Shown here: positions 1-64,000 of the stretch, piece by piece
Numbering within the stretch: the first letter of the stretch is position 1
How the letters are laid out: each line of letters opens with the position of its first letter
Source of the DNA: Synechococcales cyanobacterium C42_A2020_086
Lineage (GTDB): Bacteria; Cyanobacteriota; Cyanobacteriia; Elainellales; Elainellaceae
Assembly: GCA_015272325.1 (NCBI GenBank)
Contig: JACYLU010000017.1
Span: forward strand, 62,001 to 126,000
Direction of reading: 5' to 3'
Length of the DNA stretch: 64,000 bases
The notes under the pieces: generated by a model
Databases searched by the model: none
What the model was told of the DNA's origin: nothing
Seen by the model: only the letters and a program-made list of their open reading frames with translations
Made by a program: the position numbers and the translations under genes

Positions 1-564
1 GGACTGAACATAGACTTGGGCGAGCTTCTCCAACACAAGCTGCACCCGCTGCGGATCGTCATCCCGGTAGCGCACATCCACCGTGTGGTCAGGATTGACT
101 CGAATTCGCAGCTTTTGAGTCAGGGTTTGGTAATCTAAGTCCGATAGGTGGGGGCGCAGTTGCTCTAGAGTCGGATCGATAAACCTTGGGCTTTTCAGGA
201 TCTTGGCTTGGACTTCGGGGGAAGGCAGGTCAATGCGCTGATTCATGTCTTGAATTTGCGGCTGCGGAATTGCCGGCTCTGTAGCGGTTTCAGAGGCGGT
301 TTCGGAGGCAGCAGGCGCAATGGCTAACTGAAATTTTCCTTCGTATTCGGGAGCTTGGCTGATCACCGTGGCAGTGACGCCCGTCGTTACTACAACGGCT
401 ACACCGGCAACCACGCCCACTCGCCGCTGCATTCCAGGCAAATAGGAGGTTTTCACCGCTCTCTCCCTGTCTGGTTCTGGAGGCTCAGGAGGGGTTGCGG
501 CATCAACAGGCTGCAATTGACCTTCCTGGGTCAGTGGCAGGGTAGCGAGAGTAGCCTCGATCAT
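1..564 (-). CDS. Wzz/GumC-like polysaccharide chain-length or BY-kinase-type membrane protein, 5' part only
   Basis: The first 188 codons of a gene that runs off the left edge. The ATG at 564 follows AGGAGG with about 8 nt spacing. The product opens with about 35 hydrophilic, proline/acid-rich residues. A hydrophobic segment of about 20 residues follows (VGVVAGVAVVVTTGVTATVI), then YEGKFQLAIAPA. That order (cytoplasmic N-tail, first TM, then a YEgxxqLlvep-like strand) is typical of Wzz domains in exopolysaccharide export proteins and BY-kinases. The following PSPEVQAKILKSPRFIDP and LRIRVNPDHTVDVRYRDDDP segments fit the periplasmic part. The kinase domain, if there is one, lies outside the window, so co-polymerase and tyrosine kinase cannot be told apart. 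Confidence 0.65.
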   Translation of the reverse strand, partial: MIEATLATLPLTQEGQLQPVDAATPPEPPEPDRERAVKTSYLPGMQRRVGVVAGVAVVVTTGVTATVISQAPEYEGKFQLAIAPAASETASETATEPAIPQPQIQDMNQRIDLPSPEVQAKILKSPRFIDPTLEQLRPHLSDLDYQTLTQKLRIRVNPDHTVDVRYRDDDPQRVQLVLEKLAQVYVQS

Positions 565-789
565 GGCCAAGATCCTCCTATGCACTCACCTATGCATTTC
601 ACAGCACGCGAACCAAGACGTTGAGCGTTTAACTCTTGGTTTGACCGTTGTGTGACCGTCAGCTCAACCATCTTCAACGCTCTACACCCATAGGTCTGGT
701 TCACCCATAAACTTATTACGCTGTCAGGGAGAAGGATCAGGAAAGAAGGTCGATTGAATCGGTGATTGCGCAGCTTCGGTTGTCTGCAG

Positions 790-2136
790 TTAGCTGACGT
801 TCACCGCAGAAGACAAATTCACCAGCCAGCGCACCGTTTGAGGAAAGGCGATCACCAGCAGCAGCACGGCAACCTGCAGCACCATGAAGGGTAAGGCACT
901 TTTGTGAATATCAATGGTTTGCACCTCTTTGGGGGCAACGCTCTGCAAATAAAACAGCGAAAATCCTACCGGCGGCGAAATGAATGCGGTTTGCAGATTA
1001 ATCGCCATCACTACACCAAACCAGACCATATCGATGCCCAGAGCTTGAGCAGCAGGGACAAATAGCGGCATGGCAATGAAGCAAATTTCCACAAACTCCA
1101 GGAATATACCCAGCAGAAAAATGGCGATATTGCTGACAATCAGAAAGCTGAGGGTGCCGCCCGGCAAATTCACTAGTAGGTTGGTAATCAACGTTTTGCC
1201 CCCTAGCGCATCAAACACAAGGCTAAAGAAGGCTGAACAGAACAAAATCATGATCACTAGCGCGGTGACCGTAGCGGTGGCGTGGGCGGCATCCCAGAGT
1301 AAATTCCAGGTGAGGCGACGGTTGAGAGCCGCCAGCAAACAGGCTCCCACGGCTCCCACAGCTCCGGCTTCCGTAGGAGTAGCAACGCCGAAGAAGATAC
1401 TGCCTAGCACCGCCACAATGAGCAGCAGCGGTGGGATCACGGCTTGCATTACCTGCCGCATTAGAGCCACGCCGCTCAAGGTTCGCCGATCGATTGGCAG
1501 CGCGGGTGCCACATCGGGTCTCACGAGCGCCAGAACGAGCACATACAGAGCATAGGAACCGGCTAGCATCAAGCCTGGGATCAGCGCCCCTAGAAACAAG
1601 TCGCCTACGGAAACGCCAATCTGATCGCTCAACACCACCAGCACCAAGCTCGGCGGAATCAGCTGCGCCAGAGTACCCGCAGCGACAATGATACCCGTGG
1701 CCAGCTTCGTGTCGTAGCCGTAGCGCAGCATGATCGGCAGCGACAGCATTCCCATCATGATCACGGTGGCAGCAACAACGCCAGTGGTGGCGGCCAGCAG
1801 TGTACCCACAATCACCACAGCCAGAGCGACTCCTCCCCGCAGCGGCCCCATGAGGATGCCGATGGTTTCCAGCAATTCCTCCGCTAGCCCAGATTTCTCA
1901 AACACGGCTCCTAAAAAAATGAAGTAGGGAATCGCTAGCAGAGTAAAATTGGACATTGTGCCGAACCAAATATTGGAAAGCAGCAGTAGCCGGTTTAGAT
2001 CAAAAGCACCAACGGTCAGCCCAATCAATCCAAATATGATTGCAGTTCCAGCGAAAGAAAAGGCTACAGGATAGCCGGTCATCAAGATGAGCAGAAAGCC
2101 AACGAACATGGCGATAGCTAACCATTCATAGCCCAT
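790..2136 (-). CDS. dctM: TRAP transporter large permease subunit (DctM family)
   Basis: A 448-residue, highly hydrophobic protein with about 12 membrane segments, the usual length for the DctM/large TRAP permease. It carries the family's N-terminal segment ([18 protein letters not shown]-like) and the conserved [16 protein letters not shown] and [13 protein letters not shown] motifs. DctM forms the transport channel of tripartite ATP-independent periplasmic transporters, which take up carboxylates and similar solutes using a sodium gradient. It lies downstream of the small subunit in the same direction, 89 bp apart, so the two are probably co-transcribed. The substrate cannot be read from the sequence. 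The periplasmic binding protein that normally completes the system is not in the window. Confidence 0.92.
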
Positions 2137-2225
2137 ATATTAATACTCTCGTTAAAAGATTAGAATAAAATATGGAATGGAATTGTAGTATTAGAAAGAA
2201 ATAAACGAGATCCGAGTCCCCAGCC

Positions 2226-2840
2226 TTATTCAAAAGGTACCTGCTCACTATCGGCAGCCAGAGATTGCGCAACCTGGGTGTAGCCCAGAAGAATAGCGAG
2301 ATACTTAATGACTTGAGAAATTGCCTGCAGCAGCAGCAGCCCAAAGGACACGATGATCATGCTTTTGATTGGTGCTCGTGGCAAGCCGTCGGCATCGGGA
2401 GAAACTTCCCACGTTCCCCAAGAACCGTCGGGTAAACGCCCCCACGATAGCAGCACCGGATGGAATGTGACCCAGATGCCCAAAATACAGAAAGGAATCA
2501 GAAACAGTAGCGTGCCCAGCAAATCCACCCAGGCACGACGCTTAATGCTCCAGGTGCTATAGAGAAAATCCACCCGCACGTTGGCTCCATGCTTCAGGAT
2601 GTAGGCAAACCCGAAGAAAAACATGAGCGAAAACAGGTACCATTGCAGTTCAATCAGGGCATTCGACGACAGCTTCATGCCAATGAATCGCCCGATGTAG
2701 CGAGCCATCACGTTATAAAAGCCGATAGCCACGGTAAAAATCACAATCCAATTCGCGAGTTTACCCACTTGGTCGGTCATGCGGTCGATGGCTGCCGATA
2801 GCCTAAGGGCTGCCCGCATGTGAGATGGTTGTAGCCGCAT
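2226..2840 (-). CDS. dctQ: TRAP transporter small permease subunit (DctQ family)
   Basis: A 204-residue protein with four predicted membrane segments (around residues 30-50, 65-90, 105-130 and 160-185). DctQ-type features include the [19 protein letters not shown] segment and the NVRVDFLY stretch. DctQ pairs with DctM in the inner membrane. It is slightly long for the family because of a loop rich in Pro and Asp (around residues 130-155). The start at 2840 follows a GGGATAGGCGG stretch, a weak ribosome site; a Met seven codons later is an alternative. It heads a minus-strand pair with dctM. The 133 bp on the other side separate it from a divergent sodium:solute symporter. Confidence 0.88.
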
Positions 2841-2973
2841 CCGCCTATCCCCTGCTTTGCATGGTGCGCAGATGATGATACCAAATCCGCTGCGGCGAAA
2901 CGGTTAACTTGCATTGCGGTCGAGCGTTTCGCCATGTGAGAAGATGACGAAATGCCGCGTAAGGACGATCACT

Positions 2974-4773
2974 ATGCAATGGATTGATTGGCTAATCGTA
3001 ATGCTGTATCTCGTGTTCAGCATGGCGTTGGGGCTTTACCTGACGCGCAAAGCCTCTGGCAGCATGGTGGATTTTTTTGTCTCGGGGCGAGCGCTACCCT
3101 GGTGGCTCGCGGGTACCAGTATGGCTGCCACCACCTTCTCGATTGATACACCGCTGTATGTGGCCGGTATTGTCGGCAATCGCGGCATTGCTGGCAACTG
3201 GGAATGGTGGAGCTTTGGCATTGCCCACATCGTGATGATCTATGTGTTTGCCCGACTGTGGCGGCGCTCAGAGATTGTCACCGATGCTGAGCTAATCGAG
3301 TTGCGCTACGGCGGGCGCATGGCGGCGATTTTGCGGGCGACTAAAGCGTTTCTGTTTGCCGTGCCAATCAACTGTATCGGCATTGGTTACGCCATGCTGG
3401 CAATGGTGAAAGTGATTGACGCGCTGCAAATTTGGCCCAGCTTAGGCATTCCGGCAACCGATAATCTGAAGCTGTGGACCGTGGTTGGTGTCAGCGGCTT
3501 TGTGCTGATCTACTCCGGCTTTTCCGGGCTGTGGGGCGTGGTGATTACTGACTTCTTTCAGTTTTTTCTGGCGCTGATTGGGGCGTTGATTGTGGCGGTA
3601 GCAGCGGTCAATGAGCTGGGCGGCATGGGAAATGTATTGCAGCAGGCGCAGCAAGCCACCTCGATTGATGCCTTGTCCTTAGTGCCTTTCCGTGTAACCA
3701 GCAGCGGGTTGACCTGGAGTGATACAGCCGGCATTACCCTCAGTACCTTCGCCGCCTATACTTTTGTGCAGTGGTGGTCGTTTCGCCGCAGCGATGGTGG
3801 TGGAGAGTTCATTCAGCGCCTGGCCGCCGCCAAACATGAGCAAGAAGCTGAGCGAGCCGCCTGGTTTTTCAATATTCTCCATTACGTGATTCGCACTTGG
3901 CCTTGGGTGGTGGTGGCGCTGGCGGCCGTTGCCCTTTACCCTACCCTGGAGGATCGCGAGTTGGGCTACCCAAAGCTGATGCTCGATTTCCTGCCTCCGG
4001 TGTTGCTGGGGTTGGTGGTGGCGTCGCTGCTGGCGGCTTTCATGAGCACTGTTTCCACACTGATCAACTGGGGCGCGTCCTATTTAACGAACGACCTGTA
4101 TGGGCGATTTATGCGGCCGACGGCCAGCCAAGCCGAGTTAGTAGCCGCCGGACGGGTTGCCTCGGTGCTTGTCACGGCTCTAGGCGCGGTGGCTGCTTTT
4201 TATTCCCAAGACATTACCACGGTGTTTCGATTGGTGATTGCCATCGGCACAGGTCCTGGATTGGTGCTGATTTTGCGCTGGTTTTGGTGGCGGGTCAATG
4301 CCGCGGCCGAGCTGGCAGCGATGCTGGCAGGTTTTTTTATCGGTCTGTTTACCAGCGTGGTGCCGCTGTTTACAATTGAGGACTTTGGTTGGCGGTTGAT
4401 AGTTACGTCGCTACTCGCGGCGGCAATTTGGCTGACGGTGATGTTCTTAACCCCACCCGAGTCTGACGCTACCCTCGATGCCTTCTACTGCAAAATTCGT
4501 CCGGGTGGCCCTGGCTGGCAACGACAGCAATTGCGGACTGGGGTATTGCCGGCTCAAAATCTGGGACGGGAACTACTGAAGGTGGTGGCAGCCTGCCTGC
4601 TGCTGTTTGGTGCCATGTTCACCCTGGGCGGATTTTTGTTGCTGCAATCCTTCACGGGCTGGATATCCTTGATTGTGGCAGTGCTGGGCGGCTTCTGGCT
4701 GCGACGGCTGTCCCGGCCAGTTCCGCTGTTGCCGCGTCCAGGCTTGGGAGCACCCGACGAGCCGCCTTATTGA
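2974..4773 (+). CDS. Sodium:solute symporter family protein (SSS)
   Basis: A 599-residue LeuT-fold permease with about 13 membrane segments. The N-terminus (MQWIDWLIVMLYLVFSMALG) followed by DFFVSGRALPWWLAGTSMAA is the characteristic start of SSS proteins. The start at 2974 is preferred over one 20 codons upstream because AAGGA sits 8 nt before it and the TM1 sequence begins immediately. The segment FSIDTPLYVAGIVG corresponds to the unwound TM1-TM2 sodium/substrate region, and MSTVSTLINWGASYLTNDLY is the conserved TM8-9 block. It resembles the Na+/proline to Na+/galactose branch, but the substrate is unknown. It is divergent from the TRAP genes, so the two transporters may share a control region. 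Confidence 0.88.
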   Translation: MQWIDWLIVMLYLVFSMALGLYLTRKASGSMVDFFVSGRALPWWLAGTSMAATTFSIDTPLYVAGIVGNRGIAGNWEWWSFGIAHIVMIYVFARLWRRSEIVTDAELIELRYGGRMAAILRATKAFLFAVPINCIGIGYAMLAMVKVIDALQIWPSLGIPATDNLKLWTVVGVSGFVLIYSGFSGLWGVVITDFFQFFLALIGALIVAVAAVNELGGMGNVLQQAQQATSIDALSLVPFRVTSSGLTWSDTAGITLSTFAAYTFVQWWSFRRSDGGGEFIQRLAAAKHEQEAERAAWFFNILHYVIRTWPWVVVALAAVALYPTLEDRELGYPKLMLDFLPPVLLGLVVASLLAAFMSTVSTLINWGASYLTNDLYGRFMRPTASQAELVAAGRVASVLVTALGAVAAFYSQDITTVFRLVIAIGTGPGLVLILRWFWWRVNAAAELAAMLAGFFIGLFTSVVPLFTIEDFGWRLIVTSLLAAAIWLTVMFLTPPESDATLDAFYCKIRPGGPGWQRQQLRTGVLPAQNLGRELLKVVAACLLLFGAMFTLGGFLLLQSFTGWISLIVAVLGGFWLRRLSRPVPLLPRPGLGAPDEPPY

Positions 4774-4942
4774 ATCCTGCCTGTTCTGAGCCAGCATCTG
4801 CATGCTTGAACTTCACCGGGATGTCTAACCACTCCTAGCCCCCACTTCTAGCCCAATGAGGCTTGGGCACCACCGATGTGCAATAAAGCAGAATTTCGCT
4901 AGGGTAGAGGATGAACGATATGGGGGAATCGGTTTGCGGCAT

Positions 4943-5833
4943 ATGCGGCCTATGGCAGGGTGGAGTGTGATCACGTTTTATAAATTTGTGACGTTGTCAG
5001 AGTTACCCGCTCTGCAAGCGCGACTACTCGATCATTGCGCTACCCACGGCATCAAAGGCACGATTTTGCTGGCGACCGAAGGCATCAACGGGACGCTAGC
5101 CGGTTCCCCAGAAGCAATTGAGGTGACGATCGAGTATCTACGCAGCGTGTCGCAATTCGCGGATCTAGAATTCAAGCGCTCCCAGACAGAGGTGATGCCG
5201 TTCCAACGGCTGAAGGTGCGGATCAAGCCGGAGATCGTCACCTTGGGACGCCCCGAAGCCGATCCCAGTCAACGAGTGGGCATCTATGTTGAGCCGCAGG
5301 ACTGGAATGCTCTAATTTTAGACCCCGAGGTGCTGGTAATCGACACCCGCAACCAGTATGAGGTGACGATTGGTAGCTTCCAGGGAGCTGTTAATCCTGG
5401 CACTGACTCCTTTCGCCAGTTTCCCGAGTATGTGCAGCAGCACCTCGACCCCAACCAGCACAAAAAGATCGCAATGTTCTGCACCGGTGGCATTCGCTGC
5501 GAGAAAGCCTCTGCCTTTCTGCTGACGCAAGGCTTTCAGGAGGTGTATCACCTTAAGGGCGGCATCCTGAAATACCTGGAGACGGTTCCGGCCGAGTCGA
5601 GCCTCTGGCAGGGCGAATGCTTTGTCTTTGACGAGCGGGTTGCCGTGCAGCAGGGGCTAGAGCCAGGAACCTACGAGATGTGCCTCAGTTGCGGCCGTCC
5701 GATTTCTGAAGCTGACAAAGCCTCTCCGGCTTACGAAGCCGGTATCTCCTGTCCCTACTGCGTCGAGAACCTTACCCCGGAAAAACGCCGCCGCCAACTC
5801 GCCCGACAGCAGCTCCGTGAAACCCAGCGTTAA
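4943..5833 (+). CDS. trhO: tRNA uridine(34) hydroxylase TrhO, rhodanese family
   Basis: About 296 residues from the Met at 4943. TrhO installs the hydroxyl of 5-hydroxyuridine at the wobble base of tRNAs, using O2. The N-terminal ferredoxin-like half holds GIKGTILLATEGINGTLAG. The rhodanese half holds IDTRNQYEVTIGSF and the active-site loop MFCTGGIRCEKA with its Cys. A C-terminal zinc-finger-like part has CLSCGRP and CPYC pairs. Several in-frame starts exist; 4943 and 4952 sit just before the conserved VITFYKFV and give the usual family length, while the farther start at 4856 adds 29 unconserved residues. No clear ribosome site decides between them. Confidence 0.93.
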   Translation: MRPMAGWSVITFYKFVTLSELPALQARLLDHCATHGIKGTILLATEGINGTLAGSPEAIEVTIEYLRSVSQFADLEFKRSQTEVMPFQRLKVRIKPEIVTLGRPEADPSQRVGIYVEPQDWNALILDPEVLVIDTRNQYEVTIGSFQGAVNPGTDSFRQFPEYVQQHLDPNQHKKIAMFCTGGIRCEKASAFLLTQGFQEVYHLKGGILKYLETVPAESSLWQGECFVFDERVAVQQGLEPGTYEMCLSCGRPISEADKASPAYEAGISCPYCVENLTPEKRRRQLARQQLRETQR

Positions 5834-6072
5834 CTGAGTCGGGGCGAATTGATCATGCAAGCGGGCAGCCTCCAGGCTAAAGCCATGAGATTTGAGATCC
5901 AAAAACGATTCCTCTACCTGAAACCTCAGACGATATTGGGCAAAGGTTGGCACATTTGTGGGTTCATCACTGACAATCACCCAATTCTCGCCACTGGGCT
6001 TATCATGGGCAAACGCCAGCTAAACTCTACGACCAGATTGGTGCTCCGGCTCAAAGACATGAGATTTGAGAT
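5834..6072 (-). pseudogene. IS4-type transposase C-terminal remnant
   Basis: The conceptual minus-strand frame reads LKSHVFEPEHQSGRRV, stop, LAFAHDKPSGENW, VIVSDEPTNVPTFAQ, YRLRFQVEESFLDLKSHGF, SLEAARLHDQFAPTQL. The stretch YRLRFQVEESFLDLK fits the Y-x2-R-x3-E-x6-K signature of IS4-family DDE transposases, including the catalytic Glu. An in-frame TAG interrupts the frame, the N-terminal two thirds are missing, and the reading frame runs into the trhO 3' end. No terminal inverted repeats were seen. This is a dead fragment. Confidence 0.7.
5885..6072. repeat. 14-bp direct repeat inside the transposase remnant
   Basis: ATGAGATTTGAGAT occurs at 5885-5898 and again at 6059-6072, 174 bp apart. On the minus strand both copies encode LKSH (LKSHGF and LKSHVF). 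The second copy lies exactly at the junction with the next, oppositely oriented transposase fragment. It may be a rearrangement scar. Confidence 0.7.
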
Positions 6073-6270
6073 TGGTATCACCTGGTCGAGACCTTGGGCA
6101 AGGTGGGTGGCTCACCGCATTGCTTAGATGCAGTTGAACCGGGTTTGTGGCAAAGGAATGTCGAGGGTGCGATTGAGCAGTTCCAGGATTGGCAGCACGA
6201 GCGGGGCAGCATCTTTGGTGCCTATCTTCTCAAACATCCCAATTTATCTTTATCTAATTTGTATCGATGA
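6070..6270 (+). pseudogene. Second transposase remnant (ISKra4-like C-terminus)
   Basis: An open stretch without a start, immediately after an in-frame TGA. It reads DWYHLVETLGKVGGS, PHCLDAVEPGLWQRNVEGA, IEQFQDWQHERGSIFG, AYLLKHPNLSLSNLYR, stop at 6268. The DWYHLVE opening resembles the catalytic block of ISKra4-type transposases (D-W/F-Y-H), which I recall rather than could check. The 5' part is gone. It abuts the oppositely oriented IS4 fragment, so one element has inserted into or recombined with another. Confidence 0.5.
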
Positions 6271-6285
6271 CCGCACTCAGAACAC

Positions 6286-6363
6286 ACTCAGAACATATTT
6301 ATTTTGGCAGGGAAGAACGAGAATATTGAACTTCAGGTCACCCCGGATGGGGAGGTTTTATGA
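6286..6363 (+). pseudogene. DUF6888-like C-terminal fragment
   Basis: The frame reads TQNIFILAGKNENIELQVT, then PDGEVL, and ends in a TGA (6361-6363) that overlaps the next ATG by the ATGA arrangement. The NIFILAG...I.V.PDG pattern is that of the small DUF6888 proteins, which in cyanobacteria usually sit directly upstream of DUF6887. No start codon or N-terminal half can be found; the upstream sequence is transposase debris. It is probably the surviving tail of a gene cut by that insertion. Confidence 0.45.
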
Positions 6364-6545
6364 TGAGTAAGAATGAATACGGTGCTATGACTGATCAGGA
6401 GCTAAAGCAATATTTTTTAGACCACTGTGACAATAAAGCAGCTTTGCAAGCTTATTTGATTAGAGTCAACAAACGTCCGCACGAGGTCATTGCAACTGTG
6501 GACGGCCCTGATTTTGATGCCAAAGTTCAAGCAGCAATTCTATGA
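6360..6545 (+). CDS. DUF6887 family small protein
   Basis: A 61-residue protein with the family's MTDQELKQYFLDHCDNKAA core followed by a basic/turn segment (NKRPHEVIATVDGPDFD). The function is unknown. The start is either of two adjacent ATGs (6360 or 6363), preceded by GGGGAGG. It shares an ATGA overlap with the DUF6888 tail, the usual gene order of this pair, which resembles toxin-antitoxin spacing. Here the partner is truncated, so the intact DUF6887 gene may be an orphan. Confidence 0.65.
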   Translation: MMSKNEYGAMTDQELKQYFLDHCDNKAALQAYLIRVNKRPHEVIATVDGPDFDAKVQAAIL

Positions 6546-6899
6546 CAGGTCAACATGAAAGAAGACACTGGGGAATCAACGGTTTAGCAATTCAAATGTC
6601 ATAGCTTTTCTGGGTTGTGTTTTACTGTACGAAGTTGTAAAACTGTGTGCAGGAGGATTTGAAAGGTGGTTAGAAAAAATAAAACAATTTAGAAGCGCAT
6701 GATCGAGGTTAATTACTTATTCTTGTGAGATGCTTGACTAGCAAGATCTTGTTTCATTCAAAGCGTGATTAACCTCGATACCAACACCACGATCTCATTT
6801 GTAGCGGAAGGCTGTAGTTTGAAAGCGATTTGTGGGACGAATAAGATTCAGCTTCGTTGCGTCAGAATCGTGTGTTGCAGTCGTATTTCAGCTAATCGT
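6546..6899. other. Gene-free stretch with a 12-bp inverted repeat
   Basis: No convincing gene. A frame of about 46 codons ending at 6701 (RFSNSNVIAFLGCVLLYEVV, then KLCAGGFERWLEKI) looks like one membrane segment with an amphipathic tail. It has no start, and a frameshift relative to the ATG at 6543 would be needed, so it may be debris. ATCGAGGTTAAT (6702-6713) and ATTAACCTCGAT (6768-6779) are perfect inverted repeats 54 bp apart. Between them lies the 10-bp palindrome CAAGATCTTG (6742-6751). Confidence 0.5.
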
Positions 6900-7658
6900 T
6901 CAACTTGGTTGCTTCGTGTCCCGATCGTAAATTCGCCAACCAGCGCGTAGTAAACCATTCGAGCACGTACCATTGCCATACCACCGCAGCAGGCACCCCA
7001 CAAATTCAGCGGCTGTCGTTGCCGTTTTGCCGGTATTCTGTATTTGCCATCCCCGAGCGGTTTGTGGTGCGCGCCACAGGTCTAAATGCGATACGGCCGG
7101 ATCAGCATAGAAACTCTCGCTGCCGCCACCGAGTAGCGCCGAACTCCAATGGGTGAAAGCATCGTGACTCACTCGGTGAATTGGAAACGAACCCCAGAGC
7201 GGTACACCCCAGCCATCCAACGCCAGAAATGCCCGCACCTGCCCGCCCAGCCCTTGCCACATTTGAGCGGCGGCAATTGCTCCTACCACGCCGGCACTAA
7301 AGCTAATAAACAGAAGCGGCGTCTGGATTGCCTGCTGCACCTGTTGAGGATTGCAAGCTGATGCTAGCCAACGCAGTGAGTCAGGCAAAGCAGATGGTTT
7401 AGATAGTCCAGGCACTTCAGAAAATAGCGATGGGGACGAACTCAGGTAGTGGATGAGAAACGCCAAAAGATGCGGCCCCGAGTAGGGCGGCAGCCGCTCA
7501 GCCGGAAACAGGATTGCGGTCGGTCGGACGGAGAAGAAGAGGTCGAGACCGTCGAGAAAGCCTTGAGTGAGTTCAGGAGCGTGAACTCCGGGACAGATCA
7601 CAATCTGGGTGAACGTTGTGATCGGAGTGATCTGATTGGGTGCATTCGGGGGAATCAC
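6900..7658 (-). CDS. Conserved cyanobacterial protein, alpha/beta-hydrolase-like
   Basis: A 252-residue soluble protein from a GTG start. It begins with a short hydrophobic strand (TQIVICPGVHAPELTQGFL) and has a central strand-turn-helix, LLFISFSAGVVGAIAAA, that looks like the nucleophile elbow of alpha/beta hydrolases (S-F-S-A-G), with downstream Asp and His candidates (ALDGWGVP, SHDAFTHW). I know this kind of protein as a conserved hypothetical in cyanobacteria; the enzymatic role is an inference from the elbow only. It is divergent from the DUF3352 gene, with 90 bp between. Confidence 0.7.
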   Translation of the reverse strand: MIPPNAPNQITPITTFTQIVICPGVHAPELTQGFLDGLDLFFSVRPTAILFPAERLPPYSGPHLLAFLIHYLSSSPSLFSEVPGLSKPSALPDSLRWLASACNPQQVQQAIQTPLLFISFSAGVVGAIAAAQMWQGLGGQVRAFLALDGWGVPLWGSFPIHRVSHDAFTHWSSALLGGGSESFYADPAVSHLDLWRAPQTARGWQIQNTGKTATTAAEFVGCLLRWYGNGTCSNGLLRAGWRIYDRDTKQPS

Positions 7659-7748
7659 GGGGCAAATTCGCGGGGAGGGGCGCTTCCCAGTCTAAACTGA
7701 AGGGGATAGCACTCTGGGTGCTGGCTCGGTTTTGTTACGGGTCTTGTC

Positions 7749-9452
7749 ATGAAGCTGCGGTCCTTTTTCTATACCTTGGCTACCATCGTGGTAGTACTGC
7801 TGCTCCTGGGGGCAGGGGGTGCCTACTGGTTGGCTGCCCATAGCCCGCTTACGCTACTGCGCGAGGGCGATATTGCCAATCCGGCTGCTGCCATGTTTGT
7901 GTCGCGACAATCGCCGGCAATGCTGTCGCTGCTGGTCAACCCCGAACGGCTGGAGTCGTTCTGGCTGGCTAAGGCCGAGCCACGAAAGCGGCGATCGGTG
8001 CAAGCCGAACTAAATCGCCTGCAGCGCAGTGTTTGGGCGGACACGCCGTTGAATTACGACCAAGATGTAAAACCGTGGCTGGGCAACGAGTTGACCTTTG
8101 CTGTCACTAGTACCGATGTCGATCGCGATTCGAGCAACGGCAAGCAACCCGGCTATTTGATGGTGCTGGAGGCCGCCAAGCCAGAACTCGCGCAGGAATC
8201 GCTGCAGTCCTTTTGGCAGCAGCGGGCAGCCCGCGGCATGAAGCTGGTGTTTGAACCCTTTGCAGGTGTGCAGTTAGTGCATGCGACGCAGGCCCAAGCC
8301 AGCGAACGGGACGATTTGCCGCCCGCCCTGACGAGCGCGGTGGTTGGCAACTATGTCCTATTTGCAAACTCACCCAAAGTGCTGCGCGATGCGATCAACA
8401 ATGCCCAAGTCACAGACCTGAACCTCAGCCAGAACGCCGCCTATCAGCAGGCCTTGGAGCGGCTAGAAGGGCAGCGCCTCGGCTTAGTTTTCGTGAATTT
8501 GCCGCAGTTTGCCGCCTGGTTGGCCGATCAGCCCAACTTGCCTCGGCAACCTCAGACATCGCCGCTGTTTAGCAAGGACTCACCCTACGAAGCGCTAATT
8601 GCTACCCTAGAGCCAAATCGGCATGGGATCTTAGCCGAAGCAGTGCTGTTGCCGGCTGAAGGTCAATCGTTGGAGCCGAGCACTCCGGTGCTGTCTGCGC
8701 CAGTGGATGCACTGCGGTTTGTGCCACCAACCAGTACACTCGTAGCGGCCGGTCAAGACTTGCCGCAGACTTGGCGATCATTGGAAGCGAACCTTGCTGC
8801 GTACGAACCCTTCCAAACTTTGGTGCAGCGACCGCTTAGCGATCTAGAGCAGCAGTGGCAGCTAACCCTCAGCGAAGACCTATTTCCCTGGATGCCAGGA
8901 GAATATGCCCTGGCCCAAGTGCCGCGATCCGATCACTCCCGTTCCGACTGGCTATTTGTGGTGCAAGACTCTCCCGACTCTGCTGCTGGACTGGCTCATC
9001 TGGATGCGTTAGCACAGCAGCAGGGCGTCAGTGTCGGCTCATTCCCCTTCAAAGATGCCACCCTCTTTGCCTGGACTAAGCTGACAACCCGCAATCGTGC
9101 TCAGTCGGGCGTAGCGTCGCTGCAAGCCGAAGTGCAGGGAGTCCGCACTCACCGAGATGGGTATACCCTATTTGCCACCTCCTTGGAAGCTATAGAGCAA
9201 GCGCTACAGGCCCCATCCACCGAATCTACTGAATTTCAGCAGGCAGTGGCAACGCTAAGATTTCCGAACAATGGCTACTTTTACCTCGACCGATCAACGC
9301 TGAGACGGCTGCTGCAACAGGAATCGCTCGCTGCCCTGTCTCATTTGCCCAAGCCGTTCCTGGATAGTCTGCAATCGGTGATGATCAGCAGCTATGGCAC
9401 TGGCAAGGATGGCTCTCAAGGCGCGGTGTTTCTGCGGCTAAACGGCATTTGA
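7749..9452 (+). CDS. DUF3352 domain-containing protein
   Basis: A 567-residue protein with one N-terminal membrane segment (FFYTLATIVVVLLLLGAGGA), followed by AAMFVSRQSPAMLSLL and a long extracytoplasmic part. The FVsrqsPamlSLLvNPerLe stretch and the LNRLQRSV...YDQDVKPWLGNELTFA block are the recognisable start of DUF3352, a cyanobacterial family of unknown function. It is probably anchored in the inner or thylakoid membrane with its bulk outside the cytoplasm. The product is rich in Gln and Leu. The 3' end overlaps a possible small gene on the other strand. Confidence 0.85.
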   Translation: MKLRSFFYTLATIVVVLLLLGAGGAYWLAAHSPLTLLREGDIANPAAAMFVSRQSPAMLSLLVNPERLESFWLAKAEPRKRRSVQAELNRLQRSVWADTPLNYDQDVKPWLGNELTFAVTSTDVDRDSSNGKQPGYLMVLEAAKPELAQESLQSFWQQRAARGMKLVFEPFAGVQLVHATQAQASERDDLPPALTSAVVGNYVLFANSPKVLRDAINNAQVTDLNLSQNAAYQQALERLEGQRLGLVFVNLPQFAAWLADQPNLPRQPQTSPLFSKDSPYEALIATLEPNRHGILAEAVLLPAEGQSLEPSTPVLSAPVDALRFVPPTSTLVAAGQDLPQTWRSLEANLAAYEPFQTLVQRPLSDLEQQWQLTLSEDLFPWMPGEYALAQVPRSDHSRSDWLFVVQDSPDSAAGLAHLDALAQQQGVSVGSFPFKDATLFAWTKLTTRNRAQSGVASLQAEVQGVRTHRDGYTLFATSLEAIEQALQAPSTESTEFQQAVATLRFPNNGYFYLDRSTLRRLLQQESLAALSHLPKPFLDSLQSVMISSYGTGKDGSQGAVFLRLNGI

Positions 9453-9798
9453 GACAAGCGAGTGCTTCGTCTAGTGCTCTGTCTGATTCAGCTCGATCAG
9501 GATCGGTAGGACTAGTCAGACCAGGTAGATCAGTTAGCTTCGTAACATTACTAGAACCATCCCTATCCGTGCTCTGATAATCACTCTGCCAGCAGGCCAC
9601 TAAGCAGCGCTGCCCCTGATCGCGTTGCTCGTCATCTAGCCAGCAATGAGCTAGGCAACGGGGGCTAGTCGCCAGCAATGGAACCGTTTGCGGGCTAGCG
9701 CAGTCCCGAGTGATGAGCGGCTCCCACTGAACTTCTCGATGGTTGCCCTGGGTTTGAGCAGAAACGGCAATGCTAGATCGCCGCGGAATCGGTAGCAT
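9385..9798 (-). CDS. Hypothetical protein, uncertain
   Basis: A 137-residue frame from the ATG at 9798, with AGGAG just 4 nt upstream. The middle (SPRCLAHCWLDDEQRDQGQRC, then LVACWQSDYQS) has a Cys-rich, acidic look and is outside any other gene. The last 23 codons are antisense to the DUF3352 gene, which weakens the case. No family recognised. It is listed because the 640 bp between DUF3352 and mutL are otherwise empty. Confidence 0.35.
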   Translation of the reverse strand: MLPIPRRSSIAVSAQTQGNHREVQWEPLITRDCASPQTVPLLATSPRCLAHCWLDDEQRDQGQRCLVACWQSDYQSTDRDGSSNVTKLTDLPGLTSPTDPDRAESDRALDEALACLKCRLAAETPRLESHPCQCHSC

Positions 9799-10088
9799 GG
9801 CTCTCCTGAGTAGGTATAAACGAATCTTCAACCCTACTGTAGGATTTCTGATCAAACCAGCCTTCGACCTTTTATATAGCCTATTCAGGTATTCTTGAGT
9901 TCGTCCATGCTAGTACTTCTTGACACCTGCATGGTCATCCCTAGGTAGCATCTGCTCTCCTACTTGAGGAGGAGCTATCTGGGTGAAGAAGGCAGAGGCA
10001 AATCGACCGATTGGCTTAATCCAACGTAGTCTGGCAGCAAACCGCAGAGGCTGCATCAGACTCCAGGTAGACGTACTACACTGAGGGC

Positions 10089-11834
10089 ATGACCGCCTGT
10101 ATTCAACCGCTGCCGACCGACGTGATCCACCTCATGGCTGCTGGAGAAGTCATCGACTCTCTGGCGGCTGTCGTCCGGGAGTTAGCAGAGAATGCCATTG
10201 ATGCAGGAGCGACCCGAATTACGGTCTCGTTGTGGACAGACCAGTGGCGAGTTCGACTCACAGATAATGGCAGCGGCATGACCCTTGCTGACCTAGAACA
10301 GGCGGCTTTGCCCCACAGCACCAGCAAAATTCGGGACAGTCAGGATCTCTGGAAGATTGCTAGTCTCGGTTTTCGAGGGGAAGCCCTGCACAGCTTGGCT
10401 CAGCTGGCCCATCTCGAGATTTGCAGCCGCTCCGTCGAGTCGGATGCTGGCTGGCGCTTGACCTATGATCGCCAGGGGCAGCCCCAATATCGGGAAACTG
10501 TGGCCATGGCCATTGGTACAGTGGTGACGGCCAGCCACCTGTTCGATACTTGGCTACCGCGTCGCGAAAGTTTGCCACCGCCGGCGCAGCAGCTACGCGC
10601 GATCCAGCTCACTCTGCAGCAACTCGCCCTTTGTCATCCGGGCATTACTTGGCAGGTTGAGCAAAACGACCATCCTTGGTTTGCCATCTGGGGCAGTGCC
10701 TCGGCCAAGCAGATTGTGCCGCAGTTGGTGCGGGAGATTCAGCCACAGGACCTACAAGACTGGCAGCACCGCATAGCCTGGGTCTCAAACTCCGGTGCCG
10801 ATGCGTCGCTGTATGGGGTCATTGGTTTGCCCGATCGCTGCCATCGCCATCGCCCCGACTGGGTGCGTGTAGCGGTGAATGGGCGCGTTGTTAAACTGCC
10901 CGAACTCGAACAAACCATTCTGGCTTCCTTTCGGCGAACGCTGCCCCGCGAGCGGCATCCCGTTTGCTTCCTGCATTTGCGGGTTCCCTCGCAGCAGGTG
11001 GATTGGAACCGCCATCCTGCCAAGGCCGAAATTTATCTGCACCAGCTCGACCGCTGGCAAACCCAAGTCGCAGAAGCCATTGCCGGTGCTTTGCAGCTCA
11101 GTACCACCTACTTCTCGGATGCGGCCGCGGCTCCGCGGGTCGGGCAACTCTTAAAAGCAGCTGAGTCTGGTGGCATCTATCGGACGCCTCGTGCTGTTCA
11201 GCCTAGTAGCGACCCTGCACACCCAGAGTCGTCGGAGTCGCCAGCAACCGAAGACACCCCAGCAACAGTAGCACCGCTGATTCCGTTGAAAGCCGTAGCG
11301 CAAGTTCACCAGCGGTACATTTTGGCAGAACATCCTAGCGGCATGTGGCTTGTGGAACAACACATCGCCCATGAGCGTGTGCTCTACGAACAGCTGGCAG
11401 ATCACTGGCAGGTTGTGCCGCTAGAGCCGCCGATTGTGCTTGAGGCTCTCTCAAGTCATCAGGTAGAGCAGCTACAGCGAATCGGTCTGAACGTGGAAGC
11501 CTTTGGCGAACAGCTTTGGATCGTCCGCACGGCCCCAGAGGCGTTAGCGAGCCGCGACGACTGTACCGATGCCCTGCTAGAACTCAGTTTGGGGGGCAAT
11601 CTGGACGCCGCACTGGTAGCAACTGCCTGCCGCACAGCGATCCGCAACGGGATGCCGCTGTCGCTAGACGCAATGCAGCAATTGCTTGACCAATGGCAGC
11701 GCACTCGCCATCCGCATACCTGCCCCCACGGCCGCCCAATCTATCTGTCGCTAGAAGAATCTAGCTTATCGCGCTTCTTCCGCCGCCATTGGGTGATCGG
11801 CAAGAGTCACGGCATCGAAGAGAAGGACCGCTAG
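10089..11834 (+). CDS. mutL: DNA mismatch repair protein MutL
   Basis: A 581-residue GHKL ATPase that links MutS mismatch recognition to strand incision. N-terminal motifs are visible in order: IAAGEV-like (LMAAGEVIDS), VRELAENAIDAGAT (catalytic Glu and Mg-binding Asn), DNGSGM and GFRGEAL. The C-terminal half has an endonuclease-type motif (EQHIAHERVLYE) and CPHGRP near the end. Both are features of the nicking MutL proteins of bacteria without MutH. The leading Asp of the usual DQHA is Glu here and the Ala is Ile. The proline/Ser/Thr-rich linker (around residues 365-395) is normal. Length is usual. Confidence 0.95.
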   Translation: MTACIQPLPTDVIHLMAAGEVIDSLAAVVRELAENAIDAGATRITVSLWTDQWRVRLTDNGSGMTLADLEQAALPHSTSKIRDSQDLWKIASLGFRGEALHSLAQLAHLEICSRSVESDAGWRLTYDRQGQPQYRETVAMAIGTVVTASHLFDTWLPRRESLPPPAQQLRAIQLTLQQLALCHPGITWQVEQNDHPWFAIWGSASAKQIVPQLVREIQPQDLQDWQHRIAWVSNSGADASLYGVIGLPDRCHRHRPDWVRVAVNGRVVKLPELEQTILASFRRTLPRERHPVCFLHLRVPSQQVDWNRHPAKAEIYLHQLDRWQTQVAEAIAGALQLSTTYFSDAAAAPRVGQLLKAAESGGIYRTPRAVQPSSDPAHPESSESPATEDTPATVAPLIPLKAVAQVHQRYILAEHPSGMWLVEQHIAHERVLYEQLADHWQVVPLEPPIVLEALSSHQVEQLQRIGLNVEAFGEQLWIVRTAPEALASRDDCTDALLELSLGGNLDAALVATACRTAIRNGMPLSLDAMQQLLDQWQRTRHPHTCPHGRPIYLSLEESSLSRFFRRHWVIGKSHGIEEKDR

Positions 11835-11930
11835 AAAGCGGGTTGTCCCTTGCTAGAACTCGGCTACACTTCAACTGAGATTAATGTAAGACTGATGCTA
11901 TAGGACTGATGCAACTTAGCTCCCAGCAGC

Positions 11931-12524
11931 TTACTGCTCCATGGCGGAACGGCCCTGTCGCCCTAGTCGCACCAGCACAAAATAGCCAAAGTACAGCACA
12001 TAGATGACCAAGGCCACAATCGCCAAAAACCCCAGAAATTCAGGTCTATAGCCGGGGTGGACGATGTTCTTGAAGCCTAGGGGTGGGTCCAGCCAAACCT
12101 GGCAGAAGGGAGTTGCGAAGGTTTGCCGCGACAGGGCACAGGAGAGGAAGGGCAGCGAGGCAAGCGCTCCCAGCACACAATAGAGGCTGACTGCCCAACG
12201 CCAGGAATTGAACACGAACTTTAGGCGGCTGCGCGGCTGCTCGTCAATTTCTTCATTGAGATCGACCCAAAACCAGAGGCTGAGGGGAATCAAAATTCGC
12301 GCCAGCACGCCGGTCATAAAGCTAATGGGCAAATTGCCAATCATCAGATACACCGTGATGGCCAGCAGGCTAGCCACGCGCCAGTAGATAATCATCAATC
12401 GCTGCATTGCTTCTGCTCGCTGGAACAGCGCCCAAACTAGCAAGATCAACGGCAGGATCACGGTAAACACAACGGCTAACCGATAGTCCATCCAGACTAA
12501 CGATTGCAGCAATTCTTGAGACAT
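11931..12524 (-). CDS. DUF3177 family membrane protein
   Basis: About 197 residues from the Met at 12524 (MSQELLQSLVWMDYRLAVVF). Five hydrophobic segments, with the conserved acidic/aromatic stretch LWFWVDLNEEIDEQP in the middle loop. DUF3177 is a membrane family found in cyanobacteria and plastid-bearing lineages; its function is unknown. An upstream in-frame start at 12539 adds five residues and has no better ribosome site. It is divergent from the CPBP-like gene. Confidence 0.82.
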   Translation of the reverse strand: MSQELLQSLVWMDYRLAVVFTVILPLILLVWALFQRAEAMQRLMIIYWRVASLLAITVYLMIGNLPISFMTGVLARILIPLSLWFWVDLNEEIDEQPRSRLKFVFNSWRWAVSLYCVLGALASLPFLSCALSRQTFATPFCQVWLDPPLGFKNIVHPGYRPEFLGFLAIVALVIYVLYFGYFVLVRLGRQGRSAMEQ

Positions 12525-12667
12525 GTCTGTATTGCCCAATTACTCAACCAATCAGTGTAGCGTACTCCTTGAGTCCGCAGATGCGCAGGGAGCCGCTACC
12601 CAATCCCAAGAAACCCCCGCTAAACTACCTGCAGCCCCCTTTATCATCCATTCCCCCATTCCCCGCT

Positions 12668-15337
12668 ATGCGGCTGTTCACTATTCCGTTGCGCCTTCTG
12701 TTACCTCTTCATTCTTGCTGGCTCCGCTGCTTACGATTCGGCTTGTTGCTGATCACCACTGTGGCGATGCTACTCCTCTGCGCTTCCAAGCTGCCGGCTC
12801 AGCCTGCCGCGACTGAGTTGCCGCCTTCACAGTATTCCTCTACGATGCGGGCTGCGTTCAATCAGCCAGCGGCCTTTCCCATGGTCTCGTCGCCGCCTTC
12901 GCCGCAGTATCGTCCAGTCGGGGAGTGGGTAGGACGGCTGATTTTGCCAACCGAAGCGCAGTATCAGCAGGTGTATCAGGACATCCAGGAAACCGATTGG
13001 GCTTGGTTGGAAGTGACGGTGGCACCCCCCGCTGCCCAGAACTGGATTGGCAAGATGGTGCGGCTAGCGTGGAGTTCCGATCCCGAGGTCCAGTCCTACG
13101 TCCGGCTCGCCACGCGGGACGTGCAGTTCACGCCAGAGGTGCTCAGCAGCGTCGCTCGCGGCAACATTCACCCCGAGCGGCTCGATGGGCGTAGTCAGGT
13201 TGGGCCGTTGCAATCACTAGCAGGGGGACGTCCCTTTGATGATGTCACGGTGGTGTTATCCGGAACGGTGCAGCCAGAACCCGGTGACTTCACTGCAGCA
13301 AATGCTGCCTTAGCCATTCCTACCACGGCAGCAACCTTGAGGATTCGCCGCGAGCCAATCCAGGAAACCGGGCGTTTCTACGCGCTCGTCAAATTTCTAG
13401 AGCCAGTGCCACCAGAACCGCCTGCTCAGTTGCCAGAACAATGCCCGGGAGAGTCGCCCTGCGCTAGTGAATTCATGCGGGTGCAGCATTACAACCCTGC
13501 CACTAGGCAATTTGATGGCCCGACGGAAATCATTCGGATTCCGCAGCAGCCACCCGACTGGATCGGCGTTTTCAACATGACCACCCGCGATCTGGCAACC
13601 TCTGCGGCAGGCGAAGCAGGCTGGTACATCTATGGTGCTGCTGATGCTGCTGGTCGGTTTACCGTGCAGGCCATGCAGCCCCGATTGCTACTACAGCTCT
13701 CGCCGCAGCAAATTACCGGCTTTAGACGGGGTTTGCGGTATATCAACTTTGAAAATTGGAAGAATACGCCGGCTCGCAAAGGCACAATCCAATCGGTTCT
13801 GGTGACTCCGGAGACGAGTTCAGCGCAGACTGATGGTTCTGCCAGTTGGACCATCGGCGAGCGAGCATTGGTTCTACACTTGTTTGGCGGTCGAGGCGGC
13901 ACTCAGCCTACAGCCGAATCGGCGGTATTGGGTACCTATACTGGGCACTTTTCCTTTGGTGTCGCTGAGGTGATTCGCGACCCGTTTACCGAAGAACTGC
14001 GATGGCAAGTGGATTACGTCCAGATCTACGCTCGCAACGTTGAGGGCATTCTGTCGGGTGATACCACTTGGGCCAACTACATGGGTAATTTGCAGCGCGG
14101 CTGGATGGGAACTCGTCCGGTCTCGGACGTTCTGGTTAGGCTAGATGCCCTCACCCAAGACTACGACTTTGGCGGCATTCCATTGTCGCCTTTAGACGAG
14201 TTGCTAAACGACCTGCATCTAATGGCGGCCCGCTACCGAATTGGGGATGGCACCGGCGGCGCGACCGTGACCCCGGCTACCTCCTGCGTTCAGGATTCGG
14301 CGCAGGCTCTGTTTGCCACCATTCGCCGGGTGCAGAATCAGGTCAATGCCAATCCGCAAATTCTGGCGTGGCTCCAGCAGCATCCGGATGATCCCACCAG
14401 CCGCCGGTTTCAGCAGCTCGTTCGGCTCGGTCGCGACCTGGAATCTCAACTCACGCCGATGGGCGTAGTGCGTCCGGATTGGGCCAGCAACACCGAGATT
14501 TTGACCGGCGTTCCCTCCAATCGGGCGTTTATCAGCAACGACCAGCTCAACTGGCGAAATCTGGCTGCCATGCTGCTGAGCTGGCGGACTGCTTTGCCGC
14601 GTCAAGTCCATGATGAGCTGTCGATGATCTTCCTGCGCTACGGCGGGCAGCTCTGGTTTCTACGCACCAACCAAATTGGCGGCTACGATCCGGACATTGC
14701 TCCAATTGCGCCAACGCTGATCATGGGCGAGTGGACGCTGCCGTTCACCCAAATTCCCCTGCTGTCGTGGTTTGTGCAGCGACTGTTTGGTAGCCTGACG
14801 ATTCCCAATGGCAGTGACTGGCGGCTAACCCTAGCTGCCCTGTTGGGCTTTGCTGCCATTGCACTGCCGCTTGGATACTCCCGTGGGTTTCTAGTTTGGC
14901 GGCCGTGGGTTGCTCCCTGGTATTGCCAACTGGGGTGGCTGGGGCTACTGCTGCTGTCAGCCCTGCTGCAATCGCTGCTGTTTCGGGTGCTGCCCATTCC
15001 CTATCCCAAAGGATGGGTTCCCGAACTCACCTGGTGGGGCTGGGCGATGATTGCGCTAGGGTTGCAGGTCCTGATGTATGGATCGACTCGCTGGCTTCGT
15101 CCCCGCTATGCTCCCATCTTCACCCATCCGGTGTTTCTGGTGCTGATCACCCTACTCGGCTGGAGCTGTACTGTGGTCTATCGGCTGACGGGTTCCCTCT
15201 GGACAATCACCTGCGTGCATTGGCTGGTGCTGTCTGTGTGGATGCTGCTGCTGGGCGGCAAATCCCAACTCGATGAGGCATCCGACCGAGTAGCTCTACC
15301 CCGCGAGCCGCGCTTTAGTTCTCGGGCTATTCCCTGA
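12668..15337 (+). CDS. Large CPBP-like membrane protein with degenerate active site
   Basis: About 889 residues from the ATG at 12668, which starts directly at a signal-peptide-like segment (basic, then LLLITTVAMLLLCASKLPAQ). An in-frame start 33 codons earlier gives only a proline-rich leader. An extracytoplasmic region of about 630 residues follows, and then about six membrane segments. The last part matches the CPBP/CAAX-protease pattern (SLLFRVLPIP, then VYRLTGSLWTITCVHWLVL with the conserved His). The catalytic Glu pair of EExxFR is Gln-Ser here (about residues 768-769). It could be an inactive relative or a family in which these residues vary. The role is unknown. Confidence 0.65.
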   Translation: MRLFTIPLRLLLPLHSCWLRCLRFGLLLITTVAMLLLCASKLPAQPAATELPPSQYSSTMRAAFNQPAAFPMVSSPPSPQYRPVGEWVGRLILPTEAQYQQVYQDIQETDWAWLEVTVAPPAAQNWIGKMVRLAWSSDPEVQSYVRLATRDVQFTPEVLSSVARGNIHPERLDGRSQVGPLQSLAGGRPFDDVTVVLSGTVQPEPGDFTAANAALAIPTTAATLRIRREPIQETGRFYALVKFLEPVPPEPPAQLPEQCPGESPCASEFMRVQHYNPATRQFDGPTEIIRIPQQPPDWIGVFNMTTRDLATSAAGEAGWYIYGAADAAGRFTVQAMQPRLLLQLSPQQITGFRRGLRYINFENWKNTPARKGTIQSVLVTPETSSAQTDGSASWTIGERALVLHLFGGRGGTQPTAESAVLGTYTGHFSFGVAEVIRDPFTEELRWQVDYVQIYARNVEGILSGDTTWANYMGNLQRGWMGTRPVSDVLVRLDALTQDYDFGGIPLSPLDELLNDLHLMAARYRIGDGTGGATVTPATSCVQDSAQALFATIRRVQNQVNANPQILAWLQQHPDDPTSRRFQQLVRLGRDLESQLTPMGVVRPDWASNTEILTGVPSNRAFISNDQLNWRNLAAMLLSWRTALPRQVHDELSMIFLRYGGQLWFLRTNQIGGYDPDIAPIAPTLIMGEWTLPFTQIPLLSWFVQRLFGSLTIPNGSDWRLTLAALLGFAAIALPLGYSRGFLVWRPWVAPWYCQLGWLGLLLLSALLQSLLFRVLPIPYPKGWVPELTWWGWAMIALGLQVLMYGSTRWLRPRYAPIFTHPVFLVLITLLGWSCTVVYRLTGSLWTITCVHWLVLSVWMLLLGGKSQLDEASDRVALPREPRFSSRAIP

Positions 15338-16733
15338 AGCTGGTGCCAGTTTTGCTTAGGATACTGTTCAAGGAGTCATTCAATTGATCGTTCAAAGAAT
15401 CATCGAATGTATTGCTTAACAAGTTATTCAAGAGCGTTCCCCTGACGATCAGAATCATCATGACCAGCGTGACTAGCATCATGTAGTAGGCACCCAGCGC
15501 CACTTCCCGCGGCAGCCAGATGAAGGTGCTGCTAGCAATCAACCAACTGATCAGCCAGAACAGGTAGAGCAGCACGCCACGAGAGTCGGACAATTTTAGG
15601 TACTTCAGCAGTAGCAGCAGGGGAATAAGAAACTGTACGTCGTTGTAGGAGTAGCGAGGTGCCGGAATGAAGAAATCGGCTATTAAAATCATCACCCCGC
15701 CGCTGAGAAAGATCAGATCCAGCCCGAGCTGCTGCCGAACCGCACGCGAGCAGGACAGTAGCACCAGCGACAGCAGCAGCACTACCCCAGCCAAACCCGC
15801 AATCAAATGACTGGTACTCAGGGAAATTCCCAAAATCTCTTCCACCGTAGATTGCAGTGATGAGTTAATGCCGGGCATCTTCACCTTTGAGGTCAGATTA
15901 TCCATGCCTTCAACGATGTCTGGGAAGACAATGGCTACATCCTGCCGAATGGAGCTGAGATCATTGGCGCTGAGGGCCGCAAAGCTTTGCATTGCCGAGC
16001 CATAACTTTTCCAGACGGCGTCGCCCATCAATAAAACGGAGCCGACTAAACTGCCGATGAACCCGACCCACGTCGCCACCAGCAGCCGAAACCGCCGAAA
16101 CAGCAGCATTGGCAGCGTCATGATGATTAAGGGAAACCTCATACTGGCAGTCATGCCGATTAGGAGTCCGCTGCAAATGTCTCGCTGATTCCATTTGCGC
16201 TGCGCTACCCAATACGCCACGGCCAGCCCTAACACATAGAAAATGTAGATCTGACCCCGCTCAACGTGAACGCGCCAAAAGTTGCTGGCTGCAAACAACA
16301 ACCAGCCATTGACAGCTAGAAATTTACTGCGCATGACAGACGCGGGAACGCGAGTCATGATGGCTAAAGGAATGAGCAGTGCTAGCCATTGCAGCCCTAG
16401 CCAGATGAGTCGCTGCTGGCGATAGGGTAGCGCTTCAAACGGCCGATACAGCAGCAGTGCTGTTGGTGGAACGGTGACACGCGAGACGGGAATCTCGGGC
16501 TTATCTAGGGGGTCGAGGAATCGCTCGTCATCTCCTGGTTGCCAGCGAAAAAAGTAGGGATCCTTGCCGCTCGCTAGCAGTCGTGCGCCGACCACACGAT
16601 TCCTGAGATCAATACCGCCATAGGTTAGCGTATTGTTCAGATCAGCCACAAACCCTAATCCAGAAAGGGCGATGGCAATGATCAGCATGACATTCAAAAT
16701 TCTGGTTAAACCCGCTTTGCTGAGATTACCCAT
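15327..16733 (-). CDS. Glycosyltransferase 87 (DUF2029) family membrane protein
   Basis: A 468-residue protein with about 11 membrane segments. It resembles the polyprenyl-phosphate-dependent mannosyltransferases first described in mycobacterial lipoglycan synthesis. The motif GGIDLRNRVVGARLLASGKDPYF, with Asp in the first outside loop and the gkdPY ending, is the typical start, and the RVTVPPTALLLYRPF block follows. It would use a lipid-linked sugar donor on the outer side of the cytoplasmic membrane; acceptor unknown. The C-terminal tail is low-complexity (repeated NDQLNDSLNS-like units). Its 3' end overlaps the convergent CPBP-like gene by 11 bp. Confidence 0.75.
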   Translation of the reverse strand: MGNLSKAGLTRILNVMLIIAIALSGLGFVADLNNTLTYGGIDLRNRVVGARLLASGKDPYFFRWQPGDDERFLDPLDKPEIPVSRVTVPPTALLLYRPFEALPYRQQRLIWLGLQWLALLIPLAIMTRVPASVMRSKFLAVNGWLLFAASNFWRVHVERGQIYIFYVLGLAVAYWVAQRKWNQRDICSGLLIGMTASMRFPLIIMTLPMLLFRRFRLLVATWVGFIGSLVGSVLLMGDAVWKSYGSAMQSFAALSANDLSSIRQDVAIVFPDIVEGMDNLTSKVKMPGINSSLQSTVEEILGISLSTSHLIAGLAGVVLLLSLVLLSCSRAVRQQLGLDLIFLSGGVMILIADFFIPAPRYSYNDVQFLIPLLLLLKYLKLSDSRGVLLYLFWLISWLIASSTFIWLPREVALGAYYMMLVTLVMMILIVRGTLLNNLLSNTFDDSLNDQLNDSLNSILSKTGTSFRE

Positions 16734-17036
16734 GAGATGCTTCTTGCCAAAAGGGGGGACAACTGAGAGGCAATTCGGACGTGCCCGCCTCGGCGAGCCT
16801 GAAACGATTTCGCAAGCAATTTCAGGGACACTCGCTTTCTCTATTCAGCCGCTGCCACGGGCTATCCGTAAAAAGCTGTTTTCAAAATTGGGTAAGGCTC
16901 TCAAACGAGTGTTGTGACTAGAGCGATAGCTGGCAGGAATCTTCTGTATTCTGAGCAGCTCTCTACGAAACATGAATGCTAAGCAGCGATTTTGCCGGAC
17001 AGTATTACGATCGCTGTAGTGCCTTGAGGGGGTATT
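16734..17036. other. Divergent intergenic region
   Basis: 303 bp between the GT87 gene and the low-complexity-tail gene, which point away from each other. No gene, RNA or repeat of note. GAGGGG stands 5 nt before the start at 17037 and is the probable ribosome site. Promoters for both genes must lie here but none can be assigned by eye. Confidence 0.4.
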
Positions 17037-18320
17037 ATGCGTTCTTTTTGGTCTGATCCCTACCTGTGGGTGCATCTAGCTGGGCTAGCCGTCGTGCCCA
17101 TTTTTCTAGAGTTATGCTTACTGGGGTTAGCCGCAACCAGCTCGGTGCTACCCGCTTGGCTCGTGCTGGGTTTAGTGGGAGCGGCCGGCAGTCTGCCAAT
17201 TTTATGGATGCAATGGCAACGTCCGTTCAATATCTTTAGCGTGCTGATTTTGGCGCTGAAGCCCAGCGAGCTGAGCGAGACCCAGCGGCGGATCCTGAGT
17301 CGCTTCCAGACACCACTGGCCAAGGGAGTGGCGGTTGCTGCTGCGGGACTGCTGTTGGCAGTTTTGTGGCAGCTCTACCCGCTTGCGCCGCTGGTCACTT
17401 CAGTCGCTCGGTTGCCCGGCGGCTGGTTAGGAGGGCTGCTGCTGGCCATGGCGGCTTTTCTAGGTAGCAATTTGTTTGTTCAGGTGCCGCTGAGTGTGCT
17501 GCAGGTTTTGCTGCTTAGCGACTCGGCACTAGCAGCCACGCCTGCCTATCCGGTTGAGCAAATCGAAGCACATTTTACGACACCGGGCTTTCGGGTCAAG
17601 CACATTTTGCCCATGCTTCAGGTTGGTGATTTCTCCGCCATTCCTAGCACTCAGATGCCTGAGACAGACATGGTGGCAGAACTAGGAGCAGAAGTGACTG
17701 ATGTGGTTCCCGGTGCCTCGCCCACTGCAACGCCTGAAGTGACCTTAAACGGGATCTCGGCTGGGGTAGTGGAAGCACTGCCCGACGCAGGGGAACCTAT
17801 AGAAGACAGAGAAGACGGAGAAGATGGAGAAGGCATAGCATCTGGAGAATCAGTTGCATCGGCTGAATCTTCTCACCTCCCTGAAGCCGGCGACTCTCAA
17901 ACCAGCGACTCTGAGATCGTAGCACCCAGCTCGATGGAGCCATCCGATTCCTCGTCGCTTGTCAATCCTTTCCCTGCGGTGTCTCAGGAGGCTGCCTTCG
18001 AGGATGCCTCTGATGAAATGATACTGGAAGCTGAAATCATCAACTCCCAGGAACAGGTCACCGCGTCTCAACCGGTGAGCGACTCCTTGCCGGCAGAGAG
18101 CAAGAATGTTGATGGTGTCGAGGTGGCAGAGGTCGTCGAAGTCACAATAGCTCCTGAGGAGGCAGAAGCGGCTGGTGTGGAGGAGACAGCAGCCCAATCC
18201 GCCACCGACGCAGTAGAAGCAGCAGGGGAAGCAGAATCGGACGATGAGTTCTTTGAGGCAAGTCCCGCCCCGAGCGATCCCACCTCAGCAGACGGTTCTA
18301 ACGAATTGCCCGACGAGTGA
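17037..18320 (+). CDS. Low-complexity-tail membrane protein
   Basis: A 427-residue protein in two parts. Residues 1 to about 205 contain four to five membrane segments, opening with MRSFWSDPYLWVHLAGLA, the recognisable start of a cyanobacterial family named for its disordered tail. Residues from about 210 to the end are strongly acidic and Ser/Ala/Val-rich (EDREDGEDGEG, VEVAEVVEVTIAPEEAEAAG), without predicted structure. The function is unknown. Its last 23 bp overlap the convergent serine-hydrolase-like gene. Confidence 0.8.
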   Translation: MRSFWSDPYLWVHLAGLAVVPIFLELCLLGLAATSSVLPAWLVLGLVGAAGSLPILWMQWQRPFNIFSVLILALKPSELSETQRRILSRFQTPLAKGVAVAAAGLLLAVLWQLYPLAPLVTSVARLPGGWLGGLLLAMAAFLGSNLFVQVPLSVLQVLLLSDSALAATPAYPVEQIEAHFTTPGFRVKHILPMLQVGDFSAIPSTQMPETDMVAELGAEVTDVVPGASPTATPEVTLNGISAGVVEALPDAGEPIEDREDGEDGEGIASGESVASAESSHLPEAGDSQTSDSEIVAPSSMEPSDSSSLVNPFPAVSQEAAFEDASDEMILEAEIINSQEQVTASQPVSDSLPAESKNVDGVEVAEVVEVTIAPEEAEAAGVEETAAQSATDAVEAAGEAESDDEFFEASPAPSDPTSADGSNELPDE

Positions 18321-19551
18321 ATAGATAAGTATCGCCCAGAATTATTTCCAGGCTTTTTTCGGCGAGCCGCGTTGGATGACCGAAATTGCGATCGCCGCTG
18401 TTCGTCCAAGCCACCAAAATGAGATCATGCACAGGTAAATACGCTATCACTGAGCGGAAGCCTGTAGTTTCCCCTGCCTGTCCCCAAACTTCTCCCCATT
18501 TCGTTAAAGTATGAGCGATGCCCAAGCCATAGCCGCCCTCGTTGTTTTCGATCAGCGTCAATAGGTGCTTGCGAGAGGTAGCACTCAGTAAGGTATCCTC
18601 CAAAAACAGCGCCCGCATCAGCCGTACCAAATCGGGTGCACTAGAGATAATGCCCTGATCCCCCAGCCCTAAGCCAGTATTGATCAGGGGTTGGGTAACG
18701 TTCTCAGGCGAATTGTCGCGATTCCAATCTTGATAGCCCTGCACAAACTCTCCAGCCTCGTCGGGCTGACTCAACTCCAAAAAGGTGTCTTTGAGCTGAA
18801 GCGGCTGCAGGATCTGCTGTTGTAAAACCTCGGCAAAGGGTTGTCCCGTTGCTCGCTCGACAATCAGCTGCAGCAGCAGGTAGTTGGCTCGGGAGTGCCG
18901 AAAGGTGCCCCGTGGAACCGCCTCTGGACGATCGAGCACAAAACCAACTATTTCCTGAGGTGACCAGCGATGGCTAGGATTGACCAACACCGCTTGCTGG
19001 AAGGCATCGACGTCAATGGCCGGTAGACCACTTGTGTGGTTGAGCAACTGCCGCAGCGTGATCTGATCGCCGTGGGGCAGTCGTTCGGTGAGGTCGGTGG
19101 GCAGCCAGTTGGTAATGGGCGCATTCAGCGTTAGCACCCCCGCATCAATTAACCGCAAACAGACGATTCCCATAAACAGCTCGCTGACATCGCCCGTGCG
19201 GAAGCGATCGGTCGGCTTGAGCAGTGTTTTGGCATTGAGGTCAGACTGCCCAACCGCCCGCATCCAATCGCCGTCGGACGAAGCCACATACAGCACTGCC
19301 CCCGGCAAATTCCAAGTGCGGACGTGGTCTTGTAGAGCCGTCTGCAGTTGAGCCGAGGTTTTCGCCGGCAGCAGCGCCACTGGCTGAGTGGAAACTGGAG
19401 GCACACTCAACCACTCCTGCCACTGCCGCAACCCTGCCATTCCCTTTTCCAGCGGTATTGGGGTTCCATTGCTCCCTCGGCAACCACTGCCTATCAGCAT
19501 CAGTAAAGCCGCAATCGCCCATCCTTTTGGTTTGATCATGACTCTTGACAT
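18298..19551 (-). CDS. Serine-hydrolase (beta-lactamase/PBP-like) homologue lacking catalytic residues
   Basis: About 417 residues. The N-terminus is a lipoprotein-like signal (AIAALLMLIGSGC), so it probably sits at the membrane outside the cytoplasm. The fold is that of class C beta-lactamase-like serine hydrolases: LRQLLNHTSGLP and NYLLLQLIVERATGQP are clear. However, the SxxK motif is D-V-S-E (FRTGDVSELF, about residues 121-124), the YxN motif is H-S-R (FRHSRANY, about 219-221), and the third motif is Q-A-G (GQAGETTGF). All three active-site motifs are changed in one intact frame, so it is likely a binding or regulatory pseudoenzyme. The start at 19551 is chosen over 19611 because it directly precedes the signal sequence. 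Confidence 0.8.
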   Translation of the reverse strand: MSRVMIKPKGWAIAALLMLIGSGCRGSNGTPIPLEKGMAGLRQWQEWLSVPPVSTQPVALLPAKTSAQLQTALQDHVRTWNLPGAVLYVASSDGDWMRAVGQSDLNAKTLLKPTDRFRTGDVSELFMGIVCLRLIDAGVLTLNAPITNWLPTDLTERLPHGDQITLRQLLNHTSGLPAIDVDAFQQAVLVNPSHRWSPQEIVGFVLDRPEAVPRGTFRHSRANYLLLQLIVERATGQPFAEVLQQQILQPLQLKDTFLELSQPDEAGEFVQGYQDWNRDNSPENVTQPLINTGLGLGDQGIISSAPDLVRLMRALFLEDTLLSATSRKHLLTLIENNEGGYGLGIAHTLTKWGEVWGQAGETTGFRSVIAYLPVHDLILVAWTNSGDRNFGHPTRLAEKSLEIILGDTYLFTRRAIR

Positions 19552-19632
19552 AGCCGAGTGCTGATTCTGGTTTAGCACGAGGGATGGAGCAGGTACAGCC
19601 CTTGACCCCACCCTTGCCTATCAGAATCCTTT

Positions 19633-21312
19633 ATGCTGGGCAAAGTGCCTCTGTGCTATCACCCTCACGAAATGCGTCTTGGTATGTCACCTCACGGATC
19701 GATGCTTAAGCCCGGTGCTTCTATGGGACGTTCCTTCTGGACCCGATGGAACTGGAGTCCTCGGGGTTGGCCGGTGCTGGGGTTAATCAGCGGACTGCTT
19801 ATGGGATTAGCGCCAGCACCCGGTAACGCCTGGTTCTTGGCATGGGTTGCCTTAGCGCCGCTGTGGATTGTGGTGTTGGATTCGTTTGCCAACGAGGCTG
19901 GTGCCCCGGCTAAACCCGTGCCATTTCGCTGGGCTTTGATCTGGGGCATCGGCTATCACGGGCTAGCGTTGTCTTGGATTCGGGGACTGCATCCCCTAAC
20001 CTGGATGGGCATTCCTTGGCTGGCTAGTATTGCGATTACTGGCTTCTGCTGGCTGTTTATTACCCTCTGGGGTGCAGGTCTAGTGGTGCTGTGGTCCTGG
20101 CTGTTTCATCGGCTCAATACGGCAGCAGGATCTCCCCTACCCTTAGCTCTGCGAGTGATCAGCGGAACAGCGATCTGGTGTGGGCTAGAGGCTCTTTGGG
20201 GTTACGGGGCTTTGTATTGGACCTCGCTGTCTTACACTCAAAGCCCCCATAACCTGCTGATTCTGCATCTTGGTCGCTGGTCTGGACCGTTAACCGTAAC
20301 AGCGGCGATTGTGGCCTGCAATGCCTTGCTGGCCGAAGCGGGGATGCGGTGGAGGCGGTTTCACCAGCCTCGCTCAGCCCGGCAACTGCTGCTGTTGAAC
20401 TTGATATTTGTGCTGCTGGTGCATCTGCTGGGATGGGGGCTATACCGGCAGCCACTCATCAACTCTGCTGCGCTGAATGTGGGACTGGTACAGGGCAATA
20501 TTCCCACGCGAATCAAGCTTTTTGAGGAAGGGCTGCGGCTATCGTTGGAAAACTACACGCGCGGCTACGAAGCACTAGTGAATCAAGGCGTGGATGCCGT
20601 GCTGATGCCGGAAGGAGCGCTGCCCTGGTACTGGCTCGATAACCCGATGCAAAATCCGCTGTATCGCACAATTCTCGATCGCGGTGTTACTGCCTGGGTC
20701 GGCACCGTCGGGCTGCGACAGGGTAGAATCACCCAAACCCTGTTTACGATCAGTGGCAGTGGGGAGATCGTCGGGCGCTACGACAAAGTCAAGCTGGTGC
20801 CCCTAGGGGAGTATATTCCCTTTGAGTCGGTGATCGGGGGCTGGATCAATCGCCTTTCTCCTGTGGGAGCGTCCATGCTGCCCGGCAGCCCAAACCAGCG
20901 GCTGCATACTCCCTTTGGGCAAGCAATCGGCGGTATTTGCTACGAGTCGGCCTTCCCCGAACTGTTTCGGCGGCAAGCTGCTAGCGGCGGGCAGTTCATT
21001 CTCACCGCCTCAAACAACGACCCCTACGACGCCGCCATGATGGCTCAGCACCATGCCCAAGACGTGATGCGGGCCATTGAAACCGATCGCTGGGCGGTGC
21101 GCGCTACCAACACTGGACTATCGGGAATTGTAGATCCCCACGGCTACACGCGATGGCTCTCTGGCTTCAGAACCTTTGAAACCCACGCTCATCAAATCTA
21201 CCGCCGCCAAACCCGCACCCTCTACGTCCACCTGGGTAACTGGTTGACGCCACTGCTGCTGGTGATTACGCTGGTGGGCTGGACCGCCCATCGCCTGGTT
21301 TTGCGTGACTAA
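19633..21312 (+). CDS. lnt: Apolipoprotein N-acyltransferase
   Basis: A 559-residue membrane enzyme that adds the third acyl chain to the N-terminal Cys of lipoproteins. About seven membrane segments precede a nitrilase domain (about residues 275-520), followed by one last membrane segment. The nitrilase triad is present: Glu in MPEGALPWYW, Lys in YDKVKLVPLGEYIPFE, Cys in GGICYESAFPEL. The start could be 19633, or a later Met such as 19684 or 19723 that lies closer to the first membrane segment; no ribosome site decides. The neighbours do not suggest an operon. Confidence 0.92.
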   Translation: MLGKVPLCYHPHEMRLGMSPHGSMLKPGASMGRSFWTRWNWSPRGWPVLGLISGLLMGLAPAPGNAWFLAWVALAPLWIVVLDSFANEAGAPAKPVPFRWALIWGIGYHGLALSWIRGLHPLTWMGIPWLASIAITGFCWLFITLWGAGLVVLWSWLFHRLNTAAGSPLPLALRVISGTAIWCGLEALWGYGALYWTSLSYTQSPHNLLILHLGRWSGPLTVTAAIVACNALLAEAGMRWRRFHQPRSARQLLLLNLIFVLLVHLLGWGLYRQPLINSAALNVGLVQGNIPTRIKLFEEGLRLSLENYTRGYEALVNQGVDAVLMPEGALPWYWLDNPMQNPLYRTILDRGVTAWVGTVGLRQGRITQTLFTISGSGEIVGRYDKVKLVPLGEYIPFESVIGGWINRLSPVGASMLPGSPNQRLHTPFGQAIGGICYESAFPELFRRQAASGGQFILTASNNDPYDAAMMAQHHAQDVMRAIETDRWAVRATNTGLSGIVDPHGYTRWLSGFRTFETHAHQIYRRQTRTLYVHLGNWLTPLLLVITLVGWTAHRLVLRD

Positions 21313-21338
21313 GGTCCTATCGAAGGCTCGGCGGCAGC

Positions 21339-21752
21339 TCACTCGTTCTGCCGTTCTGCTCTGTAGATATAAAACTGGTTGAATACGCCTACCGTTTCCA
21401 CCTGATAGGACACCGACGGCACCGAGAGCAAACCGCTGAGGAAATCCGGCAGCAGACTCGCCGTCGATAGATTGGTTTTGTAGATGCTGAGTACCCCGTA
21501 GTTCTGCCGCTGGGTATTGGTATCGACCAATCGCTTGATCAGGTCTTGCCCTTGGGGTTGATCGAGGACATCGCAAACCCCCCGGATATTTGCATCTAGC
21601 TTGACGCATTCCTCGTCTTGCAAATACTGCGCCAATCGCTGAGCCGCAAAGGCGTTGTAGGCGGCTGGATCAGGATTCGTGGCCGCCATCGCCCCCCCCA
21701 GACCCACCACTGCCATCGCCGTTAAGAACGCACCAACTTTGACTGATTTCAT
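21339..21752 (-). CDS. DUF4359 domain-containing protein
   Basis: A 137-residue protein from the ATG at 21752 (a GTG six codons earlier is possible). A signal peptide or N-terminal anchor (VGAFLTAMAVVGLGGAMAATNP) is followed by YNAFAAQRLAQYLQDEEC, two Cys (EECVKLDANIRGVC) likely to form a disulfide, and a C-terminal YGVLSIYKTNL...FYIYRAE. This is DUF4359, an exported small protein of cyanobacteria with unknown function. It is convergent with lnt. Confidence 0.8.
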   Translation of the reverse strand: MKSVKVGAFLTAMAVVGLGGAMAATNPDPAAYNAFAAQRLAQYLQDEECVKLDANIRGVCDVLDQPQGQDLIKRLVDTNTQRQNYGVLSIYKTNLSTASLLPDFLSGLLSVPSVSYQVETVGVFNQFYIYRAERQNE

Positions 21753-21770
21753 AATCTGACCCACTGTCAC

Positions 21771-22114
21771 CCAACTATTTCAACCCAGCTATTCACAGTA
21801 AGCTGCAAGGAGAATCAGCCAATCATCGACACCCGCTACTCGCAAGAAAAAGCACGCTCATCGCCTGCTAGCTGAACTGCACTTTGATCTCCACTCTAGT
21901 CAACAGACTTTGCGGATGAGCCATTAGTTTCTAAACATTAAATTTCTAAGTACTTTTCTAAGTACTTTCTGAGATGGAGACCAGTGCATCGGGTGGCAAG
22001 CAGACCGTCACGATAAATGCCGCCAAAGAGCTGCTAAAGAACAGTCCCAGCAGCATCGTCAGTTCTTCAGGCTAGATCAACCGCTTCACGAAATGCTATA
22101 GTAAGAAACGCGAT
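21771..22114. other. Intergenic region before tRNA-His
   Basis: 344 bp without a convincing gene. TTTCTAAGTAC is repeated in tandem around 21944-21966. A minus-strand frame of 32 codons (22056 down to 21958; MLLGLFFSSSLAAFIVTVCL, then PPDAL) would give a one-segment membrane peptide. It has no clear ribosome site and cannot be supported further. The promoter for tRNA-His should lie near the right end. Confidence 0.35.
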
Positions 22115-22188
22115 GGCGACCGTCGCCAAGTGGTAAGGCAGAAGATTGTGGCTCTTCTATACGTGGGTTCGATTCCCATCGGTCGCCC
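22115..22188 (+). tRNA. trnH: tRNA-His (anticodon GTG)
   Basis: Read as a 74-nt cloverleaf. G-1 (22115) faces C73 (22188), the identity pair special to tRNA-His. The acceptor stem GCGACCG (22116-22122) pairs with CGGTCGC (22181-22187). The anticodon stem GAAGA/TCTTC holds the loop TTGTGGC with anticodon GTG, and the T arm GTGGG-TTCGATT-CCCAT is standard. The CCA end is not encoded. Confidence 0.95.
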
Positions 22189-22247
22189 TGAATGGTTCTT
22201 AATCTGAGATGATGGGTTCGGATGCGCTGTTGAGGAGCCTTCGAATC

Positions 22248-22724
22248 ATGAAGCCGCCGGTCCGAATTTTGCTGCAGACCACAATTCCTACCACTGAGGA
22301 TGACTGGAGCATTGCTCGGTTTTCGCTGCTGCACCGCTATCTCGCATCTCTTTGTGACGAGGCGGGCAATCCCCTCTACGCAGTGACGGCTCGCGATCGC
22401 GAGAATGATGCAGCCGGCAACGATCCGGTCCTCAAATCTCTCGACCGCTCCACCTTCGACGAACTTTGGCTTTTTGCTGTGGATGTGGGTGACGGCATTG
22501 CCGACGAGGAGTGTGCCGCTATCATGCGCTTCCGACAGCAAGGCAGCGGGCTGTTGCTCACCCGCGATCACCAAGATCTCGGCTCTTCGCTCTGTAATCT
22601 CAGCGACATTGGAGCCGCCCACTACTTTCACAGCAAAAATCCGGATCCGGATGTGTCACGCCACTTTCCAGATGATATCTACACACCGACTATATCTGGC
22701 GCTATGGCTGGCTCCGGTGGCTGA
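22248..22724 (+). CDS. Conserved protein, C-terminally truncated
   Basis: 159 residues from the ATG at 22248, with GAGGAG 10-15 nt upstream. The N-terminal part (KPPVRILLQTTIPTTEDDWS, IARFSLLHRYLASL, GNPLYAVTARDR, FDELWLFAVDVGDG, SGLLLTRDHQDLGSSLC, GAAHYFHSKNPDPD) looks like a well-conserved family found in cyanobacteria and other bacteria, with a ThuA/GATase-like flavour. As I know the family, the chain continues well past this point. Here it ends abruptly after DDIYTPTIS in an unrelated GAMAGSGG. A frameshift or deletion just before 22700 is likely, followed at once by short tandem repeats. It is a probable pseudogene. Confidence 0.6.
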   Translation: MKPPVRILLQTTIPTTEDDWSIARFSLLHRYLASLCDEAGNPLYAVTARDRENDAAGNDPVLKSLDRSTFDELWLFAVDVGDGIADEECAAIMRFRQQGSGLLLTRDHQDLGSSLCNLSDIGAAHYFHSKNPDPDVSRHFPDDIYTPTISGAMAGSGG

Positions 22725-22732
22725 GGGTTAAG

Positions 22733-22796
22733 CTACAGATTTTCTACAGATGTTCTACAGATTGGTACAATTCAGCCTTAACCCCAGCCTTAACCC
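22733..22796. repeat. Two short tandem-repeat arrays upstream of rrf2
   Basis: CTACAG recurs every 11 bp at 22733, 22744 and 22755 (unit CTACAGATNTT). The 12-bp unit CAGCCTTAACCC then follows twice in tandem (22773-22784 and 22785-22796). One-helical-turn spacing is typical of cooperative repressor or activator sites. The Rrf2-family gene starts 121 bp downstream. Confidence 0.65.
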
Positions 22797-22916
22797 TATG
22801 ATCAGGGAACCAGCCGTCAGATCCAGAGCAACCCCTGCTTTCGGTTAGGCTTAAGAAGCGTAGCCAAGGTTACTACAACGGGTTACCACAACGCCGCAGA
22901 CCTGTTCAGAAGTCCC

Positions 22917-23360
22917 ATGAAACTCACGACCCGTGGACACTATAGCGTCAAAGCTCTTTTGGATTTAGCGCTTCAACCGAAACAGCGACTCACCTCCGTC
23001 AAGGCCATTGCTCAACGGCAAGACTTACCCGCTCCTTACTTAGAAAAGCTGCTAATTGAGCTGCGGCGAGCAGGACTTGTGGAATCGGTTCGGGGAGCGC
23101 AAGGCGGCTACCGTCTTGCCCGGACACCAGCTCAGATTTCATTAGGGCAAATCCTAGAGGCTGTTGGTGAAACCATCGAACCACTGTCGGGACATATGCC
23201 TGAAGCAGCACAGGCCGAAGATTGGGTGACTTTTACCCTGTGGCATCAACTCCATCAAAAGCTAAAAGAGGCGCTGTACGGCATCACGTTAGAAGATCTG
23301 TATTACGATGCTCGGAGCTGGCAGGCATCGCAGGGAGAAGCCATGAGCTTTGTGGTGTGA
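22917..23360 (+). CDS. Rrf2 family transcriptional regulator
   Basis: A 147-residue winged-helix regulator. MKLTTRGHYSVKALLDLAL, then SVKAIAQRQDLPAPYLEKLL and VRGAQGGYRLAR (the wing) are all typical. Many Rrf2 proteins hold an Fe-S cluster through three Cys between about residues 90 and 110. This one has no Cys at all, so it cannot sense through a Cys-ligated cluster. Cyanobacterial relatives of this type exist, and their signal is unclear. The upstream tandem repeats may be its operators. Confidence 0.9.
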   Translation: MKLTTRGHYSVKALLDLALQPKQRLTSVKAIAQRQDLPAPYLEKLLIELRRAGLVESVRGAQGGYRLARTPAQISLGQILEAVGETIEPLSGHMPEAAQAEDWVTFTLWHQLHQKLKEALYGITLEDLYYDARSWQASQGEAMSFVV

Positions 23361-23611
23361 GAGCGGCGGAGTTAATCAACGCGGGTTCTCCACCCGGTTG
23401 GGTTCTAACCTACTGGCTGACCTAGCTCATCCCAGGTTGACACTTGCCCTGATTATTCGTCACAATGGTCTCTTGGCTATTTATTCAGCTTGTTTAGCTC
23501 GGACCAGGTTTCTAAAGGGTTGCTCCATCTGGCATAGATATCGGCTCTAGCTAGTCTGTTGCCAGATGTTTTGGCTGACCCTACCTGTACGGCTTCTAGT
23601 GAGGCAAATTC

Positions 23612-24040
23612 ATGACGTACGCAATTGTTGAGACAGGTGGTAAGCAGCTTCGGGTTGAGCCTGGCCGCTTTTATGATGTAGAGCGACTTCCAGTTGACGA
23701 AGCGGGCAGCGTGACGATCGATCGCGTCCTCTTTGTGGAACACAACGGCGAGATCTCAGTAGGTCAGCCCTTGGTTGCGGGTGCAACAGTAGAAGGGACA
23801 GTGATGCGGCACCTGCGCGGACGCAAGATCATTGTTTATAAGATGCGTCCTAAAAAGAAAACCCGCAAGAAACAGGGACACCGCCAAGAGTTGACTCGCC
23901 TGATGATTGATGCAATTACTCTGAATGGGCAGGTGCTAGGTGAGGCCGCAGCAACCGCTCCCGAAACGGAACCTGAAGCGGAAACGACTTCCGAGGCAGC
24001 TCCCACAGCTGAATCCACGATTGCCGCAGACGCAGAGTAA
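23612..24040 (+). CDS. rplU: 50S ribosomal protein L21
   Basis: A 142-residue protein. The first about 100 residues are standard L21 ([38 protein letters not shown]), which binds 23S rRNA. The last about 40 residues are an acidic Ala/Glu/Thr tail seen in many cyanobacterial L21 proteins. It is followed by rpmA after 151 bp, the usual rplU-rpmA order. The 251 bp upstream hold no gene, and an mRNA leader is possible. Confidence 0.97.
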
Positions 24041-24191
24041 ACCCCCAAGATCGGGCTGGGCTAGGTTTTAAGCAAGCTGAGGTAAAAGCTGGCGAAGAAG
24101 CAGGTCATAGCAAGCGTAAGGCAATCTACAAGAAACAGGCAGCACAGAGAAAGTACAACAGTACCAAGGTAGCAGAGAGGTAGAAGCAGAG

Positions 24192-24467
24192 ATGGCTCAC
24201 AAGAAAGGAACAGGCAGTACTCGCAACGGTCGCGACTCTAATGCTCAGCGTCTTGGCGTAAAACGCTATGGCGGGGAGGTTGTGAAAGCAGGCAATATCC
24301 TTGTGCGGCAGCGGGGCACCAAGCTGCATCCGGGGGTCAACGTTGGTCGTGGCTCGGATGATACGCTGTTTGCTCTAGTTGATGGCGTTGTCACCTTTGA
24401 GCGTAAAGGTAAAACTCGCAAGAAGGTGAGCGTCTATCCGGTTGCAGCAAGCGTTGAAACCGCTTGA
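24192..24467 (+). CDS. rpmA: 50S ribosomal protein L27
   Basis: A 91-residue L27, with the start [20 protein letters not shown], then LGVKRYGGE and [19 protein letters not shown], all invariant family blocks. The N-terminal arm reaches the peptidyl transferase centre. There is no cleavable N-terminal extension of the Firmicutes type. GCAGAG lies before the start, only a weak ribosome site. A terminator follows about 90 bp downstream. Confidence 0.97.
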
Positions 24468-24554
24468 GATAGCATATGACTGAATTACTGAATCAATTAA
24501 CCTGAATCAGTTAACTAATACATCGAGCTAACAAAGCTTAATCAATCCTATTGG

Positions 24555-24591
24555 CAGCAGGGGGCTGATCAACTTGTCCTCTGCTGTTTTG
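24555..24591 (+). terminator. Probable rho-independent terminator after rplU-rpmA
   Basis: CAGCAGGGG (24555-24563) pairs with CCTCTGCTG (24578-24586), with one G-T pair and a 14-nt loop, and is followed by TTTTG. The T run is short, so strength is uncertain. Confidence 0.5.
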
Positions 24592-24636
24592 CATGGCAAG
24601 TTGATAGCTGCTGCCATCAGGTCATTGCTGCTGAAA

Positions 24637-25623
24637 TTAGCCTTCGGTAGATATCAAAAATTCGTCGAGATCATCAAAGGATCCGGCGTAGGTAATGGTC
24701 GGAATATCGAAGCCTTTGAGGGTGACGGTGTGCTGCTTAAACAGGGCCGGATCGATCCCCGCCTCTGCCAAATACTGATAGGTCGCTTCACCCAAGGCAA
24801 TATCTAAACCAATTTGTTTGGTAGAAGACTCTAGCCGAAAGGCTGCATTGACCGTATCCCCAAGGGCAGTGTAATCGGGGCGATCGCCCGTACCCGTGTT
24901 GCCAACCATCGCGTATCCCGTATTTAGCCCCGCCCCAATTCGCAGGGGAAAGGGCAAGGGGTAATGCTCGTGCAATTGGCTTGTCATTTTATGGAGCGAG
25001 CTGAGCGCTTGAGCAATCCGAATCATTTCTTCGGGGTTAACGCCCTGTGCCCCGTGGATCCACACGGCCATGACCGCATCGCCGATATATTTATCGACCC
25101 AGCTCCCATACTCGCGAATGATATCGCCTGCACAGCGAAACCAAGTGCCGATCACCTCGGACAGAACCTTCTCATCAATTTGTCGCGTCATCCCCGTGAA
25201 ATTACGGATATCTACCACCAATACTGAAATCAGTCGCCGCACATGCAAGGTGGCTGTAGCGGTAAATTCCTGGGAGTCGGCTCCCACTGAAACGTCCGTT
25301 AGGGGATCAATATCAGGCGCATAAAACTCTAGCTCGGTTTGCCCAAAGGTCAGCCGGTCGCCGCTCTGCAGCGTCACGGGAACGCTGACTCGTCGCCCAT
25401 TGACAAAGGAACCATTCCGACTGCCGAGGTCGATCAAGTAAAATTCTCCGGTTTCCATGCGCTGCAACATTGCGTGGTTGCGCGAGATCCAGCGATCGGG
25501 CAGGACGAAATTGTTGTCATCTCCTCGACCGACAGTCCAGCAGCTACTGCCAATCAACGAAAGATAACGATTGCCTGAATCGGTGCGGAGGATAAGGTGA
25601 GGAACGGGTTGTGTAGTCACCAC
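24637..25623 (-). CDS. FHA domain - class III nucleotide cyclase
   Basis: A 328-residue protein. The N-terminal FHA domain (about residues 25-100) has GRGDDNNFVL, SRNHA and DLGSRNGSFVNG, so it should bind phosphothreonine peptides. The C-terminal class III cyclase domain (about 130-310) has both metal Asp residues (LVVDIRNFTG and KYIGDAVMAVW) and the NTGYAMVGNTGTGDRPDYTALGDTVN block. Lys before the second metal Asp and the DYTALGD stretch favour ATP as substrate, so it is likely an adenylate cyclase, although specificity is inferred. FHA-cyclase fusions are common in cyanobacteria and connect Ser/Thr kinase signalling to cAMP. Confidence 0.9.
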   Translation of the reverse strand: MVTTQPVPHLILRTDSGNRYLSLIGSSCWTVGRGDDNNFVLPDRWISRNHAMLQRMETGEFYLIDLGSRNGSFVNGRRVSVPVTLQSGDRLTFGQTELEFYAPDIDPLTDVSVGADSQEFTATATLHVRRLISVLVVDIRNFTGMTRQIDEKVLSEVIGTWFRCAGDIIREYGSWVDKYIGDAVMAVWIHGAQGVNPEEMIRIAQALSSLHKMTSQLHEHYPLPFPLRIGAGLNTGYAMVGNTGTGDRPDYTALGDTVNAAFRLESSTKQIGLDIALGEATYQYLAEAGIDPALFKQHTVTLKGFDIPTITYAGSFDDLDEFLISTEG

Positions 25624-25912
25624 AAACTAAGAAACGATGGTGTTTCCCTAGGCATCCTGAAACCTGCCCATACTGAGCGTTGGGGAATGCTTCCAAAGAC
25701 AAGATTATAGAGAGCCTTTGCCCACAATGGACTCCGAAGTAATCATTAACTTTCTCAAAATCTGTCTGTAGCGGTTCATTCGCTGTCATGACAGATGTTG
25801 AGCAACGCCATGAGTCTTGAGGTGTCAGACAGGAGCAGAGACGGATCCTCTACCCCCTCACTTCTGCAAGTCTTCTAATCTAGGTCAGGATACTTCCAAT
25901 CCTAATCTTTGC

Positions 25913-26632
25913 TTAAGCCGTCGTAGCAGCCAGCCAAAACAACCCGTCTACCAAGAGCGTACTCAATACCGCCCCACCAAAGGTCCACCAGTGCAGTTCT
26001 GTTGACCGCAGCGGCACACTGCCCACCAGCAGCAGCAGCGCAATCAGCACCACTGCCCACCCTAGTCCCCAAGGCGTTTGCATCTGAGCCACTGCCTGGT
26101 GCAGCACCGACCCTGCCAAACTTGGCTCAACCCGCATCAACTGCCGCCAATAGGGAATAAGGTTGACCAAATAAAAATACACGTCCGTCATCACGGTGCC
26201 GAATAGGGAACCGAGGTAGAACCAATGGCCGATTCTGCCCCAGCCGCGAGCGAGTCCCCAGACGGCAAACGGTAGACCCATTGCTTCTACCGGCAAGTGC
26301 CAGAGCGGTTCCCAGCGCAGCCAGCCCCAATACACTGACCCAGCCAACCACGTCCAGGTGAAGCCCAGCAGCAAATCTCCCCAAACTACTGTAGCGGGAC
26401 GTCGTCGCAGCCTCAAGCTGAGCCAGAGCCATCCTACAGTCAACAGCAGGCTCAACTCCGGAACCAGCCGCACTAGGGGTGCCTGGATGAAAACCGGTAC
26501 AGAAACCAGAAATGCTGCCGCGCCCATGAGCAGCCAAGTCTGACGCAGACTTGTGGCACTAGGCAGTTCCGATAGGGAGCCACTTAAAGAAGTTGAATAA
26601 AGTTTATGAGAGGAGGGGGTGTAGAACGACAA
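25913..26632 (-). CDS. DUF3120 domain-containing membrane protein
   Basis: A 239-residue protein with about six membrane segments. The block FIQAPLVRLVPELSLLLT, followed by GDLLLGFTWTWLAGSVYWGW and the TDVYFYLVNLIPYWRQLM segment, is typical of DUF3120, a cyanobacterial membrane family of unknown function. The first about 25 residues are variable and a later start is possible. No operon partner is evident. Confidence 0.82.
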   Translation of the reverse strand: MSFYTPSSHKLYSTSLSGSLSELPSATSLRQTWLLMGAAAFLVSVPVFIQAPLVRLVPELSLLLTVGWLWLSLRLRRRPATVVWGDLLLGFTWTWLAGSVYWGWLRWEPLWHLPVEAMGLPFAVWGLARGWGRIGHWFYLGSLFGTVMTDVYFYLVNLIPYWRQLMRVEPSLAGSVLHQAVAQMQTPWGLGWAVVLIALLLLVGSVPLRSTELHWWTFGGAVLSTLLVDGLFWLAATTA

Positions 26633-26972
26633 TGGATTTTTTAATAATTTAATTCAACTTTTTTAACATACCACAGAAATATCCCCCAGGGGGGCATATT
26701 TTGAATTCTGATCCTAGAGTCAACTTGATGATTGGTCCAAGACTATGAAACTTCTTTGAAGAACTGCGCCGATCTACAGCCGTCCAAGTTCTCAGCTTCT
26801 AAGCTGTAAAAGATTTGTTCTGCCGGCGGTTTGCTGGGTAGAGCCTGCTAAGGAGCGCGTGCCCTGTCCTTTGGCTAGGGTCATCTGGCTTCTTTAAGAC
26901 CAGTGTTAGGCAAGAGCGTTCAAGGGACAGTCAAGCCGCTAAGATTTCTACGGTAACAAGCTAGGTAGTGTC
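26633..26972. other. Divergent intergenic region before uppP
   Basis: 340 bp without a gene. At 26679-26698 there is a compact GC-rich palindrome (CCCCC-A-GGGGG flanked by ATAT on both sides), 50-65 bp upstream of the DUF3120 start. CAGCTTCTAAGCTG, a perfect 6-bp hairpin, lies near 26793-26806. No known RNA family could be recognised. Confidence 0.4.
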
Positions 26973-27794
26973 GTGAATTTGATTCAAGACTTATTTCGAG
27001 CCGTTGTCCTGGGGATTGTGCAGGGCATCACAGAGTTTTTGCCGATCAGCAGCACTGCTCATCTGCTCGTCTTTACTAAAGCGTTAGGCTGGTCCAGTGT
27101 TGGGCAAAAATATTATGTAGATGCCATCCAGTTTGGCAGCGTCATTGCTGTAGTGCTGTACTTCTGGTCAGATATTAATCAAATTCTACGAGGGGCAGGG
27201 CTAGCTTTGCAGCAGCGTGATTGGCAACGCGAAGAGTGGAAGCTGCTTGTCGGCATCATGGTAGGAACCCTTCCCGCTCTGTTGGGTGGCTTTCTCATCA
27301 GAGATGTCCTGCCCGATGGCGTTTTGGTCATTGGCATGATGTCGATTACAATGGCGCTGCTGCTGGGTCTGGCCGAGCAGATTGGTAACCGTAAGCGAGG
27401 ATTTGCCGATCTGACGATTAAAGACGGGATTTTGGTTGGTTTGGGGCAAATGATTTCGCTGCTGCCAGGAGCCTCGCGATCGGGATCGACCCTGACAGCG
27501 GCCCTGTTTCTAGGACTAGAACGACAGTCCGCTGCTCGCTTTTCGTTTCTGCTGGGAATTCCAACCCTTACCATTGCCACCCTCTACCAGTCGGGAAAGG
27601 CCTTGGGTAACGTGGATGGTGTGCTTGTGTTGTTGGCAGGAATCCTCTCTACATTTGTTTTTTCCTATCTATCGATTGCTTGGCTACTGCGCTATCTGCA
27701 GCGGCAAAACACCTGGGTATTTGTCTGGTATCGCTTGGCTTTTGGCGCCAGCCTGCTGCTATCTCTGGCACTCGGGTTTTTCCAGCCCGCGTAA
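26973..27794 (+). CDS. uppP: Undecaprenyl-diphosphatase UppP (BacA)
   Basis: A 273-residue membrane enzyme from a GTG start. It dephosphorylates undecaprenyl diphosphate so the carrier can be reused for peptidoglycan and other envelope glycans. The two active-site motifs are intact: GIVQGITEFLPISSTAHL with the catalytic Glu and Ser, and LLPGASRSGSTLTAAL with the Arg. About eight membrane segments, of the family's usual length. The gene stands alone and is convergent with prsW. Confidence 0.96.
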   Translation: MNLIQDLFRAVVLGIVQGITEFLPISSTAHLLVFTKALGWSSVGQKYYVDAIQFGSVIAVVLYFWSDINQILRGAGLALQQRDWQREEWKLLVGIMVGTLPALLGGFLIRDVLPDGVLVIGMMSITMALLLGLAEQIGNRKRGFADLTIKDGILVGLGQMISLLPGASRSGSTLTAALFLGLERQSAARFSFLLGIPTLTIATLYQSGKALGNVDGVLVLLAGILSTFVFSYLSIAWLLRYLQRQNTWVFVWYRLAFGASLLLSLALGFFQPA

Positions 27795-27804
27795 CGCCAG
27801 CCAG

Positions 27805-29082
27805 CTAATTGCCCTTGACCGAGCGGAAACGCTGCTCAGCTCGATGCATTTCATCCACGAGTTGCTGGCTACGCCGCAGGTAGGACACAAACAGCACGAT
27901 GGTGAACCCCACAATTAGCAGTGCTGGGATGCCGCCAGCAAAGGTGTTGTAGAGTCCGTGCAGTATGGCTGCAATTGCCACTCCAATGAAGAGAATGGCA
28001 TTCCGCCGCGAGGGGTTGATCACGGCCAGCCCCATGAAATAGCCGACAATTCCCGCTAAAATGGCATGAAACAGGGGTAGCGACACAAAGCGAATTGTGT
28101 TTGCTGCCACATAAGACCCCAACCCTAATTGACCTCGTGATAAACCAAAGGCGTAGCGCAGTGAGTAGGCTGCACCCTCGGCAATAGCAAAGCCCAAGCC
28201 GGACATTGCTCCATAGAAGGCTGCCGTCAGGGGATCTTTGATTTTCTGAGGGCGCACTAGTAGCAGATACACTGGCAGGGCCTTGCAAATTTCTTCGAGC
28301 ACCCCTACGCCAAAGATAAACCCAACAAGCCGAAATAGAATGCCGCCACTGAGCGCATGATACAGCGTATTGAACGGTGGCACCCGTTGAAAAAGGAGCA
28401 GCAGCGGAATGCCAATAAAGGTGGTGAACAGCACACACTGCAGCGTGTTGCGCCAGGAGAACTCGACTGGCCTGATCAAGTAGTAAAGTACAATCCCCCA
28501 AATGCAGGCATAGTAAATCCCAATCAGCCAAGCAACTTGAGCCAGACTGGCTTGCTCTGCCAGCAGGTTGACTAAGAGCGGAAATACTCCCAGAAACAGC
28601 AGTAGCCGCACCATGTTGCTGCGGTATAGCTCGCGGCTGAACACATCGCGGTAGGGAAAAACCGAGTCCAACTGAAAGGTGCGTAGGGTTTGCCAGAAGT
28701 CGGCAGCTTCCGGTTTGTACTTCACTATTGCTCCAGTCGTCGGGGAAGGTACGTCAGGAGACGACACAGCGGTTTGGGAATGGCGCTGGGCAACCGGTAC
28801 AAATTCACAAAACCAAGTCGGCACACTAGCACTCGTCTCTTGGCTGTAGACTTTCACCAGCTTGACGGCGCTGAGTCCCAACAGATTGATTTGCCGTTGA
28901 ATCAATTGCACAAAGGCGGTTTGATCCAGAGGACGAGATGAAATGAGCAGAATTTTCAGGCAGTTGTCTCGCAACAAAACCTTGGCGCTGACGCCTCGGG
29001 GTTGCAGACTCCGATTCAGCCAACGCGCAATTGCGGCCGAATCACCCCGTTGAGCCAGTTGAAATACATCGGGCTGAGTCAT
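27805..29082 (-). CDS. PrsW-type glutamic intramembrane protease
   Basis: A 425-residue protein. The N-terminal about 150 residues are cytoplasmic (FQLAQRGDSAAIARWLNRSL and two ferredoxin-like strands), a common extension in cyanobacteria. The rest has about eight membrane segments. The PrsW motifs are present: GVLEEICKALPVYLL (EExxK), FHAILAGIVGY and ILHGLYNTFA with the His residues. In Bacillus the family cleaves an anti-sigma factor; the substrate here is unknown. Confidence 0.87.
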   Translation of the reverse strand: MTQPDVFQLAQRGDSAAIARWLNRSLQPRGVSAKVLLRDNCLKILLISSRPLDQTAFVQLIQRQINLLGLSAVKLVKVYSQETSASVPTWFCEFVPVAQRHSQTAVSSPDVPSPTTGAIVKYKPEAADFWQTLRTFQLDSVFPYRDVFSRELYRSNMVRLLLFLGVFPLLVNLLAEQASLAQVAWLIGIYYACIWGIVLYYLIRPVEFSWRNTLQCVLFTTFIGIPLLLLFQRVPPFNTLYHALSGGILFRLVGFIFGVGVLEEICKALPVYLLLVRPQKIKDPLTAAFYGAMSGLGFAIAEGAAYSLRYAFGLSRGQLGLGSYVAANTIRFVSLPLFHAILAGIVGYFMGLAVINPSRRNAILFIGVAIAAILHGLYNTFAGGIPALLIVGFTIVLFVSYLRRSQQLVDEMHRAEQRFRSVKGN

Positions 29083-29307
29083 GCTCGACAGTGCTGTGAC
29101 GTCAGGTTCCCTCAGAATAGCTGCTGCCTAGGCTGCAGATCCAGCAATTAAAAATTAAAACTTAAGGAACTCAGGATTGCAGGACACCGTTTGTTAGCAT
29201 GACTCAAATACTTCAGACTCAAATACTTCAGAAAGTGTATTAATTCTTGAATCATCGTTGCTCAATTGTCCTAATTGTTGCGTTCACACAATCGAATAGG
29301 AGCTTGT

Positions 29308-29652
29308 ATGGAATACACATTTGAAATCGTGGGTGTATCTCCACTCTTAGCTTTTTTTACCTACCAGCATCAAACGCAGCCGAACTCAAGAGGGGCGGAG
29401 TACCTTGCCACCTCGCGCTGTTCTCTCGATGCGTTTCTGGAATCGCTAGAGACGATGCCAACACGGCAACGCTGGAACCTGGATCAGGCGGTAGAGAGCG
29501 TCATCCATTTCTGGTTGAACCACCCTGATGAGGTGCATCACTGGCAGCGGCGACTAGAAGATGCCGGAACTGAAAACCTGCTGATTGCGCGTTTGGCTGA
29601 CCTCAATGCGCTGCGAGTGGAATTCGAAGCTCTTCTGAATTTACCCTCCTGA
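29308..29652 (+). CDS. Hypothetical small protein
   Basis: 114 residues from the ATG at 29308, with AGGAG about 6 nt upstream. An earlier in-frame start at 29275 has no ribosome site. The protein is soluble and acidic, with a helical C-terminal half (VHHWQRRLEDAGTENLLIAR, then LADLNALRVEFEALL). I do not recognise a family. The stretch LDQAVESVIHFWLNHPDEV looks well formed, and the gene lies alone between convergent and divergent neighbours. The real coding signal is the ribosome site plus the composition. Confidence 0.6.
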   Translation: MEYTFEIVGVSPLLAFFTYQHQTQPNSRGAEYLATSRCSLDAFLESLETMPTRQRWNLDQAVESVIHFWLNHPDEVHHWQRRLEDAGTENLLIARLADLNALRVEFEALLNLPS

Positions 29653-29675
29653 AGTCCGGCTTCTTTCCTACGGCA

Positions 29676-30458
29676 CTAAGCTGGAATCACGTTTGCCTTG
29701 CCTCGACAGCTTAAGTGACCTGGTTCTAGGATCAGCTCTTGAATCACAACCTCAGGGCCGAGATCGATCTCCACCTGATTGAGCGCAACAAGGCAACAGG
29801 AATTGGGTCCGTCGTTTTGGCAGAGCTGAGGCTGAAGCAGCTGAATCCGCGCCCCCCCAACAAGTTGAACTTGGGTCTGTAGAACAACGGGCAGTCGGCG
29901 AACAGGCGTTGAGAGGTAGGCGTTAAAAAGCAACTGCTGGGTTGCTAGCTGTATCTGGGGATGCTCGATCCGCAGGTCGCTAGTCTGCAATGCGGCTGCG
30001 ATCTCCTTGGGCAGGGGGTTAGGGGCTTGGCGCAGTAGCAGCAGCACGACTTCGGTGAGAGCATTTGCCAACAGCGGCGCAGACACAGACGCATTGAGAT
30101 CGGACTGTTGCAGCCGCAGCACTCCCGATACTGGGACGATCTCCATCAGTCGCAGGGGTTTCCCCTTCACGACCTGCCCCAGGTTGACATGAATCTGTTC
30201 TGCGGCCAACTCCAAATGGTGTAGATGCAACCCCTGATACACCACCTGCTGAGCGATCACTGCAACCTGAGGAATGCGTCCTTGCAGGATCTGGCGATTG
30301 CTGCCCTGAATTTGCACCTCCAGACGAGCGACGGACTCAACTTGAGAGCGCAACCAGAGCCGCACCGCAGGCGACAGCACTCGACTAATCAGCTGGCCGC
30401 CGGCTTCGGGATGGTGATCCGATAGAGAGAAATCAGAAGGGTCGGGCTGCCCAAGCAT
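29676..30458 (-). CDS. DUF2993 (LmeA-like) phospholipid-binding protein
   Basis: A 260-residue protein. The start AVRLWLRSQVESVARLEVQI, then GSNRQILQGRIPQVAVIAQQ and VVYQGLHLHHLELAAEQIHVNLG, are typical DUF2993 patterns. The family folds as a TULIP-like lipid-binding barrel and includes mycobacterial LmeA. In cyanobacteria the role is unknown. There is no signal peptide before the domain, so it may act in the cytoplasm or by an atypical route. The C-terminus (LILEPGHLSCRGKANVIPA) is complete. Confidence 0.8.
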   Translation of the reverse strand: MLGQPDPSDFSLSDHHPEAGGQLISRVLSPAVRLWLRSQVESVARLEVQIQGSNRQILQGRIPQVAVIAQQVVYQGLHLHHLELAAEQIHVNLGQVVKGKPLRLMEIVPVSGVLRLQQSDLNASVSAPLLANALTEVVLLLLRQAPNPLPKEIAAALQTSDLRIEHPQIQLATQQLLFNAYLSTPVRRLPVVLQTQVQLVGGARIQLLQPQLCQNDGPNSCCLVALNQVEIDLGPEVVIQELILEPGHLSCRGKANVIPA

Positions 30459-31108
30459 AGGAGAAACAGTAGAGAAAGTAATGGTTTTTGCAGCAAGCGA
30501 GCTGAAGCAGGCAACTAGCTCACCGCTAGTGATTGTAGGCTGCTGAGGGCCCTCCTTGGGAGGGGTGCTTGCGAATTACTGCTCGAAACAACCAGCTGCC
30601 ATTGGCATTCAAGAATTTGTCATGAAATTCTGACAATAGCGGCTAGATCTATTGATCCCGGTTGCGGCTAATGTCAAGAATTCTTGACTTTTCGATCCCC
30701 AGACGACCTGTAACTTCGTGAAATCCAGTAGGATCGGTGCATCTCCCTCTTGATTCCTTCAGAGATTTTCTGCACTATAGACGCTAACCTCTGATCCCCA
30801 TGATCCCAAAAACAATCTGCAGTTTTCCCTAGACTGGTTTCTGAGCAGCCATAGGGGCGTTGACCTGGAAACGGGCTGGATACCCGTTCAGCAGAAGCGA
30901 CCATGGGCAAGAAGGTTGATGTCCCCCTGAAGACTTGGTTTTACTGAATGTCATTCCTCAGCGTGCAGTTCTATGGTTTCCCAGCCTCCTGGATTGTCCA
31001 GGAAGCGATCGACTTTCAACGGTTCCACAAGCTTTTAACGAAACTGACTCGGCTCATGCATTGGCATTAGCCAGATTTGCCCATCTCAATCACTAGAGGA
31101 GCACTCTT
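30459..31108. other. 650-bp intergenic region before the DUF4912 gene
   Basis: No gene that I can support. Two dyad symmetries stand out: TTGTCA-N8-TGACAA near 30616-30635, and the perfect 16-bp palindrome GTCAAGAATTCTTGAC at 30673-30688. Both share the GTCA/TGAC half-site, so they could be operators of one regulator. A long untranslated leader for the DUF4912 gene would fit the distance to 31109. GAGGAG lies about 9 nt before that start. Confidence 0.45.
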
Positions 31109-32890
31109 ATGTCAACCGAACGCCCACCCTTAGAAGAAATGACCCTCCGACAACTGCGTCGAGTTGCCAGCGAATATGGGGTTTCCCGCTACAGCCGGAT
31201 GCGGAAGGAGCAACTCCTGGAGGCGATCAAAGAGGCTCAACGAAATCGTTATACGCCTAGTCCATCTCGTACATTGGAGGCCCAAGCAGAAGTGGCAGCA
31301 GCAAAGTTTGATGTCGGGCAGACGGATCGCAGCGGCGGTTCCCTCGCCATCGTGGATGAGGGACTTCCGGATTTGCCAGACGGTTATGGAGAAAGCCGAA
31401 TTGTTCTCCTGCCGCGTGATCCCCAGTGGGCCTATGCCTATTGGGATGTGTCCAATGAAGCTAAAGAAGCATTGCGGCGTCAGGGCGGTATCCGGTTGGC
31501 TCTGCGCTTCTACGACGTCACCGATATCAATATAGAAGTTCAGCGACCGCACAGCTTACAGCAGTATGAATGCGATGAGCTAGCCCGTGAATGGTATCTG
31601 CCCATTCCGGTCAGCGATCGCGACTATGTGATCGAAATCGGCTACATTACAGGGGACGGGCGCTGGCTGCTGCTAGCACGATCGGCAGCGGTTCGCATCC
31701 CGCCAGTTTACCCCTCTGATTGGATCGATGATCAGTTCATCACGGTAGGTTGGGACGACGAGCTGCGCAGCAAGATTTTCTTGGAGTTGAGCCAACCTGG
31801 AAAGTCTGCGGCTGCTCGGACAGGTCCGCTCTACGATCAGGTGTTTGAACTGGCTCAGGTGGCCGAAGCGCAACGGGTCGCTGGCTCAGTCTTTGGCTCA
31901 GTACAGCAGGTGCCTGAAGAAGCAATCAGCTCCTATGTGTTTCCGTCGGGAGTTGGCAAATGGGCATCGACGGAGTCGGGCGTAGGCATGATGTCGGGCG
32001 TAGGCATGGCTGTCACCGGCATGTCGGGTGTGGGCAGAATGTCAGGCGTCGGTCTGTACAGCGAGTCCGGGGTGGGCAGGTACAGCGAGTCGGGCGTCGG
32101 TCTATACAGTGAGTCCGGAGTGGGCATGTACACCATGTCTGGTGTAGGTGTTACCGGCATGTCGGGGATTGGCATGATGTCTGGCGTGGGCATTACCGGC
32201 ATGTCGGGGATTGGCATGATGTCTGGCGTGGGCATTACCGGCATGTCGGGAATTGGCATGGGCGTTGCTGGTATGTCGGGCGTGGGCATGTACACCATGT
32301 CTGGAGTGGGCAGGTACAGCGAGTCGGGCGTCGGTCTATACAGTGAGTCCGGAGTGGGCATGTACACCATGTCTGGTGTAGGTGTTACCGGCATGTCGGG
32401 GATTGGCATGATGTCTGGGGTTGGTCTGTATAGCGAATCGGGCCTGGGCATGTACACCATGTCTGGAGTGGGCAGGTACAGCGAATCGGGCGTCGGTCTG
32501 TACACCATGTCCGGTATGGGTTTGTATAGCGAATCGGGCGTGGGCATGTACACCATGTCCGGTATGGGTATGTCGGGTGTGGGTTTCTCCGCCTCGATGC
32601 CGCCGATTCGGCCGCGCCAGTTCTGGTTAATTGCCGATGCAGAGCTGATTGTGTATGGAGCAACCGAACCGGATGCCACGGTCACGATTGGCGGCCGACC
32701 CGTCAAGCTCAATCCAGACGGCACGTTCCGCTTCCAAATGTCGTTCCAGGATGGATTAATCGACTTCCCGATCATGGCAGTGGCAGCCGACGGCGAGCAA
32801 ACTCGCTCCATCCACCTCAAGTTCAATCGGGAGACACCGGAGCGCCGAACCAACACCAAGGAAGAAGCGGTGCTGGAGTGGCTCCCCTAA
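31109..32890 (+). CDS. DUF4912 protein with a long SGVG-type repeat tract
   Basis: A 593-residue protein with four parts. (1) Residues about 10-45 are a Rho-N/SAP-like helix pair (LRQLRRVASEYGVSRYSRMR, then KEQLLEAIKEAQ), often nucleic-acid binding. (2) Residues about 85-215 are DUF4912 (RIVLLPRDPQWAYAYWDVS, then LALRFYDVTDIN and WYLPIPVSDRDYVIEIGYI). (3) Residues about 288-494 are a repeat tract of SGVG/SGIG blocks separated by MYTM, RYSE, LYSE, VTGM or MM. (4) A C-terminal domain (RQFWLIADAELIVYGATEPD, ATVTIGGRPVKLNPDGTFRF) resembles the second half of DUF4912. Function unknown. The repeat tract is much longer than linkers usually are. Confidence 0.85.
   Translation: MSTERPPLEEMTLRQLRRVASEYGVSRYSRMRKEQLLEAIKEAQRNRYTPSPSRTLEAQAEVAAAKFDVGQTDRSGGSLAIVDEGLPDLPDGYGESRIVLLPRDPQWAYAYWDVSNEAKEALRRQGGIRLALRFYDVTDINIEVQRPHSLQQYECDELAREWYLPIPVSDRDYVIEIGYITGDGRWLLLARSAAVRIPPVYPSDWIDDQFITVGWDDELRSKIFLELSQPGKSAAARTGPLYDQVFELAQVAEAQRVAGSVFGSVQQVPEEAISSYVFPSGVGKWASTESGVGMMSGVGMAVTGMSGVGRMSGVGLYSESGVGRYSESGVGLYSESGVGMYTMSGVGVTGMSGIGMMSGVGITGMSGIGMMSGVGITGMSGIGMGVAGMSGVGMYTMSGVGRYSESGVGLYSESGVGMYTMSGVGVTGMSGIGMMSGVGLYSESGLGMYTMSGVGRYSESGVGLYTMSGMGLYSESGVGMYTMSGMGMSGVGFSASMPPIRPRQFWLIADAELIVYGATEPDATVTIGGRPVKLNPDGTFRFQMSFQDGLIDFPIMAVAADGEQTRSIHLKFNRETPERRTNTKEEAVLEWLP
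31974..32590 (+). repeat. In-frame repeat tract of the DUF4912 gene
   Basis: About 620 bp coding for SGVG-type units, mostly 24 bp (8 residues), in places 42 bp (14 residues, three copies from 32161). A 113-bp segment (32072-32184) is repeated without any change at 32306-32418, offset 234 bp (78 codons). Perfect identity over 113 bp, including third codon positions, points to recent duplication or gene conversion inside the gene. Confidence 0.9.
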
Positions 32891-32959
32891 CGAACTAACA
32901 GAACAACCCGCTTGAAGTCGCAATCGTCGGCGCAAGCGTCAACCCTCTGAGCGTCTACA

Positions 32960-32993
32960 AAGTCCTACTCGACGGTAGGGCTTTTTGCTTTTT
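32960..32993 (+). terminator. Rho-independent terminator after the DUF4912 gene
   Basis: AAGTCCTAC (32960-32968) pairs with GTAGGGCTT (32975-32983) around a 6-nt loop, with one G-T pair. It is followed by TTTGCTTTTTT, 70 bp after the stop codon. Confidence 0.8.
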
Positions 32994-33082
32994 TCATTCA
33001 GTTTTTATTTAATGCTTTTTTATTGAGTGTTTTACAGGTGCAGTTACAAAGAGGTAGAAGGCAGAGAGCCGAATAGGCGTCT

Positions 33083-33715
33083 TTAGCTCGCTGGTGATTC
33101 TGAACCGATCACTCGATTATTGTAAAGACTCATGGCTTTCGGGATGCCTTGCTTGATGCTCATTTCCACAGCATCCACGGCAAGTTGCAGCACTTCTTGC
33201 ATCACTTGCGTTTCGGCTGCCGAAAACCGCCCCAATACATGGGAAACTACTTCGCCGTTACCAGTCTTTTGCTTGGGGCTACCAATACCAATACGAAGGC
33301 GGGGAAAGTCTTGGCAGCCCAAGTGGCTGATGATCGACTTCATGCCGTTATGGCCGCCGGCCGATCCCGACTGGCGGAGCCGCAGCCTACCGAGCGGCAG
33401 ATCCATTTCGTCGTAGATGACAAACACCGCTTGTGGTGGCAGCTTATACCAGTCGAGAACTGCCCGCACGGACTGCCCCGACAAATTCATGTAGGTCAGC
33501 GGTTTTAGCAGGCGTACCTTGCCTTTGGGTCCCCAGCCTTCGCCCAAGATGCCTTGAAATTTCCGCTGCTCCGAGAGGCTGATCTGCCACTGCTGGGCTA
33601 GCAAATCGATGACAGCAAAGCCGATATTGTGGCGCGTTTGCTCGTATTTAGCGCCGGGGTTGCCTAGTCCCACAATCAGCTGAGGAGTCACGAGGTCCGA
33701 GATTGCGTCTGCCAT
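33083..33715 (-). CDS. pth: Peptidyl-tRNA hydrolase
   Basis: A 210-residue enzyme that recycles tRNA from dropped-off peptidyl-tRNA. VGLGNPGAKYEQTRHNIGF has the catalytic His and the first Asn; FVIYDEMDLPLGRLRLRQSG holds the Asp; GSAGGHNGMKSI holds the second Asn. Length is usual. The first 10 residues are a short extension. It is downstream of tatA in the same direction, 25 bp apart, so the two probably form one transcript. Confidence 0.96.
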   Translation of the reverse strand: MADAISDLVTPQLIVGLGNPGAKYEQTRHNIGFAVIDLLAQQWQISLSEQRKFQGILGEGWGPKGKVRLLKPLTYMNLSGQSVRAVLDWYKLPPQAVFVIYDEMDLPLGRLRLRQSGSAGGHNGMKSIISHLGCQDFPRLRIGIGSPKQKTGNGEVVSHVLGRFSAAETQVMQEVLQLAVDAVEMSIKQGIPKAMSLYNNRVIGSESPAS

Positions 33716-33740
33716 GGTTTATTGCCAACGAACCCGCCGC

Positions 33741-34088
33741 TTAGCCCTGCTGCGTTGAACGAGCTGCCTCCGATTCCGTAACCACTTCGGCGGTATGCAC
33801 TTCAGGCTCTGGGGTTGCCTCGGATGCGGCCGATTCGGCAGGGGTGGAAGAGAGAGCCTTCGGAGGCTGCGGTTCCAGAGTTGCCTTCATCGGCTCATTC
33901 ACGACTTTCTCGAGTCGCTCGGCTTCGCGCTTAAATTCAGTTTCAAATTCTTTGGACGCTTCTTGAAACCCTTTTAGCGCCTTACCCAAACTACGACCAA
34001 TCTCAGGCAGCTTCTTGGGACCAAAAATCAGCAGCGCCAGAATCATAATCAGCGCCATTTCGGGTAGGCCAATCCCAAAAATATTCAT
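33741..34088 (-). CDS. tatA: Twin-arginine translocase subunit TatA/TatE
   Basis: About 115 residues from the ATG at 34088, with GGAGAA about 8 nt upstream; an in-frame start farther out would place 46 unrelated residues before the conserved N-terminus. MNIFGIGLPEMALIMILALL, then IFGPKKLPEIGRSLGKALKGFQ is the standard TatA membrane helix, FGPKKLPE hinge and amphipathic helix. The tail is acidic and low-complexity. It exports folded proteins across thylakoid and plasma membranes with TatC, which is not in the window. Confidence 0.94.
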   Translation of the reverse strand: MNIFGIGLPEMALIMILALLIFGPKKLPEIGRSLGKALKGFQEASKEFETEFKREAERLEKVVNEPMKATLEPQPPKALSSTPAESAASEATPEPEVHTAEVVTESEAARSTQQG

Positions 34089-34226
34089 GCGACTGTTCTC
34101 CGCGATAGATAATCTTCTCCCTCTAGTGTAGGAGCCATCGGTTGCCAGATGGCCTAAAGCGCCTAAACGGCTGCCAATCCTCCACCCATTGCTCCCCACC
34201 CTAACAAACCAAGCCCAGCAAACCAC

Positions 34227-34256
34227 AACAAAAAGTCCCCAGCTACTCGGGGACTT
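34227..34256 (-). terminator. Rho-independent terminator after psbH
   Basis: On the minus strand, AAGTCCCC and GGGGACTT (34233-34256) form a perfect 8-bp stem with an 8-nt loop, followed by TTTTTGTTG. It lies 30 bp after the psbH stop, ahead of the tatA-pth transcript. Confidence 0.85.
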
Positions 34257-34286
34257 CTCGTCATAAAGCTTAAAGCGAATTTCAGC

Positions 34287-34490
34287 TTAACCGCCTAGGC
34301 TAGACCAGTCTACATTCACGCCATTCAGGATCAGCGAGGAATTGTAGATTTGCAGGATGATCAGCAGAAAAACAAAAAACAGACCCATGAAAACCGCCAT
34401 GAGCGGTGTTGTTCCCCAGCCAGGGGCAACTTTTCCATATTCGGAGTTGAGGGGTTTGAGAACATCTCCCAAGCGAGTCCGCTGTGCCAT
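34287..34490 (-). CDS. psbH: Photosystem II protein H
   Basis: A 67-residue, one-helix photosystem II subunit. [20 protein letters not shown], then [20 protein letters not shown] and [10 protein letters not shown], are all invariant parts. It stabilises the QA/QB side and CP47. The start at 34490 is fixed by the conserved MAQRT; the frame is open farther upstream by chance. It is divergent from psbN, the common cyanobacterial arrangement, and has its own terminator. psbB and psbT are not nearby. Confidence 0.97.
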
Positions 34491-34602
34491 GAGTGACCTT
34501 TTTATTGCTCTAAAGTTTTTAATGATCCGTAATATTATAAGGATAATACTATTTGTGATCCGTAAGACTATGCTGCCTGCAACAGTTCTTAGCATTCAAG
34601 AC
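34491..34602. promoter_or_regulatory. psbH-psbN divergent promoter region
   Basis: 112 bp between two photosynthesis genes. TGATCCGTAA occurs twice as a direct repeat (34523-34532 and 34556-34565). Between the copies is an AT-rich dyad (TATTAT-AAGG-ATAATA) that can provide a -10 element (TATAAT-like) in either direction. The exact start sites cannot be read. Confidence 0.5.
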
Positions 34603-34734
34603 ATGGAGCCTGCCACAGTCGTCATTCTGGCGATTGCCGCTTTTCTGCTGGCGATTACTGGGCTGTCGATTTACACCTCGTTTGGTCCACCCTCGAAGGA
34701 ACTGAGCGATCCCTTTGAAGACCACGAAGATTAA
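34603..34734 (+). CDS. psbN: Photosystem II assembly protein PsbN
   Basis: A 43-residue, single-helix protein. MEPATVVILAIAAFLLAITG, then LSIYTSFGPPSKELSDPFED is the PsbN consensus, including the GPPSKEL...DPFE..ED tail. It is named as a photosystem II protein, but in plants it is an assembly and repair factor rather than a subunit. Its start at 34603 is fixed by the METATV-like N-terminus. It is divergent from psbH and is followed by a strong terminator. Confidence 0.95.
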   Translation: MEPATVVILAIAAFLLAITGLSIYTSFGPPSKELSDPFEDHED

Positions 34735-34776
34735 ATCGTGTGTTCTTATCTACTCTCTTCAGTGGCTTCAAAAAAT

Positions 34777-34806
34777 AAGGAAGTGCTCTGATCCACTTCC
34801 TTTTTT
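34777..34806 (+). terminator. Rho-independent terminator after psbN
   Basis: AAGGAAGTG pairs with CACTTCCTT around an 8-nt loop, and six Ts follow. It begins about 42 bp after the psbN stop. Confidence 0.85.
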
Positions 34807-34907
34807 CATCTTTTTCAATTTTTTGAGTAGTGCTTGGGAACGTTTGAGTAACGCTAAGAGCTATGGTCTCCACGTGCCATTAGGCTAGAGATCGAGAGAG
34901 ATCGAGG

Positions 34908-35267
34908 CTAGGTGGGAATTTCGCGAGAAACCCCTTCTAGGGCTTCTTCTTCAGTATCGAAAATTTCGAAGACTGAATCCATCATCGTTACTTCAAACAC
35001 TAGCTTGGCTTCGGGATGCACTTTACAAATCCGAAAGCTGCCCTTCACCTTATCGGCGTCCCGCATTCCTGCTACTAGAGATGTCAAACCAGAGCTATCG
35101 ATAAAATTCACTTGACCTAGATTCACCACAACATGGGGGCTTACCTTTGCAATACACTCTTGCAACTTGAGGCGAAACTGCCACGCTGTTGTGATATCGA
35201 GTCGCCCCGTTGGGGTGAGAACGACTACAGTTTTGCCATCTTGAGTTATGTGAATTGTTTGCTCCAT
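34908..35267 (-). CDS. STAS domain anti-sigma-factor antagonist
   Basis: A 119-residue single STAS domain. TPTGRLDITTAWQFRLKLQE and VVNLGQVNFIDSSGLTSLVA contain the conserved DSSGL loop with the Ser that a serine kinase can phosphorylate. Such proteins act in partner-switching with an HPK-type kinase and a PP2C phosphatase. None of these is next to it, so the partners must be elsewhere. The start is the ATG at 35267; a TTG one codon earlier is also open. Confidence 0.88.
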   Translation of the reverse strand: MEQTIHITQDGKTVVVLTPTGRLDITTAWQFRLKLQECIAKVSPHVVVNLGQVNFIDSSGLTSLVAGMRDADKVKGSFRICKVHPEAKLVFEVTMMDSVFEIFDTEEEALEGVSREIPT

Positions 35268-35739
35268 CAAGATTGCCTACCCTCTCCTAGGACATCGCCT
35301 TGTGCTCGTTCATCTAATGTTGCCTTCTAACTCAAACGTCTAGGACTGTGCCCAGTTGACCGTTGCTGCTGAAGTCATCTTTCAGGCGAACAGACAGTCT
35401 GTAGACACGGCATCGCCACCGATCCCGGTTAGGGGCCACATCACTGACAGTGAACTGACGGTTATTGGCATAGCTTAACCTAAGCTAGATTGCCCTGGAG
35501 AAGTCCATTTCTCACGCTTGCAAACAGCAGAAGATGTGGATAGCGGAGTTGAGTTAGATCAGGTTGCCCGGTTCTCTCATTCTCTGATCCTCTGATCCGA
35601 GTGACTTCCTAGCGATCTGGCTCCGCAAGAGCCTTCAAAGCTGCAAAGAGGGTCCGGAAGCTGGCTCATGACTTAGCTCCCGCCCTCTTTGATGTAGGGG
35701 TTAACCTGTTCTCTGCTGGCTGTTTCTCTGCTTGCTGTC
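35268..35739. other. Intergenic region with a long hairpin after hemF
   Basis: 472 bp with no gene. CAAAGAGGG (35644-35652) and CCCTCTTTG (35683-35691) form a perfect 9-bp stem around a 30-nt loop that itself holds AGCT/AGCT. It lies about 50 bp after the hemF stop and could end that minus-strand transcript, although there is no T run. The rest contains nothing recognisable. Confidence 0.4.
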
Positions 35740-36786
35740 TTAGCTTGCTGGTTGCGAATATGAGCCGCTCAGCCAGTCCTGCGGCTTCAAGAAAGTTTCA
35801 TAGAGAGCCGCTTCCCGCGTTCCGGGTTCCGGTTGGTAGCTATATTCCCAACGCACTAGCGGCGGCAGGGACATAAGAATGGACTCAGTGCGGCCGTTAG
35901 TTTGCAGCCCAAAAATGGTACCGCGATCGTAGATCAGGTTGAACTCCACATAGCGGCCACGGCGATAGAGCTGGAATTGCCGCTCTCGATCGCCCCATTC
36001 AGTACCTTGGCGACGCTCGACAATTGGCCCATAGGCTGGCAGAAAGGCGTTGCCGCAAGTCTGCACAAAGGCAAACAAGTCTTCCCAACTCCGAGGTCCG
36101 ACGTCCCCAACGCTGTTGCTGTATTGAGCAGCCGGGCCTTGAGCATCGGGACCGTGATAGAGTTTGCCGAGCTTGCCATCTTGATAATCGAAGAAAATGC
36201 CGCCGACGCCGCGGGTTTCTTGGCGATGTTTCAAGTAAAAATATTCATCGCACCAGCGTTTAAAGGTGGGGTAGTACTCGGGATGGTGAGCATCGCAGGC
36301 ATCTTTCAAGGTTTGGTGGAACTGCACCACATCTTCCACAAACGGATAGTAAGGCGTTAAGTCGATGCCGCCACCAAACCACCACACTGGGCCCGCCTCA
36401 AAGTAGCGATAGTTGAGATGAACCGTGGGCACATAGGGATTGCGCGGATGCAGCACCATCGACGTGCCGGTGGCATAAAAGCCATGACCGGCGGCTTCGG
36501 GTCGCTGCACCAGAATCGAAGGAGGCAAGTCTTTGCCCCACACTTCCGAAAAGTTAACGCCGCCTTGCTCGAATACACCACCCGCTTTAATCACCCGAGA
36601 GCGACCGCCGCCGCCTTCTTCGCGTTGCCAGCTATCTTCCTGAAACTTGCCCGCACCATCGAGCTGCTCTAGCCCTTGGCAAATCTGATCTTGGAGCTGC
36701 TTCAAAAAGGTGCTAACCCGCTCACGCGAATCTGACGGTGGCAGAGAAGGAGTGGATGCAGTGCTAGGAACAGACGTATTGACCAT
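35740..36786 (-). CDS. hemF: Oxygen-dependent coproporphyrinogen III oxidase
   Basis: A 348-residue enzyme of heme and chlorophyll synthesis that decarboxylates two propionates of coproporphyrinogen III using O2. [20 protein letters not shown], then [18 protein letters not shown] and [10 protein letters not shown] are all family blocks, and the C-terminus has [20 protein letters not shown], then [12 protein letters not shown]. It carries an N-terminal extension of about 20 residues rich in Ser, common in cyanobacteria. It stands alone. Confidence 0.97.
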
Positions 36787-37243
36787 AACCTTGATAAATC
36801 GGCAAGAAACTTGGGAAGAAATGTTGGACCAGAGAAGCTCAGCGCCATCTAGTCCAGGAGTGGGTTCTTGAGGGATGCCAACCGAATTTCAAATAGTTAA
36901 ATTTTCAACTAGTTAACAATCTGTCATCAACAGAAGTCAACGGTCAGTCAAACCACACTCCGGATCTAGCCTATACCGAATCGGCAATCAACCGGTCTTT
37001 AGACCCACTCACTGTAACGAAACGCAAAATGGTTGCCCCCTGCGCTCAGAACCAGTTCAGAGATAGGAATCAGAGACAGGAAACCCATTTGCCAGGCATC
37101 CATAATGAGGATGCAGGGTACGGTATCAGGAGCGTATTCTGGCAACTTTATAGGTTCGCAAAAACTCAATATCATCTTCAGTAAGTTCAGTAAGGGCAGC
37201 AAGGGTAGCCCGACTACATCCGCTTCCGAAGATTAGGTGATTC
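36787..37243. other. Intergenic region, with a possible decayed gene beside mgtA
   Basis: 457 bp. On the minus strand, an ATG at 37245 opens a 39-codon frame (MNHLIFGSGCSRATLAALTE, then LTEDDIEFLRTYKVARIRS, stop at 37126). A second frame resumes as PEYAPDTVPCILIMDAWQMG, then SELVLSAGGNHFAF, ending at 36999. Both pieces look protein-like and adjacent, so this may be one frameshifted gene. I do not recognise it. Its ATG overlaps the mgtA start on the opposite strand. AT-rich repeats (AGTTAA, ACTAGTTAAC) lie near 36890-36920. Confidence 0.35.
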
Positions 37244-39910
37244 ATGGCGTTTCCCTTTCCTAGGTTCAATCGTGTCGCTCCGGCGGTTTCCTCAATGCAG
37301 TTTTCGTTGCGTGTGGTAGAGGAGGCTGAAACTGAACTGGGAACGCTGCTGACTAAATTAGATACCTATCGCTATGGATTGACCGCAGCCGAGTCCCGTC
37401 GGCGACTCAAGCGATATGGCTGGAATGATGTGACCCATGAAGCCCCGCTGCCGTGGTATCGGCAATTTCTCAAGTCCTTCAACAACCCCTTTGTCTATTT
37501 GCTACTAGGATTGGCCATTGCCGCGAGCTTGACCCGGCAACTTCCAGAAACCCTGGTGCTGCTGGGAATGGTTTTCTTGAGCGGAGTGTTGCGCTTTATT
37601 CAGGAATACCGCTCGACCCAAGCCGCAGCAAAACTATGGGCGATTGCTGGAGCCACTGCCCTGATTAGCCGCTATGACGATCTTGTCCCGCGGGAACGGC
37701 AACAGCGAGTGCCAATTCGCAAGCTAGTGCCTGGAGATATTGTGCATTTGTCAGCGGGCGATATGGTCCCTGCTGATGTGCGGCTGCTTCAAGCAGAACA
37801 TTTATTTGTCAGTCAAGCCATCTTGACCGGAGAATCCAACCCAGTGCAAAAGCACGATACGTTGGGCAGTCGAGTCGAGAAAATGGCGATTCGGTATCAC
37901 CAAACCAATGATCCCTTCCAGACCCCGACGGTCTGTTTCATGGGAACAACCGTGATTGGAGGTCGGGCCAAAGCCGTTGTGGTGGCTACAGGTAACCAAA
38001 CTTATTTGGGATCTCTGTCTCAGGCTATTGCCGGTAAACGGGCGCGCACAAGTTTTGAAATGGGAATTAATCGAGTCACCGGGCTGCTGTTAGGGTTTAT
38101 CGCGGTTCTGGTGCCGATTGTGCTGCTGATTAACAGCATCAATTATGACGATTGGAATGAGTCCTTCCTGTTTGCGATTGCGGTTGCGGTGGGTCTGGTG
38201 CCAGAGATGTTGCCTCTGGTGGTGAGTGCTAACTTAGTACGGGGCGCCACGGCCCTGTCTAAGCAAAACGTGCTGGTAAAACGGCTGGATGCCATGCAGA
38301 ATTTAGGCGCAGTCGATATCCTCTGTACCGATAAGACCGGCACCCTGACCCAAAATCATATTTCCCTGATGGAACCCGTAGGAATTGACGGGACGGTAAC
38401 AGAAGAGCCGCTGCGATATGCCTATCTCAATAGCTATCACCAGACCGGGATCCGCAATGCATTAGATGCCGCCATCTTGGAATGCAGAGCGTTGCCCGCT
38501 GAGTTGAATCCGGAAACCGCTCATGCCAAGTTAGGAGAAATTCCCTTTGACTTTGTGCGACGCCGATTGTCAGTTGTTGTAGAGCAGGATGGAGTGCCCT
38601 GGTTGATTTGCAAAGGCGCAGTGGCAGAAGTGATCACCCTTTGCACAACCGCCCAATGGCAGGGGCAAGTGGTTCCCCTAGCACCGACTTTGTATCAAGA
38701 AACGCTGCAACGGGTCCGTCAGCTTCAGGCAGATGGACTGCGGGTGCTGGCTGTTGCCTATCGCCGCTTCTCGGCACCCAAAGAAAGGTATAGCCCAGAC
38801 GATGAGGTTGACCTGACCTTAGTAGGCTATGTCACGTTTCTTGACCCCCCCAAAACCAGTGCCAAAGCAGCGATCACAGCATTGCAAGAGCACGGAGTGG
38901 CCGTCAAAGTGATCACGGGCGATGAGGAAACCATTACCCGGCGGATTTGCCAGGAGGTAGGAGTTGCGGTGCAGCAGGTCTACCTGGGTGCTAGCGTTGA
39001 GCGGATGACAGACGCCGAACTCGCGGATGCGGTGGAAGAAGCGACCATCTTTGCCCGCATGTCGCCTGCTCAGAAAGCTCGCGTGATCCGCATTCTCAAG
39101 CAGGCAGGACACGCAGTGGGCTACTTGGGCGATGGCATTAATGATGCTCTAGCCCTGCGCGATGCCGATGTTGGTATTTCCGTCGATACGGCTGCTGATG
39201 TTGCCAAAGAATCGGCCGACATCATTCTGCTGGAAAAGAGTTTGATGGTGTTGGAGCAGGGAATCATGGAAGGTCGCCGCACCTTTGGTAACCTAACCAA
39301 ATATCTCAAGATGGCAACCAGCTCCAACTTTGGCAACGTCTTTAGCGTCGTGGGAGCCAGTGCATTCCTTCCGTTTCTACCGATGCTGCCCCTGCAACTT
39401 CTGGTGCAAAACCTGCTGTATGACCTGTCGCAAATTGCTATCCCCTTCGACCGAGTGGATGCGACCTATCTCGCCAAGCCGCAAGCCTGGTCTGCATCGG
39501 ATCTGCGCCGCTTTATGCTGCATTTGGGGCCTGTCAGTTCTGTATTTGACTATGCCACCTTTGCTCTACTCTGGTTTGGCTTGGGAGCAACTACCGACGC
39601 CAATGCTGCTTTGTTCCAGTCTGGCTGGTTTGTGCAAGGCTTGCTCTCCCAAACCCTGATTATTCACCTGCTGCGAACCGAGAAAATTCCCTTCCTGCAG
39701 AGCACAGCAACGCTGCCGGTATTGGTCATGACCGGACTGGTCATGGTGATTGCCCTGTTGCTGCCCTTTACCTCTCTGGGAGCCACTCTGGGGTTAGTGC
39801 CACTGCCGGCGATCTATTTCCCCTGGCTGATAGTGATTCTGGTTGGTTATGGCCTGCTGACCCAGATAGTCAAAATGGCGTACATCCGCCGATTTAAAGC
39901 CTGGCTGTAA
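37244..39910 (+). CDS. mgtA: MgtA-type (P3B) magnesium-translocating P-type ATPase
   Basis: An 888-residue P-type ATPase. The phosphorylation motif DKTGTLT is at D363, TGES is present (AILTGESNPVQK) and GDGIND is at about 630. The membrane block VAVGLVPEMLPLVVSANLVR, then GATALSKQNVLVKRLDAMQN, and the C-terminal LLVQNLLYDLSQIAIPFDRV, are diagnostic of MgtA/MgtB rather than calcium or heavy-metal pumps. MgtA imports Mg2+ when it is scarce. It is followed on the same strand, after 233 bp, by an HMA-EamA fusion gene. mgtE and an mgtC family gene lie within 14 kb. Confidence 0.9.
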   Translation: MAFPFPRFNRVAPAVSSMQFSLRVVEEAETELGTLLTKLDTYRYGLTAAESRRRLKRYGWNDVTHEAPLPWYRQFLKSFNNPFVYLLLGLAIAASLTRQLPETLVLLGMVFLSGVLRFIQEYRSTQAAAKLWAIAGATALISRYDDLVPRERQQRVPIRKLVPGDIVHLSAGDMVPADVRLLQAEHLFVSQAILTGESNPVQKHDTLGSRVEKMAIRYHQTNDPFQTPTVCFMGTTVIGGRAKAVVVATGNQTYLGSLSQAIAGKRARTSFEMGINRVTGLLLGFIAVLVPIVLLINSINYDDWNESFLFAIAVAVGLVPEMLPLVVSANLVRGATALSKQNVLVKRLDAMQNLGAVDILCTDKTGTLTQNHISLMEPVGIDGTVTEEPLRYAYLNSYHQTGIRNALDAAILECRALPAELNPETAHAKLGEIPFDFVRRRLSVVVEQDGVPWLICKGAVAEVITLCTTAQWQGQVVPLAPTLYQETLQRVRQLQADGLRVLAVAYRRFSAPKERYSPDDEVDLTLVGYVTFLDPPKTSAKAAITALQEHGVAVKVITGDEETITRRICQEVGVAVQQVYLGASVERMTDAELADAVEEATIFARMSPAQKARVIRILKQAGHAVGYLGDGINDALALRDADVGISVDTAADVAKESADIILLEKSLMVLEQGIMEGRRTFGNLTKYLKMATSSNFGNVFSVVGASAFLPFLPMLPLQLLVQNLLYDLSQIAIPFDRVDATYLAKPQAWSASDLRRFMLHLGPVSSVFDYATFALLWFGLGATTDANAALFQSGWFVQGLLSQTLIIHLLRTEKIPFLQSTATLPVLVMTGLVMVIALLLPFTSLGATLGLVPLPAIYFPWLIVILVGYGLLTQIVKMAYIRRFKAWL

Positions 39911-40143
39911 CCCGCTTCCTGAATCTTGCCTAACTCAGTACAATCATTGCACTGCTTCTTGTTTACATTACTCCTAATGGGTTTCGTTTGGGTTTAGACG
40001 GGGGTTTGAGCAGTTCACTCATTGAACCCGTTGCACAACCCGTTGCAAGAATAAACAAGTGACGTTACCTAGACCCCTGAGCACCCGAACCTGCGAGTTT
40101 CTTGCTCGCGTTTTTGACTCATTGCATTCTGCGGCAACACCCC

Positions 40144-41331
40144 ATGCGCGATGATACTACCCTGTCCGTCATTGTGGTTCATACCACTGCCAGTCGCTCT
40201 CGGTTTCGCATTCCTCGCCTAGCCGAAGATCCAGTGTTTATAGCCCATCTACTCCAGCAAACCTATGCCCTAGCAGGCATCACTGCCGCACGAGTCAATT
40301 CCCTAGCTCGATCCCTGATTGTGCATCATGAGCCTAGTGTACGAATTGCAGACCTGCACTCCCGGATCACGGAGGCTACAAAGCGGGCGGCTACCCTCTC
40401 CCTGTCGGGGCAACTGCCCTCACACTCCTGGGAATCTGAAGTAGAACTGTCTGCCTCAGGAGCATGGCCAGCTATTGGTTGGGTCCTCCTGGCAACGGGT
40501 AGCTACGCTACTTTGCAGGCAACCATTCGCTTGATTGCTGGGAGCCTCCACCCCTTTCAAATTGTGTTCTTAAACAATCTGTTTGCAGTTGGGTTGCTGC
40601 TGCCCGTGTTGACTGTTGATGGTCTGAGCACCACCAAACTGCCGCTCCATGGGCTACGAGCAATTCTGGATGCGGGAGCGTCGTTACTGTTGGTATCGGG
40701 GCTGAGTTTGCTGCCCCTAGCCCAGGTCAATGCCTTGGGCGCCACCACCCCCCTGTTTGCGATGATGGGTGCCTCTCTCGTTTTGGGAGAAGCCTTACGC
40801 CCCCAACGGTGGATTTCTCTCCTGCTGGGAATGGTTGGGATGCTGGTGATTGTGCGTCCCGGTTTAGCCGGAATGGGTCTAGGTGCACTGCTGACATTGG
40901 GTGGCTCGATCGCGTTTGCAGGGGTGGTGCTGCTGCTCAAGGTTCTGTCTCGCACAGATTCCAGCCTGACGATCATTGCCTACAACGCCCTTCTGCTTAC
41001 CCCCCTGACCTTTATTCCAGCACTCTGGGTGTGGACTGTTCCCACGCTAGGGGAACTAGCTCTATTGACCGCGGCGGCTGCCCTGGGTTTAGTGGGTCAA
41101 ATCTGTATGTTTCAGGCGCTAGAACAAGCAGATGCCACTACCGTATTGCCTGCGGATTTTGCTCAGTTTGTTTGGGCGAGTGTCTTGGGCTTTGTGCTGT
41201 TCCAAGAAGTGCCTGATCTGTGGACTTGGCTAGGGGGACTGCTGATTTTTGCTGGAGTCATTGGTGTGGCAAATTCAGAACCCGAGGAACCCAAGGAGCA
41301 AGCTTGCTTACTGCTGCTGGAGAGTGCTTAG
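40144..41331 (+). CDS. EamA/DMT transporter fused to an N-terminal HMA-like domain
   Basis: About 395 residues from the ATG at 40144; a TTG at 40102 is an alternative. Residues about 5-95 (VVHTTASRSRFRIPRLAEDP, then AGITAARVNSLARSLIVHHE) align by eye with the N-terminal domain of the P-type ATPase at 43.8-46.5 kb (IVHRTTHRIRIRIPRLRNDP, RMNAFAESIVVEYRP). This is the HMA_2-type ferredoxin-like fold without the CxxC metal pair. Residues about 110-380 have about 10 membrane segments with two EamA repeats (QVNALGATTPLFAMMGASLV, then GMLVIVRPG). DMT proteins export small metabolites; the substrate here is unknown. I know of no described EamA protein with this domain. Its 3' end overlaps the convergent ATPase-like gene by 24 bp. 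Confidence 0.85.
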   Translation: MRDDTTLSVIVVHTTASRSRFRIPRLAEDPVFIAHLLQQTYALAGITAARVNSLARSLIVHHEPSVRIADLHSRITEATKRAATLSLSGQLPSHSWESEVELSASGAWPAIGWVLLATGSYATLQATIRLIAGSLHPFQIVFLNNLFAVGLLLPVLTVDGLSTTKLPLHGLRAILDAGASLLLVSGLSLLPLAQVNALGATTPLFAMMGASLVLGEALRPQRWISLLLGMVGMLVIVRPGLAGMGLGALLTLGGSIAFAGVVLLLKVLSRTDSSLTIIAYNALLLTPLTFIPALWVWTVPTLGELALLTAAAALGLVGQICMFQALEQADATTVLPADFAQFVWASVLGFVLFQEVPDLWTWLGGLLIFAGVIGVANSEPEEPKEQACLLLLESA

Positions 41332-43539
41332 TGAATCATGCAGATGAGGGTCTGGAGCAAACCAGAAGGGGCGCAGAGCGTTTAAAACCGCGAGTAAATT
41401 CACGGCGTTGTTGATCACGACCACTAGAATTGGATCGAGAATCAGCAATATTCCCAAGGTCGTTGCCCCTAGGTGCGGCAAGGTAATCAGGGCAATATTT
41501 TGTTGCACTAGGGCCATTGCTTCATCGGCGATGTTGAACGCCGTCACTAACGTCAGGAGATTTCCGTAGGGCAGTCGAATGTCTGCGATGCGCTGAATCG
41601 ACGGGCAAGAGTGATGCCTGCCTACAGCGATATCCGCATAGCAGAGGGCAGGATAGTCATCCATACCTTCGCCCATGTAGACCACCGTATGCCCCTGCTC
41701 CTGAAGACGGCAAACAAAGGCTTTTTTGTCTTCCGGGGTGAGTTCGGCGAAAACGGCACTGGGGTCTAGCCCAACTTGAGAAGCAATCGCGGCTGCCACG
41801 TCGGAGGCACCCCCCGTAACAACATACACCGTCAATCCGCGCTGCTGTAGGTAAGACAATACCGCTCGACTGTCGGGATGGACGCTGGCACAGCAGATGA
41901 TCTGACCCATGAGCTGCCCGTCTACAGCGATGTAGATGTACCAATAGCCTTGATACTCTCCATCTCGGGCTTGAGAGGGAGGGGCGACCGCGTCAGGAAA
42001 AGCAATGCCAGCCTGATTCAAATAACTACAGCTACCTACAAGAACCCAGTAACCATTGACCTGAGCGGAAATCCCCAGACCTTGACTTGTTTGAAGTGCA
42101 CAGGCTTGGCTGAGCGGAATGGTCAACCCTCGCTGTTGGGCGTAGGCTGTAATGGCTTGGAACACCGGATGCTGAAATTTGGCTTCACACTGCCCCGCTG
42201 CTGCCGCTAGTGCCAATAGCCAGTTTGCTGGGTCGGAGCCTGGGGAAGAGATGGGCATGTTTGAGTGAAGGTCTGAGTGAAGGATCTCAATCGCCACCAC
42301 CGATAGCTCTTTGCCAGTTAGGTTGCCTGTTCGTGCAAATACCACCGTATCGGCTTGGGTCAATAGCTCAAACACTCGCCCCGAGCGGATGTAGATATTT
42401 TGCTGCTGAGCATAGAGCATCATAGAAAGAATAGCTGTGGGCGCAGAGAGTCGCACCCCGGTCACCAGATCCAATTGGAGGGGGGCTAACGCCCGTTCCA
42501 GGTTCTGGGTCCATAACAATAAACCGCCCGAAAGCGCTAAAGTCGGCAAAATCAGAGTCTCACCGACGATTTTGGCGTAGTCACTCAGCTGCGTTTGGTG
42601 CAGGGGAGCCGCCTCTGCCAACAGCACCTCCTGAGCATATTGCGTCTGATCGCCCAGAGACTCTACCCGTACCCGGATCTGTCCATCCATGACCGTACAG
42701 CCTGCTGGAATCGGGTTGCCCATGCCTACGGGTAAGGGAGCCGGTTCACCCGTCAGGATGCTGAAATCTAACCAGGCTTCTCCTTCCAAAATGAAACCAT
42801 CGACGGGACAAGTATCCTCTGCAATCAGCAGAATTTGGTCGCCGGGGCCCAACTCGGACAGTGGCAGCACTTGCGGTTGTCCCTCTCGGATCAGCCGCAC
42901 TCGCTGTACATCGGGAAGGAGGCTAGTTGAGGGTATGGCTGGTGCCCTCTCGTAGGTCGACTCCTGGAGCCAGTCGCCGGTTTCAGCGAGAACCAGATCC
43001 AGATTGGGTGCGACAAAATCTCCAGTCAACCCGTGAAAAATCGTCCAGAGGGATTCCAAAATTTCTTCATCCACTTTCCCTTGAGCTAAATCCTGACGAG
43101 TGCGCTCTAGAACTGGAAAAGCCGCCACTAGAGTAACCATCCCTAAGACTATGGGAGGAATTGCCAATTCCATCGCTCCTGCCAGGACGGCCAAACCCAA
43201 GCCCAATGCAGGTAGAGCAATTCGCTGGAGCAACTCGAGTTCTGATGGTTTGCTCGACGGCTTCGCAGGGTCAGGAGGGGGCGGCAATGGCCCTTCTAGC
43301 GGAACCTGCTTCATAAACTGCTGCACCTGCGCCAGGATAGCCGTTGCTGTGGATTGAGCCGGTGTGTATTCAATAATCAGAGAGCAAGCCGGATAGTTGA
43401 CTCGAATTTGCCTGAACCCAGGATGAGCAAGCAGATGCGTTTGCACCGCCTCCGCCCAACCAGACGCATGCCGCATCCCAGCAATTCTCAGTCGTAAGCG
43501 TCCCGGGATCTGGTGAACAATCTGGATCTCGCCGCTCAT
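41308..43539 (-). CDS. P-type ATPase homologue with a mutated phosphorylation site (pseudo-pump)
   Basis: About 743 residues from the ATG at 43539; a TTG at 43551 is also open. The N-terminal HMA-like domain (IVHQIPGRLRLRIAGMRHAS, then RVNYPACSLIIEYTP) is followed by a proline-rich linker and a P1B-type core. TGE (about 263-265) and HP (about 457-458) are kept. The DKTGTLT motif reads ARTGNLT (about 402-408; the codon at 42334-42336 is GCA for Ala), TGD reads TGG, and GDGxND reads GEGMDD. CPC is replaced by SAP. The frame is intact, so the protein is probably made but cannot form the aspartyl phosphate. It sits right after a small DUF454-like gene and downstream of an intact paralogue. Confidence 0.85.
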   Translation of the reverse strand: MSGEIQIVHQIPGRLRLRIAGMRHASGWAEAVQTHLLAHPGFRQIRVNYPACSLIIEYTPAQSTATAILAQVQQFMKQVPLEGPLPPPPDPAKPSSKPSELELLQRIALPALGLGLAVLAGAMELAIPPIVLGMVTLVAAFPVLERTRQDLAQGKVDEEILESLWTIFHGLTGDFVAPNLDLVLAETGDWLQESTYERAPAIPSTSLLPDVQRVRLIREGQPQVLPLSELGPGDQILLIAEDTCPVDGFILEGEAWLDFSILTGEPAPLPVGMGNPIPAGCTVMDGQIRVRVESLGDQTQYAQEVLLAEAAPLHQTQLSDYAKIVGETLILPTLALSGGLLLWTQNLERALAPLQLDLVTGVRLSAPTAILSMMLYAQQQNIYIRSGRVFELLTQADTVVFARTGNLTGKELSVVAIEILHSDLHSNMPISSPGSDPANWLLALAAAAGQCEAKFQHPVFQAITAYAQQRGLTIPLSQACALQTSQGLGISAQVNGYWVLVGSCSYLNQAGIAFPDAVAPPSQARDGEYQGYWYIYIAVDGQLMGQIICCASVHPDSRAVLSYLQQRGLTVYVVTGGASDVAAAIASQVGLDPSAVFAELTPEDKKAFVCRLQEQGHTVVYMGEGMDDYPALCYADIAVGRHHSCPSIQRIADIRLPYGNLLTLVTAFNIADEAMALVQQNIALITLPHLGATTLGILLILDPILVVVINNAVNLLAVLNALRPFWFAPDPHLHDSLSTLQQQ

Positions 43540-43554
43540 TAAAATGGTCAATCC

Positions 43555-43713
43555 TCAGTCCACTAGAGCCAGCTTGAAGCAGATGGCAGACAATATCAGG
43601 AAGGGTGTACCTGGAAAAAACGGCAAAATCAGGCCTAGCACACCTATTCCAAAACTGATCGTACCTACCGTGAGCAGTGCAGCTTTGCGAAATGCGTTGA
43701 GTACACAATCCAT
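43555..43713 (-). CDS. Small DUF454 (YbaN)-like membrane protein
   Basis: 52 residues, with GGAGAA about 6 nt before the ATG at 43713. VGTISFGIGVLGLILPFFPG, then TPFLILSAICFKLAL resembles the first half of DUF454 proteins (LGxxLPxLPTTPFLLLAaxCF). It has two hydrophobic stretches. The stop at 43555-43557 is only 15 nt before the start at 43539 of the next gene (4 nt before the alternative TTG), so the genes are probably translationally coupled. The family normally continues for another 50-60 residues, so this is either a small member or a truncated one. The ribosome site and spacing support that it is translated. Confidence 0.6.
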   Translation of the reverse strand: MDCVLNAFRKAALLTVGTISFGIGVLGLILPFFPGTPFLILSAICFKLALVD

Positions 43714-43809
43714 GGTGATTTCTCCAATTGAGAAGGTCTAAAACATTGCTTCCCGACCGGCAGCCCCAGCAAGGAAAAGCAAAGTAGAGTGCTGCCTCTT
43801 CATGCTTGT

Positions 43810-46539
43810 CTACGCTTCCCTGCGCCGTGCCTGCCAGGCCTCTCCAGCGCGCCGTGCAGGAAAAGTATGTACAGGAATGGGTTTAGCTCGTATCGGACGA
43901 AAGACCTGAGAAGACGCTTCATAGGTCCAGGCGACACCGTCCGGATCACGGTCACGGCTCCACTGGCCAAAGTTCTGCTGCTGTTTGCGGCGAGAGATGG
44001 TTTGGGGCGAAGTTCCTAGTCGAGTGGCCAGCTCTTTCTGGATCAAGGTATCGAGTCGGGAGACAGGAAGCGAAACTGCCTGAATCGCGGATGCAGATAT
44101 GGTAGGTGTCCGGGGTCGGTCTTTTGCTGTCTGAACCTCGCCCCATTCCGATTGAAAGGATTGCTCTTGATCGGTTGTCGTGAGAGAGATGACCGCCGGT
44201 TGTGATGCTATCATCGAGCTGAACCCATCCATCGTCACTTGACTGGGTCCCAAGAGTGGGCGGAGACCGTTGAGTTCTGCCAGAATGGCTGACCCATTAT
44301 TGATCAAGATAGCCAGAACAGGATTGAGCGCAAAGAGGACTCCTGCCAGCACCGCACTCAAGTTCGGCACAATCACCATCGCAATGTTCTGAGTAACGAT
44401 TTCCATTGCATGTTCGGCAATGTGCAGAGCCTGAAGCAGTTGCGTCAGCCGGTCGTCCATTAGCACCACATCGGCTGTTTCTCGGGCAATGCCGCTGGCG
44501 GCCGCAAAGGAAATAGAAACATCGGCATATGCTAGAGCGGCGGAGTCGTTGATGCCATCTCCACAAAAGGCAACGGTCTTGCCACTCTCATGCAGGGCTT
44601 GCACCACCTCTACTTTGCGCTCTGGGAACGCCTCTGCATAGACGTTGCCTCTGGGAATGCCTAAATCGTCCGCAATCGCATTGGCAATGCGGGCTTCATC
44701 GCCACTCAGGATGTAGACCTCAATGCCGCGTGCCTGTAGGGCTTGTACCACAGTGCGGCTTTCCGCTCGCAGCGGATCGCTATATAGAATTACCCCCATC
44801 AAGTCACCATCAATGGCGACATAAACTAGCGAGTGCGGCCCGGATTCCAAATCCGGATAGCGATTGTGCAGTTCTTGTACTGGGATCTGCCATGTGGTCA
44901 TCATCCGATGGCTGCCAACTAGCACTGTGCGCCCATCAATGTGCGCTTTGACCCCTAGCCCGACGTGATACTCCCATTCATCGCACGATCGCAAAGATAG
45001 CTGCAGGTTGCGAGCATGGCGAATGATTGCCTCTGCTACTGGATGCGTCAAACCTTGCTCGGCGGTTGCTGCCATTGTTAGGAGGTGAGTTTCAGAGACA
45101 TCCGATCTCAGCAGCTTGATGCCAGTCACGCCGGCTTGTCCTTGAGTCAGGGTGCCGGTTTTGTCAAAGACAATCACATCGACATCGCACAGCAGTTCGA
45201 TTGTGCGTCCGGTGCGAATCAGAATACCGTTGCGAGCGGCATAGGTGAGAGCAGACAGTACAGTGGTTGGCACGGAGATGCGAATCCCGGTGCCCACATC
45301 GAGTGTCAGAAGTGAAATAGCGCGACCGACATCGCCACTAACCGTGCCGACTATCGCCGAGAGCAGCAGCGTCGGAGCAACGAGCTGGTTAGCAATTCTC
45401 GTCGCAAAGTTAGAAACGCGCGTATCGTGAACTGGAGCAGACTGCATAAGATTGGCAATCACCCCCGCTCGGGTATTGGCTCCAATGCGTTCCGCGACAA
45501 TACACAGATGACCGTCTACCAGGATCGTGGAAGCGAAGACCTCTTCCCCTTTTACTCGCGTCACAGGGATGGATTCCCCAGTGAGTTTGCACTGATCCAC
45601 TAGTCCTGCTCCCCGCACAATCGTGCCATCCACTGGAATCAGGTCCCCTGGGTAAACTATCACGCGGTCGCCCACAATCACTTGGTCGATGGGAACGTGC
45701 AACTCACGCCCATCCCGCTCCACAATCGCCTCGGTTCCCAAACAGCTCAGCAGGTCCAAAGAAGCGCGGTTGCTGCTGCGAGCAGTAATGTCTCGAATGA
45801 CCTCCCCACCTTCTACCATCCCTAGCATCAAGGCGGGTGCAAAGAAGCTGCCCTGAATCGTATGTAGAGTAATGGCTAGACCATCTAACAGATCAATTGA
45901 CAGTTCTCGATCGCGGAAGAGAGCAGAAAAGGCTCGATCGTACACTGGACGAGCTGCAATTAGAATGACCGCTCCAACCATGAGAGCAGGCAGCGGCACT
46001 TCGATCATCGCCGCAAAGCCCAATAGCAAACCCAATCCCGGTAAGCCCAACCGCTCCCATACATCCACCCCTTCAGACTCGGATTCATCCTGGGACTCTG
46101 GATTTAGAGCCAGAACGGCCTCTAAGCTGACCTCGGATGCTCGCTGAATGGCTTGAACAATCTGAACCTCAACGGCTGCAACTGCCTCTGGACTGATCTC
46201 GGGGCGATATTCCACCACAATCGACTCTGCAAAGGCATTCATTCGAATTTGATCTATCCCCTCAAAGCCTTGAATCAGGCTGCGCAGTGTCTCGGCATAT
46301 TCCGGGTCATTCCGCAGTCGAGGAATGCGAATACGAATGCGATGCGTGGTGCGATGAACAATCCTATACTCAACTAGGTATTCAACCAGAGATGGTGAGA
46401 CCTCAAAATGGTTGTCAAGTTGCATAGAAGAACCTAGCTTGGAAGCAACTGCTACCAAGGGTTGAGATTCAGAAGCGTCAGAGACCATTTTCCTCGGGAT
46501 GGGCCAATGGTGGATGACCGTATGGCTATTAGAGAACAT
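43810..46539 (-). CDS. P-type ATPase with HMA-like N-terminus and HTH-like C-terminal tail
   Basis: Up to 909 residues; a start at 46488 (GAGGAAA close upstream) is an alternative. Order: HMA-like domain without CxxC (about residues 55-115); membrane helices; actuator with TGES (319-322); helix with ISVPTT (421-426) where P1B pumps have CPC; D459-KTGTLT; HP (499-500); GDGIND (660-665); final helices. Residues about 825-880 then carry DTLIQKELATRLGTSPQTIS, RRKQQQNF and SRDRDPDGVAWTYE, a helix-turn-helix-like unit followed by an RDPDGxAWxY motif seen at the ends of other cyanobacterial proteins. The catalytic machinery is complete. The transported ion is unknown, since the metal-site motif is atypical. 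It is downstream of DUF5132. Confidence 0.87.
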   Translation of the reverse strand: MFSNSHTVIHHWPIPRKMVSDASESQPLVAVASKLGSSMQLDNHFEVSPSLVEYLVEYRIVHRTTHRIRIRIPRLRNDPEYAETLRSLIQGFEGIDQIRMNAFAESIVVEYRPEISPEAVAAVEVQIVQAIQRASEVSLEAVLALNPESQDESESEGVDVWERLGLPGLGLLLGFAAMIEVPLPALMVGAVILIAARPVYDRAFSALFRDRELSIDLLDGLAITLHTIQGSFFAPALMLGMVEGGEVIRDITARSSNRASLDLLSCLGTEAIVERDGRELHVPIDQVIVGDRVIVYPGDLIPVDGTIVRGAGLVDQCKLTGESIPVTRVKGEEVFASTILVDGHLCIVAERIGANTRAGVIANLMQSAPVHDTRVSNFATRIANQLVAPTLLLSAIVGTVSGDVGRAISLLTLDVGTGIRISVPTTVLSALTYAARNGILIRTGRTIELLCDVDVIVFDKTGTLTQGQAGVTGIKLLRSDVSETHLLTMAATAEQGLTHPVAEAIIRHARNLQLSLRSCDEWEYHVGLGVKAHIDGRTVLVGSHRMMTTWQIPVQELHNRYPDLESGPHSLVYVAIDGDLMGVILYSDPLRAESRTVVQALQARGIEVYILSGDEARIANAIADDLGIPRGNVYAEAFPERKVEVVQALHESGKTVAFCGDGINDSAALAYADVSISFAAASGIARETADVVLMDDRLTQLLQALHIAEHAMEIVTQNIAMVIVPNLSAVLAGVLFALNPVLAILINNGSAILAELNGLRPLLGPSQVTMDGFSSMIASQPAVISLTTTDQEQSFQSEWGEVQTAKDRPRTPTISASAIQAVSLPVSRLDTLIQKELATRLGTSPQTISRRKQQQNFGQWSRDRDPDGVAWTYEASSQVFRPIRAKPIPVHTFPARRAGEAWQARRREA

Positions 46540-46736
46540 ACCTGTGGAGGGCGAGACAAATGCAAGGCAACGGGCTAGCGCCTAACCGCATCCGTTCAGG
46601 CGGTGGCTGATCTGCTCCAACAGCTCGGAAGAGTTATCCAACTAATTCGGCCGATCTAATTTGGCAACAGGCGCTACTGGTTCGGCTAATCCCATCGGTG
46701 CCAACCCACCACTGCAAGTGGGCAAGGGAACCTGTC

Positions 46737-47087
46737 CTACTCGGAAATAATTTCAACGGCTCTCGGCGGAGTGGGTTGCTCTTGCACCTTTGCTCGGGCT
46801 GCTCGATGCTCATCCTTCGCCTCAGCCACGAGATCATTAAAGGATTCTTGCGCGTCTGCAAAGGTAGACTGTATCCCTTCAATCACATCCATTCCCCAGA
46901 TCAAAGCACTTTTTGTCGCCTCCCGTGCCGACTGGGAAACCGATTCTCCTACTCCATTCAGCTTCTCGTCTTCTTTCACCCAATTGCCCACCGTATCCAC
47001 GACTGGTGCTAACAGGACTGCCCCAACCCCAACCGCTAGCGCAGTAATCGGCTCGATTCCCAACAACAGAGCTTCTAGTTCAAACAT
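46737..47087 (-). CDS. DUF5132 domain-containing protein
   Basis: A 116-residue protein from the ATG at 47087. FELEALLLGIEPITALAVGV, then GAVLLAPVVDTVGNWVKEDE gives one Gly/Ala-rich membrane segment, followed by an amphipathic helical half (ESFNDLVAEAKDEHRAARAK). DUF5132 genes occur beside HMA-type P-type ATPase genes in cyanobacteria, as they do here, so it is likely an accessory subunit or membrane adaptor of the pump. It is the first gene of the minus-strand operon. Confidence 0.8.
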   Translation of the reverse strand: MFELEALLLGIEPITALAVGVGAVLLAPVVDTVGNWVKEDEKLNGVGESVSQSAREATKSALIWGMDVIEGIQSTFADAQESFNDLVAEAKDEHRAARAKVQEQPTPPRAVEIISE

Positions 47088-47324
47088 CTTTACCCAAGTA
47101 CTCAATGCATCACGATTATTAACAGTACACAATTTTTTGAAAGCAATAGAGTGATGCAGACGACAGTTTTAGTTCGAGAAGTAGCAGAGAGTCCTAGCTA
47201 AGAGGAAGTTGCAGACGTAATGTCAGAGAATATGCAATCTATAAAGTTAGCTGGTATGCCTCAATACATTAAATATTCAGCAATTGAGATACCCAGCAAT
47301 TGGCTCTCATAATCTCAGGCAAAC

Positions 47325-47357
47325 GAGTCAAGTATGAGTTAAGTATGAGTTAAGTAT
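47325..47357 (-). promoter_or_regulatory. Three 11-bp direct repeats, Pho-box-like
   Basis: GAGTCAAGTAT, GAGTTAAGTAT, GAGTTAAGTAT in tandem on the plus strand. Read on the minus strand they give CTTAACTC-ATA-CTTAACTC-ATA-CTTGACTC. The SphR (PhoB-type) site of cyanobacteria is known as tandem 8-bp units of PyTTAAPyPy(T/A) with 3-bp spacers, so period and core fit; only the last base of each unit differs. It lies about 240 bp upstream of the DUF5132/ATPase operon and faces it. Confidence 0.55.
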
Positions 47358-47548
47358 TGGTAGAGATTGGAGCGGGCAGCTTGGTAGCCTGCACCAATGG
47401 ATTCACCAATCAGAAAATGCATGGTTAGCATTCCAGATATTTGCATTCAATTCCTTGACACATCGGTTTTTCAGAGCTACCGTTAGAAACGGTGGTTAAA
47501 AGCTGAAAAGCCGTCACCTTGCTATTTGTTTTTTAGGGAGAGCAATTC

Positions 47549-47680
47549 ATGGAGGCTTCTAGTAGTAGTTGCCCACTTGCAAATTCCCAGGACTCTGTTG
47601 GATTTGACGACGATCCTGACCCTCATCCTGCTAGCTTGAGGCGAACGGAACTGCATTCTGCGTTTGTGCAAATGCTTTGA
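47549..47680 (+). CDS. Short upstream ORF with an Asp/Pro run (candidate leader peptide of mgtE)
   Basis: 43 codons with AGGGAG about 8 nt before the ATG. The product reads MEASSSSCPLANSQDSVGFD, then DDPDPHPASLRRTELHSAFV. The DDDPDPHP run alternates acidic residues with Pro. In enterobacteria, the mgtL leader of mgtA has such an acid/Pro pattern, which destabilises ribosomes at low Mg2+ and so switches mgtA on. mgtE lies 613 bp downstream on the same strand. Whether this short frame is translated and acts this way is an inference; the ribosome site is the direct evidence. Confidence 0.4.
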   Translation: MEASSSSCPLANSQDSVGFDDDPDPHPASLRRTELHSAFVQML

Positions 47681-47718
47681 TGAATCTGCCCAATACGACT
47701 CTATGTAGGGGTCCACGA

Positions 47719-47790
47719 TTCATCTCCGATCGCCTCTGGGCAGGGCGATTGTATCGAGAAGGAGATGAACCCATGAAAGATTTTACGTAG
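47719..47790 (+). promoter_or_regulatory. Hairpin hiding a Shine-Dalgarno sequence and a 5-codon ORF
   Basis: TTCATCTCC (47719-47727) pairs perfectly with GGAGATGAA (47761-47769). Inside, ATCGCC (47729-47734) pairs with GGCGAT (47744-47749). The 3' arm of the outer stem contains most of AAGGAG (47759-47764), an ideal ribosome site 8 nt before the ATG at 47773. That start opens only MKDFT and then TAG (47788-47790). The outer stem would block ribosome access. It is in the upstream region of mgtE. Confidence 0.6.
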
Positions 47791-48293
47791 CTGCATTTCT
47801 ATCGCAAGATCGACAAGATCATTTGCCGCCAGTGAGCTGTGAACGTGCGCTGTGCAAGCTCTTTGTTTGTATTCGCTTTTTGCTCACGGTTCATCAAGGC
47901 TGTGAGGAGTTTGATTTGAAAAACAGCGAAGGATTGAGCATAGGAATGAATTATTTCTGTTTCTCTATGCTTAGTCGCTTTCGTTTTATCGTGAAGTGAC
48001 AGCCTGATTGTCATTCGGTTTCCTTGTAATTTCTCATCATTCCTCCCTAATCTTTCCTGCTAGGCATCCGTTTCTGATGCCGAAATCTCTGATGCTGAAA
48101 TAGGCCGACCTCCGATGATTGCATTCGGACGTTTGACCTGACCCATTGGGCTACCTTTTTTCAGAATTGTCTCAAAGACTTACTTAGAAATCTGCCCAGT
48201 ATTGATTATTCGTTGATTGCGCTTTCACAGCTCTGCAATTCAATACTGTTCTGTCATTTACTGTTCATTTACTGTTATTTCAGGAGAAGACCA
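47791..48293 (+). other. Remaining mgtE leader
   Basis: 503 bp with no supportable gene. TCCGA-N9-TCGGA (about 48112-48130) is a possible hairpin and CCTTTTTT follows within about 30 bp, so a premature stop of transcription is conceivable, but the stem is weak. No M-box or yybP-ykoY signature was found. mgtE is preceded by GGAGAAG, an excellent ribosome site. Confidence 0.35.
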
Positions 48294-49670
48294 ATGGCTA
48301 TCAATCCTTTGAACGATCTGCTGGCGTATCCCAAAGCATTGGGAGCTGCTAAACTCACTGCAAATCAGCTCAGCATCTCTGAATTACTGCGGTCACTCCG
48401 CGAAATCGATCCCCATAAGCGAGTGTTGGCGTTCCGGCTGCTAGAGAAAGAGAAAGCGATTGCCGTGTTCGATGCCCTCTATCCTGATGAACAAGCTACT
48501 TTAATCCAGGGTATGACTGATCCGGAAATTTTAGTATTTCTGGAAGCGCTTGAACCCGATCAGCGAGTGCGGTTGTTTGAAGAGCTGCCGGCTAAAGTGA
48601 CTAAGCGCTTGATGAGTCAACTCAGCCCTGACTCTCACCAGGCAGTTGATTTGCTGCTAGGTTATCCCGAAGGTAGCGCTGGACGCCGTATGAGTCTGCG
48701 TTATCTAGCAGTCCGAGAAACAACCGCCGTGGATGCGGTACTCGCTTTGGTGCGGGAATCCTGCCTGCGAGACAATGAACTGGACATGATCTTTGTGATT
48801 GATCAGCAACGGTTCTATCGCGGCTTCGTTCGCACGGTGCGTTTGATGAAAGCCGACCCTGACCTGCCCATTGCACAGCTCATTGATGGTAGAGACATTG
48901 CCATCCCTGCTACAGCACCTGAAATGCAAGCAGTCCGTCTGCTTAAAGACTATGATCTGCCTGCTATTCCTGTGGTGGATAGTGAAGGCCGACTCGTGGG
49001 CGATATTGCCTTTGATGATGTGATTGATTTGATTGAAGAAGAAGCATCAGCTGCTGCCCTTGCTCAAGCGGGAGTCGGTAATCTGCTGGGTCGCGACCAA
49101 GCTTGGAGTGAGAAACTAGTTCGAGGACCCATCCGCTACGCAGTTCAGCTCCGAATCGCCTGTTTAATCATTACTCTGATTGGCGGCATGCTGGTGGGTG
49201 GGGTAATTCAAAGCTTTGAAGAAATCCTGGAAGCGGTTGTTGTAGTCGCCATTTTCATTCCAGTCGTGATGGATATGGGAGGCAATGTCGGTACGCAATC
49301 TACTACGGTTTTTGCACGGGGGCTAGCATGGCAGCATATCGATGTCCGGCATTATGGAACGTATCTGTTTCGAGAGCTTCGCATTGGTCTGATCATGGGG
49401 TTGATTCTAGGAGCGACTGGCGGAACCATTGCCTATGTCTGGCAGGGCGTTCCAAATGGCATCCCTCAACTGGGGCTAGCAGTCGGGCTTTCCTTGTTTG
49501 CGGTTGTTACGCTAGCTGCCGTTTTGGGTGCCCTATTGCCCTGGCTCTTGCTCAAACTAGGCTTTGATCATGGACCAGCGGCTGACCCATTTGTAACTAC
49601 GATCAAGGATTTCACCGGCTTGCTGCTTTACTTCTACTTGGTGAGTTGGCTGCTGGGCATTCAGGCATAA
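48294..49670 (+). CDS. mgtE: Magnesium transporter/channel MgtE
   Basis: A 458-residue protein from the ATG at 48294, chosen because GGAGAAG lies 7 nt upstream; an open frame farther upstream is hydrophobic but unrelated. The N-domain (about residues 25-130; VFDALYPDEQATLIQGM, then LFEELPAKVTKRLMSQLSPD) is followed by paired CBS domains (about 140-265) that sense Mg2+, and then five membrane helices. VVMDMGGNVGTQSTTVFARG and GPAADPFVTTIKDFTGLLLY are the channel motifs. The unusually long upstream region holds the candidate regulatory elements listed separately. Confidence 0.94.
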   Translation: MAINPLNDLLAYPKALGAAKLTANQLSISELLRSLREIDPHKRVLAFRLLEKEKAIAVFDALYPDEQATLIQGMTDPEILVFLEALEPDQRVRLFEELPAKVTKRLMSQLSPDSHQAVDLLLGYPEGSAGRRMSLRYLAVRETTAVDAVLALVRESCLRDNELDMIFVIDQQRFYRGFVRTVRLMKADPDLPIAQLIDGRDIAIPATAPEMQAVRLLKDYDLPAIPVVDSEGRLVGDIAFDDVIDLIEEEASAAALAQAGVGNLLGRDQAWSEKLVRGPIRYAVQLRIACLIITLIGGMLVGGVIQSFEEILEAVVVVAIFIPVVMDMGGNVGTQSTTVFARGLAWQHIDVRHYGTYLFRELRIGLIMGLILGATGGTIAYVWQGVPNGIPQLGLAVGLSLFAVVTLAAVLGALLPWLLLKLGFDHGPAADPFVTTIKDFTGLLLYFYLVSWLLGIQA

Positions 49671-49693
49671 TCCGCATCGCGGCTGCTACCTCA

Positions 49694-51070
49694 TTACCCT
49701 GGCTCTGCGGCTAACCGTCCCGACTGGATCGCTGTCACTAGGGCATGGTAATCTTGCTCCACCTGCTGAGCATAGGTCATGGCGAACGCCGTTATAGCCA
49801 GATCAAACTTATTACTCTGCCCTAGGTAGCCGCTAATCATCGCTGCATCACCAGTCCGAGCATGGGCACGGGCCAACGCAGCGCCACAGATTTCGGCATA
49901 GTCTTCCAATCGCCGAGCAGACATGCCCTTGACCTTGATCGAAGTTTTCATGTCTTTGAGTTGGCGGAAATAGAAGTCTTGCCCTTGCTGATTACTAGTC
50001 CATCCCAAAAAAATATCGCTAGCAGCCTGCATTAAGCGCTGTCCGCTCACGATGCGCTCTCCCTCATGGGAGTAAGGACTGGTCCCTACATAGGGTTCCA
50101 ACACCGAGGGTCGTGCCTCCTTGTACTGCAACAAAAGAGGATCTTCATTATCGTCTAGCAGCAGAACCACACCACAATGAGTGCCCACACTGCCCACGCC
50201 GACCACCTTCAGTGCCGCGTCTACTAAGCGGTAGCGATCGAGCAAAAACTGGCGATCGACCTGAAGGGTGTCTCGATATTGCTCAAACACCGCCTGAATG
50301 CTCTCAAAGTACTCGGGTTGATTGGGCGGATGATAGAGTAGGGGCGGATTATCGATCAAGCGGTACTGTCCATCCACCCGCTCGGTCAACTGAGCTACCG
50401 CTCGATCCGACGTGCGGCTGAACGCCCTAGCGGCCATCTGAGTCCACTGCTGGCGTGTGTCTTCGTCCGGGGCATGTTCAATCAGCAAGCTTGCGTCTAG
50501 CCGAGCATACCAGACTTCTAGCGTTCGCATCTGGCTGTATTGGGTAATCGCCATTCGGTAAGCTTGGGCAGCCGCTAGGACAGCATCAGAAGTTGCTTGC
50601 TTTGGCAGAGACAGATCGTGTCCGGCAACCGCAATACTAGTTACTAGGCGTTTCAGATCCCATTCCCAGGGGGCAACTAGGGTTTCATCAAAATCATTCA
50701 CGTCAAAAATAAGATTCCGCTCTGGAGTGGCAAAGCCGCCAAAATTGAGCAGATGACAATCTCCACAGGCTTGCACTCGAATGCCGGTAGTGGGAGTGGT
50801 TGCTAGATCGGCTGCCATAATCACGGCACTCCCGCGCAGAAGCGTGAAGGGAGACTGCATCATGCGATAGTGCCGGATGGGAATTAGATGATCAATGCGC
50901 TGCTGGTTCGATTGTTCGATCAGGGCAATGGGATCAGGGCGATCAACTGGGGGTTGCCAGTGGCTGTGATGGGATCGGGGCACTTTCTGTCGCAATTCCT
51001 TACCCGCTGCTCGGCGAGCCTGACGAGAGGGCTGGGCGGAGGGCGTCAGTTCCGAAGAGTGCGGTAGCAT
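49694..51070 (-). CDS. DUF2252 family protein
   Basis: A 458-residue protein with a kinase-like fold. QACGDCHLLNFGGFATPERN, then LIFDVNDFDETLVAPWEWDL and KRLVTSIAVAG are the family's central motifs; the GDxHxxNFG and DxNDFDE elements resemble the catalytic and metal-binding loops of aminoglycoside-type kinases. Substrate and function are unknown. The N-terminal about 35 residues are basic and variable. It is convergent with mgtE, with only 23 bp between the stops. Confidence 0.9.
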   Translation of the reverse strand: MLPHSSELTPSAQPSRQARRAAGKELRQKVPRSHHSHWQPPVDRPDPIALIEQSNQQRIDHLIPIRHYRMMQSPFTLLRGSAVIMAADLATTPTTGIRVQACGDCHLLNFGGFATPERNLIFDVNDFDETLVAPWEWDLKRLVTSIAVAGHDLSLPKQATSDAVLAAAQAYRMAITQYSQMRTLEVWYARLDASLLIEHAPDEDTRQQWTQMAARAFSRTSDRAVAQLTERVDGQYRLIDNPPLLYHPPNQPEYFESIQAVFEQYRDTLQVDRQFLLDRYRLVDAALKVVGVGSVGTHCGVVLLLDDNEDPLLLQYKEARPSVLEPYVGTSPYSHEGERIVSGQRLMQAASDIFLGWTSNQQGQDFYFRQLKDMKTSIKVKGMSARRLEDYAEICGAALARAHARTGDAAMISGYLGQSNKFDLAITAFAMTYAQQVEQDYHALVTAIQSGRLAAEPG

Positions 51071-51226
51071 AATCCAAGGCGGGCGAGGTTAGAGTACAAC
51101 CTTTTCGATTATCCAAACTGCTCGGCAGCAGTGGGTGTGTTCTACTCTACAGGCAAACATTGCCGCAATCGCATCAGCTCAGGAATCTGGCATTGAATCA
51201 TCAACAGATCACCACTGAGGTAAAAC

Positions 51227-51928
51227 ATGTCCTGGATTGAATTTACCCTTCGGCTGGGTGTTGCTCTCCTGCTGGGTTCAGTCGTAGGACTGGAGCGTCA
51301 ATGGCGACAACGCATGGCGGGATTACGCACTAGCGCTTTGGTATCAACTGGAGCGGCTTTGTTTGTGCTGCTATCAGTCATGACGCCAGAAGAGGCCAGC
51401 CCAACCCGCATTGCTGCTCAGGTGGTTTCTGGAATTGGCTTTCTGGCAGGTGGGGTGATCCTGCGCGAAGGAGCCAACGTCCGTGGGCTGAATACCGCTG
51501 CAACCATCTGGTGTGCTGCTGCAATTGGCTGCCTTGCTGGTTCAGGATGGTTCACACAGGCATTCATTGGAACGTTGGTTATCCTGGTTGCCAATATTTT
51601 GCTGCGCCCGATTGGCTACAGGATCAATCAGCAGCCGCTCAAAGGCACAGAGGTTGAATTGTGCTATCGCTGCAGTGTGATTTGCAGCAGCAAGCATGAA
51701 GCCCATATCCGAGCTTTGCTACTACAAGCGGTGAACCCAAGTCGGATGAGGCTGCGAGCGCTACACAGTGAAGATCTAGAATCAACTCCTGACAAGGTTG
51801 AAGTAGAGGCTGATCTGGTCACCCAAGAACGGGACGATGCATTTTTAGAGACGATTGTTAGCCGTCTGAGCTTGGAAACGGGGGTCAGCGCGGTGAGTTG
51901 GCAGATTATCGAAGAAGAATACGGTTGA
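51227..51928 (+). CDS. MgtC/SapB family protein
   Basis: A 233-residue protein. Residues 1 to about 140 carry about four membrane segments with the family motifs GLERQWRQRMAGLRTSALVS, then GIGFLAGGVILREGANVRGL and NTAATIWCAAAIGCLAG. Residues about 145-233 form an ACT-like cytoplasmic domain. MgtC proteins are linked to growth at low Mg2+ and to control of membrane ATP synthase in enteric pathogens; in cyanobacteria the role is not established. Its position near mgtA and mgtE supports a cation role. Confidence 0.9.
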   Translation: MSWIEFTLRLGVALLLGSVVGLERQWRQRMAGLRTSALVSTGAALFVLLSVMTPEEASPTRIAAQVVSGIGFLAGGVILREGANVRGLNTAATIWCAAAIGCLAGSGWFTQAFIGTLVILVANILLRPIGYRINQQPLKGTEVELCYRCSVICSSKHEAHIRALLLQAVNPSRMRLRALHSEDLESTPDKVEVEADLVTQERDDAFLETIVSRLSLETGVSAVSWQIIEEEYG

Positions 51929-52038
51929 GAAGAGAGCCGCGGCTATAACTAGGCTCCCCTCTCTATTGTCAGTTGCTATGGGTCTCTGCTGTTCCCTCTA
52001 TGTGTAATGGCTGGTGTGATGGCTGCAGCGCTAGAGGT

Positions 52039-54012
52039 TTAGTGTCCCGTCAGGCGGGTCAAGACCTGATTCGAGCGCTCCACAAAGGCCTTCATGCCGT
52101 CGGCGTCGAAGCCTTTCTGTGCCATTAGCGCCAGATCATAGACATGTTGACAGATCAGCGTTGCCAACTCCGCCGAAGGAGACGATCCTTCAGTGATAAT
52201 GCTGCCCTGGCTAATATTGACGAGATTTTGGATTAGCGGGTGCGTTGTGTTGACTAGCAGCGTATGCTCCTCGGGGAACTCGACTGCCTGCTGCGACAAG
52301 AGAGCATTCATCTCCTGAAGCCGGCGCATTGCTTCTGGTAACAGCACCATGGCAGGCGGAGCAGCTTCGGCATTGTCTGACTTCAGCGCTTCGGTGCGAA
52401 TTGTCACCTTGGGCTTGTTGAGCGCCCGCTCAAACAGCTCTTTGATCAGCTCGCTGCGGGTTTTGTTTGTTGTCGGATCAACAATTTCGCTGGCTTTGTC
52501 TTTGTCGATCAGGGTGTCGTCGAGGTCGGCATCGACGCGAGAGAATTTGACGTCGGAATGCTCCCGTTCCAAAAAGCTGATGAAGTGCGAGTCAATGAAG
52601 GAATCCATAAACAGCACTTCCAAGCCTTGGCTCTTGTGCAGCTCGACGTAGGTAGCTTGCGCGGCCGCATCGGTGCAGTAGTAAACGCGGTTCTTGTGGC
52701 GCGACTGGTTGCGCTCTAGATAATCTTTCAGCGTCGTGTAGGATTTGCCGTCCAAGACGTTGCTTTGCTCGCTGGAGGTTGAAACGTCCTGCCAGACATC
52801 ACCTTCGCCGGATTGCACCTCCACTGCAGCGGACGGGGTTCCTAAGTCGGCCGTGGTGCGGAAGATCAGGATATCCTCAACCTGCTTCTTGAACTTGTCG
52901 TCGTTCATTGAGCCGAACTTGACGAAGGTGCCGAGGTCTTGCCAGCAGCGAATGTATTGCGCCCGGTCATCGCGATATAGCTCCTTCAGCCGGTCGCCGA
53001 CTTTCTTGGCGATGTAGTCGGCAATCTTGCGTACGGTGCGATCATTCTGCAAGAAGCTGCGGGAGACGTTGAGCGGAATGTCGCTGCTGTCAATGACGCC
53101 GCGCAGCGGCAGCAAGAAGCGGGGAATTATCTCTTCGCAGTTATCGCTGACGAACACCTGGTTGCAGAAGAGTTTGATCTGCCCCTTGGTGACATCGACA
53201 TCCGGCTTCAGCTTGGGGAAGTACAAAATGCCGTTGACGACAAACGGATAATCGGTGTTGAGGTGTACCCAGAGCAGCGGGTCTTCTTGGAACGGATAGA
53301 GATAGCGATAGAACTCTAGATAGTCATCGCTGCTGAGGCTGCTAGGCGATTCTTTCCAGGGCGCTTTTTGCTTGTTGATCTGCTCGCCGTCTAGCTTGAT
53401 CGGGAAGGGCATGAAGTCGCAGTACTTCTTGACAAGCTGCCGGATGCGGTACGGCTCCAGATAGTCCAACTCCTCGTCCATCAAGGTGAGGGTAACAGTG
53501 GTGCCAATGCTCGACCGCTCCGACTCGCTGATCTCAAACTGGGTCGAGCCGTCGCAGGACCAATGCACTGCCTGCGCTCCAGGTTGGTAGGATAGGGTAT
53601 CAATCTCGACCCGCGACGCTACCATAAAGGACGAGTAGAAGCCCAGTCCAAAATGCCCGATGATCTGCTGATCGCCGCTGTTTTTGTACTTCTCGACGAA
53701 TTCTTCAGCGCTAGAGAAGGCAACTTGGTTGATGTATTTCTTGACCTCGTCGGCGGTCATGCCAATGCCGGTATCTGAAACCGACAGCTTCTTATTGTCC
53801 TTATCAATCGTGATCACGATCTCCGGTTCTGCCATCTCGCCGCTAAAGTCGCCCGAGCGAGACACCATCCGTAGCTTCTGGATGGCATCTACGGCGTTAG
53901 AAATTAATTCCCGCAGGAAAATTTCGTGATCCGAATACAGCCATTTTTTGATAATTGGAAAAATATTCTCAGTATGGATACTGATATTGCCCTGTTCCAG
54001 AATGGTTGTCAT
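52039..54012 (-). CDS. htpG: Molecular chaperone HtpG (Hsp90)
   Basis: A 657-residue Hsp90. The N-terminal GHKL ATPase domain has LRELISNAVDAIQKLR (catalytic Glu and Asn), DTGIGM and IGHFGLGFYSSFMVA. The middle domain follows with LPLRGVIDSSDIPLNVSRSF. The C-terminal dimerisation domain is shorter and divergent, as is usual in cyanobacteria. It assists folding under heat and oxidative stress and in phycobilisome maintenance. It is convergent with the mgtC family gene. No CIRCE element was seen upstream. Confidence 0.96.
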   Translation of the reverse strand: MTTILEQGNISIHTENIFPIIKKWLYSDHEIFLRELISNAVDAIQKLRMVSRSGDFSGEMAEPEIVITIDKDNKKLSVSDTGIGMTADEVKKYINQVAFSSAEEFVEKYKNSGDQQIIGHFGLGFYSSFMVASRVEIDTLSYQPGAQAVHWSCDGSTQFEISESERSSIGTTVTLTLMDEELDYLEPYRIRQLVKKYCDFMPFPIKLDGEQINKQKAPWKESPSSLSSDDYLEFYRYLYPFQEDPLLWVHLNTDYPFVVNGILYFPKLKPDVDVTKGQIKLFCNQVFVSDNCEEIIPRFLLPLRGVIDSSDIPLNVSRSFLQNDRTVRKIADYIAKKVGDRLKELYRDDRAQYIRCWQDLGTFVKFGSMNDDKFKKQVEDILIFRTTADLGTPSAAVEVQSGEGDVWQDVSTSSEQSNVLDGKSYTTLKDYLERNQSRHKNRVYYCTDAAAQATYVELHKSQGLEVLFMDSFIDSHFISFLEREHSDVKFSRVDADLDDTLIDKDKASEIVDPTTNKTRSELIKELFERALNKPKVTIRTEALKSDNAEAAPPAMVLLPEAMRRLQEMNALLSQQAVEFPEEHTLLVNTTHPLIQNLVNISQGSIITEGSSPSAELATLICQHVYDLALMAQKGFDADGMKAFVERSNQVLTRLTGH

Positions 54013-54218
54013 GGGTCTACTTCACGGGGGAATAGAAGAACGCTTAAACAGTGAAACCTTTGATGGGGCAATGCAGATGCCTAACTGCCGCCCACCCTGA
54101 GCCAATGTTGCCCAGCTTAAAAACACGCTACGCGATTGCTCTCTATTCTAAGCAGAGGGGGTTCCGCTCGTAGGAGTTCGGATTTCCCTACAGCCGCACC
54201 GGATTAGGAGACCTGCCC

Positions 54219-55247
54219 ATGACGCCAGATAAAGCGCCCGAACTGCACCTCGCCCACCGCTTGCCGCCAATGGATGCTGCTGATCAGTCGCTGCTGGTGT
54301 CGATTTTGGGCAGCGCTGAGCCAGAATTCTTGTCGCAGACGGTGGCAGATATTTGCCGTCAGTATCTCGGACAGGCGATCAGCCACTGCGAATTTTGGGA
54401 AGTTAGCGTCAGCTTCACGGCCGGGCTAACGCTGGCGAATGGAGAGCGAGTCGTGGTTAAATGCCGCAGCCCCCAAAACATCACCCTAGAAACCTTGCAG
54501 GCGGTGTGTCAGGTACAGCAGGGGCTAGCAAATCAAGGCTTTCCCTGCCCTCGGATCATCCAACATCCAGTGCAGCATCGTTCCTGCTATGTGACGATCG
54601 AGGCATTGCTGGACGCAGGCGAACACTGCAATGCTCATGATCCGACCGTGCGGCGTGCCATGGCGACCGGATTGGCTCAATTGCTGCAAATGGCCCAGCC
54701 GTGGATCAATCTGCCTCACCTGCCGCGCAGCCGCTTTCATCATCCGCAGTGGGAAAAGCCGCACAATGCCCTGTTTGACTTTGAACGCACCGCTGCCGGA
54801 GCAGAATGGATCGATGCCATCGCCGCAGCGGCCAAAGCCATTTATGCTAATTCCACCACGGCTCTGGTTGTGGGACACATGGACTGGAGCGCCAAAAACA
54901 TGCGGGTTGCCGGGCAGCAGCTCAGCGCAGTTTATGATTGGGACAGCCTGCGCCTTGAGGATGAACGGGTGGTCGTTGGCAATGCTGCCAAAGGATTTCT
55001 GGTGACGTGGTATGTTCCCGTCGCGACGCTCGTACCCACCCCCAGTGATGTGCAGCAGTTCGTTCAGGACTACGAAATGGCTAGAGGTCAACCCTTCACC
55101 GCCGCCGATCGCGCCATCATTGCGGCCGCACTGCACTATTCAATGGCCTACACCGCCCGCTGCGAGCATGCCCTCGACCCAGAAGGCAAAACCCTAAACG
55201 GCAGTTTTCGTGAGGCGCTGCGAAATGTGTCATCCTACTGCTTATAA
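54219..55247 (+). CDS. APH-type phosphotransferase family protein
   Basis: A 342-residue, kinase-like protein. VVVKCRSPQNITLETLQAVC holds the ATP-binding Lys. The catalytic loop is LVVGHMDWSAKNMRV (HxDxxxxN) and the metal loop is VYDWDSLRLEDE. This is the aminoglycoside/homoserine/choline kinase superfamily; specificity cannot be assigned and no drug-resistance role is implied. The N-terminal stretch to about residue 60 is variable. It is divergent from htpG and lies upstream of clpB, separated by 152 bp. Confidence 0.82.
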   Translation: MTPDKAPELHLAHRLPPMDAADQSLLVSILGSAEPEFLSQTVADICRQYLGQAISHCEFWEVSVSFTAGLTLANGERVVVKCRSPQNITLETLQAVCQVQQGLANQGFPCPRIIQHPVQHRSCYVTIEALLDAGEHCNAHDPTVRRAMATGLAQLLQMAQPWINLPHLPRSRFHHPQWEKPHNALFDFERTAAGAEWIDAIAAAAKAIYANSTTALVVGHMDWSAKNMRVAGQQLSAVYDWDSLRLEDERVVVGNAAKGFLVTWYVPVATLVPTPSDVQQFVQDYEMARGQPFTAADRAIIAAALHYSMAYTARCEHALDPEGKTLNGSFREALRNVSSYCL

Positions 55248-55399
55248 GGCAGCTAAGGCAGCAAATAAAGCAGCCAAAATTTTTCGGAGAAGCGTAATTT
55301 GCGAGGTGTGAACACCGACCTTCCTGATCAAGCATGATCCCTACAATGATCAAGAGAAGGAGTATGAGAAATAAGGCCTAAGAGGGAGGAGCGAGAACT

Positions 55400-58021
55400 A
55401 TGCAGCCAACCAATCCCAATCAATTTACCGAGAAAGCCTGGGAAGCCATTGCTCGCACGCCGGACATTGCCAAGCAGGCGCAACACCAGCAGATTGAGCC
55501 AGAGCATCTGATGCTAGCCCTGCTTGAGCAGCCCGAAGGACTGGCCACCAGCATTTTCAATAAGCTTGGGGTGAACGTGCAGCGCGTGCGCGACTATACC
55601 GAAGATGTGATTCGGCGGCAGCCACAGGTGTCGGGGGCAGGCAGTGCTGTGTATCTAGGACGGGCGCTGGATACGCTCCTCGATCGGGCAGAAGCGGCTC
55701 GCAAAGATCTAGGAGATGACTATATTTCCGTCGAGCACTTGCTGCTGGCCTATCCTAAGGACGACCGCTTTGGGCGCGGCTTATTTCAAGAACTTAAACT
55801 AGATGAAACTAAATTAAGGAACGCAGTGGAACAGATTAGAGGGAATCAAAAAGTTACAGATCAAAATCCGGAAGGCAAGTACGAAGCCCTGGAGAAATAC
55901 GGCCGCGACCTCACCGAGTTTGCGCGGCAGGGCAAGCTAGATCCGGTGATTGGGCGGGATGACGAAATTCGTCGCACAATTCAGATTTTGTCGCGCCGCA
56001 CCAAGAACAACCCAGTCCTGATCGGGGAGCCGGGCGTGGGTAAAACCGCGATTGCCGAAGGATTGGCGCAGCGGATTGTTAGCGGTGACGTGCCGCAATC
56101 GCTAAAGGATCGCCGCCTGATTGCCCTCGATATGGGAGCATTGATCGCTGGAGCCAAGTATCGCGGTGAATTCGAGGAGCGGCTGAAGGCAGTCCTCAAG
56201 GAAGTCACTGACTCGAAAGGGCAAATTATTCTGTTTATTGATGAGATCCATACAGTAGTTGGTGCAGGGGCTACCCAGGGTGCAATGGATGCTGGCAACT
56301 TGCTGAAGCCAATGCTGGCGCGGGGCGAACTGCGCTGTATCGGAGCTACGACGTTGGATGAGTACCGCAAGTACATCGAAAAAGACGCGGCGTTAGAGCG
56401 GCGCTTCCAGCAGGTGTATGTCGATCAGCCCAGCGTCGAAGATACGATCTCGATTCTGCGCGGTCTCAAGGAGCGCTATGAGGTGCACCACGGCGTCAAG
56501 ATCTCCGACAGTGCCCTCGTGGCGGCGGCAACTTTATCCAATCGCTACATCAGCGATCGCTTCCTGCCAGACAAGGCCATTGACCTCGTAGACGAAGCGG
56601 CCGCCAAGCTGAAGATGGAGATTACCTCTAAACCTGAGGAACTCGACGAAGTCGATCGCAAGATCCTGCAATTGGAGATGGAGAAGCTGTCGCTGCAAAA
56701 AGAAAGCGACATTGCCTCTCGTGAGCGGCTGGATCGCCTGGAAAAAGAGCTGGCTGACCTCAAGGAAGTGCAGAGCAGCCTCAATGCCCAATGGCAAGCC
56801 GAGAAAGACATGATCGTGGAAATCCAGAAGCTGAAGGAGGAAATCGATCGCGTCAATATCGAGATCCAGCAGGCTGAGCGCGACTATGACCTCAACCGTG
56901 CTGCCGAGCTGAAGTTCGGCAAACTCACGGATTTGCAGCGTAAAGTGCAAGACGCTGAAAAGAAACTGGCGCAAACCCAAACTAGCGGCAAGACGTTGCT
57001 GCGTGAGGAAGTCACCGAGTCTGACATTGCCGAAATTATCTCCAAGTGGACGGGGATTCCGGTCAGCAAGCTCGTGGAGTCGGAAATGCAGAAGCTGCTG
57101 CACCTCGAAGATGAGCTGCATCGTCGGGTTGTTGGTCAAGATGAAGCTGTGACAGCCGTGGCAGACGCCATTCAACGCTCGCGAGCCGGACTCGCAGATC
57201 CCAACCGACCCATTGCCAGCTTTATCTTCCTGGGACCAACGGGCGTCGGTAAGACCGAGCTGGCGAAGGCCTTGGCAGCCTACCTGTTCGATACCGAAGA
57301 AGCCATGGTGCGGATCGACATGTCGGAATACATGGAGAAGCATGCCGTGTCTCGCCTAATTGGTGCGCCTCCGGGCTATGTCGGTTACGAGGAAGGCGGT
57401 CAGCTCACCGAAGCGATTCGTCGCCGTCCCTACGCGGTGATTCTATTCGACGAGATCGAAAAAGCCCATCCCGATGTCTTTAACATCATGCTGCAAATCC
57501 TTGATGATGGTCGCGTCACCGATTCTCAGGGTCGCACTGTAGACTTTAAGAATACGGTAATCATCATGACCAGCAACATTGGTTCGCAATACATTTTGGA
57601 CGTAGCGGGTGATGATGAGCGCTACGAAGAAATGCGCTCTCGAGTGATGGAAGCCATGCGGGCCAACTTCCGCCCCGAGTTCCTCAACCGCATCGACGAA
57701 GTAATTATCTTCCACGGCTTGCAGAAGTCTGAACTGCGGCAGATTGTGCAGCTTCAGGTCAACCGCTTGGCGCAGCGCTTGTCTGATCGCAAGATCGGGC
57801 TCCGGCTTTCGGATACCGCCCTCGACTTCTTGGCAGAAGTGGGTTATGACCCGGTGTTTGGTGCCCGACCGCTGAAGCGAGCGATCCAGCGCGAGTTGGA
57901 AACGCAAATTGCCAAGGCCATTCTGCGGGGCGAGTTTCACGATGGCGACACTATCTTTGTCGATGTCGAGAACGAACGGTTGGCCTTCAAGCGCCTACCC
58001 GTCGAACTCGTGACAATGTAA
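55400..58021 (+). CDS. clpB: ATP-dependent chaperone ClpB
   Basis: An 873-residue disaggregase of usual length. The N-domain ([18 protein letters not shown]) is followed by AAA-1 with Walker A GEPGVGKT (about residue 207) and Walker B ([14 protein letters not shown]). A coiled-coil middle domain (about 410-530) distinguishes ClpB from ClpC, and AAA-2 has GPTGVGKT (about 613) and [15 protein letters not shown]. It resolubilises aggregates together with DnaK. GGAGGAG about 9 nt upstream marks the start. GGTGT-GA-ACACC (55305-55316) upstream is a dyad and TGATCAAG is repeated (55323 and about 55347); neither matches CIRCE. Confidence 0.97.
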
Positions 58022-58056
58022 TGGCGGCGTAATGGCAGCAGGCAACCCCTGTGCAA

Positions 58057-58087
58057 CCCCCTCTTCACATGGAGAGGGGGCTTTTTT
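58057..58087 (+). terminator. Rho-independent terminator after clpB
   Basis: CCCCCTCTTC pairs with GGAGAGGGGG (10 bp with one T-G pair; loop ACAT), followed by CTTTTTT. It begins 36 bp after the clpB stop. Confidence 0.9.
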
Positions 58088-58235
58088 AGCCGCTCTGGTT
58101 CGTTCGGATTGGCTTCAGAGCAACCTGTTAAGTCAAGTCTCAGGACCAACCTCCAGTTCCCGCAGCTTCGCAGCTAGGGCAAATTACTCAAGGACAGTCT
58201 CAGAAATTATTTCAAAGACTGCTTCAAAGACTCTT

Positions 58236-59258
58236 TCAAGCATAGTGAATTTCAGCAGCCGTTTCTCGTCCGTGCGGTGCTTGTAGATCCAGTTCCGGGC
58301 CTATTGGCACAATACCACCTGGATTCAGCGGAAATAAGGTGCTGTAGTACTCTCGCTTGACGGCTTCTAGGTCGCACGTGTCTGCTACCCCCGGAAGCTG
58401 ATATAGGTCGCGCAGGTAGCCGGAGAGATGAGGGTAATCTTGAATGCGACGCCGATTGCACTTAAATAGACCGTAGTAAACCGTATCAAATCGGAACAGC
58501 GTCGTAAAGAGCCGCACATCCGCAAGCATCACCTGATCACCACAGAGATAGCGAGTTTGAGACAGCGTCGTTTCAATTTCGTCTAACACGGCAAATAGTT
58601 CCTGACAGGCTTGCACATACGCGGCCTGCGTTTGGGCGAACCCACAGCGATAAACGCCATTGTTCACCGCTGGATAAATTTTTTGATTCCATTGTTCGAT
58701 CTGGGTCTGTAATTCGGCAGGATAGAGATCTAAGTCTGGTCGCTGAGCAAATGCATTGAACTCAGCGTTCAGCATTACGATAATTTCGGCACTTTCATTA
58801 TTCACAATTGTCCTGGTTTCCGTATCCCACAGTACCGGCACCGTACAGCGTCCTTGATAGCCCGGATGAAGCTGCTGATAAAACTGCCGCAGCGACGAAC
58901 ATCCCTCCTCGGGCTGCTCAAATACCCAGCCGCCCGCTTCTGGAGCCGGCACCACCCGCGTCACGGCAATCGCGTCCTCGAGTCCCTTTAAAGCTCGGAC
59001 CACTAGCGTCCGGTGTGCCCACGGACACCCCATCCCTACAATCAAACGATAGCGCCCCGCCGCCGCAGGGTAAGGACTATCCTGATGGGACTTGATTTCA
59101 GAGCGAAAGGCGCTCTCGGGCCGCACATACTCACCGGATGGACTGCGGGGTGCCATCTGCGACATCATGAGATGCCACATTGTCGTCCATGCCCATCGTC
59201 CTAGGCGGATGATGAAGTTCGCTGGCAAAGAGCGGGGTTGACGCGGTGTTGTAGTCAT
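58236..59258 (-). CDS. Xi-class glutathione S-transferase (glutathionyl-hydroquinone reductase-like)
   Basis: About 340 residues from the Met at 59258, which directly precedes the basic TTTPRQPRSLPANF stretch. The active-site Cys lies in VGMGCPWAHRTLVVRALKGL, and VPVLWDTETRTIVNNESAEI is the GSH-binding block. The helical C-terminal half includes TLSQTRYLCGDQVMLADVRL, then FTTLFRFDTVYYGLFKCN, typical of the ECM4/YqjG group. These enzymes reduce glutathionyl-hydroquinones and similar adducts. It is convergent with clpB. Confidence 0.88.
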   Translation of the reverse strand: MTTTPRQPRSLPANFIIRLGRWAWTTMWHLMMSQMAPRSPSGEYVRPESAFRSEIKSHQDSPYPAAAGRYRLIVGMGCPWAHRTLVVRALKGLEDAIAVTRVVPAPEAGGWVFEQPEEGCSSLRQFYQQLHPGYQGRCTVPVLWDTETRTIVNNESAEIIVMLNAEFNAFAQRPDLDLYPAELQTQIEQWNQKIYPAVNNGVYRCGFAQTQAAYVQACQELFAVLDEIETTLSQTRYLCGDQVMLADVRLFTTLFRFDTVYYGLFKCNRRRIQDYPHLSGYLRDLYQLPGVADTCDLEAVKREYYSTLFPLNPGGIVPIGPELDLQAPHGRETAAEIHYA

Positions 59259-59346
59259 GGCTTTACCCAGCATTAGCCAATAGACGTAGGTCAGTATACA
59301 TGATGGCACATTGTCAACGTACAGCTGGCAACGTCCACCCTACTGT

Positions 59347-60549
59347 TTATCCTGCTGCATCTTGCAGTTCTGAGGGACGCACGGTGATCTCCTGGGTTTG
59401 CTCTCCTCGGCGTATTTTGAGACGCAGGGGTTGGTTAATTTTTGCCGCCTCTACCGCATCTTGCAGCTGTTCTGCTGTGTTAATCGGCTTATCATTCGCT
59501 GCTGTAATTACATCGCCCCGACGAATTCCACCTTTGGCTGCTGGACTCTCTGGTACTACCTGAATGACCAATACACCGTTCATTTCAGGAGCTGTTACAG
59601 GAGAATTTGGATTTTCATTAAACTGTCTGGCAATCTCTGGAGTCAGCGTAACCATGCGAATGCCAATGTAGGGATGGGGAACTCTTTCACCACGCGCCAA
59701 GATATCTTTAATTTGCTTTGCCTTGTCAATGGGAATAGCGAACCCAATTCCTTGAGCATCAGCACGAATGGCGGTGTTAATTCCAATGACTTCCCCTCGC
59801 TGATTCAGTAAAGGTCCCCCTGAGTTACCTGGATTAATGGCAGCATCAGTTTGTAGAAAATCAAGACGCTTATCAGGAATACCAACTTGGGAACTGGTGC
59901 GGTTGAGGGTGCTGATAATTCCTAAAGTCACCGTATTATCTAAGCCCAAAGGATTGCCGACGGCAATTGCCCAATCTCCGACCTGCACATTGGCAGAACT
60001 TCCTAGGGGCGCGACTGGTAAATTTGATCCATTGATTTTGACTACAGCTAAGTCAGATGGCTCATCTACGCCTTGTACTTTGCCTGTAAATGTTCGCCCA
60101 TCCCGCAGGGTTACAATGACTTCATTGGCTCCACTCACGACATGAGCATTGGTGAGAATCAATCCATCACGATCTGTGATAAACCCAGACCCTTGCCCAT
60201 GCTGACGAAATTCCTGTGGCAGTCTGGGAAAAACGTCTCTCCCGAAGAATTCCTGGAAGAAAGGATCGTCAAAGAAGGGAGTTGGACTAACAGCAACCGT
60301 GCGCTCTGTGTCAATGCGTACGACAGCAGGCCCAACTCGCTCTACCGCAGCTGTAACGAAACTGCGTTCTAGATTCGAGGAGAAACTACTGAGATTCGCA
60401 GGTTCTGTTGTTGTATTAATAACAGTAGGATTATCAACAGCAATGATTTGTGGAAAAATATGCAAGATGCCTAAAGTGAGCACAACGCTGCCCAAAATCG
60501 TTCCTGCAATAGTGCCGACTTGTCGTACGGTTGGGTTTGTTGTTTTCAT
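59347..60549 (-). CDS. HtrA/Deg-type trypsin-like serine protease with PDZ domain
   Basis: About 400 residues. A signal-anchor (VGTIAGTILGSVVLTLGILH) directs it to the periplasm or thylakoid side. The catalytic triad is visible: His in LTNAHVVSGANEVIVTLRDG, Asp in SDLAVVKING, Ser in NPGNSGGPLLNQRGEVIGIN. One PDZ domain follows (about residues 300-395). It belongs with the cyanobacterial HhoA/HhoB/HtrA group, which removes damaged envelope proteins; which of the three it is cannot be settled here. It is the last gene of the minus-strand run, 182 bp after the PRC-barrel gene. Confidence 0.93.
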   Translation of the reverse strand: MKTTNPTVRQVGTIAGTILGSVVLTLGILHIFPQIIAVDNPTVINTTTEPANLSSFSSNLERSFVTAAVERVGPAVVRIDTERTVAVSPTPFFDDPFFQEFFGRDVFPRLPQEFRQHGQGSGFITDRDGLILTNAHVVSGANEVIVTLRDGRTFTGKVQGVDEPSDLAVVKINGSNLPVAPLGSSANVQVGDWAIAVGNPLGLDNTVTLGIISTLNRTSSQVGIPDKRLDFLQTDAAINPGNSGGPLLNQRGEVIGINTAIRADAQGIGFAIPIDKAKQIKDILARGERVPHPYIGIRMVTLTPEIARQFNENPNSPVTAPEMNGVLVIQVVPESPAAKGGIRRGDVITAANDKPINTAEQLQDAVEAAKINQPLRLKIRRGEQTQEITVRPSELQDAAG

Positions 60550-60731
60550 GAAAGACATTGATCGATCCCTCCACTGTATTGGTCATCGATTCAGCTGGGG
60601 CGTCTAGATTTGTCGTTTGCGCTCTAATCCTGAAGGATTGGCTGCGATCAAAAGCTCTACCTACTACATCAATGTGAATGAAGTACTTGCTCAATTTGAA
60701 ATGATGAAATAATACGAAAAAGCAAAGTAAC

Positions 60732-61493
60732 TTAAGAGCCGCGAGTCAATCGTTGCCAAGCGGAGTCAATAGCCTGTTTCATTCGCTGACCTGCACGATT
60801 AAGACTCTGTTGGAAGTCATCCCACTTATCTTCTAGGAAATCGGCAGCTTCTTGCAGCGCATTCCTATCGTGTTGGCCTGTTGCTGCCAACTCACTGTGA
60901 ACCTCTCTAATTTTGACCCGTACCACATCCGGTTTATCTTGAGGCGATACCAAGGATTTGAGGCGATCGCCCATTTGCTTCACCAGATTCTTTACCTGCT
61001 GCGATTTCTCACTCAAAAAGCCTTTTAATCCTTCCGATTCAGTCTTCAGTCGATTCTTAGCGTCTTCTTTAATCACCACTACTTCCGCATCAATCACCTC
61101 TATATCCTCTGGAAATAGAACTGCTCGTCCACCAAAAGGTGCAGCAATATCTCCACCTAGAATATAGGCTACAATATCTCCTGTTTCCCAGTCGAATAGA
61201 AAGTCCTCTACCCAACCTAATGCATCAGAAACTGACGGAGTACGCACTGCCATACGATACAAACGGCGCAGTGACGTTGGTGGCTCCATCGCCAAACCAG
61301 AGTAGGTGAGAACGGCATCTGGACCGATGATCGAAACTTGTTCCAGGGGAGTATAGCCTGCATGACTGCCAAAGTAAACCACTCGTCCCCGATCATCCAC
61401 CCAAACTTCTTCGACACCACCAAGGCGAGTCGCAGTGCTGCTATCCATTGCCGTCAACCCAATCATCTGACTACGACGAATAACGTTGAACAT
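60732..61493 (-). CDS. PRC-barrel domain protein
   Basis: A 253-residue protein. Residues about 8-70 and 80-150 look like two PRC-barrel units (IGLTAMDSSTATRLGGVEEV, then WVDDRGRVVYFG; DALGWVEDFLFDWETGDIVA, then YILGG). The C-terminal about 100 residues are helical and Lys/Asp/Gln-rich. Cyanobacterial PRC-barrel proteins of this type are often found beside stress genes. The function is unknown; it probably acts in the cytoplasm. It is 57 bp downstream of the DUF1614 gene and likely co-transcribed. Confidence 0.85.
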   Translation of the reverse strand: MFNVIRRSQMIGLTAMDSSTATRLGGVEEVWVDDRGRVVYFGSHAGYTPLEQVSIIGPDAVLTYSGLAMEPPTSLRRLYRMAVRTPSVSDALGWVEDFLFDWETGDIVAYILGGDIAAPFGGRAVLFPEDIEVIDAEVVVIKEDAKNRLKTESEGLKGFLSEKSQQVKNLVKQMGDRLKSLVSPQDKPDVVRVKIREVHSELAATGQHDRNALQEAADFLEDKWDDFQQSLNRAGQRMKQAIDSAWQRLTRGS

Positions 61494-61550
61494 AACTTCA
61501 CTCTCCAGAAATAAACCAAACTTTTTTCGGTTTTTCAGTGATTAGTAGGC

Positions 61551-62219
61551 TTAAGTGAGTAGCAAGGCAAAAAGTCCGCACAGGGCAATACCATCAAATA
61601 CGCCTGCTCCACCAATACTCAAAACCCCTGCTGACATCTTCTCAAGTTCGGGTAGATGCAGTAGATCAGCACCGATTAACGTTCCTAAAACACCACCTGC
61701 AAAGGCTACAGGTGCAGCACCGTTTCCAACTATCAACAATGCCATGAGAGAAGCTGTTAGTGGAGCAACAAGTGCATTCATTTGGATGCCAATTCCCGGA
61801 ACAACTTGGGCTGAAAAGTAACTCATGAATGTGACAACCAAAGTGACAACTAAAATAGCTAATGGATCGGAACGTGTGAATTCGTAAAGAGCTAGTAAGG
61901 TAGGAATTAAACCGCCCCCTACATTGAGTGCTACAATCGTCTTCTGCTCAATCTTGCGTAGGGGAATGCCCCAAAATCGAGCTATCCAGAGGTCGGCAAA
62001 GTCTGGAATAATCGGCACATGTGAAACTCGTTCATATAGTGGAATATTGATTGTGCTTCCTAAAATTACGGCCGTAAACAACAGGAATGCAGTACTGGGA
62101 GAGAAACCCAGTTTAGCAACTGCAACTTCCACTACATCCAAGGCGATCGTAAGCCAAATGAATGGAAACAGGAGTAAGAAAAGCAAGAAAAGTGCAAATG
62201 TAACAGGAAGGTAAATCAT
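61551..62219 (-). CDS. DUF1614 domain-containing membrane protein
   Basis: A 222-residue protein with about seven membrane segments. LGFSPSTAFLLFTAVILGST, then INIPLY and VALNVGGGLIPTLLALYEF are typical of DUF1614, as are the C-terminal GADLLHLPELEKMSAGVLSI, then GGAGVFDGIAL. The family is found in archaea, bacilli and cyanobacteria and has no known function. It starts 27 bp after the PsiE-like gene and is probably in the same transcript. Confidence 0.87.
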   Translation of the reverse strand: MIYLPVTFALFLLFLLLFPFIWLTIALDVVEVAVAKLGFSPSTAFLLFTAVILGSTINIPLYERVSHVPIIPDFADLWIARFWGIPLRKIEQKTIVALNVGGGLIPTLLALYEFTRSDPLAILVVTLVVTFMSYFSAQVVPGIGIQMNALVAPLTASLMALLIVGNGAAPVAFAGGVLGTLIGADLLHLPELEKMSAGVLSIGGAGVFDGIALCGLFALLLT

Positions 62220-62246
62220 CTAGATAGAATGCGATTAGAGTTGACG

Positions 62247-62819
62247 TTAAAAAGGATATTGCTCGATAGAACTAAAATAATCAGGTTTAGAGCTTTGGCG
62301 ACTTAGAAACTCTTCGTTCCTTGATTGTTTGATGATATCAAAACGTTGAAACATCCAGACTCGTAAAGCCAACAATCCACCTAATACAACTAGAAATCCA
62401 CAGACACCCAGCAATTGGTTGATGGGAATATCCAAAACTCCTTGCAAAATTACTTCTCGCAATGCAGACACCAAAGACACCTCAACGGCTGCACCAATAG
62501 AAATTCTCTGTTCTTGCAAATAGATGATCAGCAGACGAAAGATCTCGACCAAAATTAGAATAAATAATATATCGGATGTAATAGTCTGAAAATTAATCGT
62601 CTCTAACAAAGAAAGGAACATTTCCCCTAAGCGAATAAGCATTACACAAAATATGCCAATGCATAGGGATACCACAATAAAGTTCTGGAAGATCTCCAGG
62701 TTTCGGACGACGGTTTCTCGTTGAAACCAGGATTTCCAGCATCGAGCTGGTGGAGAGGACGACGTTCTATCGTGATAATTCTCCAGGGTGAGTTCTTCCG
62801 TGTTATCTTTTGTATTCAT
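62247..62819 (-). CDS. Phosphate-starvation-inducible PsiE-like membrane protein
   Basis: About 190 residues from the ATG at 62819 (an open frame upstream lacks a good start). About 40 hydrophilic residues are followed by four membrane segments. SDILFILILVEIFRLLIIYL, then QEQRISIGAAVEVSLVSALR and EVILQG is the PsiE core. In E. coli, psiE is induced by phosphate starvation through PhoB and its role is unknown. The gene is 81 bp after DUF2905. Confidence 0.85.
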   Translation of the reverse strand: MNTKDNTEELTLENYHDRTSSSPPARCWKSWFQRETVVRNLEIFQNFIVVSLCIGIFCVMLIRLGEMFLSLLETINFQTITSDILFILILVEIFRLLIIYLQEQRISIGAAVEVSLVSALREVILQGVLDIPINQLLGVCGFLVVLGGLLALRVWMFQRFDIIKQSRNEEFLSRQSSKPDYFSSIEQYPF

Positions 62820-62900
62820 ATACTTACCATCGCAATCAACCCATAATCTCCTCAAAGTTCTGCTTGAGTAGCTGTTCTGCCTTGCCGGCAACAAGGGTTC

Positions 62901-63134
62901 TTAACGCATAAAAGATTGCCAGATCCATATGAATAAGCTCAAACCAATACTGAGCAGGATCGAAGTTGCTAAAGGGAGGTAGAAGGTGAAGTGTTCATTT
63001 TGAACCAGAATATCTCCCGGTAGGCGACCAATCGGGAAATACTTAAAAGTTCCACTGCTTAGCCAGAGTAAGCCTCCTAGCAGGAGGATACCAGCCCCAA
63101 CTGCCACTAGCGTTTTGCCAATTTCTGCAATCAT
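62901..63134 (-). CDS. DUF2905 small membrane protein
   Basis: A 77-residue protein of two membrane segments (VAVGAGILLLGGLLWLSSG and YLPLATSILLSIGLSLFIWI) joined by FKYFPIGRLPGDILVQNEHF, the DUF2905 signature loop. The function is unknown. Its ribosome site is exceptional: AGAGGAGGTG about 9 nt upstream. It overlaps the last codons and stop of the preceding gene, so the two are translationally coupled. Confidence 0.9.
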   Translation of the reverse strand: MIAEIGKTLVAVGAGILLLGGLLWLSSGTFKYFPIGRLPGDILVQNEHFTFYLPLATSILLSIGLSLFIWIWQSFMR

Positions 63135-63138
63135 AAAG

Positions 63139-64000
63139 TTACACCTCCTCTTGGTGAGGGTATCTGATGCGATAGGCTGTCAATGCTTGGAGAAGTAGTT
63201 GAGTTAATAGTAAAGTAACGCAACTGGTTCCCATACCAATGAGTAGAATGGTTAGTTCGCTACTATTGAATAATGTAGCTTGAGAATTTAACAAGATGAT
63301 TCCTAATGTTATAATGGAAGCGATTGCACCAGCTAGCAGAGCGGACTGAACACTCCATTGAGAGAAAACATAACGGTTAGCTTGAGTGAGAAGGTAGGCT
63401 CCAAAAGGAATCCATATACTGGATAAATAGGCAGCATAAAAATCAAGGATCAAACTAACGATCTCTCCACCTCTAAGGGCAATACCAAAAGCAAGTAAGG
63501 CATTTAGGATTGTGAACCAAACTTGACGATGAGGTAAGCGAGGAATGATCTCTAGATCCAGAAGGGTTTTAGTTTGAATACGGAGAATGTTGCTGCCAAT
63601 TCCCAAAGCCGGAACAATGAGGGAAAGGACTAATAAAATCCCTTGCCAGTGCTTAGGTCCTCCACCGATCCAGGACAAGATATAGGGAAGTATTTCTTTG
63701 CTGGGCAGCGCTTCTGGAACAATTCCTTGATGCTGTCCGGCCAAAACGACTGCGGTCGGCAAAAATGCAAGTCCAAACAGTGCAATTGCAGCTAAGATAC
63801 ATCCCCAGTAGGCAACGTGAACTGTTTTAGCCTGAACAATAAACTGTTGGCATTTCATATCAATCAAGACCATGAGAATAGCAGCCATTGAAATTCCCAG
63901 CTCGTGACACCAGTCTACTTGATAGAGATCGGGGAAAAATTGCAGCGGTGCCAACTCGAGTTCTGATAGGCTATGCAGTTGCCAAAGCGTATAAATTAAA
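63139..64000 (-). CDS. SSS-like sodium:solute symporter-type permease, 3' part
   Basis: The frame is open to the right edge (287 residues visible), so the true start is outside the window. The visible part has about seven membrane segments. QQFIVQAKTVHVAYWGCILA, then LFGLAFLPTAVVLAGQHQGI, and GIGSNILRIQTKTLLDLEII, then GGEIVSLILDFYAAYLSSIW resemble the second half of LeuT-fold sodium:solute symporters. The sequence is divergent and the substrate unknown. The last codons, GAG GAG GTG, double as the ribosome site of DUF2905. Confidence 0.65.
   Translation of the reverse strand, partial: LIYTLWQLHSLSELELAPLQFFPDLYQVDWCHELGISMAAILMVLIDMKCQQFIVQAKTVHVAYWGCILAAIALFGLAFLPTAVVLAGQHQGIVPEALPSKEILPYILSWIGGGPKHWQGILLVLSLIVPALGIGSNILRIQTKTLLDLEIIPRLPHRQVWFTILNALLAFGIALRGGEIVSLILDFYAAYLSSIWIPFGAYLLTQANRYVFSQWSVQSALLAGAIASIITLGIILLNSQATLFNSSELTILLIGMGTSCVTLLLTQLLLQALTAYRIRYPHQEEV

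Follow-up and report, generated by a model that had tools for sequence, protein, structure and literature searches.

An HMA_2-type domain joined in frame to an EamA permease beside P-type ATPases in a cyanobacterium

In the Synechococcales cyanobacterium C42_A2020_086, a single open reading frame joins an HMA_2-type domain to an EamA permease and lies next to two genes for P-type ATPase-like proteins that carry an HMA_2 domain. The stretch analysed here, called the window, comprises 64,000 nucleotides of contig JACYLU010000017.1, and its relevant features are the following:

40144..41331, plus strand: HMA_2-EamA fusion gene, 395 aa, translation without internal stop, both parts modelled
40168..40407, plus strand: HMA_2-type ferredoxin-like domain (residues 9-88), cysteine-free
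40408..40461, plus strand: linker (residues 89-106), low pLDDT, not conserved
40462..41274, plus strand: EamA/DMT permease (residues 107-377), ten predicted helices
41308..43551, minus strand: P-type ATPase-like protein with HMA_2 domain, ARTGN for DKTGT and GEGMDD for GDGIND
42319..42336, minus strand: ARTGNL, site of the lost phosphorylation aspartate
43294..43530, minus strand: HMA_2 domain of the degenerate ATPase (residues 8-86)
43810..46539, minus strand: P1B-type ATPase carrying an HMA_2 domain; DKTGT intact, CPC replaced by VPT
43891..44043, minus strand: C-terminal HTH-like module of about 50 aa of the active ATPase (residues 833-883)
46123..46374, minus strand: HMA_2 domain of the active ATPase (residues 56-139)
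46737..47087, minus strand: small DUF5132-like protein with one hydrophobic segment and a Glu/Ala-rich stretch

The fusion gene is convergent with the ATPase pair and does not form one operon with it; the 3' end of the degenerate ATPase gene overlaps it by 24 bp. Since DKTGT has become ARTGN in this ATPase, the phosphorylated aspartate is missing. The active ATPase reads INNGSA in TM6, where some other HMA_2 ATPases of the set read IHNGSA; P1B6 ATPases have an HN motif in TM6, in contrast to the NN found here. The small protein matched Pfam DUF5132 with E 0.022, below the cut-off, and has MFELEALL as its likely start; its hydrophobic segment and Glu/Ala-rich stretch were judged by eye. On its flanks the cluster has a cation-transporting P-type ATPase (37244-39910, plus strand) and an MgtE-type divalent cation transporter (48213-49670, plus strand). 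Elsewhere in the window, the protein encoded at 31109-32890 (plus strand) contains an extended series of MSGVG / YSESGVG repeats, and a long open frame lies antisense to its gene.

The fusion is real. The original prediction of an HMA_2-type domain and an EamA permease in one frame of 395 aa was correct in its coordinates, and the residue pairs it quoted for the fusion protein and the ATPase N-terminus are found in the sequence as written. BLASTP matched the fusion protein to the ATPase at 43810-46539 over 95 aa (35%, E 2e-7) and less strongly to the one at 41308-43551, over 57 aa (33%, E 0.003). The model of the whole protein, both parts included, has a pLDDT of 87.7. No ATG, GTG or TTG occurs in the window gene between codons 60 and 124, the latter lying inside the first membrane helix of the model, so that a permease start after the domain, the possibility raised for translation beyond residue 100, is implausible in this gene. 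The two homologues described below have ATGs at codons 102-114, and this argument consequently holds for the window protein alone.

The permease part matched Pfam EamA (PF00892) with E 2.6e-26 and 93 bits against a cut-off of 28.2, in two repeats, and was modelled as a ten-helix DMT fold whose best Foldseek matches were Vrg4, SLC35B1, YddG (5i20) and LicB (E 2e-7 to 5e-6), which bears out the ten-helix EamA permease predicted for this frame. It shares two EamA repeats, ten helices and the DMT fold with known EamA/DMT permeases (PF00892; YddG, LicB and SLC35 folds), from which the fusion protein differs by about 100 additional N-terminal residues. The closest stand-alone cyanobacterial permeases (group f25) lack the domain, to judge from the extent of the match and the length of the frame. 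Five loci of stand-alone EamA relatives, inspected by eye, revealed no constant metal-related neighbour and no hint of a substrate. Related EamA permeases of Alphaproteobacteria often occur as tandem pairs (L111, L112, L117, L118 and L138), which perhaps form heterodimers.

The N-terminal part is related to HMA_2 domains, as the profile comparisons confirmed. Pfam HMA_2 (PF19991) matched the whole protein with E 5.8e-4 (20.3 bits) and its first 99 aa with E 1.9e-4 (21.9 bits), both scores being below the family cut-off of 30 bits. An independent HMA_2 profile of 19 rows, from which the fusion protein was left out, gave it 49.9 bits; the best score in a control of 2000 shuffles of residues 1-105 was 12.2 bits. 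Searched against the PDB, a 12-domain profile with the window domain among its rows led to copper-ATPase domains (CopA 1p6t, E 8e-10). Modelled alone, the domain reached a pLDDT of 86.6, with strands and helices in order and an additional N-terminal strand at residues 10-14. The anticipated ferredoxin-like fold is supported by superposition of this model on CopZ (Z 8.7, rmsd 1.9 A, 64 residues aligned), though the fourth, C-terminal strand is not clear. The same comparison gave Z 8.7 for the N-terminal extension of CzcP and Z 8.1 for MerP, its top row being human NFU1, another small alpha-beta fold protein (Z 9.3), and a Foldseek search with the N-terminal domain alone returned nothing at E <= 0.001. 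Compared with the HMA_2 (PF19991) and HMA (PF00403) N-domains of P1B-type ATPases, the fusion domain is alike in fold and recognisable in sequence, but it scores below the cut-off, lacks CxxC and is attached to a permease.

The view of the HMA_2 domain as a metal-binding part finds no backing in this protein. Residues 1-100 contain no cysteine, and the GMTCxxC loop of CopA aligns opposite non-cysteine residues of the domain profile. A CxxC motif was present in 1 of 134 related domains and any cysteine in 49, the domains being counted in 126 non-redundant ORFs whose partner classes were assigned by simple patterns. Metal binding is thus unlikely, given that this site is absent from the domain and from 133 of its 134 relatives, and to judge from these sequences the fusion domain would hardly be a classical metal carrier.

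A search for the same two-domain architecture in cyanobacteria yielded two further full-length fusions and one truncated remnant. The full-length proteins, from Phormidesmis priestleyi BC1401 (NZ_LXYR01000100.1, L101) and Oscillatoriales cyanobacterium Centralia_MAG_596 (JAJPKC010000217.1, L100), were found on stretches chosen among the matches that a domain profile listed in 388 genomes of this class. Both are about 46% identical to the window protein over their full length, with 34-39% identity in the domain and 51-52% in the permease, and in the linker 1 and 2 of the 11 aligned residues are identical. The core residues H13, R18, R20, N52, A55 and S57 are the same in all three fusions. When a three-row profile was run over the class sample, full-length matches appeared in 3 of the 388 genomes, together with the remnant in genome G574 (L195, 6773-7198, minus strand), a short open frame made of the domain and the first EamA helix; no further part of the permease was found on that contig. 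Two of 42 genomes in group f14 and 1 of 36 in the window's own order have the fusion, and the remnant stands alone among the 38 genomes of its order. Most HMA_2 clusters therefore do without the fusion.

Searches with the fusion protein as a single sequence (P0001) found no relative on the contigs of its own genome; in the phylum sample, 5 of 386 genomes had a match at E <= 1e-20, the query itself being one of these and the others stand-alone EamA proteins. Both searches missed the fusion homologues, which were recovered by the domain profile and the three-row profile. Among plasmids, tblastn gave 239 records, all below 60% identity, and the genes annotated at the two top matches begin downstream of the domain region. 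Across a collection of 84,980 species, the scan was limited to permeases with its two short patterns, and an HMA_2 domain occurred in any frame at 2 of the 80 related-permease loci, the other 78 being judged by HMM to lack it. Since the domain search listed the best matches and a choice of these was read, HMA_2 domains may also be joined to other EamA lineages. A limited literature search found no published report of an EamA protein with an HMA or heavy-metal-associated domain, and as far as our searches reach the HMA_2-EamA protein is a new combination.

HMA_2-bearing P-type ATPases are encoded no more than about 1.2 kb from each of the three intact fusions and from the remnant. Three of these four loci also have a DUF5132-like gene; the contig of the fourth begins inside the ATPase. 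The gene order in Phormidesmis is a DUF5132-like gene, a P-type ATPase with two HMA_2 domains, an HMA_2/glycine-zipper gene and HMA_2-EamA, with an overlap of four bases between the final two; the Oscillatoriales MAG has the same last genes after an HMA_2 ATPase split over two frames. The remnant has an active HMA_2 ATPase on one side and a degenerate one on the other, and a DUF5132-like gene adjoins them. Catalytic aspartates are also lost elsewhere (AKTGT in G574, ARTGT in G506), and further ATPases lack the HAD part in Pfam. Among 63 HMA_2 frames of at least 480 aa, the DKTGT-type motif was intact in 53 and not in 10, which are one lipid kinase (L094), one protein with HMA_2 only in Pfam (L200) and eight ATPase-like proteins, of which L021 is truncated where its locus ends. 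The genome of the window has a second HMA_2 cluster on contig C8 (L036, L037), with three ATPase-like genes, one of them degenerate, and a DUF5132-like gene; an HMA_2 protein of L036 (4495-5283) has a long low-complexity acidic/proline-rich tail.

The domain had been tied to the two kinds of transporter in the window; it is present on both, yet it also occurs on many other proteins, mostly membrane or lipid-related. The partners confirmed by Pfam are ExoD (L081), EcsC (L081, L091, L094), DUF454 (L084) and a DAGK/YegS-type lipid kinase (L094) with the domain at its C-terminus, and those with glycine zippers (L085, L089, L083) scored slightly under the family cut-off. This tally is not a census, as it was drawn from chosen loci among the best matches listed. 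Furthermore, the weakly HTH-like module of about 50 residues at the C-terminus of the active window ATPase is common to HMA_2 accessory proteins. It follows the pattern LAxRL...RR...FxxWS...DPxGxAWxY, occurs in L089, L092, L097 and L083 and has no clear Pfam family; seven frames with the module and no HMA_2 match look like ATPase pieces, ended by the locus end or a frame break.

The proposal that the domain was moved between two transporter folds within this locus is not supported by the permease tree. In this tree of 90 permeases, from which five rows were excluded as too short, the three fused EamA parts, from two cyanobacterial families, formed one clade (100/99), placed beside the stand-alone group f25 permeases (93/96), a join covered by a long-branch warning. 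The single clade implies that the fusion is older than the window locus, an ancient and uncommon event instead of an accident at this place. The domain tree placed the window domain nearest to ATPase domains of G574 (96/81) and not to that of the nearby ATPase at 43810-46539. Nor did blastn of the first 300 bases reveal nucleotide copying from that ATPase, the best same-direction match being 27 bases at 81% (E 0.008). In the domain tree the other fused domains stood apart from that of the window protein, but a single fused clade was not rejected (AU p 0.379). It comprised 121 rows and 84 columns, with domain matches shorter than 63 residues excluded, and it is weak evidence because the columns are few. 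These sequences would fit either one old fusion that diverged afterwards or a domain that was exchanged later.

We consider that the fusion domain has about an even chance of being a docking tag shared with the pumps and not a metal carrier. Such a tag fits a domain found on unrelated membrane partners in shared clusters and kept on dead pumps, and its presence on Asp-less ATPases and on other membrane or lipid-related partners suits a role in assembly better than catalysis or metal hand-over. Of the earlier idea of a shared partner or ligand, the partner is thus sensible and is our best guess, while the metal-binding part fails for want of CxxC. DMT proteins have their N-terminus inside, and the fusion domain would lie in the cytosol. 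There it would join the permease to the assembly used by the ATPases, through pairs formed with further HMA_2 domains or through the DUF5132-like scaffold encoded next to the pump, to which it would bind. In this way a small solute would be carried by the permease at the site at which the pump handles its ion; from the genes nearby, our best guess for this solute is a metabolite that binds metal.

Boudehen et al. have described a platform of this kind in mycobacteria: according to the available part of the source, PacL1 is a small Glu/Ala-repeat protein of the membrane that touches the P-ATPase CtpC at its N-terminal end and collects it in membrane foci, and P1B6 ATPases are accompanied by DUF6110 proteins (PMC9374683). 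In outline the loci studied here may be similar, as a small protein with what looks by eye like one hydrophobic segment and a Glu/Ala-rich stretch is encoded next to a P1B ATPase. However, PacL belongs to DUF1490 and the protein here is DUF5132-like, CtpC has CPC where the window ATPase has VPT, and the part of the source consulted mentions no EamA partner, which the fusion loci have (PMC9374683). The DUF5132-like proteins had no Pfam match to the PacL families (DUF1490, DUF6110). A link to ferrosomes through an HMA domain in FezC was considered and dropped, as FezC appears in the portion of the source available as a DUF4405 cytochrome (PMC10979944); the part of a second ferrosome paper at hand contains nothing on the domain (PMC12574912).

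Other roles can be imagined for the domain. It could be a metal-sensing gate with non-cysteine ligands (His13, Asp29, His61/62), through which high metal opens the permease and a chelating metabolite or metal complex exits. The HMA fold, the match to the extension of CzcP, a metal ATPase, which is among the best in fold, and a His13 that is invariant or almost so in both domain alignments agree with a gate, but the lack of cysteines in the domain and opposite the CopA loop, the absence of CxxC from all but one of the 134 relatives and the position of His13 on the first strand, outside a CopA-type metal loop, make it rather unlikely. Regulation of its own permease only, by dimerisation or autoinhibition and with no ATPase link, would have a precedent on a secondary transporter, since Foldseek matches at E about 0.1 (rows 38 and 50) included 4q2l and 4q2m, the YAM domain of E. 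coli YajR. YAM is a ferredoxin-like domain on a secondary transporter, YajR, of MFS fold, at the other end of the protein. YajR and the fusion protein are alike as secondary transporters with a ferredoxin-like, HMA-like cytosolic domain, but YajR has no tie to P-type ATPases, while the fusion is a DMT protein beside them. Since all four carriers lie beside HMA_2 ATPases, stand-alone homologues exist without the domain and the same domain sits on many unrelated partners, such an internal regulator appears improbable.

A neutral accident, in which a fragment of an HMA_2 gene was joined to the permease and has no function, would agree with the rare and patchy distribution and with the remnant, which shows that the fusion can decay. 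Against it, at the same divergence the domain has kept its 34-39% identity beside 51-52% in the permease while similarity in the linker was lost, and the six core residues were retained in all three proteins; we hold it to be quite improbable. Finally, a wrong start or processing could produce the domain and the permease as two proteins. The ATGs near codons 102-114 of the homologues would allow it, but the stretch of the window gene free of start codons speaks against it, and its probability is very small.

The docking tag could be of wider use. As a tentative and rather doubtful extension, the cysteine-free HMA_2 domain might be a general address tag in cyanobacteria, directing its carriers into one membrane assembly with the DUF5132-like scaffold. 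These carriers would be active and dead P-type ATPases, the EamA permease, ExoD, EcsC, DUF454, glycine-zipper proteins and the diacylglycerol-kinase-type enzyme, and with the same reserve such an assembly might amount to a microdomain of the bacterial membrane that has a targeting code of its own. The docking-tag idea suggests that HMA-like domains can serve as protein connectors without metal. If it is true, it would explain why Asp-less P-type ATPases are kept beside active ones, and the domain would provide a sequence handle for every member of a hidden membrane assembly.

Follow-up and report, generated by a model that had tools for sequence, protein, structure and literature searches.

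A conserved P1B-type ATPase homologue without the phosphorylated aspartate, encoded beside an intact P-type pump in cyanobacteria

The textbook P-type ATPase is a single-chain pump with one aspartate as its hallmark; to our knowledge, this phosphorylated residue is essential in all members characterised. A pairing of one catalytic with one degenerate nucleotide site is known from heterodimeric ABC exporters, whose dimerisation has been shown. Among P-ATPases, mycobacterial PacL proteins assemble the pumps into platforms; in the CtpC-PacL1 system and its kind, P1B6-like ATPases are encoded together with small membrane proteins of the PacL / DUF6110 type, and an HN motif in TM6 is named for the P1B6 ATPases (PMC9374683).

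The locus described here lies in a 64,000-nt stretch of DNA (the window) and encodes a P1B-type ATPase homologue without the catalytic Asp, called the pseudo-pump below. Its gene (41308–43539, minus strand) starts at an ATG and all 743 codons are open, as expected from the intact frame of about 743 residues reported in the first-pass annotation. Pfam detected E1-E2_ATPase (6e-24), HAD hydrolase (8e-13) and HMA_2 (5e-7) domains, the latter at the N-terminus (PF19991, 43312–43533, minus strand, 30.3 bits), and homology to P1B-ATPases is significant across the A, P and N domains and the membrane core. The pseudo-pump shares fold, domain order and the TGE, HP and GxG motifs with the heavy-metal ATPases CopA, ZntA, CadA and ATP7B. 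In contrast to these, it carries neither the phosphorylated Asp, nor the Asp of TGD, nor the CPC of TM4, its Mg-binding GDGxND motif is altered and its score with TIGR01525 (heavy-metal P-type ATPase) is 295 bits, below the model cut-off of 346, compared to 476 for the gene upstream.

Ala402 (codon GCA, 42334–42336) occupies the site of the phosphorylated Asp, within the sequence FARTGNLT. DKTGT is thus replaced by ARTGN, and a catalytic-motif test found no phosphorylated Asp. As judged by alignment, TGG replaces TGD (residues 575–577, 41809–41817) and GEGMDD replaces GDGxND (residues 623–628, 41656–41673), all on the minus strand like the motifs retained: TGE of the A domain (residues 263–265, 42745–42753) and HP of the N-domain ATP site (residues 457–458, 42166–42171). 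GLG (residues 487–489; GxG) and Lys605 of the P domain are likewise retained, together with the TM4 S-x-P and the TM6 NN, the latter standing where P1B6 ATPases have HN. The motifs had been described correctly beforehand in every detail checked (ARTGNLT with its GCA codon, TGG, GEGMDD, TGE and HP kept).

In the phospho-Asp column of the alignment, all 53 catalytic relatives carry Asp and all four members of the pseudo-pump clade carry Ala. Since Asp is invariant among the former, the change to Ala goes beyond chance. A sequencing error is an unlikely source of the Ala, as orthologues carry the same residue. The GDGxND change alone is not peculiar to the pseudo-pump, since GEGxND also occurs in several related pumps with DKTGT, including tandem partners in the window's own genome (G000-C8) and in G010, G142, G181, G224 and G289.

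Because an aspartyl-phosphate could not form, the pseudo-pump would be unable to pump by the P-type cycle. The earlier proposal that it is not a pump therefore seems sound as far as sequence can tell, the requirements of the cycle being missing with the Asp, TGD and GDGxND motifs all changed. The retained N-domain residues and Lys605, and the acid-rich character of GEGMDD, could be taken to indicate an ATPase that works through another residue or an unusual chemistry. However, three catalytic motifs are altered together and the Asp is invariant in relatives, so that we consider such activity extremely improbable.

An AlphaFold2 model of the pseudo-pump was built from a 7-row alignment (window proteins and related loci) and reached a mean pLDDT of 73 and a pTM of 0.54. 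In the PDB it resembled P1B-ATPases most closely (E 1e-36; TM 0.5), with ATP7B, CopA and ZntA as the best solved matches; among them is an ATP7B carrying Asp1027 to Ala (D1027A). The latter structure indicates that a P1B-ATPase with this very substitution can still fold. The fold of the pseudo-pump appears to be kept in the model, from which site details are not readable.

The next gene upstream encodes an intact P1B-type ATPase of 909 aa (43810–46539, minus strand), hereafter class B. Its motifs (DKTGTLT, TGES, SGD, GDGIND) are all intact and its TM6 reads NN, as in the pseudo-pump. Between the two ATPase genes lies a frame for a 52-aa DUF454-like membrane peptide (43555–43713, minus strand), matching the first third only of PF04304 (3e-9); a similar frame of 63 aa is present in genome G276. 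The first gene of the cassette encodes a PacL-like small membrane protein (46737–47087, minus strand), with copies 56% and 55% identical in the corresponding position of G171 and G276. As in CtpC-PacL1, a small membrane protein is encoded with a P1B-ATPase. The cyanobacterial cassette differs by the presence of a second, dead ATPase and by the NN of TM6 in both class B and the pseudo-pump; the HN motif is found, as in P1B6 ATPases (PMC9374683), in the catalytic relatives of a 20-row sister clade. The small protein also differs from PacL in its domain matches, with DUF1490 (the PacL domain) detected weakly in one copy (E 0.05) and DUF5132 in another (2e-6).

The order PacL-like gene, class B, small DUF454 and/or HMA_2 gene and pseudo-pump is common to the window, G171 and G276, on one strand, with the G276 cassette interrupted by one gene on the opposite strand. 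In G123, a PacL-like gene and class B are accompanied by a partner carrying GDSISD for GDGxND. Promoter and terminator scans for operon signals gave no more than shuffled sequences. Downstream of the pseudo-pump, a convergent gene for an HMA_2-EamA fusion (40102–41331, plus strand; EamA 3e-26, HMA_2 6e-4) overlaps it by 24 bases at its 3′ end. Genes for an MgtA-type ATPase (37244–39910), MgtE (48213–49670) and MgtC (51227–51928) surround the cassette and define a Mg transport neighbourhood. Together with a TM4 site devoid of Cys, these genes favour a hard divalent cation as the probable cargo, whether Mg, Mn, Fe or Ca. A link to ferrosomes (FezB) may also be considered, though the papers searched gave no information on it.

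Gene order and evolution point, with a chance that we put at about one half, to a role of the pseudo-pump, itself non-catalytic, as subunit or regulator of class B. The protein would remain folded in the membrane, would probably still bind ATP without hydrolysing it, given the retained HP, GxG and Lys605, and perhaps binds an ion through the TM4 S-x-P and TM6 NN. The PacL-like protein could act as a scaffold holding the pseudo-pump and class B in one complex, in which a non-hydrolysing regulatory or structural subunit would set the activity or stability of class B by nucleotide or ion occupancy. Such a pair would be analogous to the catalytic/degenerate pairing of heterodimeric ABC exporters, in an unrelated fold and with a dimerisation that we infer only.

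To trace the pseudo-pump in other organisms, orthologues were searched in 390 cyanobacterial genomes, by a scan of named genomes and by family, order and phylum searches. Among the 390 genomes, the close relatives are those of G171 (55% identity) and G276 (41%). The named-genome scan gave no match with the pattern of the pseudo-pump protein alone; with a three-sequence alignment, it gave a third orthologue (51% identity) in Pleurocapsales cyanobacterium LEGE 06147 and showed G276 to be the uncultured isolate I3-5_bin-680. The three motifs read FARTGTLT, TGG and GEGMDD in G171, FAKTGTLT, TSN and GEGIDD in G276, and FARTGTLT, TGG and GEGIDD in LEGE 06147. Ala is thus present in all three orthologues and none of them retains the Asp, the outcome on which the first-pass annotation had staked its reading. 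A recent loss of the Asp in one strain is rejected by the same loss in three other lineages. The Ala type is rare nevertheless (3 of the 390 sampled genomes). Family and order searches revealed no further Ala-type member, the phylum search added only G631, which keeps DKTGTLT, and plasmid records contained distant relatives only (at most 30% identity).

Two of the three orthologues are damaged near the 3′ end. In G171, an IS element is inserted after ‘QQNIALIT’ (L055:8381–9721), with the 9-base target duplication GTTGATTAC on both sides and the remainder of the gene beyond it. In LEGE 06147, a 5-base deletion shifts the frame at nearly the same place, and each of the two proteins is left without its last transmembrane pair. 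This damage is what speaks most strongly against a function needed by those strains. It also favours a decaying pseudogene, that is, a former pump under relaxed selection whose frame stays open by chance and for want of time, as do the rare and scattered distribution and a rate of evolution about twice that of class B (path 1.35 versus 0.69 between the window and G171). Several observations argue against such decay. The G171 damage is recent, since the target duplication is still intact. The loss is identical across lineages at 41–55% identity, with at least 680 codons open. About 40 further residues (e.g. W533, Y534, C549, D627 and H642) are invariant in the pseudo-pump clade and rare in relatives. 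Neutral change simulated over 686 codons, with 0.1 or 0.5 substitutions per site, produced 6 and 19 stops respectively, so about 6 or more stops would be expected in a frame that is actually open. Between the window and G171, pN (0.31) is much lower than pS (0.74), with dS saturated so that omega can only be stated as a kind of upper bound; the corresponding values for class B are 0.25 and 0.75. Decay is, in our estimation, improbable, and we consider ‘dead but conserved’ a well supported description of the pseudo-pump. The earlier claim of conservation holds for the Ala common to three orthologues and for the residues proper to the clade, and less so for the 3′ end, broken in two of three; pN and pS within the clade would agree with the ratio below 1 that it called for, as far as saturated dS permits.

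Conservation between the window and G171 is highest in the membrane part (TM3–4, 73% identity). This could suit a passive ion channel or uniporter, already proposed in the first-pass annotation, in which a pump would have turned into an ungated or ligand-gated pore after loss of the phosphorylation cycle. However, none of the sequence features tested marks a pore, and the cytosolic A, N and P domains are kept at 46–60% identity, beyond what a pore needs. We regard a channel as highly improbable.

Trees were built from 70 and 38 proteins. The four pseudo-pumps form one clade (support 100/100), nested in a ‘partner’ lineage (98/97) that is separate from class B. An AU test rejected a common group of these four with class B (p = 0.00014) and, with it, the idea that the pseudo-pump originated as a copy of the intact gene next to it. 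The window and G171 are sisters in both the class B and the pseudo-pump trees, though their genomes belong to different families, a pattern that would fit inheritance or transfer of the whole cassette as a unit. The partner lineage also contains class A pumps (e.g. G000 C8, 116.5–118.6 kb), which adjoin class B and carry GEGxND. In contrast to the pseudo-pump they keep DKTGTLT and TGD, and may therefore still be catalytic. Related pumps with DKTGT and GEGxND, perhaps still active, were recorded at loci L073, L074, L075, L077, L057, L027 and L163, six of them adjoining class B in the six genomes named above for tandem partners.

A second dead type belongs to this same partner lineage, and differs from the pseudo-pump in that the ATP-binding domain itself is missing. 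The copy in the window's own genome (720 aa; G000:C8:125942–128101, about 125.9–128.1 kb, or L028:6940–9102) has 32 residues in place of the approximately 156 of a pump N-domain, reads DQQT for DKTGT and TGV for TGE, and has no GDGxND. Across genomes, 26–40 residues replace about 156–176, the Asp position is often still Asp and TGE is lost in most. This N-less type was found in 18 of the 390 cyanobacterial genomes (that of the window and 17 others; loci L028 and L119–L137), with a PacL-like gene nearby in five. Close pairs gave omega values of 0.08–0.21 at dS 0.1–2.3, which shows that a pump unable to bind ATP in the normal manner is under purifying selection; these proteins are perhaps a stronger finding in their own right than the Ala type. 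A single origin of both dead types, as tested by grouping the N-less type with the pseudo-pump clade, was not rejected (p 0.26).

One or the other dead type is present in 20 of the 390 genomes. Class B accompanies it in all 20, compared to 29 of 390 overall, with related genomes counted; by genus, class B is found in 10 of 10 dead-pump genera versus 15 of 160 (Fisher p 1e-12, kinship being corrected to the genus level only). The partnership with the intact ATPase put forward at first is thus supported by association, through gene order in three genomes, agreeing window-G171 trees and co-occurrence in the 390 genomes. In LEGE 06147, the pseudo-pump has no class B beside it and the genome yielded no true class B gene; the best class B-like genes there (46–47%) fall in another clade of the tree. 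The class B partner may have been lost there. Alternatively, the pseudo-pump could act independently of class B, as a sensor or chaperone that binds ions or nucleotides, a use to which its HMA_2 domain, its membrane core and the residues of its ATP site, all preserved, would be suited. Against this, the LEGE 06147 copy is frameshifted, class B occurs in 20 of 20 dead-pump genomes sampled and three genomes preserve the order of the cassette. We hold independent action to be unlikely, though deserving attention, and retain a role as subunit or regulator of class B.

Extended to both dead types, this role would tentatively, and with a chance well short of even, describe a family of two-subunit cyanobacterial P-type pumps, each composed of catalytic class B and a non-hydrolysing P-type ATPase, either Asp to Ala with the ATP site kept or deprived of the whole ATP-binding domain, on a PacL-like scaffold. 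The P1B fold is known; the papers searched described neither a conserved dead P1B-ATPase branch, in two forms and linked to a functional pump, nor any bacterial dead or N-domain-less P-type ATPases, this partial coverage leaving out most subscription journals and not establishing priority. A fold kept after loss of the Asp or of the ATP domain would be a natural test of what it can do in the absence of the cycle, be it regulation, scaffolding or the sensing of ions or nucleotides, and a working pump with its dead partner offers a tractable pair for the direct study of heteromeric P-type ATPases.

An HTH-like C-terminal segment (LGVSPQTLSRRK...W...DPDGVAWxY), matched weakly by Pfam HTH models, is fused to class B, to N-less proteins and to small HMA_2 proteins. 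It occurs at the C-terminus of class B in the window (43810–46539), in L028, at L055:12075–12677 and in L154–L156.

Follow-up and report, generated by a model that had tools for sequence, protein, structure and literature searches.

The locus raises a simple question: what is a helix-turn-helix (HTH) domain doing at the end of a membrane pump? Work on P-type pumps usually treats them as single active chains. In the window, a stretch of 64,000 nucleotides from Synechococcales cyanobacterium C42_A2020_086, one such pump carries a predicted winged-helix tail which is common to other proteins of its locus and to 'dead' copies of the pump, and this suggests an unrecognised assembly or control of such pumps. 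The locus is probably tied to the handling of calcium and manganese in cyanobacteria.

A P1B-like pump without a CPC motif

The 909-residue reading frame (Table 1) contains the Pfam domains HMA_2, E1-E2_ATPase and Hydrolase, and its score of 475.9 bits against TIGR01525, the P1B subfamily model, is far above the cut-off of 346.25. An earlier, sequence-only reading had described D459-KTGT, TGES, HP and GDGIND as intact. All were located in the frame, at residues 459, 320, 499 and 660 respectively, and the P1B catalytic set (DKTGT, TGE, HP, GDGxND) is complete. The pump can be aligned with the solved CopA structure over residues 188-744, and with CopA and ZntA over most of residues 188-762; its full-length AlphaFold model has an eight-helix arrangement. 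On these features the protein is predicted to be a working P-type pump of P1B fold, which would carry out transport.

The membrane site is of a different kind from that of the copper and zinc pumps. No CPC, SPC or TPC-type metal site is present in M4. When the pump is aligned with Legionella CopA (3rfu), the CPC motif pairs with V415-G416-T417 (LLTLDVGTGIRISVPTT against VLIIACPCALGLATPMS). SVPTT had been proposed to stand in place of CPC or SPC; SVPTT exists (residues 422-426) and CPC is indeed missing, but the register was wrong, as SVPTT pairs with the conserved ATPxx which follows CPC (ATPMS in 3rfu). None of the six cysteines of the pump (266, 317, 346, 451, 519 and 659) falls within a predicted membrane helix, so that the site is not of the cysteine type. 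For the same reason classic Cu/Zn CPC chemistry is unlikely, in agreement with the earlier view that the ion is probably neither copper nor zinc. In 25 relatives D414 never varies and R420 and P424 hardly do, and an acidic, hard-cation transport site built on D414 and R420 would replace the cysteines. The core is a P1B-fold ATPase without the CPC feature, to be labelled P1B-like and not a Cu or Zn pump.

The N-terminal HMA_2 domain, in which H62, R67 and R69 are invariant, is a marginal match to PF19991 (30.2 bits against a gathering threshold of 30; 33.5 against 30 in the genome search).

Table 1. Features of the pump gene and its neighbours in the window
Feature	Position	Strand	Basis or remark
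P1B-like ATPase, HMA_2-type, 909 aa, catalytically complete, C-terminal winged helix (predicted)	43810..46539	(-)	
N-terminal HMA_2 domain, aa 59-125, no Cys	46165..46365	(-)	PF19991 E=5e-7
TGES phosphatase motif, aa 320-323	45571..45582	(-)	
M4 signature D414-V-G-T-G-I-R420-I-S-V-P424	45268..45300	(-)	alignment to 3rfu; 25 relatives
DKTGT, phosphorylated Asp = D459	45151..45165	(-)	
HP motif, aa 499-500	45040..45045	(-)	typical of P1B N domains
GDGIND, aa 660-665	44545..44562	(-)	
Flexible linker, aa 768-828	44056..44238	(-)	pLDDT about 31-43
C-terminal winged-helix module, aa 829-885, three helices and beta hairpin	43885..44055	(-)	AlphaFold, alignment
Alpha-class pseudo-P-type ATPase, 747 aa, HMA_2 domain, no tail	41308..43551	(-)	
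HMA_2-like domain fused to EamA transporter, convergent gene	40102..41331	(+)	
Small DUF5132-like protein, upstream, same orientation	46737..47132	(-)	homologues beside pump in 8 loci

The C-terminal tail

The sequence-only reading had counted about 100 extra residues after the last helix. The extension is in fact about 145 residues long in the AlphaFold model, and consists of the linker, the winged helix and a low-confidence end (residues 886-909). That the tail is HTH-like and folded, as had been proposed, is borne out by the prediction. Modelled separately, it has helices at 11-18, 22-28 and 34-41 and strands at 47-51 and 56-60 (pLDDT 92-95; 92-96 for the winged helix overall), and residues 829-885 are also confident in the full-length model, where they follow a disordered linker of about 60 residues. 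The fold is thus predicted to be a winged HTH, three helices followed by a beta-hairpin wing. A disordered tail is ruled out by this confident model. The eight-helix arrangement, together with the established topology of P1B pumps, would place the tail in the cytosol.

The tail contains KELATRLGTSPQTISRRKQQ at residue 835 and RDPDGVAW at residue 864. Seven residues (L, A, R, W, D, P and W) are invariant in an alignment of 39 diverse tails, the net charge of the core is +5, and helices 2 and 3 bear a canonical HTH signature in which the recognition helix has Q at its start and R/K at its end. No match was found with Foldseek at E<=0.001. The fold matches obtained with VIA-align were all weak, with Z no higher than about 4; among them are the DNA-binding proteins Xis, BldC and MarR and the Z-alpha domain as well as the protein-binding PCI domains of the proteasome lid and COP9. 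A search of PDB sequences with the tail profile gave weak HTH matches, and there is no Pfam, NCBIfam or PHROG family for the module, which has sub-threshold or weak matches to many HTH families, phage CII and terminase types among them. It had no match among phage records. Both sequence and predicted fold appear compatible with DNA binding and with protein binding.

Distribution of the module

A profile built from 16 sequences detects the module in 47 of 116 cyanobacterial class-level genomes (E<=1e-3), representing 38 of 71 genera, often at 1e-15 to 1e-27; the tail is therefore not a product of chance. Its presence in orthologues and in these 47 genomes also rules out a frameshift artefact or a feature private to one genome. 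The analysis thus brings out a widespread cyanobacterial module without an entry in the family libraries searched. It is carried by P-type ATPases, by response regulators (REC, PF00072), by proteins of about 250 residues whose N-terminus has membrane helices, by others with a membrane helix immediately ahead of the tail, and by RHH-like proteins, the last so called from a reading of their sequence, without a Pfam match. The earlier suggestion that the module recurs at the ends of unrelated cyanobacterial proteins is therefore upheld. Within the genome of the window there are four copies: on this pump, on a second pump (C8:110476), on a pseudo-pump (C8:125948) and on a 289-residue protein (C30:179832).

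In L063, L066, L068, L072, L074, L075 and L078 the module lies C-terminal to response regulator receivers, as an output domain unnamed in the libraries searched. Meanwhile L056, L059, L060 and L086-L093 represent a highly conserved family of about 250 residues, with an N-terminal membrane helix and a C-terminal winged helix, found in many cyanobacterial genomes.

The first residue of the third HTH segment separates the hosts. It is Q in 24 of 27 HMA_2-linked tails and S in 25 of 33 tails on other hosts, where the lone Q belongs to L045:2835, itself an HMA_2 protein (Fisher p about 2e-12, a value which overstates independence since the sequences are related). The split shows a single tail subtype in circulation within the HMA_2 system.

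Relatives of the pump are encoded at 31 loci, found with six search patterns of which one lies in the tail and introduces a small bias towards carriers. With the window pump and its paralogue counted, the tail is present on about 18 of 33 active pump orthologues (one carrier is cut by a contig end) and missing from about 15, in which tblastn found no remnant. Parsimony gives nine changes (gains or losses) on a tree that includes the tailed pseudo-pump L047. The sequence-only reading had named a tail both disordered and absent from orthologues as what would refute it; the absence is partial, and it follows that the tail is not essential to the pump family. Three genomes combine a tail-less pump with a tailed pseudo-pump (L023/G117, L024/G118 and L027/G119), in another (L044/G128) the pump lacks the tail and a small HMA_2 protein has it, and in four genomes with tail-less pumps there is no tail at all.

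Pseudo-pumps and small HMA_2 proteins

The pump is part of a recurrent HMA_2 locus with conserved pseudo-pumps. One of these adjoins it in the window: the 41308-43551 protein keeps the P-type fold, with ARTGN in place of DKTGT (Asp to Ala) and GEGMDD in place of GDGIND. On the tree it falls with L020:6630-8876 and L033:4733-6925 in a clade of full support, and all three have Ala for the catalytic Asp. The branches of this putative alpha class are long, yet the Asp-to-Ala change that its members share argues for the grouping. In a second class the entire N domain, DKTGT and GDGIND are lost; it comprises L047:8439-10601 (-), L015:10764-12650, L106:4441-6435, L107:6269-8332, L108:5992-7983 and L109:6381-8372; in the two members scanned with Pfam, from L106 and L109, E1-E2_ATPase was found and Hydrolase was not. 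Five of the six end in the winged-helix tail, the exception being L015. The module therefore occurs on three kinds of HMA_2 protein: the active pump, the N-domain-less pseudo-pump (L047, L106, L107, L108 and L109) and small HMA_2 proteins (L045, L101, L105 and L109).

In two of the small proteins (L045:2835-3818 and L101:904-1923) an HMA_2 domain is followed by a winged helix in mid-chain and a glycine-rich, glycine-zipper-like end. An Anaerolineae MAG (L039:1696-14024) encodes three adjacent HMA_2 P-type ATPases together with several small HMA_2 or DUF5132-like genes, and the tail was found nowhere in its genome.

Gene neighbourhood and the transported ion

A CAX Ca2+/H+ exchanger is encoded near the pump in 15 of 32 loci, a P2A Ca2+-ATPase in about 10 and MntP in several. 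On either side of the locus in the window are genes for an MgtA-type Mg2+ ATPase (37244-39910), MgtE (48213-49670) and an MgtC-family protein (51227-51928). Because of these neighbours a divalent ion is favoured, and divalent-cation homeostasis is the best inference for the role of the locus, although gene context is weak evidence as to which ion is moved, and the loci are themselves related. Other recurrent neighbours are Usp, FGE-sulfatase, ParB-like, DUF5132, NosAFP/Get3-type ATPase and DUF1345 proteins. The fusion of an HMA_2-like domain to an EamA drug/metabolite transporter also recurs near the pump (L016:5109-6260 and L045:3815-4975).

Role of the tail

The reading preferred here, tentatively and with a probability of about 0.45, is that of a divalent-cation pump whose mobile winged-helix tail is a shared docking domain. 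The pump would most likely export from the cytosol a hard divalent cation, whether Ca2+, Mn2+ or Mg2+, with the mobile cyanobacterial module held at its cytosolic C-terminus on a leash of some 60 residues. The tail would most likely act in docking and not in DNA binding: through one tail subtype, the pump, pseudo-pump and small HMA_2 proteins of the locus would be brought to a common partner or to each other, and the active pump would thereby be assembled with, or held by, its partners. Docking is favoured because the same module is found on all three kinds of HMA_2 protein, because it sits on the pseudo-pump (G117, G118, G119) or the small HMA_2 protein (G128) when the pump is without it, and because the Q subtype is common to the HMA_2-linked tails. 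A search of the regions upstream of 12 orthologous pump genes for a conserved operator found none, which also favours docking, though as evidence against DNA binding it is weak. Against docking, the shared Q may come from common tail ancestry only, and the four genomes with tail-less pumps and no tail mean that docking cannot be essential. A bolder reading, though an unlikely one, is a transport system built as a hetero-oligomer, in which one shared winged helix joins the active pump, its dead copies (Ala for Asp, or no N domain) and small HMA_2 proteins, and possibly ties them to the nucleoid.

A serious rival is DNA binding, since the motif is a canonical one and response regulators are among the hosts. 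The pump would then act as a transceptor: tethered to the membrane like CadC or ToxR, it would regulate transcription, such as that of its own locus, according to its state of transport. This is doubtful but deserves attention: the residues at either end of the recognition helix, the positive core, the winged-helix DNA binders and phage-type HTHs among the matches, and response-regulator and RHH-like hosts, which usually bind DNA, are all in its favour. The fold matches are uniformly weak, however, and extend to the protein-binding PCI domains; no conserved palindrome lies upstream of the pump gene in the 12 loci or in the window, where inverted repeats were sought and none found, and the module sits now on the pump and now on the pseudo-pump. 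An intramolecular role is another alternative. P-type ATPases commonly bear terminal regulatory extensions (PMC10654040), and a tail on so long a linker could reach the A or N domain of its own pump and inhibit it, as terminal R domains do. Such autoinhibition is improbable, given that the module occurs on hosts without a pump domain and on pseudo-pumps without an N domain; the low confidence of the linker in the single-chain model makes the placement of the tail relative to the pump unreadable. Least probable of all is a promiscuous passenger kept by drift with no effect on the pump. At least nine gains or losses and the many orthologues without a tail would suit it, but drift accords poorly with core residues invariant across the diverse copies and with a recognition-helix residue specific to HMA_2 hosts.

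With active and dead pumps that share a domain of DNA-binding type in one conserved set, pump assembly or transcriptional coupling would become directly testable.

Comparison with known systems

A winged-helix tail on a P-type pump and a conserved set of pseudo-pumps appear to be undescribed within the part of the literature searched, and we know of no pump and pseudo-pump set of this kind among P-type ATPases. The nearest known systems include the heavy-metal P1B ATPases CopA and ZntA (TIGR01525), which have the same P-, A- and N-domain motifs, the HP motif and eight helices. The pump differs from them in lacking CPC, SPC or any membrane cysteine, in having D414-x-G-T-G-x-R420 in M4, in bearing HMA_2 in place of a CxxC HMA domain, and in its tail. 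Its N-terminal domain resembles the HMA_2 family (PF19991), just above the cut-off, with invariant basic H/R residues and no cysteine, and presumably fits the description of CoBaHMA, a domain family reportedly described in cyanobacterial calcium-carbonate work; the winged-helix tail is, to our knowledge, not part of that description. The P1B-6 ATPases (FezB of ferrosomes), whose hallmarks are an SCA-type M4 motif and the fez operon, are presumably also alike in their P1B core without CPC and their non-cysteine HMA-like N-terminus, a lead by description only. CadC and ToxR are membrane-tethered winged helices and RodZ has a protein-binding HTH; likened by description only, all three are membrane proteins with an HTH or winged helix in the cytosol. 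Their hosts, however, are sensors or scaffolds, whereas here the host is a P-type pump.

Follow-up and report, generated by a model that had tools for sequence, protein, structure and literature searches.

The array and its genetic surroundings

The window, a stretch of 64,000 nucleotides of the Synechococcales cyanobacterium C42_A2020_086 genome, carries a short tandem array in intergenic DNA, between a minus-strand operon formed by a DUF5132-like gene and two P1B-type ATPase genes and the plus-strand mgtE gene (Table 1). The DUF5132-like gene lies 237 bp away on the minus-strand side of the array and is followed by the two ATPase genes. On the plus strand, positions 47325-47357 read GAGTCAAGTAT-GAGTTAAGTAT-GAGTTAAGTAT, which corresponds to three units (47325-47335, 47336-47346 and 47347-47357) that agree from unit to unit at 21 of 22 positions; the interval takes in one trailing linker, ATA, at 47355-47357. 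A first-pass annotation of this DNA had described the repeat as lying between two transport operons, and its sequence and coordinates proved exact and its location correct. A degenerate fourth unit had escaped that annotation, and the GATTAT hexamer listed in Table 1 is missed by a sigma-70 scan, which demands a -35 hexamer.

Table 1. Coordinates, strand and characteristics of the array, its associated elements and the adjacent genes in the window
Feature	Position	Strand	Remarks
Second, divergent P1B-like ATPase, 747 aa, HMA_2 domain	41308..43551	minus	TIGR01525 below cut-off
P1B-type ATPase, 909 aa, N-terminal HMA_2	43810..46539	minus	PF00122, PF00702, PF19991; TIGR01525 above cut-off
DUF5132-like small membrane-type protein, first gene downstream of the array	46737..47087	minus	Likely ATG 47087
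GATTAT, possible -10 element	47309..47314	minus	4/6 to TATAAT; 10 bp downstream of last box
Three-copy 11-bp direct repeat	47325..47357	minus	CTTAACTC ata CTTAACTC ata CTTGACTC; score 19.4 (published-site matrix), 14.6 (own-genome matrix)
Degenerate fourth unit, CTCTACCA	47358..47365	minus	Same 11-bp register, one linker further upstream
mgtE magnesium transporter	48294..49670	plus	Probable ATG 48294, ORF opens 48213; TIGR00400 above cut-off

The product of the first gene of the operon matches Pfam PF17195 with an E-value of 0.018, below the cut-off, and its paralogue (L009) does so with 2.1e-6, above the cut-off. By eye, neither P1B-like ATPase has the CPC motif that is usual in the fourth transmembrane helix; they carry SVPT and SAPT instead. 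At G000 C8:111055-126908 there is a paralogous cluster that combines a DUF5132 gene with two HMA_2 ATPases; one of these ATPases (L262) is preceded, at a distance of about 800 bp, by a weak Pho-like triple with a score of 14.7. The intergenic region between mgtE and the DUF5132-like gene gave no Rfam match to a riboswitch or other structured RNA up to E=1. Positions 48254-48280, just 5' of the codon where mgtE probably starts (48294), hold another 11-bp repeat, TCATTTACTGT in 2.5 copies. Elsewhere in the window, an ORF at 31109-32890 starts like a Rho-N-domain protein and contains long imperfect repeats (units of 24, 42 and 48 bp, around 32040-32580).

The region 37244-51928 of the window is a cation-gene cluster, with genes for an mgtA/B-type P-type ATPase (37244), the P1B-like ATPases (41308 and 43810), mgtE (48213) and mgtC (51227). 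The link that had been proposed between the pump and phosphate or Mg-phosphate balance is unsupported, as the ATPase pair is of the P1B (soft-metal) type and is neither a phosphate nor a magnesium transporter; the magnesium genes nearby (mgtA-type, mgtE and mgtC) are outside the DUF5132/P1B operon. These mgtA-, mgtE- and mgtC-type genes could also suggest a magnesium-linked PhoP-type box, composed of two hexamers 11 bp apart and serving mgtE, and PhoP boxes do have an 11-bp period. We nevertheless consider this very improbable: the units do not fit (T/G)GTTTA on either strand by eye, and about 940 bp separate the array from the mgtE start. With this distance and the opposite strand, mgtE was rejected as the target of the array.

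Likeness to SphR sites

Cyanobacterial SphR sites consist of at least three 8-bp boxes separated by 3-bp linkers, and the Pho box has been described as CTTAACCT repeated three times with such linkers (PMC1906773). The array has this architecture, with at least three tandem 8-bp boxes and 3-bp linkers, and the resemblance to a Pho box pointed out in the first-pass annotation is real as regards the 11-bp period, the CTTAAC core, the strand and the intergenic position upstream of the named operon. The distance to GATTAT also agrees with the spacing between Pho box and -10 element that PMC1906773 quotes as an E. coli rule. Compared with CTTAACCT or with PyTTAAPyPy(T/A), CTTAACTC is off at the last position in every copy and CTTGACTC is off at two positions. 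With a matrix built from the 8-bp boxes that PMC1906773 gives for three-box sites in its Table 1, in which the published entries themselves score 8-27, the array came out above every other three-box match of the window; the second-best independent site reached 14.5. Its three boxes contributed 7.6, 7.6 and 4.1 bits, each against a maximum of 10.8.

In a first-order Markov simulation of 3 Mb, single strand, no three-box site scored 16 or more, and the two-box pattern with up to three mismatches gave two overlapping matches in the window versus 0.17 expected from dinucleotide shuffles. Measured on random sequence, the array is thus well beyond chance. Shuffle and Markov nulls cannot generate tandem duplications, which are common in the intergenic DNA of this genome, and duplications were therefore measured in the real genome. 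For this purpose a sample of 2.44 Mb (41%) was used, picked so as to cover contigs that carry several pstS genes. About eight distinct loci of this sample score at least 19 with the published-site matrix, the array among them; phoX (22.2) and one pstS (18.7) are near this value.

The genome has candidate Pho boxes of its own upstream of a phoX-like gene and of five pstS-type genes. The boxes of the phoX-like gene are CTTATTCT-ATTTACCT-CTTAACCC, and from a reading of its protein we take this gene to be phoX. Position 7 of the box is C in 13 of the 14 phoX/pstS boxes and T in all three copies of the array, so that by this position the array disagrees with the resident sites. Moreover, the phoX and pstS boxes and linkers have diverged from one another, whereas the array copies are alike, linkers included. 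In the SphR position-matrix scan that the first-pass annotation had proposed as a check, the array is the best site of the window with the published-site matrix, but in the 2.44 Mb it ranks only 34th with a matrix made from the genome's own sites, and its best pair ranks 99th. Shifting the register to take in the degenerate fourth box gives a triple with a score of 18.5 under either matrix and the 14th rank under the own-genome one. This second matrix is small and its sites were chosen partly through the published-site matrix, which makes it a guide rather than a proof.

A gene for a PhoB-like regulator followed by a kinase-sized ORF is found at C31:18951 (L083); by resemblance and from family knowledge, we assume that it encodes a SphR/SphS-like pair. 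More than 20 full-length PhoB-like regulator matches are present in the genome, and no copy reaches the TIGR02154 cut-off. Given such a pair and the Pho-type boxes in front of phoX and pstS, the array could be envisaged as a true SphR Pho box, in which phosphorylated SphR would bind three or four boxes on the minus strand and activate the DUF5132/P-type ATPase operon in low phosphate, from a start near 47300. The top score in the window, the three-box architecture with its CTTAAC core and orientation, the degenerate fourth box and the distance of exactly 10 bp from the last box to the GATTAT hexamer all speak for this reading. We consider it unlikely, and the array is probably not a SphR box, given the T at position 7 in every copy, the ranks of triple and pair with the own-genome matrix, and downstream genes that do not belong to the known phosphorus-acquisition set. 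Two further arguments against it, the wealth of 11-bp arrays in this genome, whatever their sequence, and the absence of the array in relatives of the DUF5132 and ATPase genes, are developed below.

Tandem arrays in the genome and conservation at related loci

Counting intergenic arrays of three copies with at least 18 of 22 identities, we found 53 at period 11 in the 2.44 Mb, together with 37 at period 10, 14 at period 12 and about 19 at period 13; composition-shuffled intergenic segments gave about 0.05 such arrays. Three-copy arrays with an 11-bp period are thus commonplace here. The units of the 53 period-11 arrays are mostly unrelated in sequence, no motif common to them all is evident, and the array of the window ranks fourth among them by Pho score. 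The chance that one of the genome's arrays looks as Pho-like as this one is several percent. At C37:338607, an array of three GGGTTGAGTAC units agrees with the window unit at 8 of 11 positions, which we judge to be expected among 53 arrays. Other three-copy arrays include those at C37:280880 and 280959, C26:117386 and 117466, C8:67193 and C6:248818. Some of the arrays are paired about 80 bp apart, and one such pair lies about 0.75-0.85 kb from phoU. The unevenness of mismatches within units (0.55 versus 0.48 expected, standard error 0.045) was discarded as a sign of function, being just slightly over expectation.

Convergent intergenic regions hold 3 of the 50 classifiable 11-bp arrays versus 16% of random intergenic positions (binomial, about 0.03). 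This scarcity between convergent genes and the peak at 10-11 bp give hints that part of the 11-bp class is regulatory. The array could then be an operator for another regulator of the PhoB/OmpR family that binds 11-bp direct repeats and possibly senses metal or membrane stress. Such a reading would suit the helically phased direct repeat seen here, a class of arrays that peaks at the helical periods 10-11 and avoids convergent regions, the more than 20 PhoB-like proteins, and a P1B operon for which metal control would be fitting. We hold it to be doubtful all the same: no response regulator gene was recognised by eye among the window ORFs beside the array, the arrays share no unit pointing to a single regulator, and the array is unconserved in relatives. 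An extension of this idea to the whole class, in which some 100 promoter-associated 11-bp arrays with unrelated units would be the operators of an expanded PhoB/OmpR-family set and new sites would arise by repeated 11-bp tandem duplication, is speculative and in our opinion improbable.

No period-11 array was detected in 206 kb taken mostly around DUF5132 genes of other cyanobacteria, a small and non-random sample; the abundance of these arrays may be lineage-specific. Relatives of the DUF5132 gene are rare, with a match in just one other genome of the 36-genome order. A scan of the genome collection yielded 27 DUF5132 loci; one had too little sequence for the test, and the 500 bp upstream of the others were examined. 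No comparable array lies upstream of these DUF5132 relatives, where 11-bp arrays reach 14 of 22 identities at best; the top Pho score is 15.7 on the same strand, and the most distant locus (L120) has a score of 18.8 on the opposite strand. Nor is there a comparable array at eight ATPase loci, related or paralogous. The first-pass annotation had named lack of conservation in orthologous promoters as grounds for giving up its proposal, and conservation is indeed wanting at the DUF5132 loci and at these eight ATPase loci, although the relatives are distant (protein identity roughly 35-57%) and absence there is compatible with a young site. When up to three mismatches were allowed, the three-box pattern had 17 matches across 388 genomes of this class versus about 39 for the pattern read backwards, and many of the 17 prove to be perfect 11-bp arrays whose linkers differ.

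Taken with the T at position 7 and the 34th rank, the 53 like arrays and the missing conservation leave the phosphate control that had been suggested for the DUF5132/P-type ATPase operon and its pump unsupported; no finding links this operon to phosphate.

A probable duplication of an 11-bp word, and known counterparts

The reading that we favour, with a probability of roughly 55%, is that the array is a duplicated 11-bp word, a neutral or weak site whose likeness to SphR sites is largely coincidental, and not a working Pho box. Local duplication of one 11-bp word in promoter-bearing intergenic DNA would have produced three copies and one decayed copy; the resemblance of the CTTAAC core to a SphR half-site would be largely a coincidence, and the array would most likely be neutral or a weak site. 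Local tandem duplication is favoured because the linkers are identical, conservation is lacking and the background of similar arrays is large; copies identical with their linkers are what a duplication would give. On the other side stand the high published-matrix score, the fourth box and TATAAT-like hexamer at Pho spacing, and the hints of regulation in the class. We take the array for a tandem duplication private to this lineage, which some regulator of the PhoB/OmpR family may use, and infer both its origin by duplication and its lack of phosphate control.

By itself, the array is one more short intergenic repeat and carries little weight. It also advises caution: where 11-bp tandem arrays abound, a Pho match made of a period and a core beats every shuffle yet means little. 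If the wider set of 11-bp arrays were regulatory, it would show direct-repeat operators arising by duplication.

Comparison with known systems concerns both the operon and the array. The PacL (DUF1490) and DUF6110 partners of P1B-ATPases concern metal efflux (PMC9374683). Like them, the DUF5132-like small protein of the window is encoded directly before a P1B-type ATPase and, by inspection, combines a hydrophobic stretch at its N-terminus with a tail rich in Glu and Ala; it differs in being DUF5132-like, with no DUF1490 or DUF6110 match in a Pfam scan, and no metal-binding tail was identified in it. By its layout, it is possibly a cyanobacterial counterpart of these partners. With the SphR Pho box the array shares the 11-bp period, the three units, the CTTAAC core and an intergenic site upstream of a correctly oriented operon, but it departs from it by the bases at positions 7 (T for C) and 8 (C) of every copy, by identical linkers, by its absence in relatives and by downstream genes outside phosphorus acquisition. 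Finally, the array resembles the short intergenic tandem repeats of cyanobacterial genomes, with a few head-to-tail copies in noncoding DNA and units specific to each array. The well-known cyanobacterial STRRs are heptamers, whereas the preferred unit here is 11 (and 10) bp.
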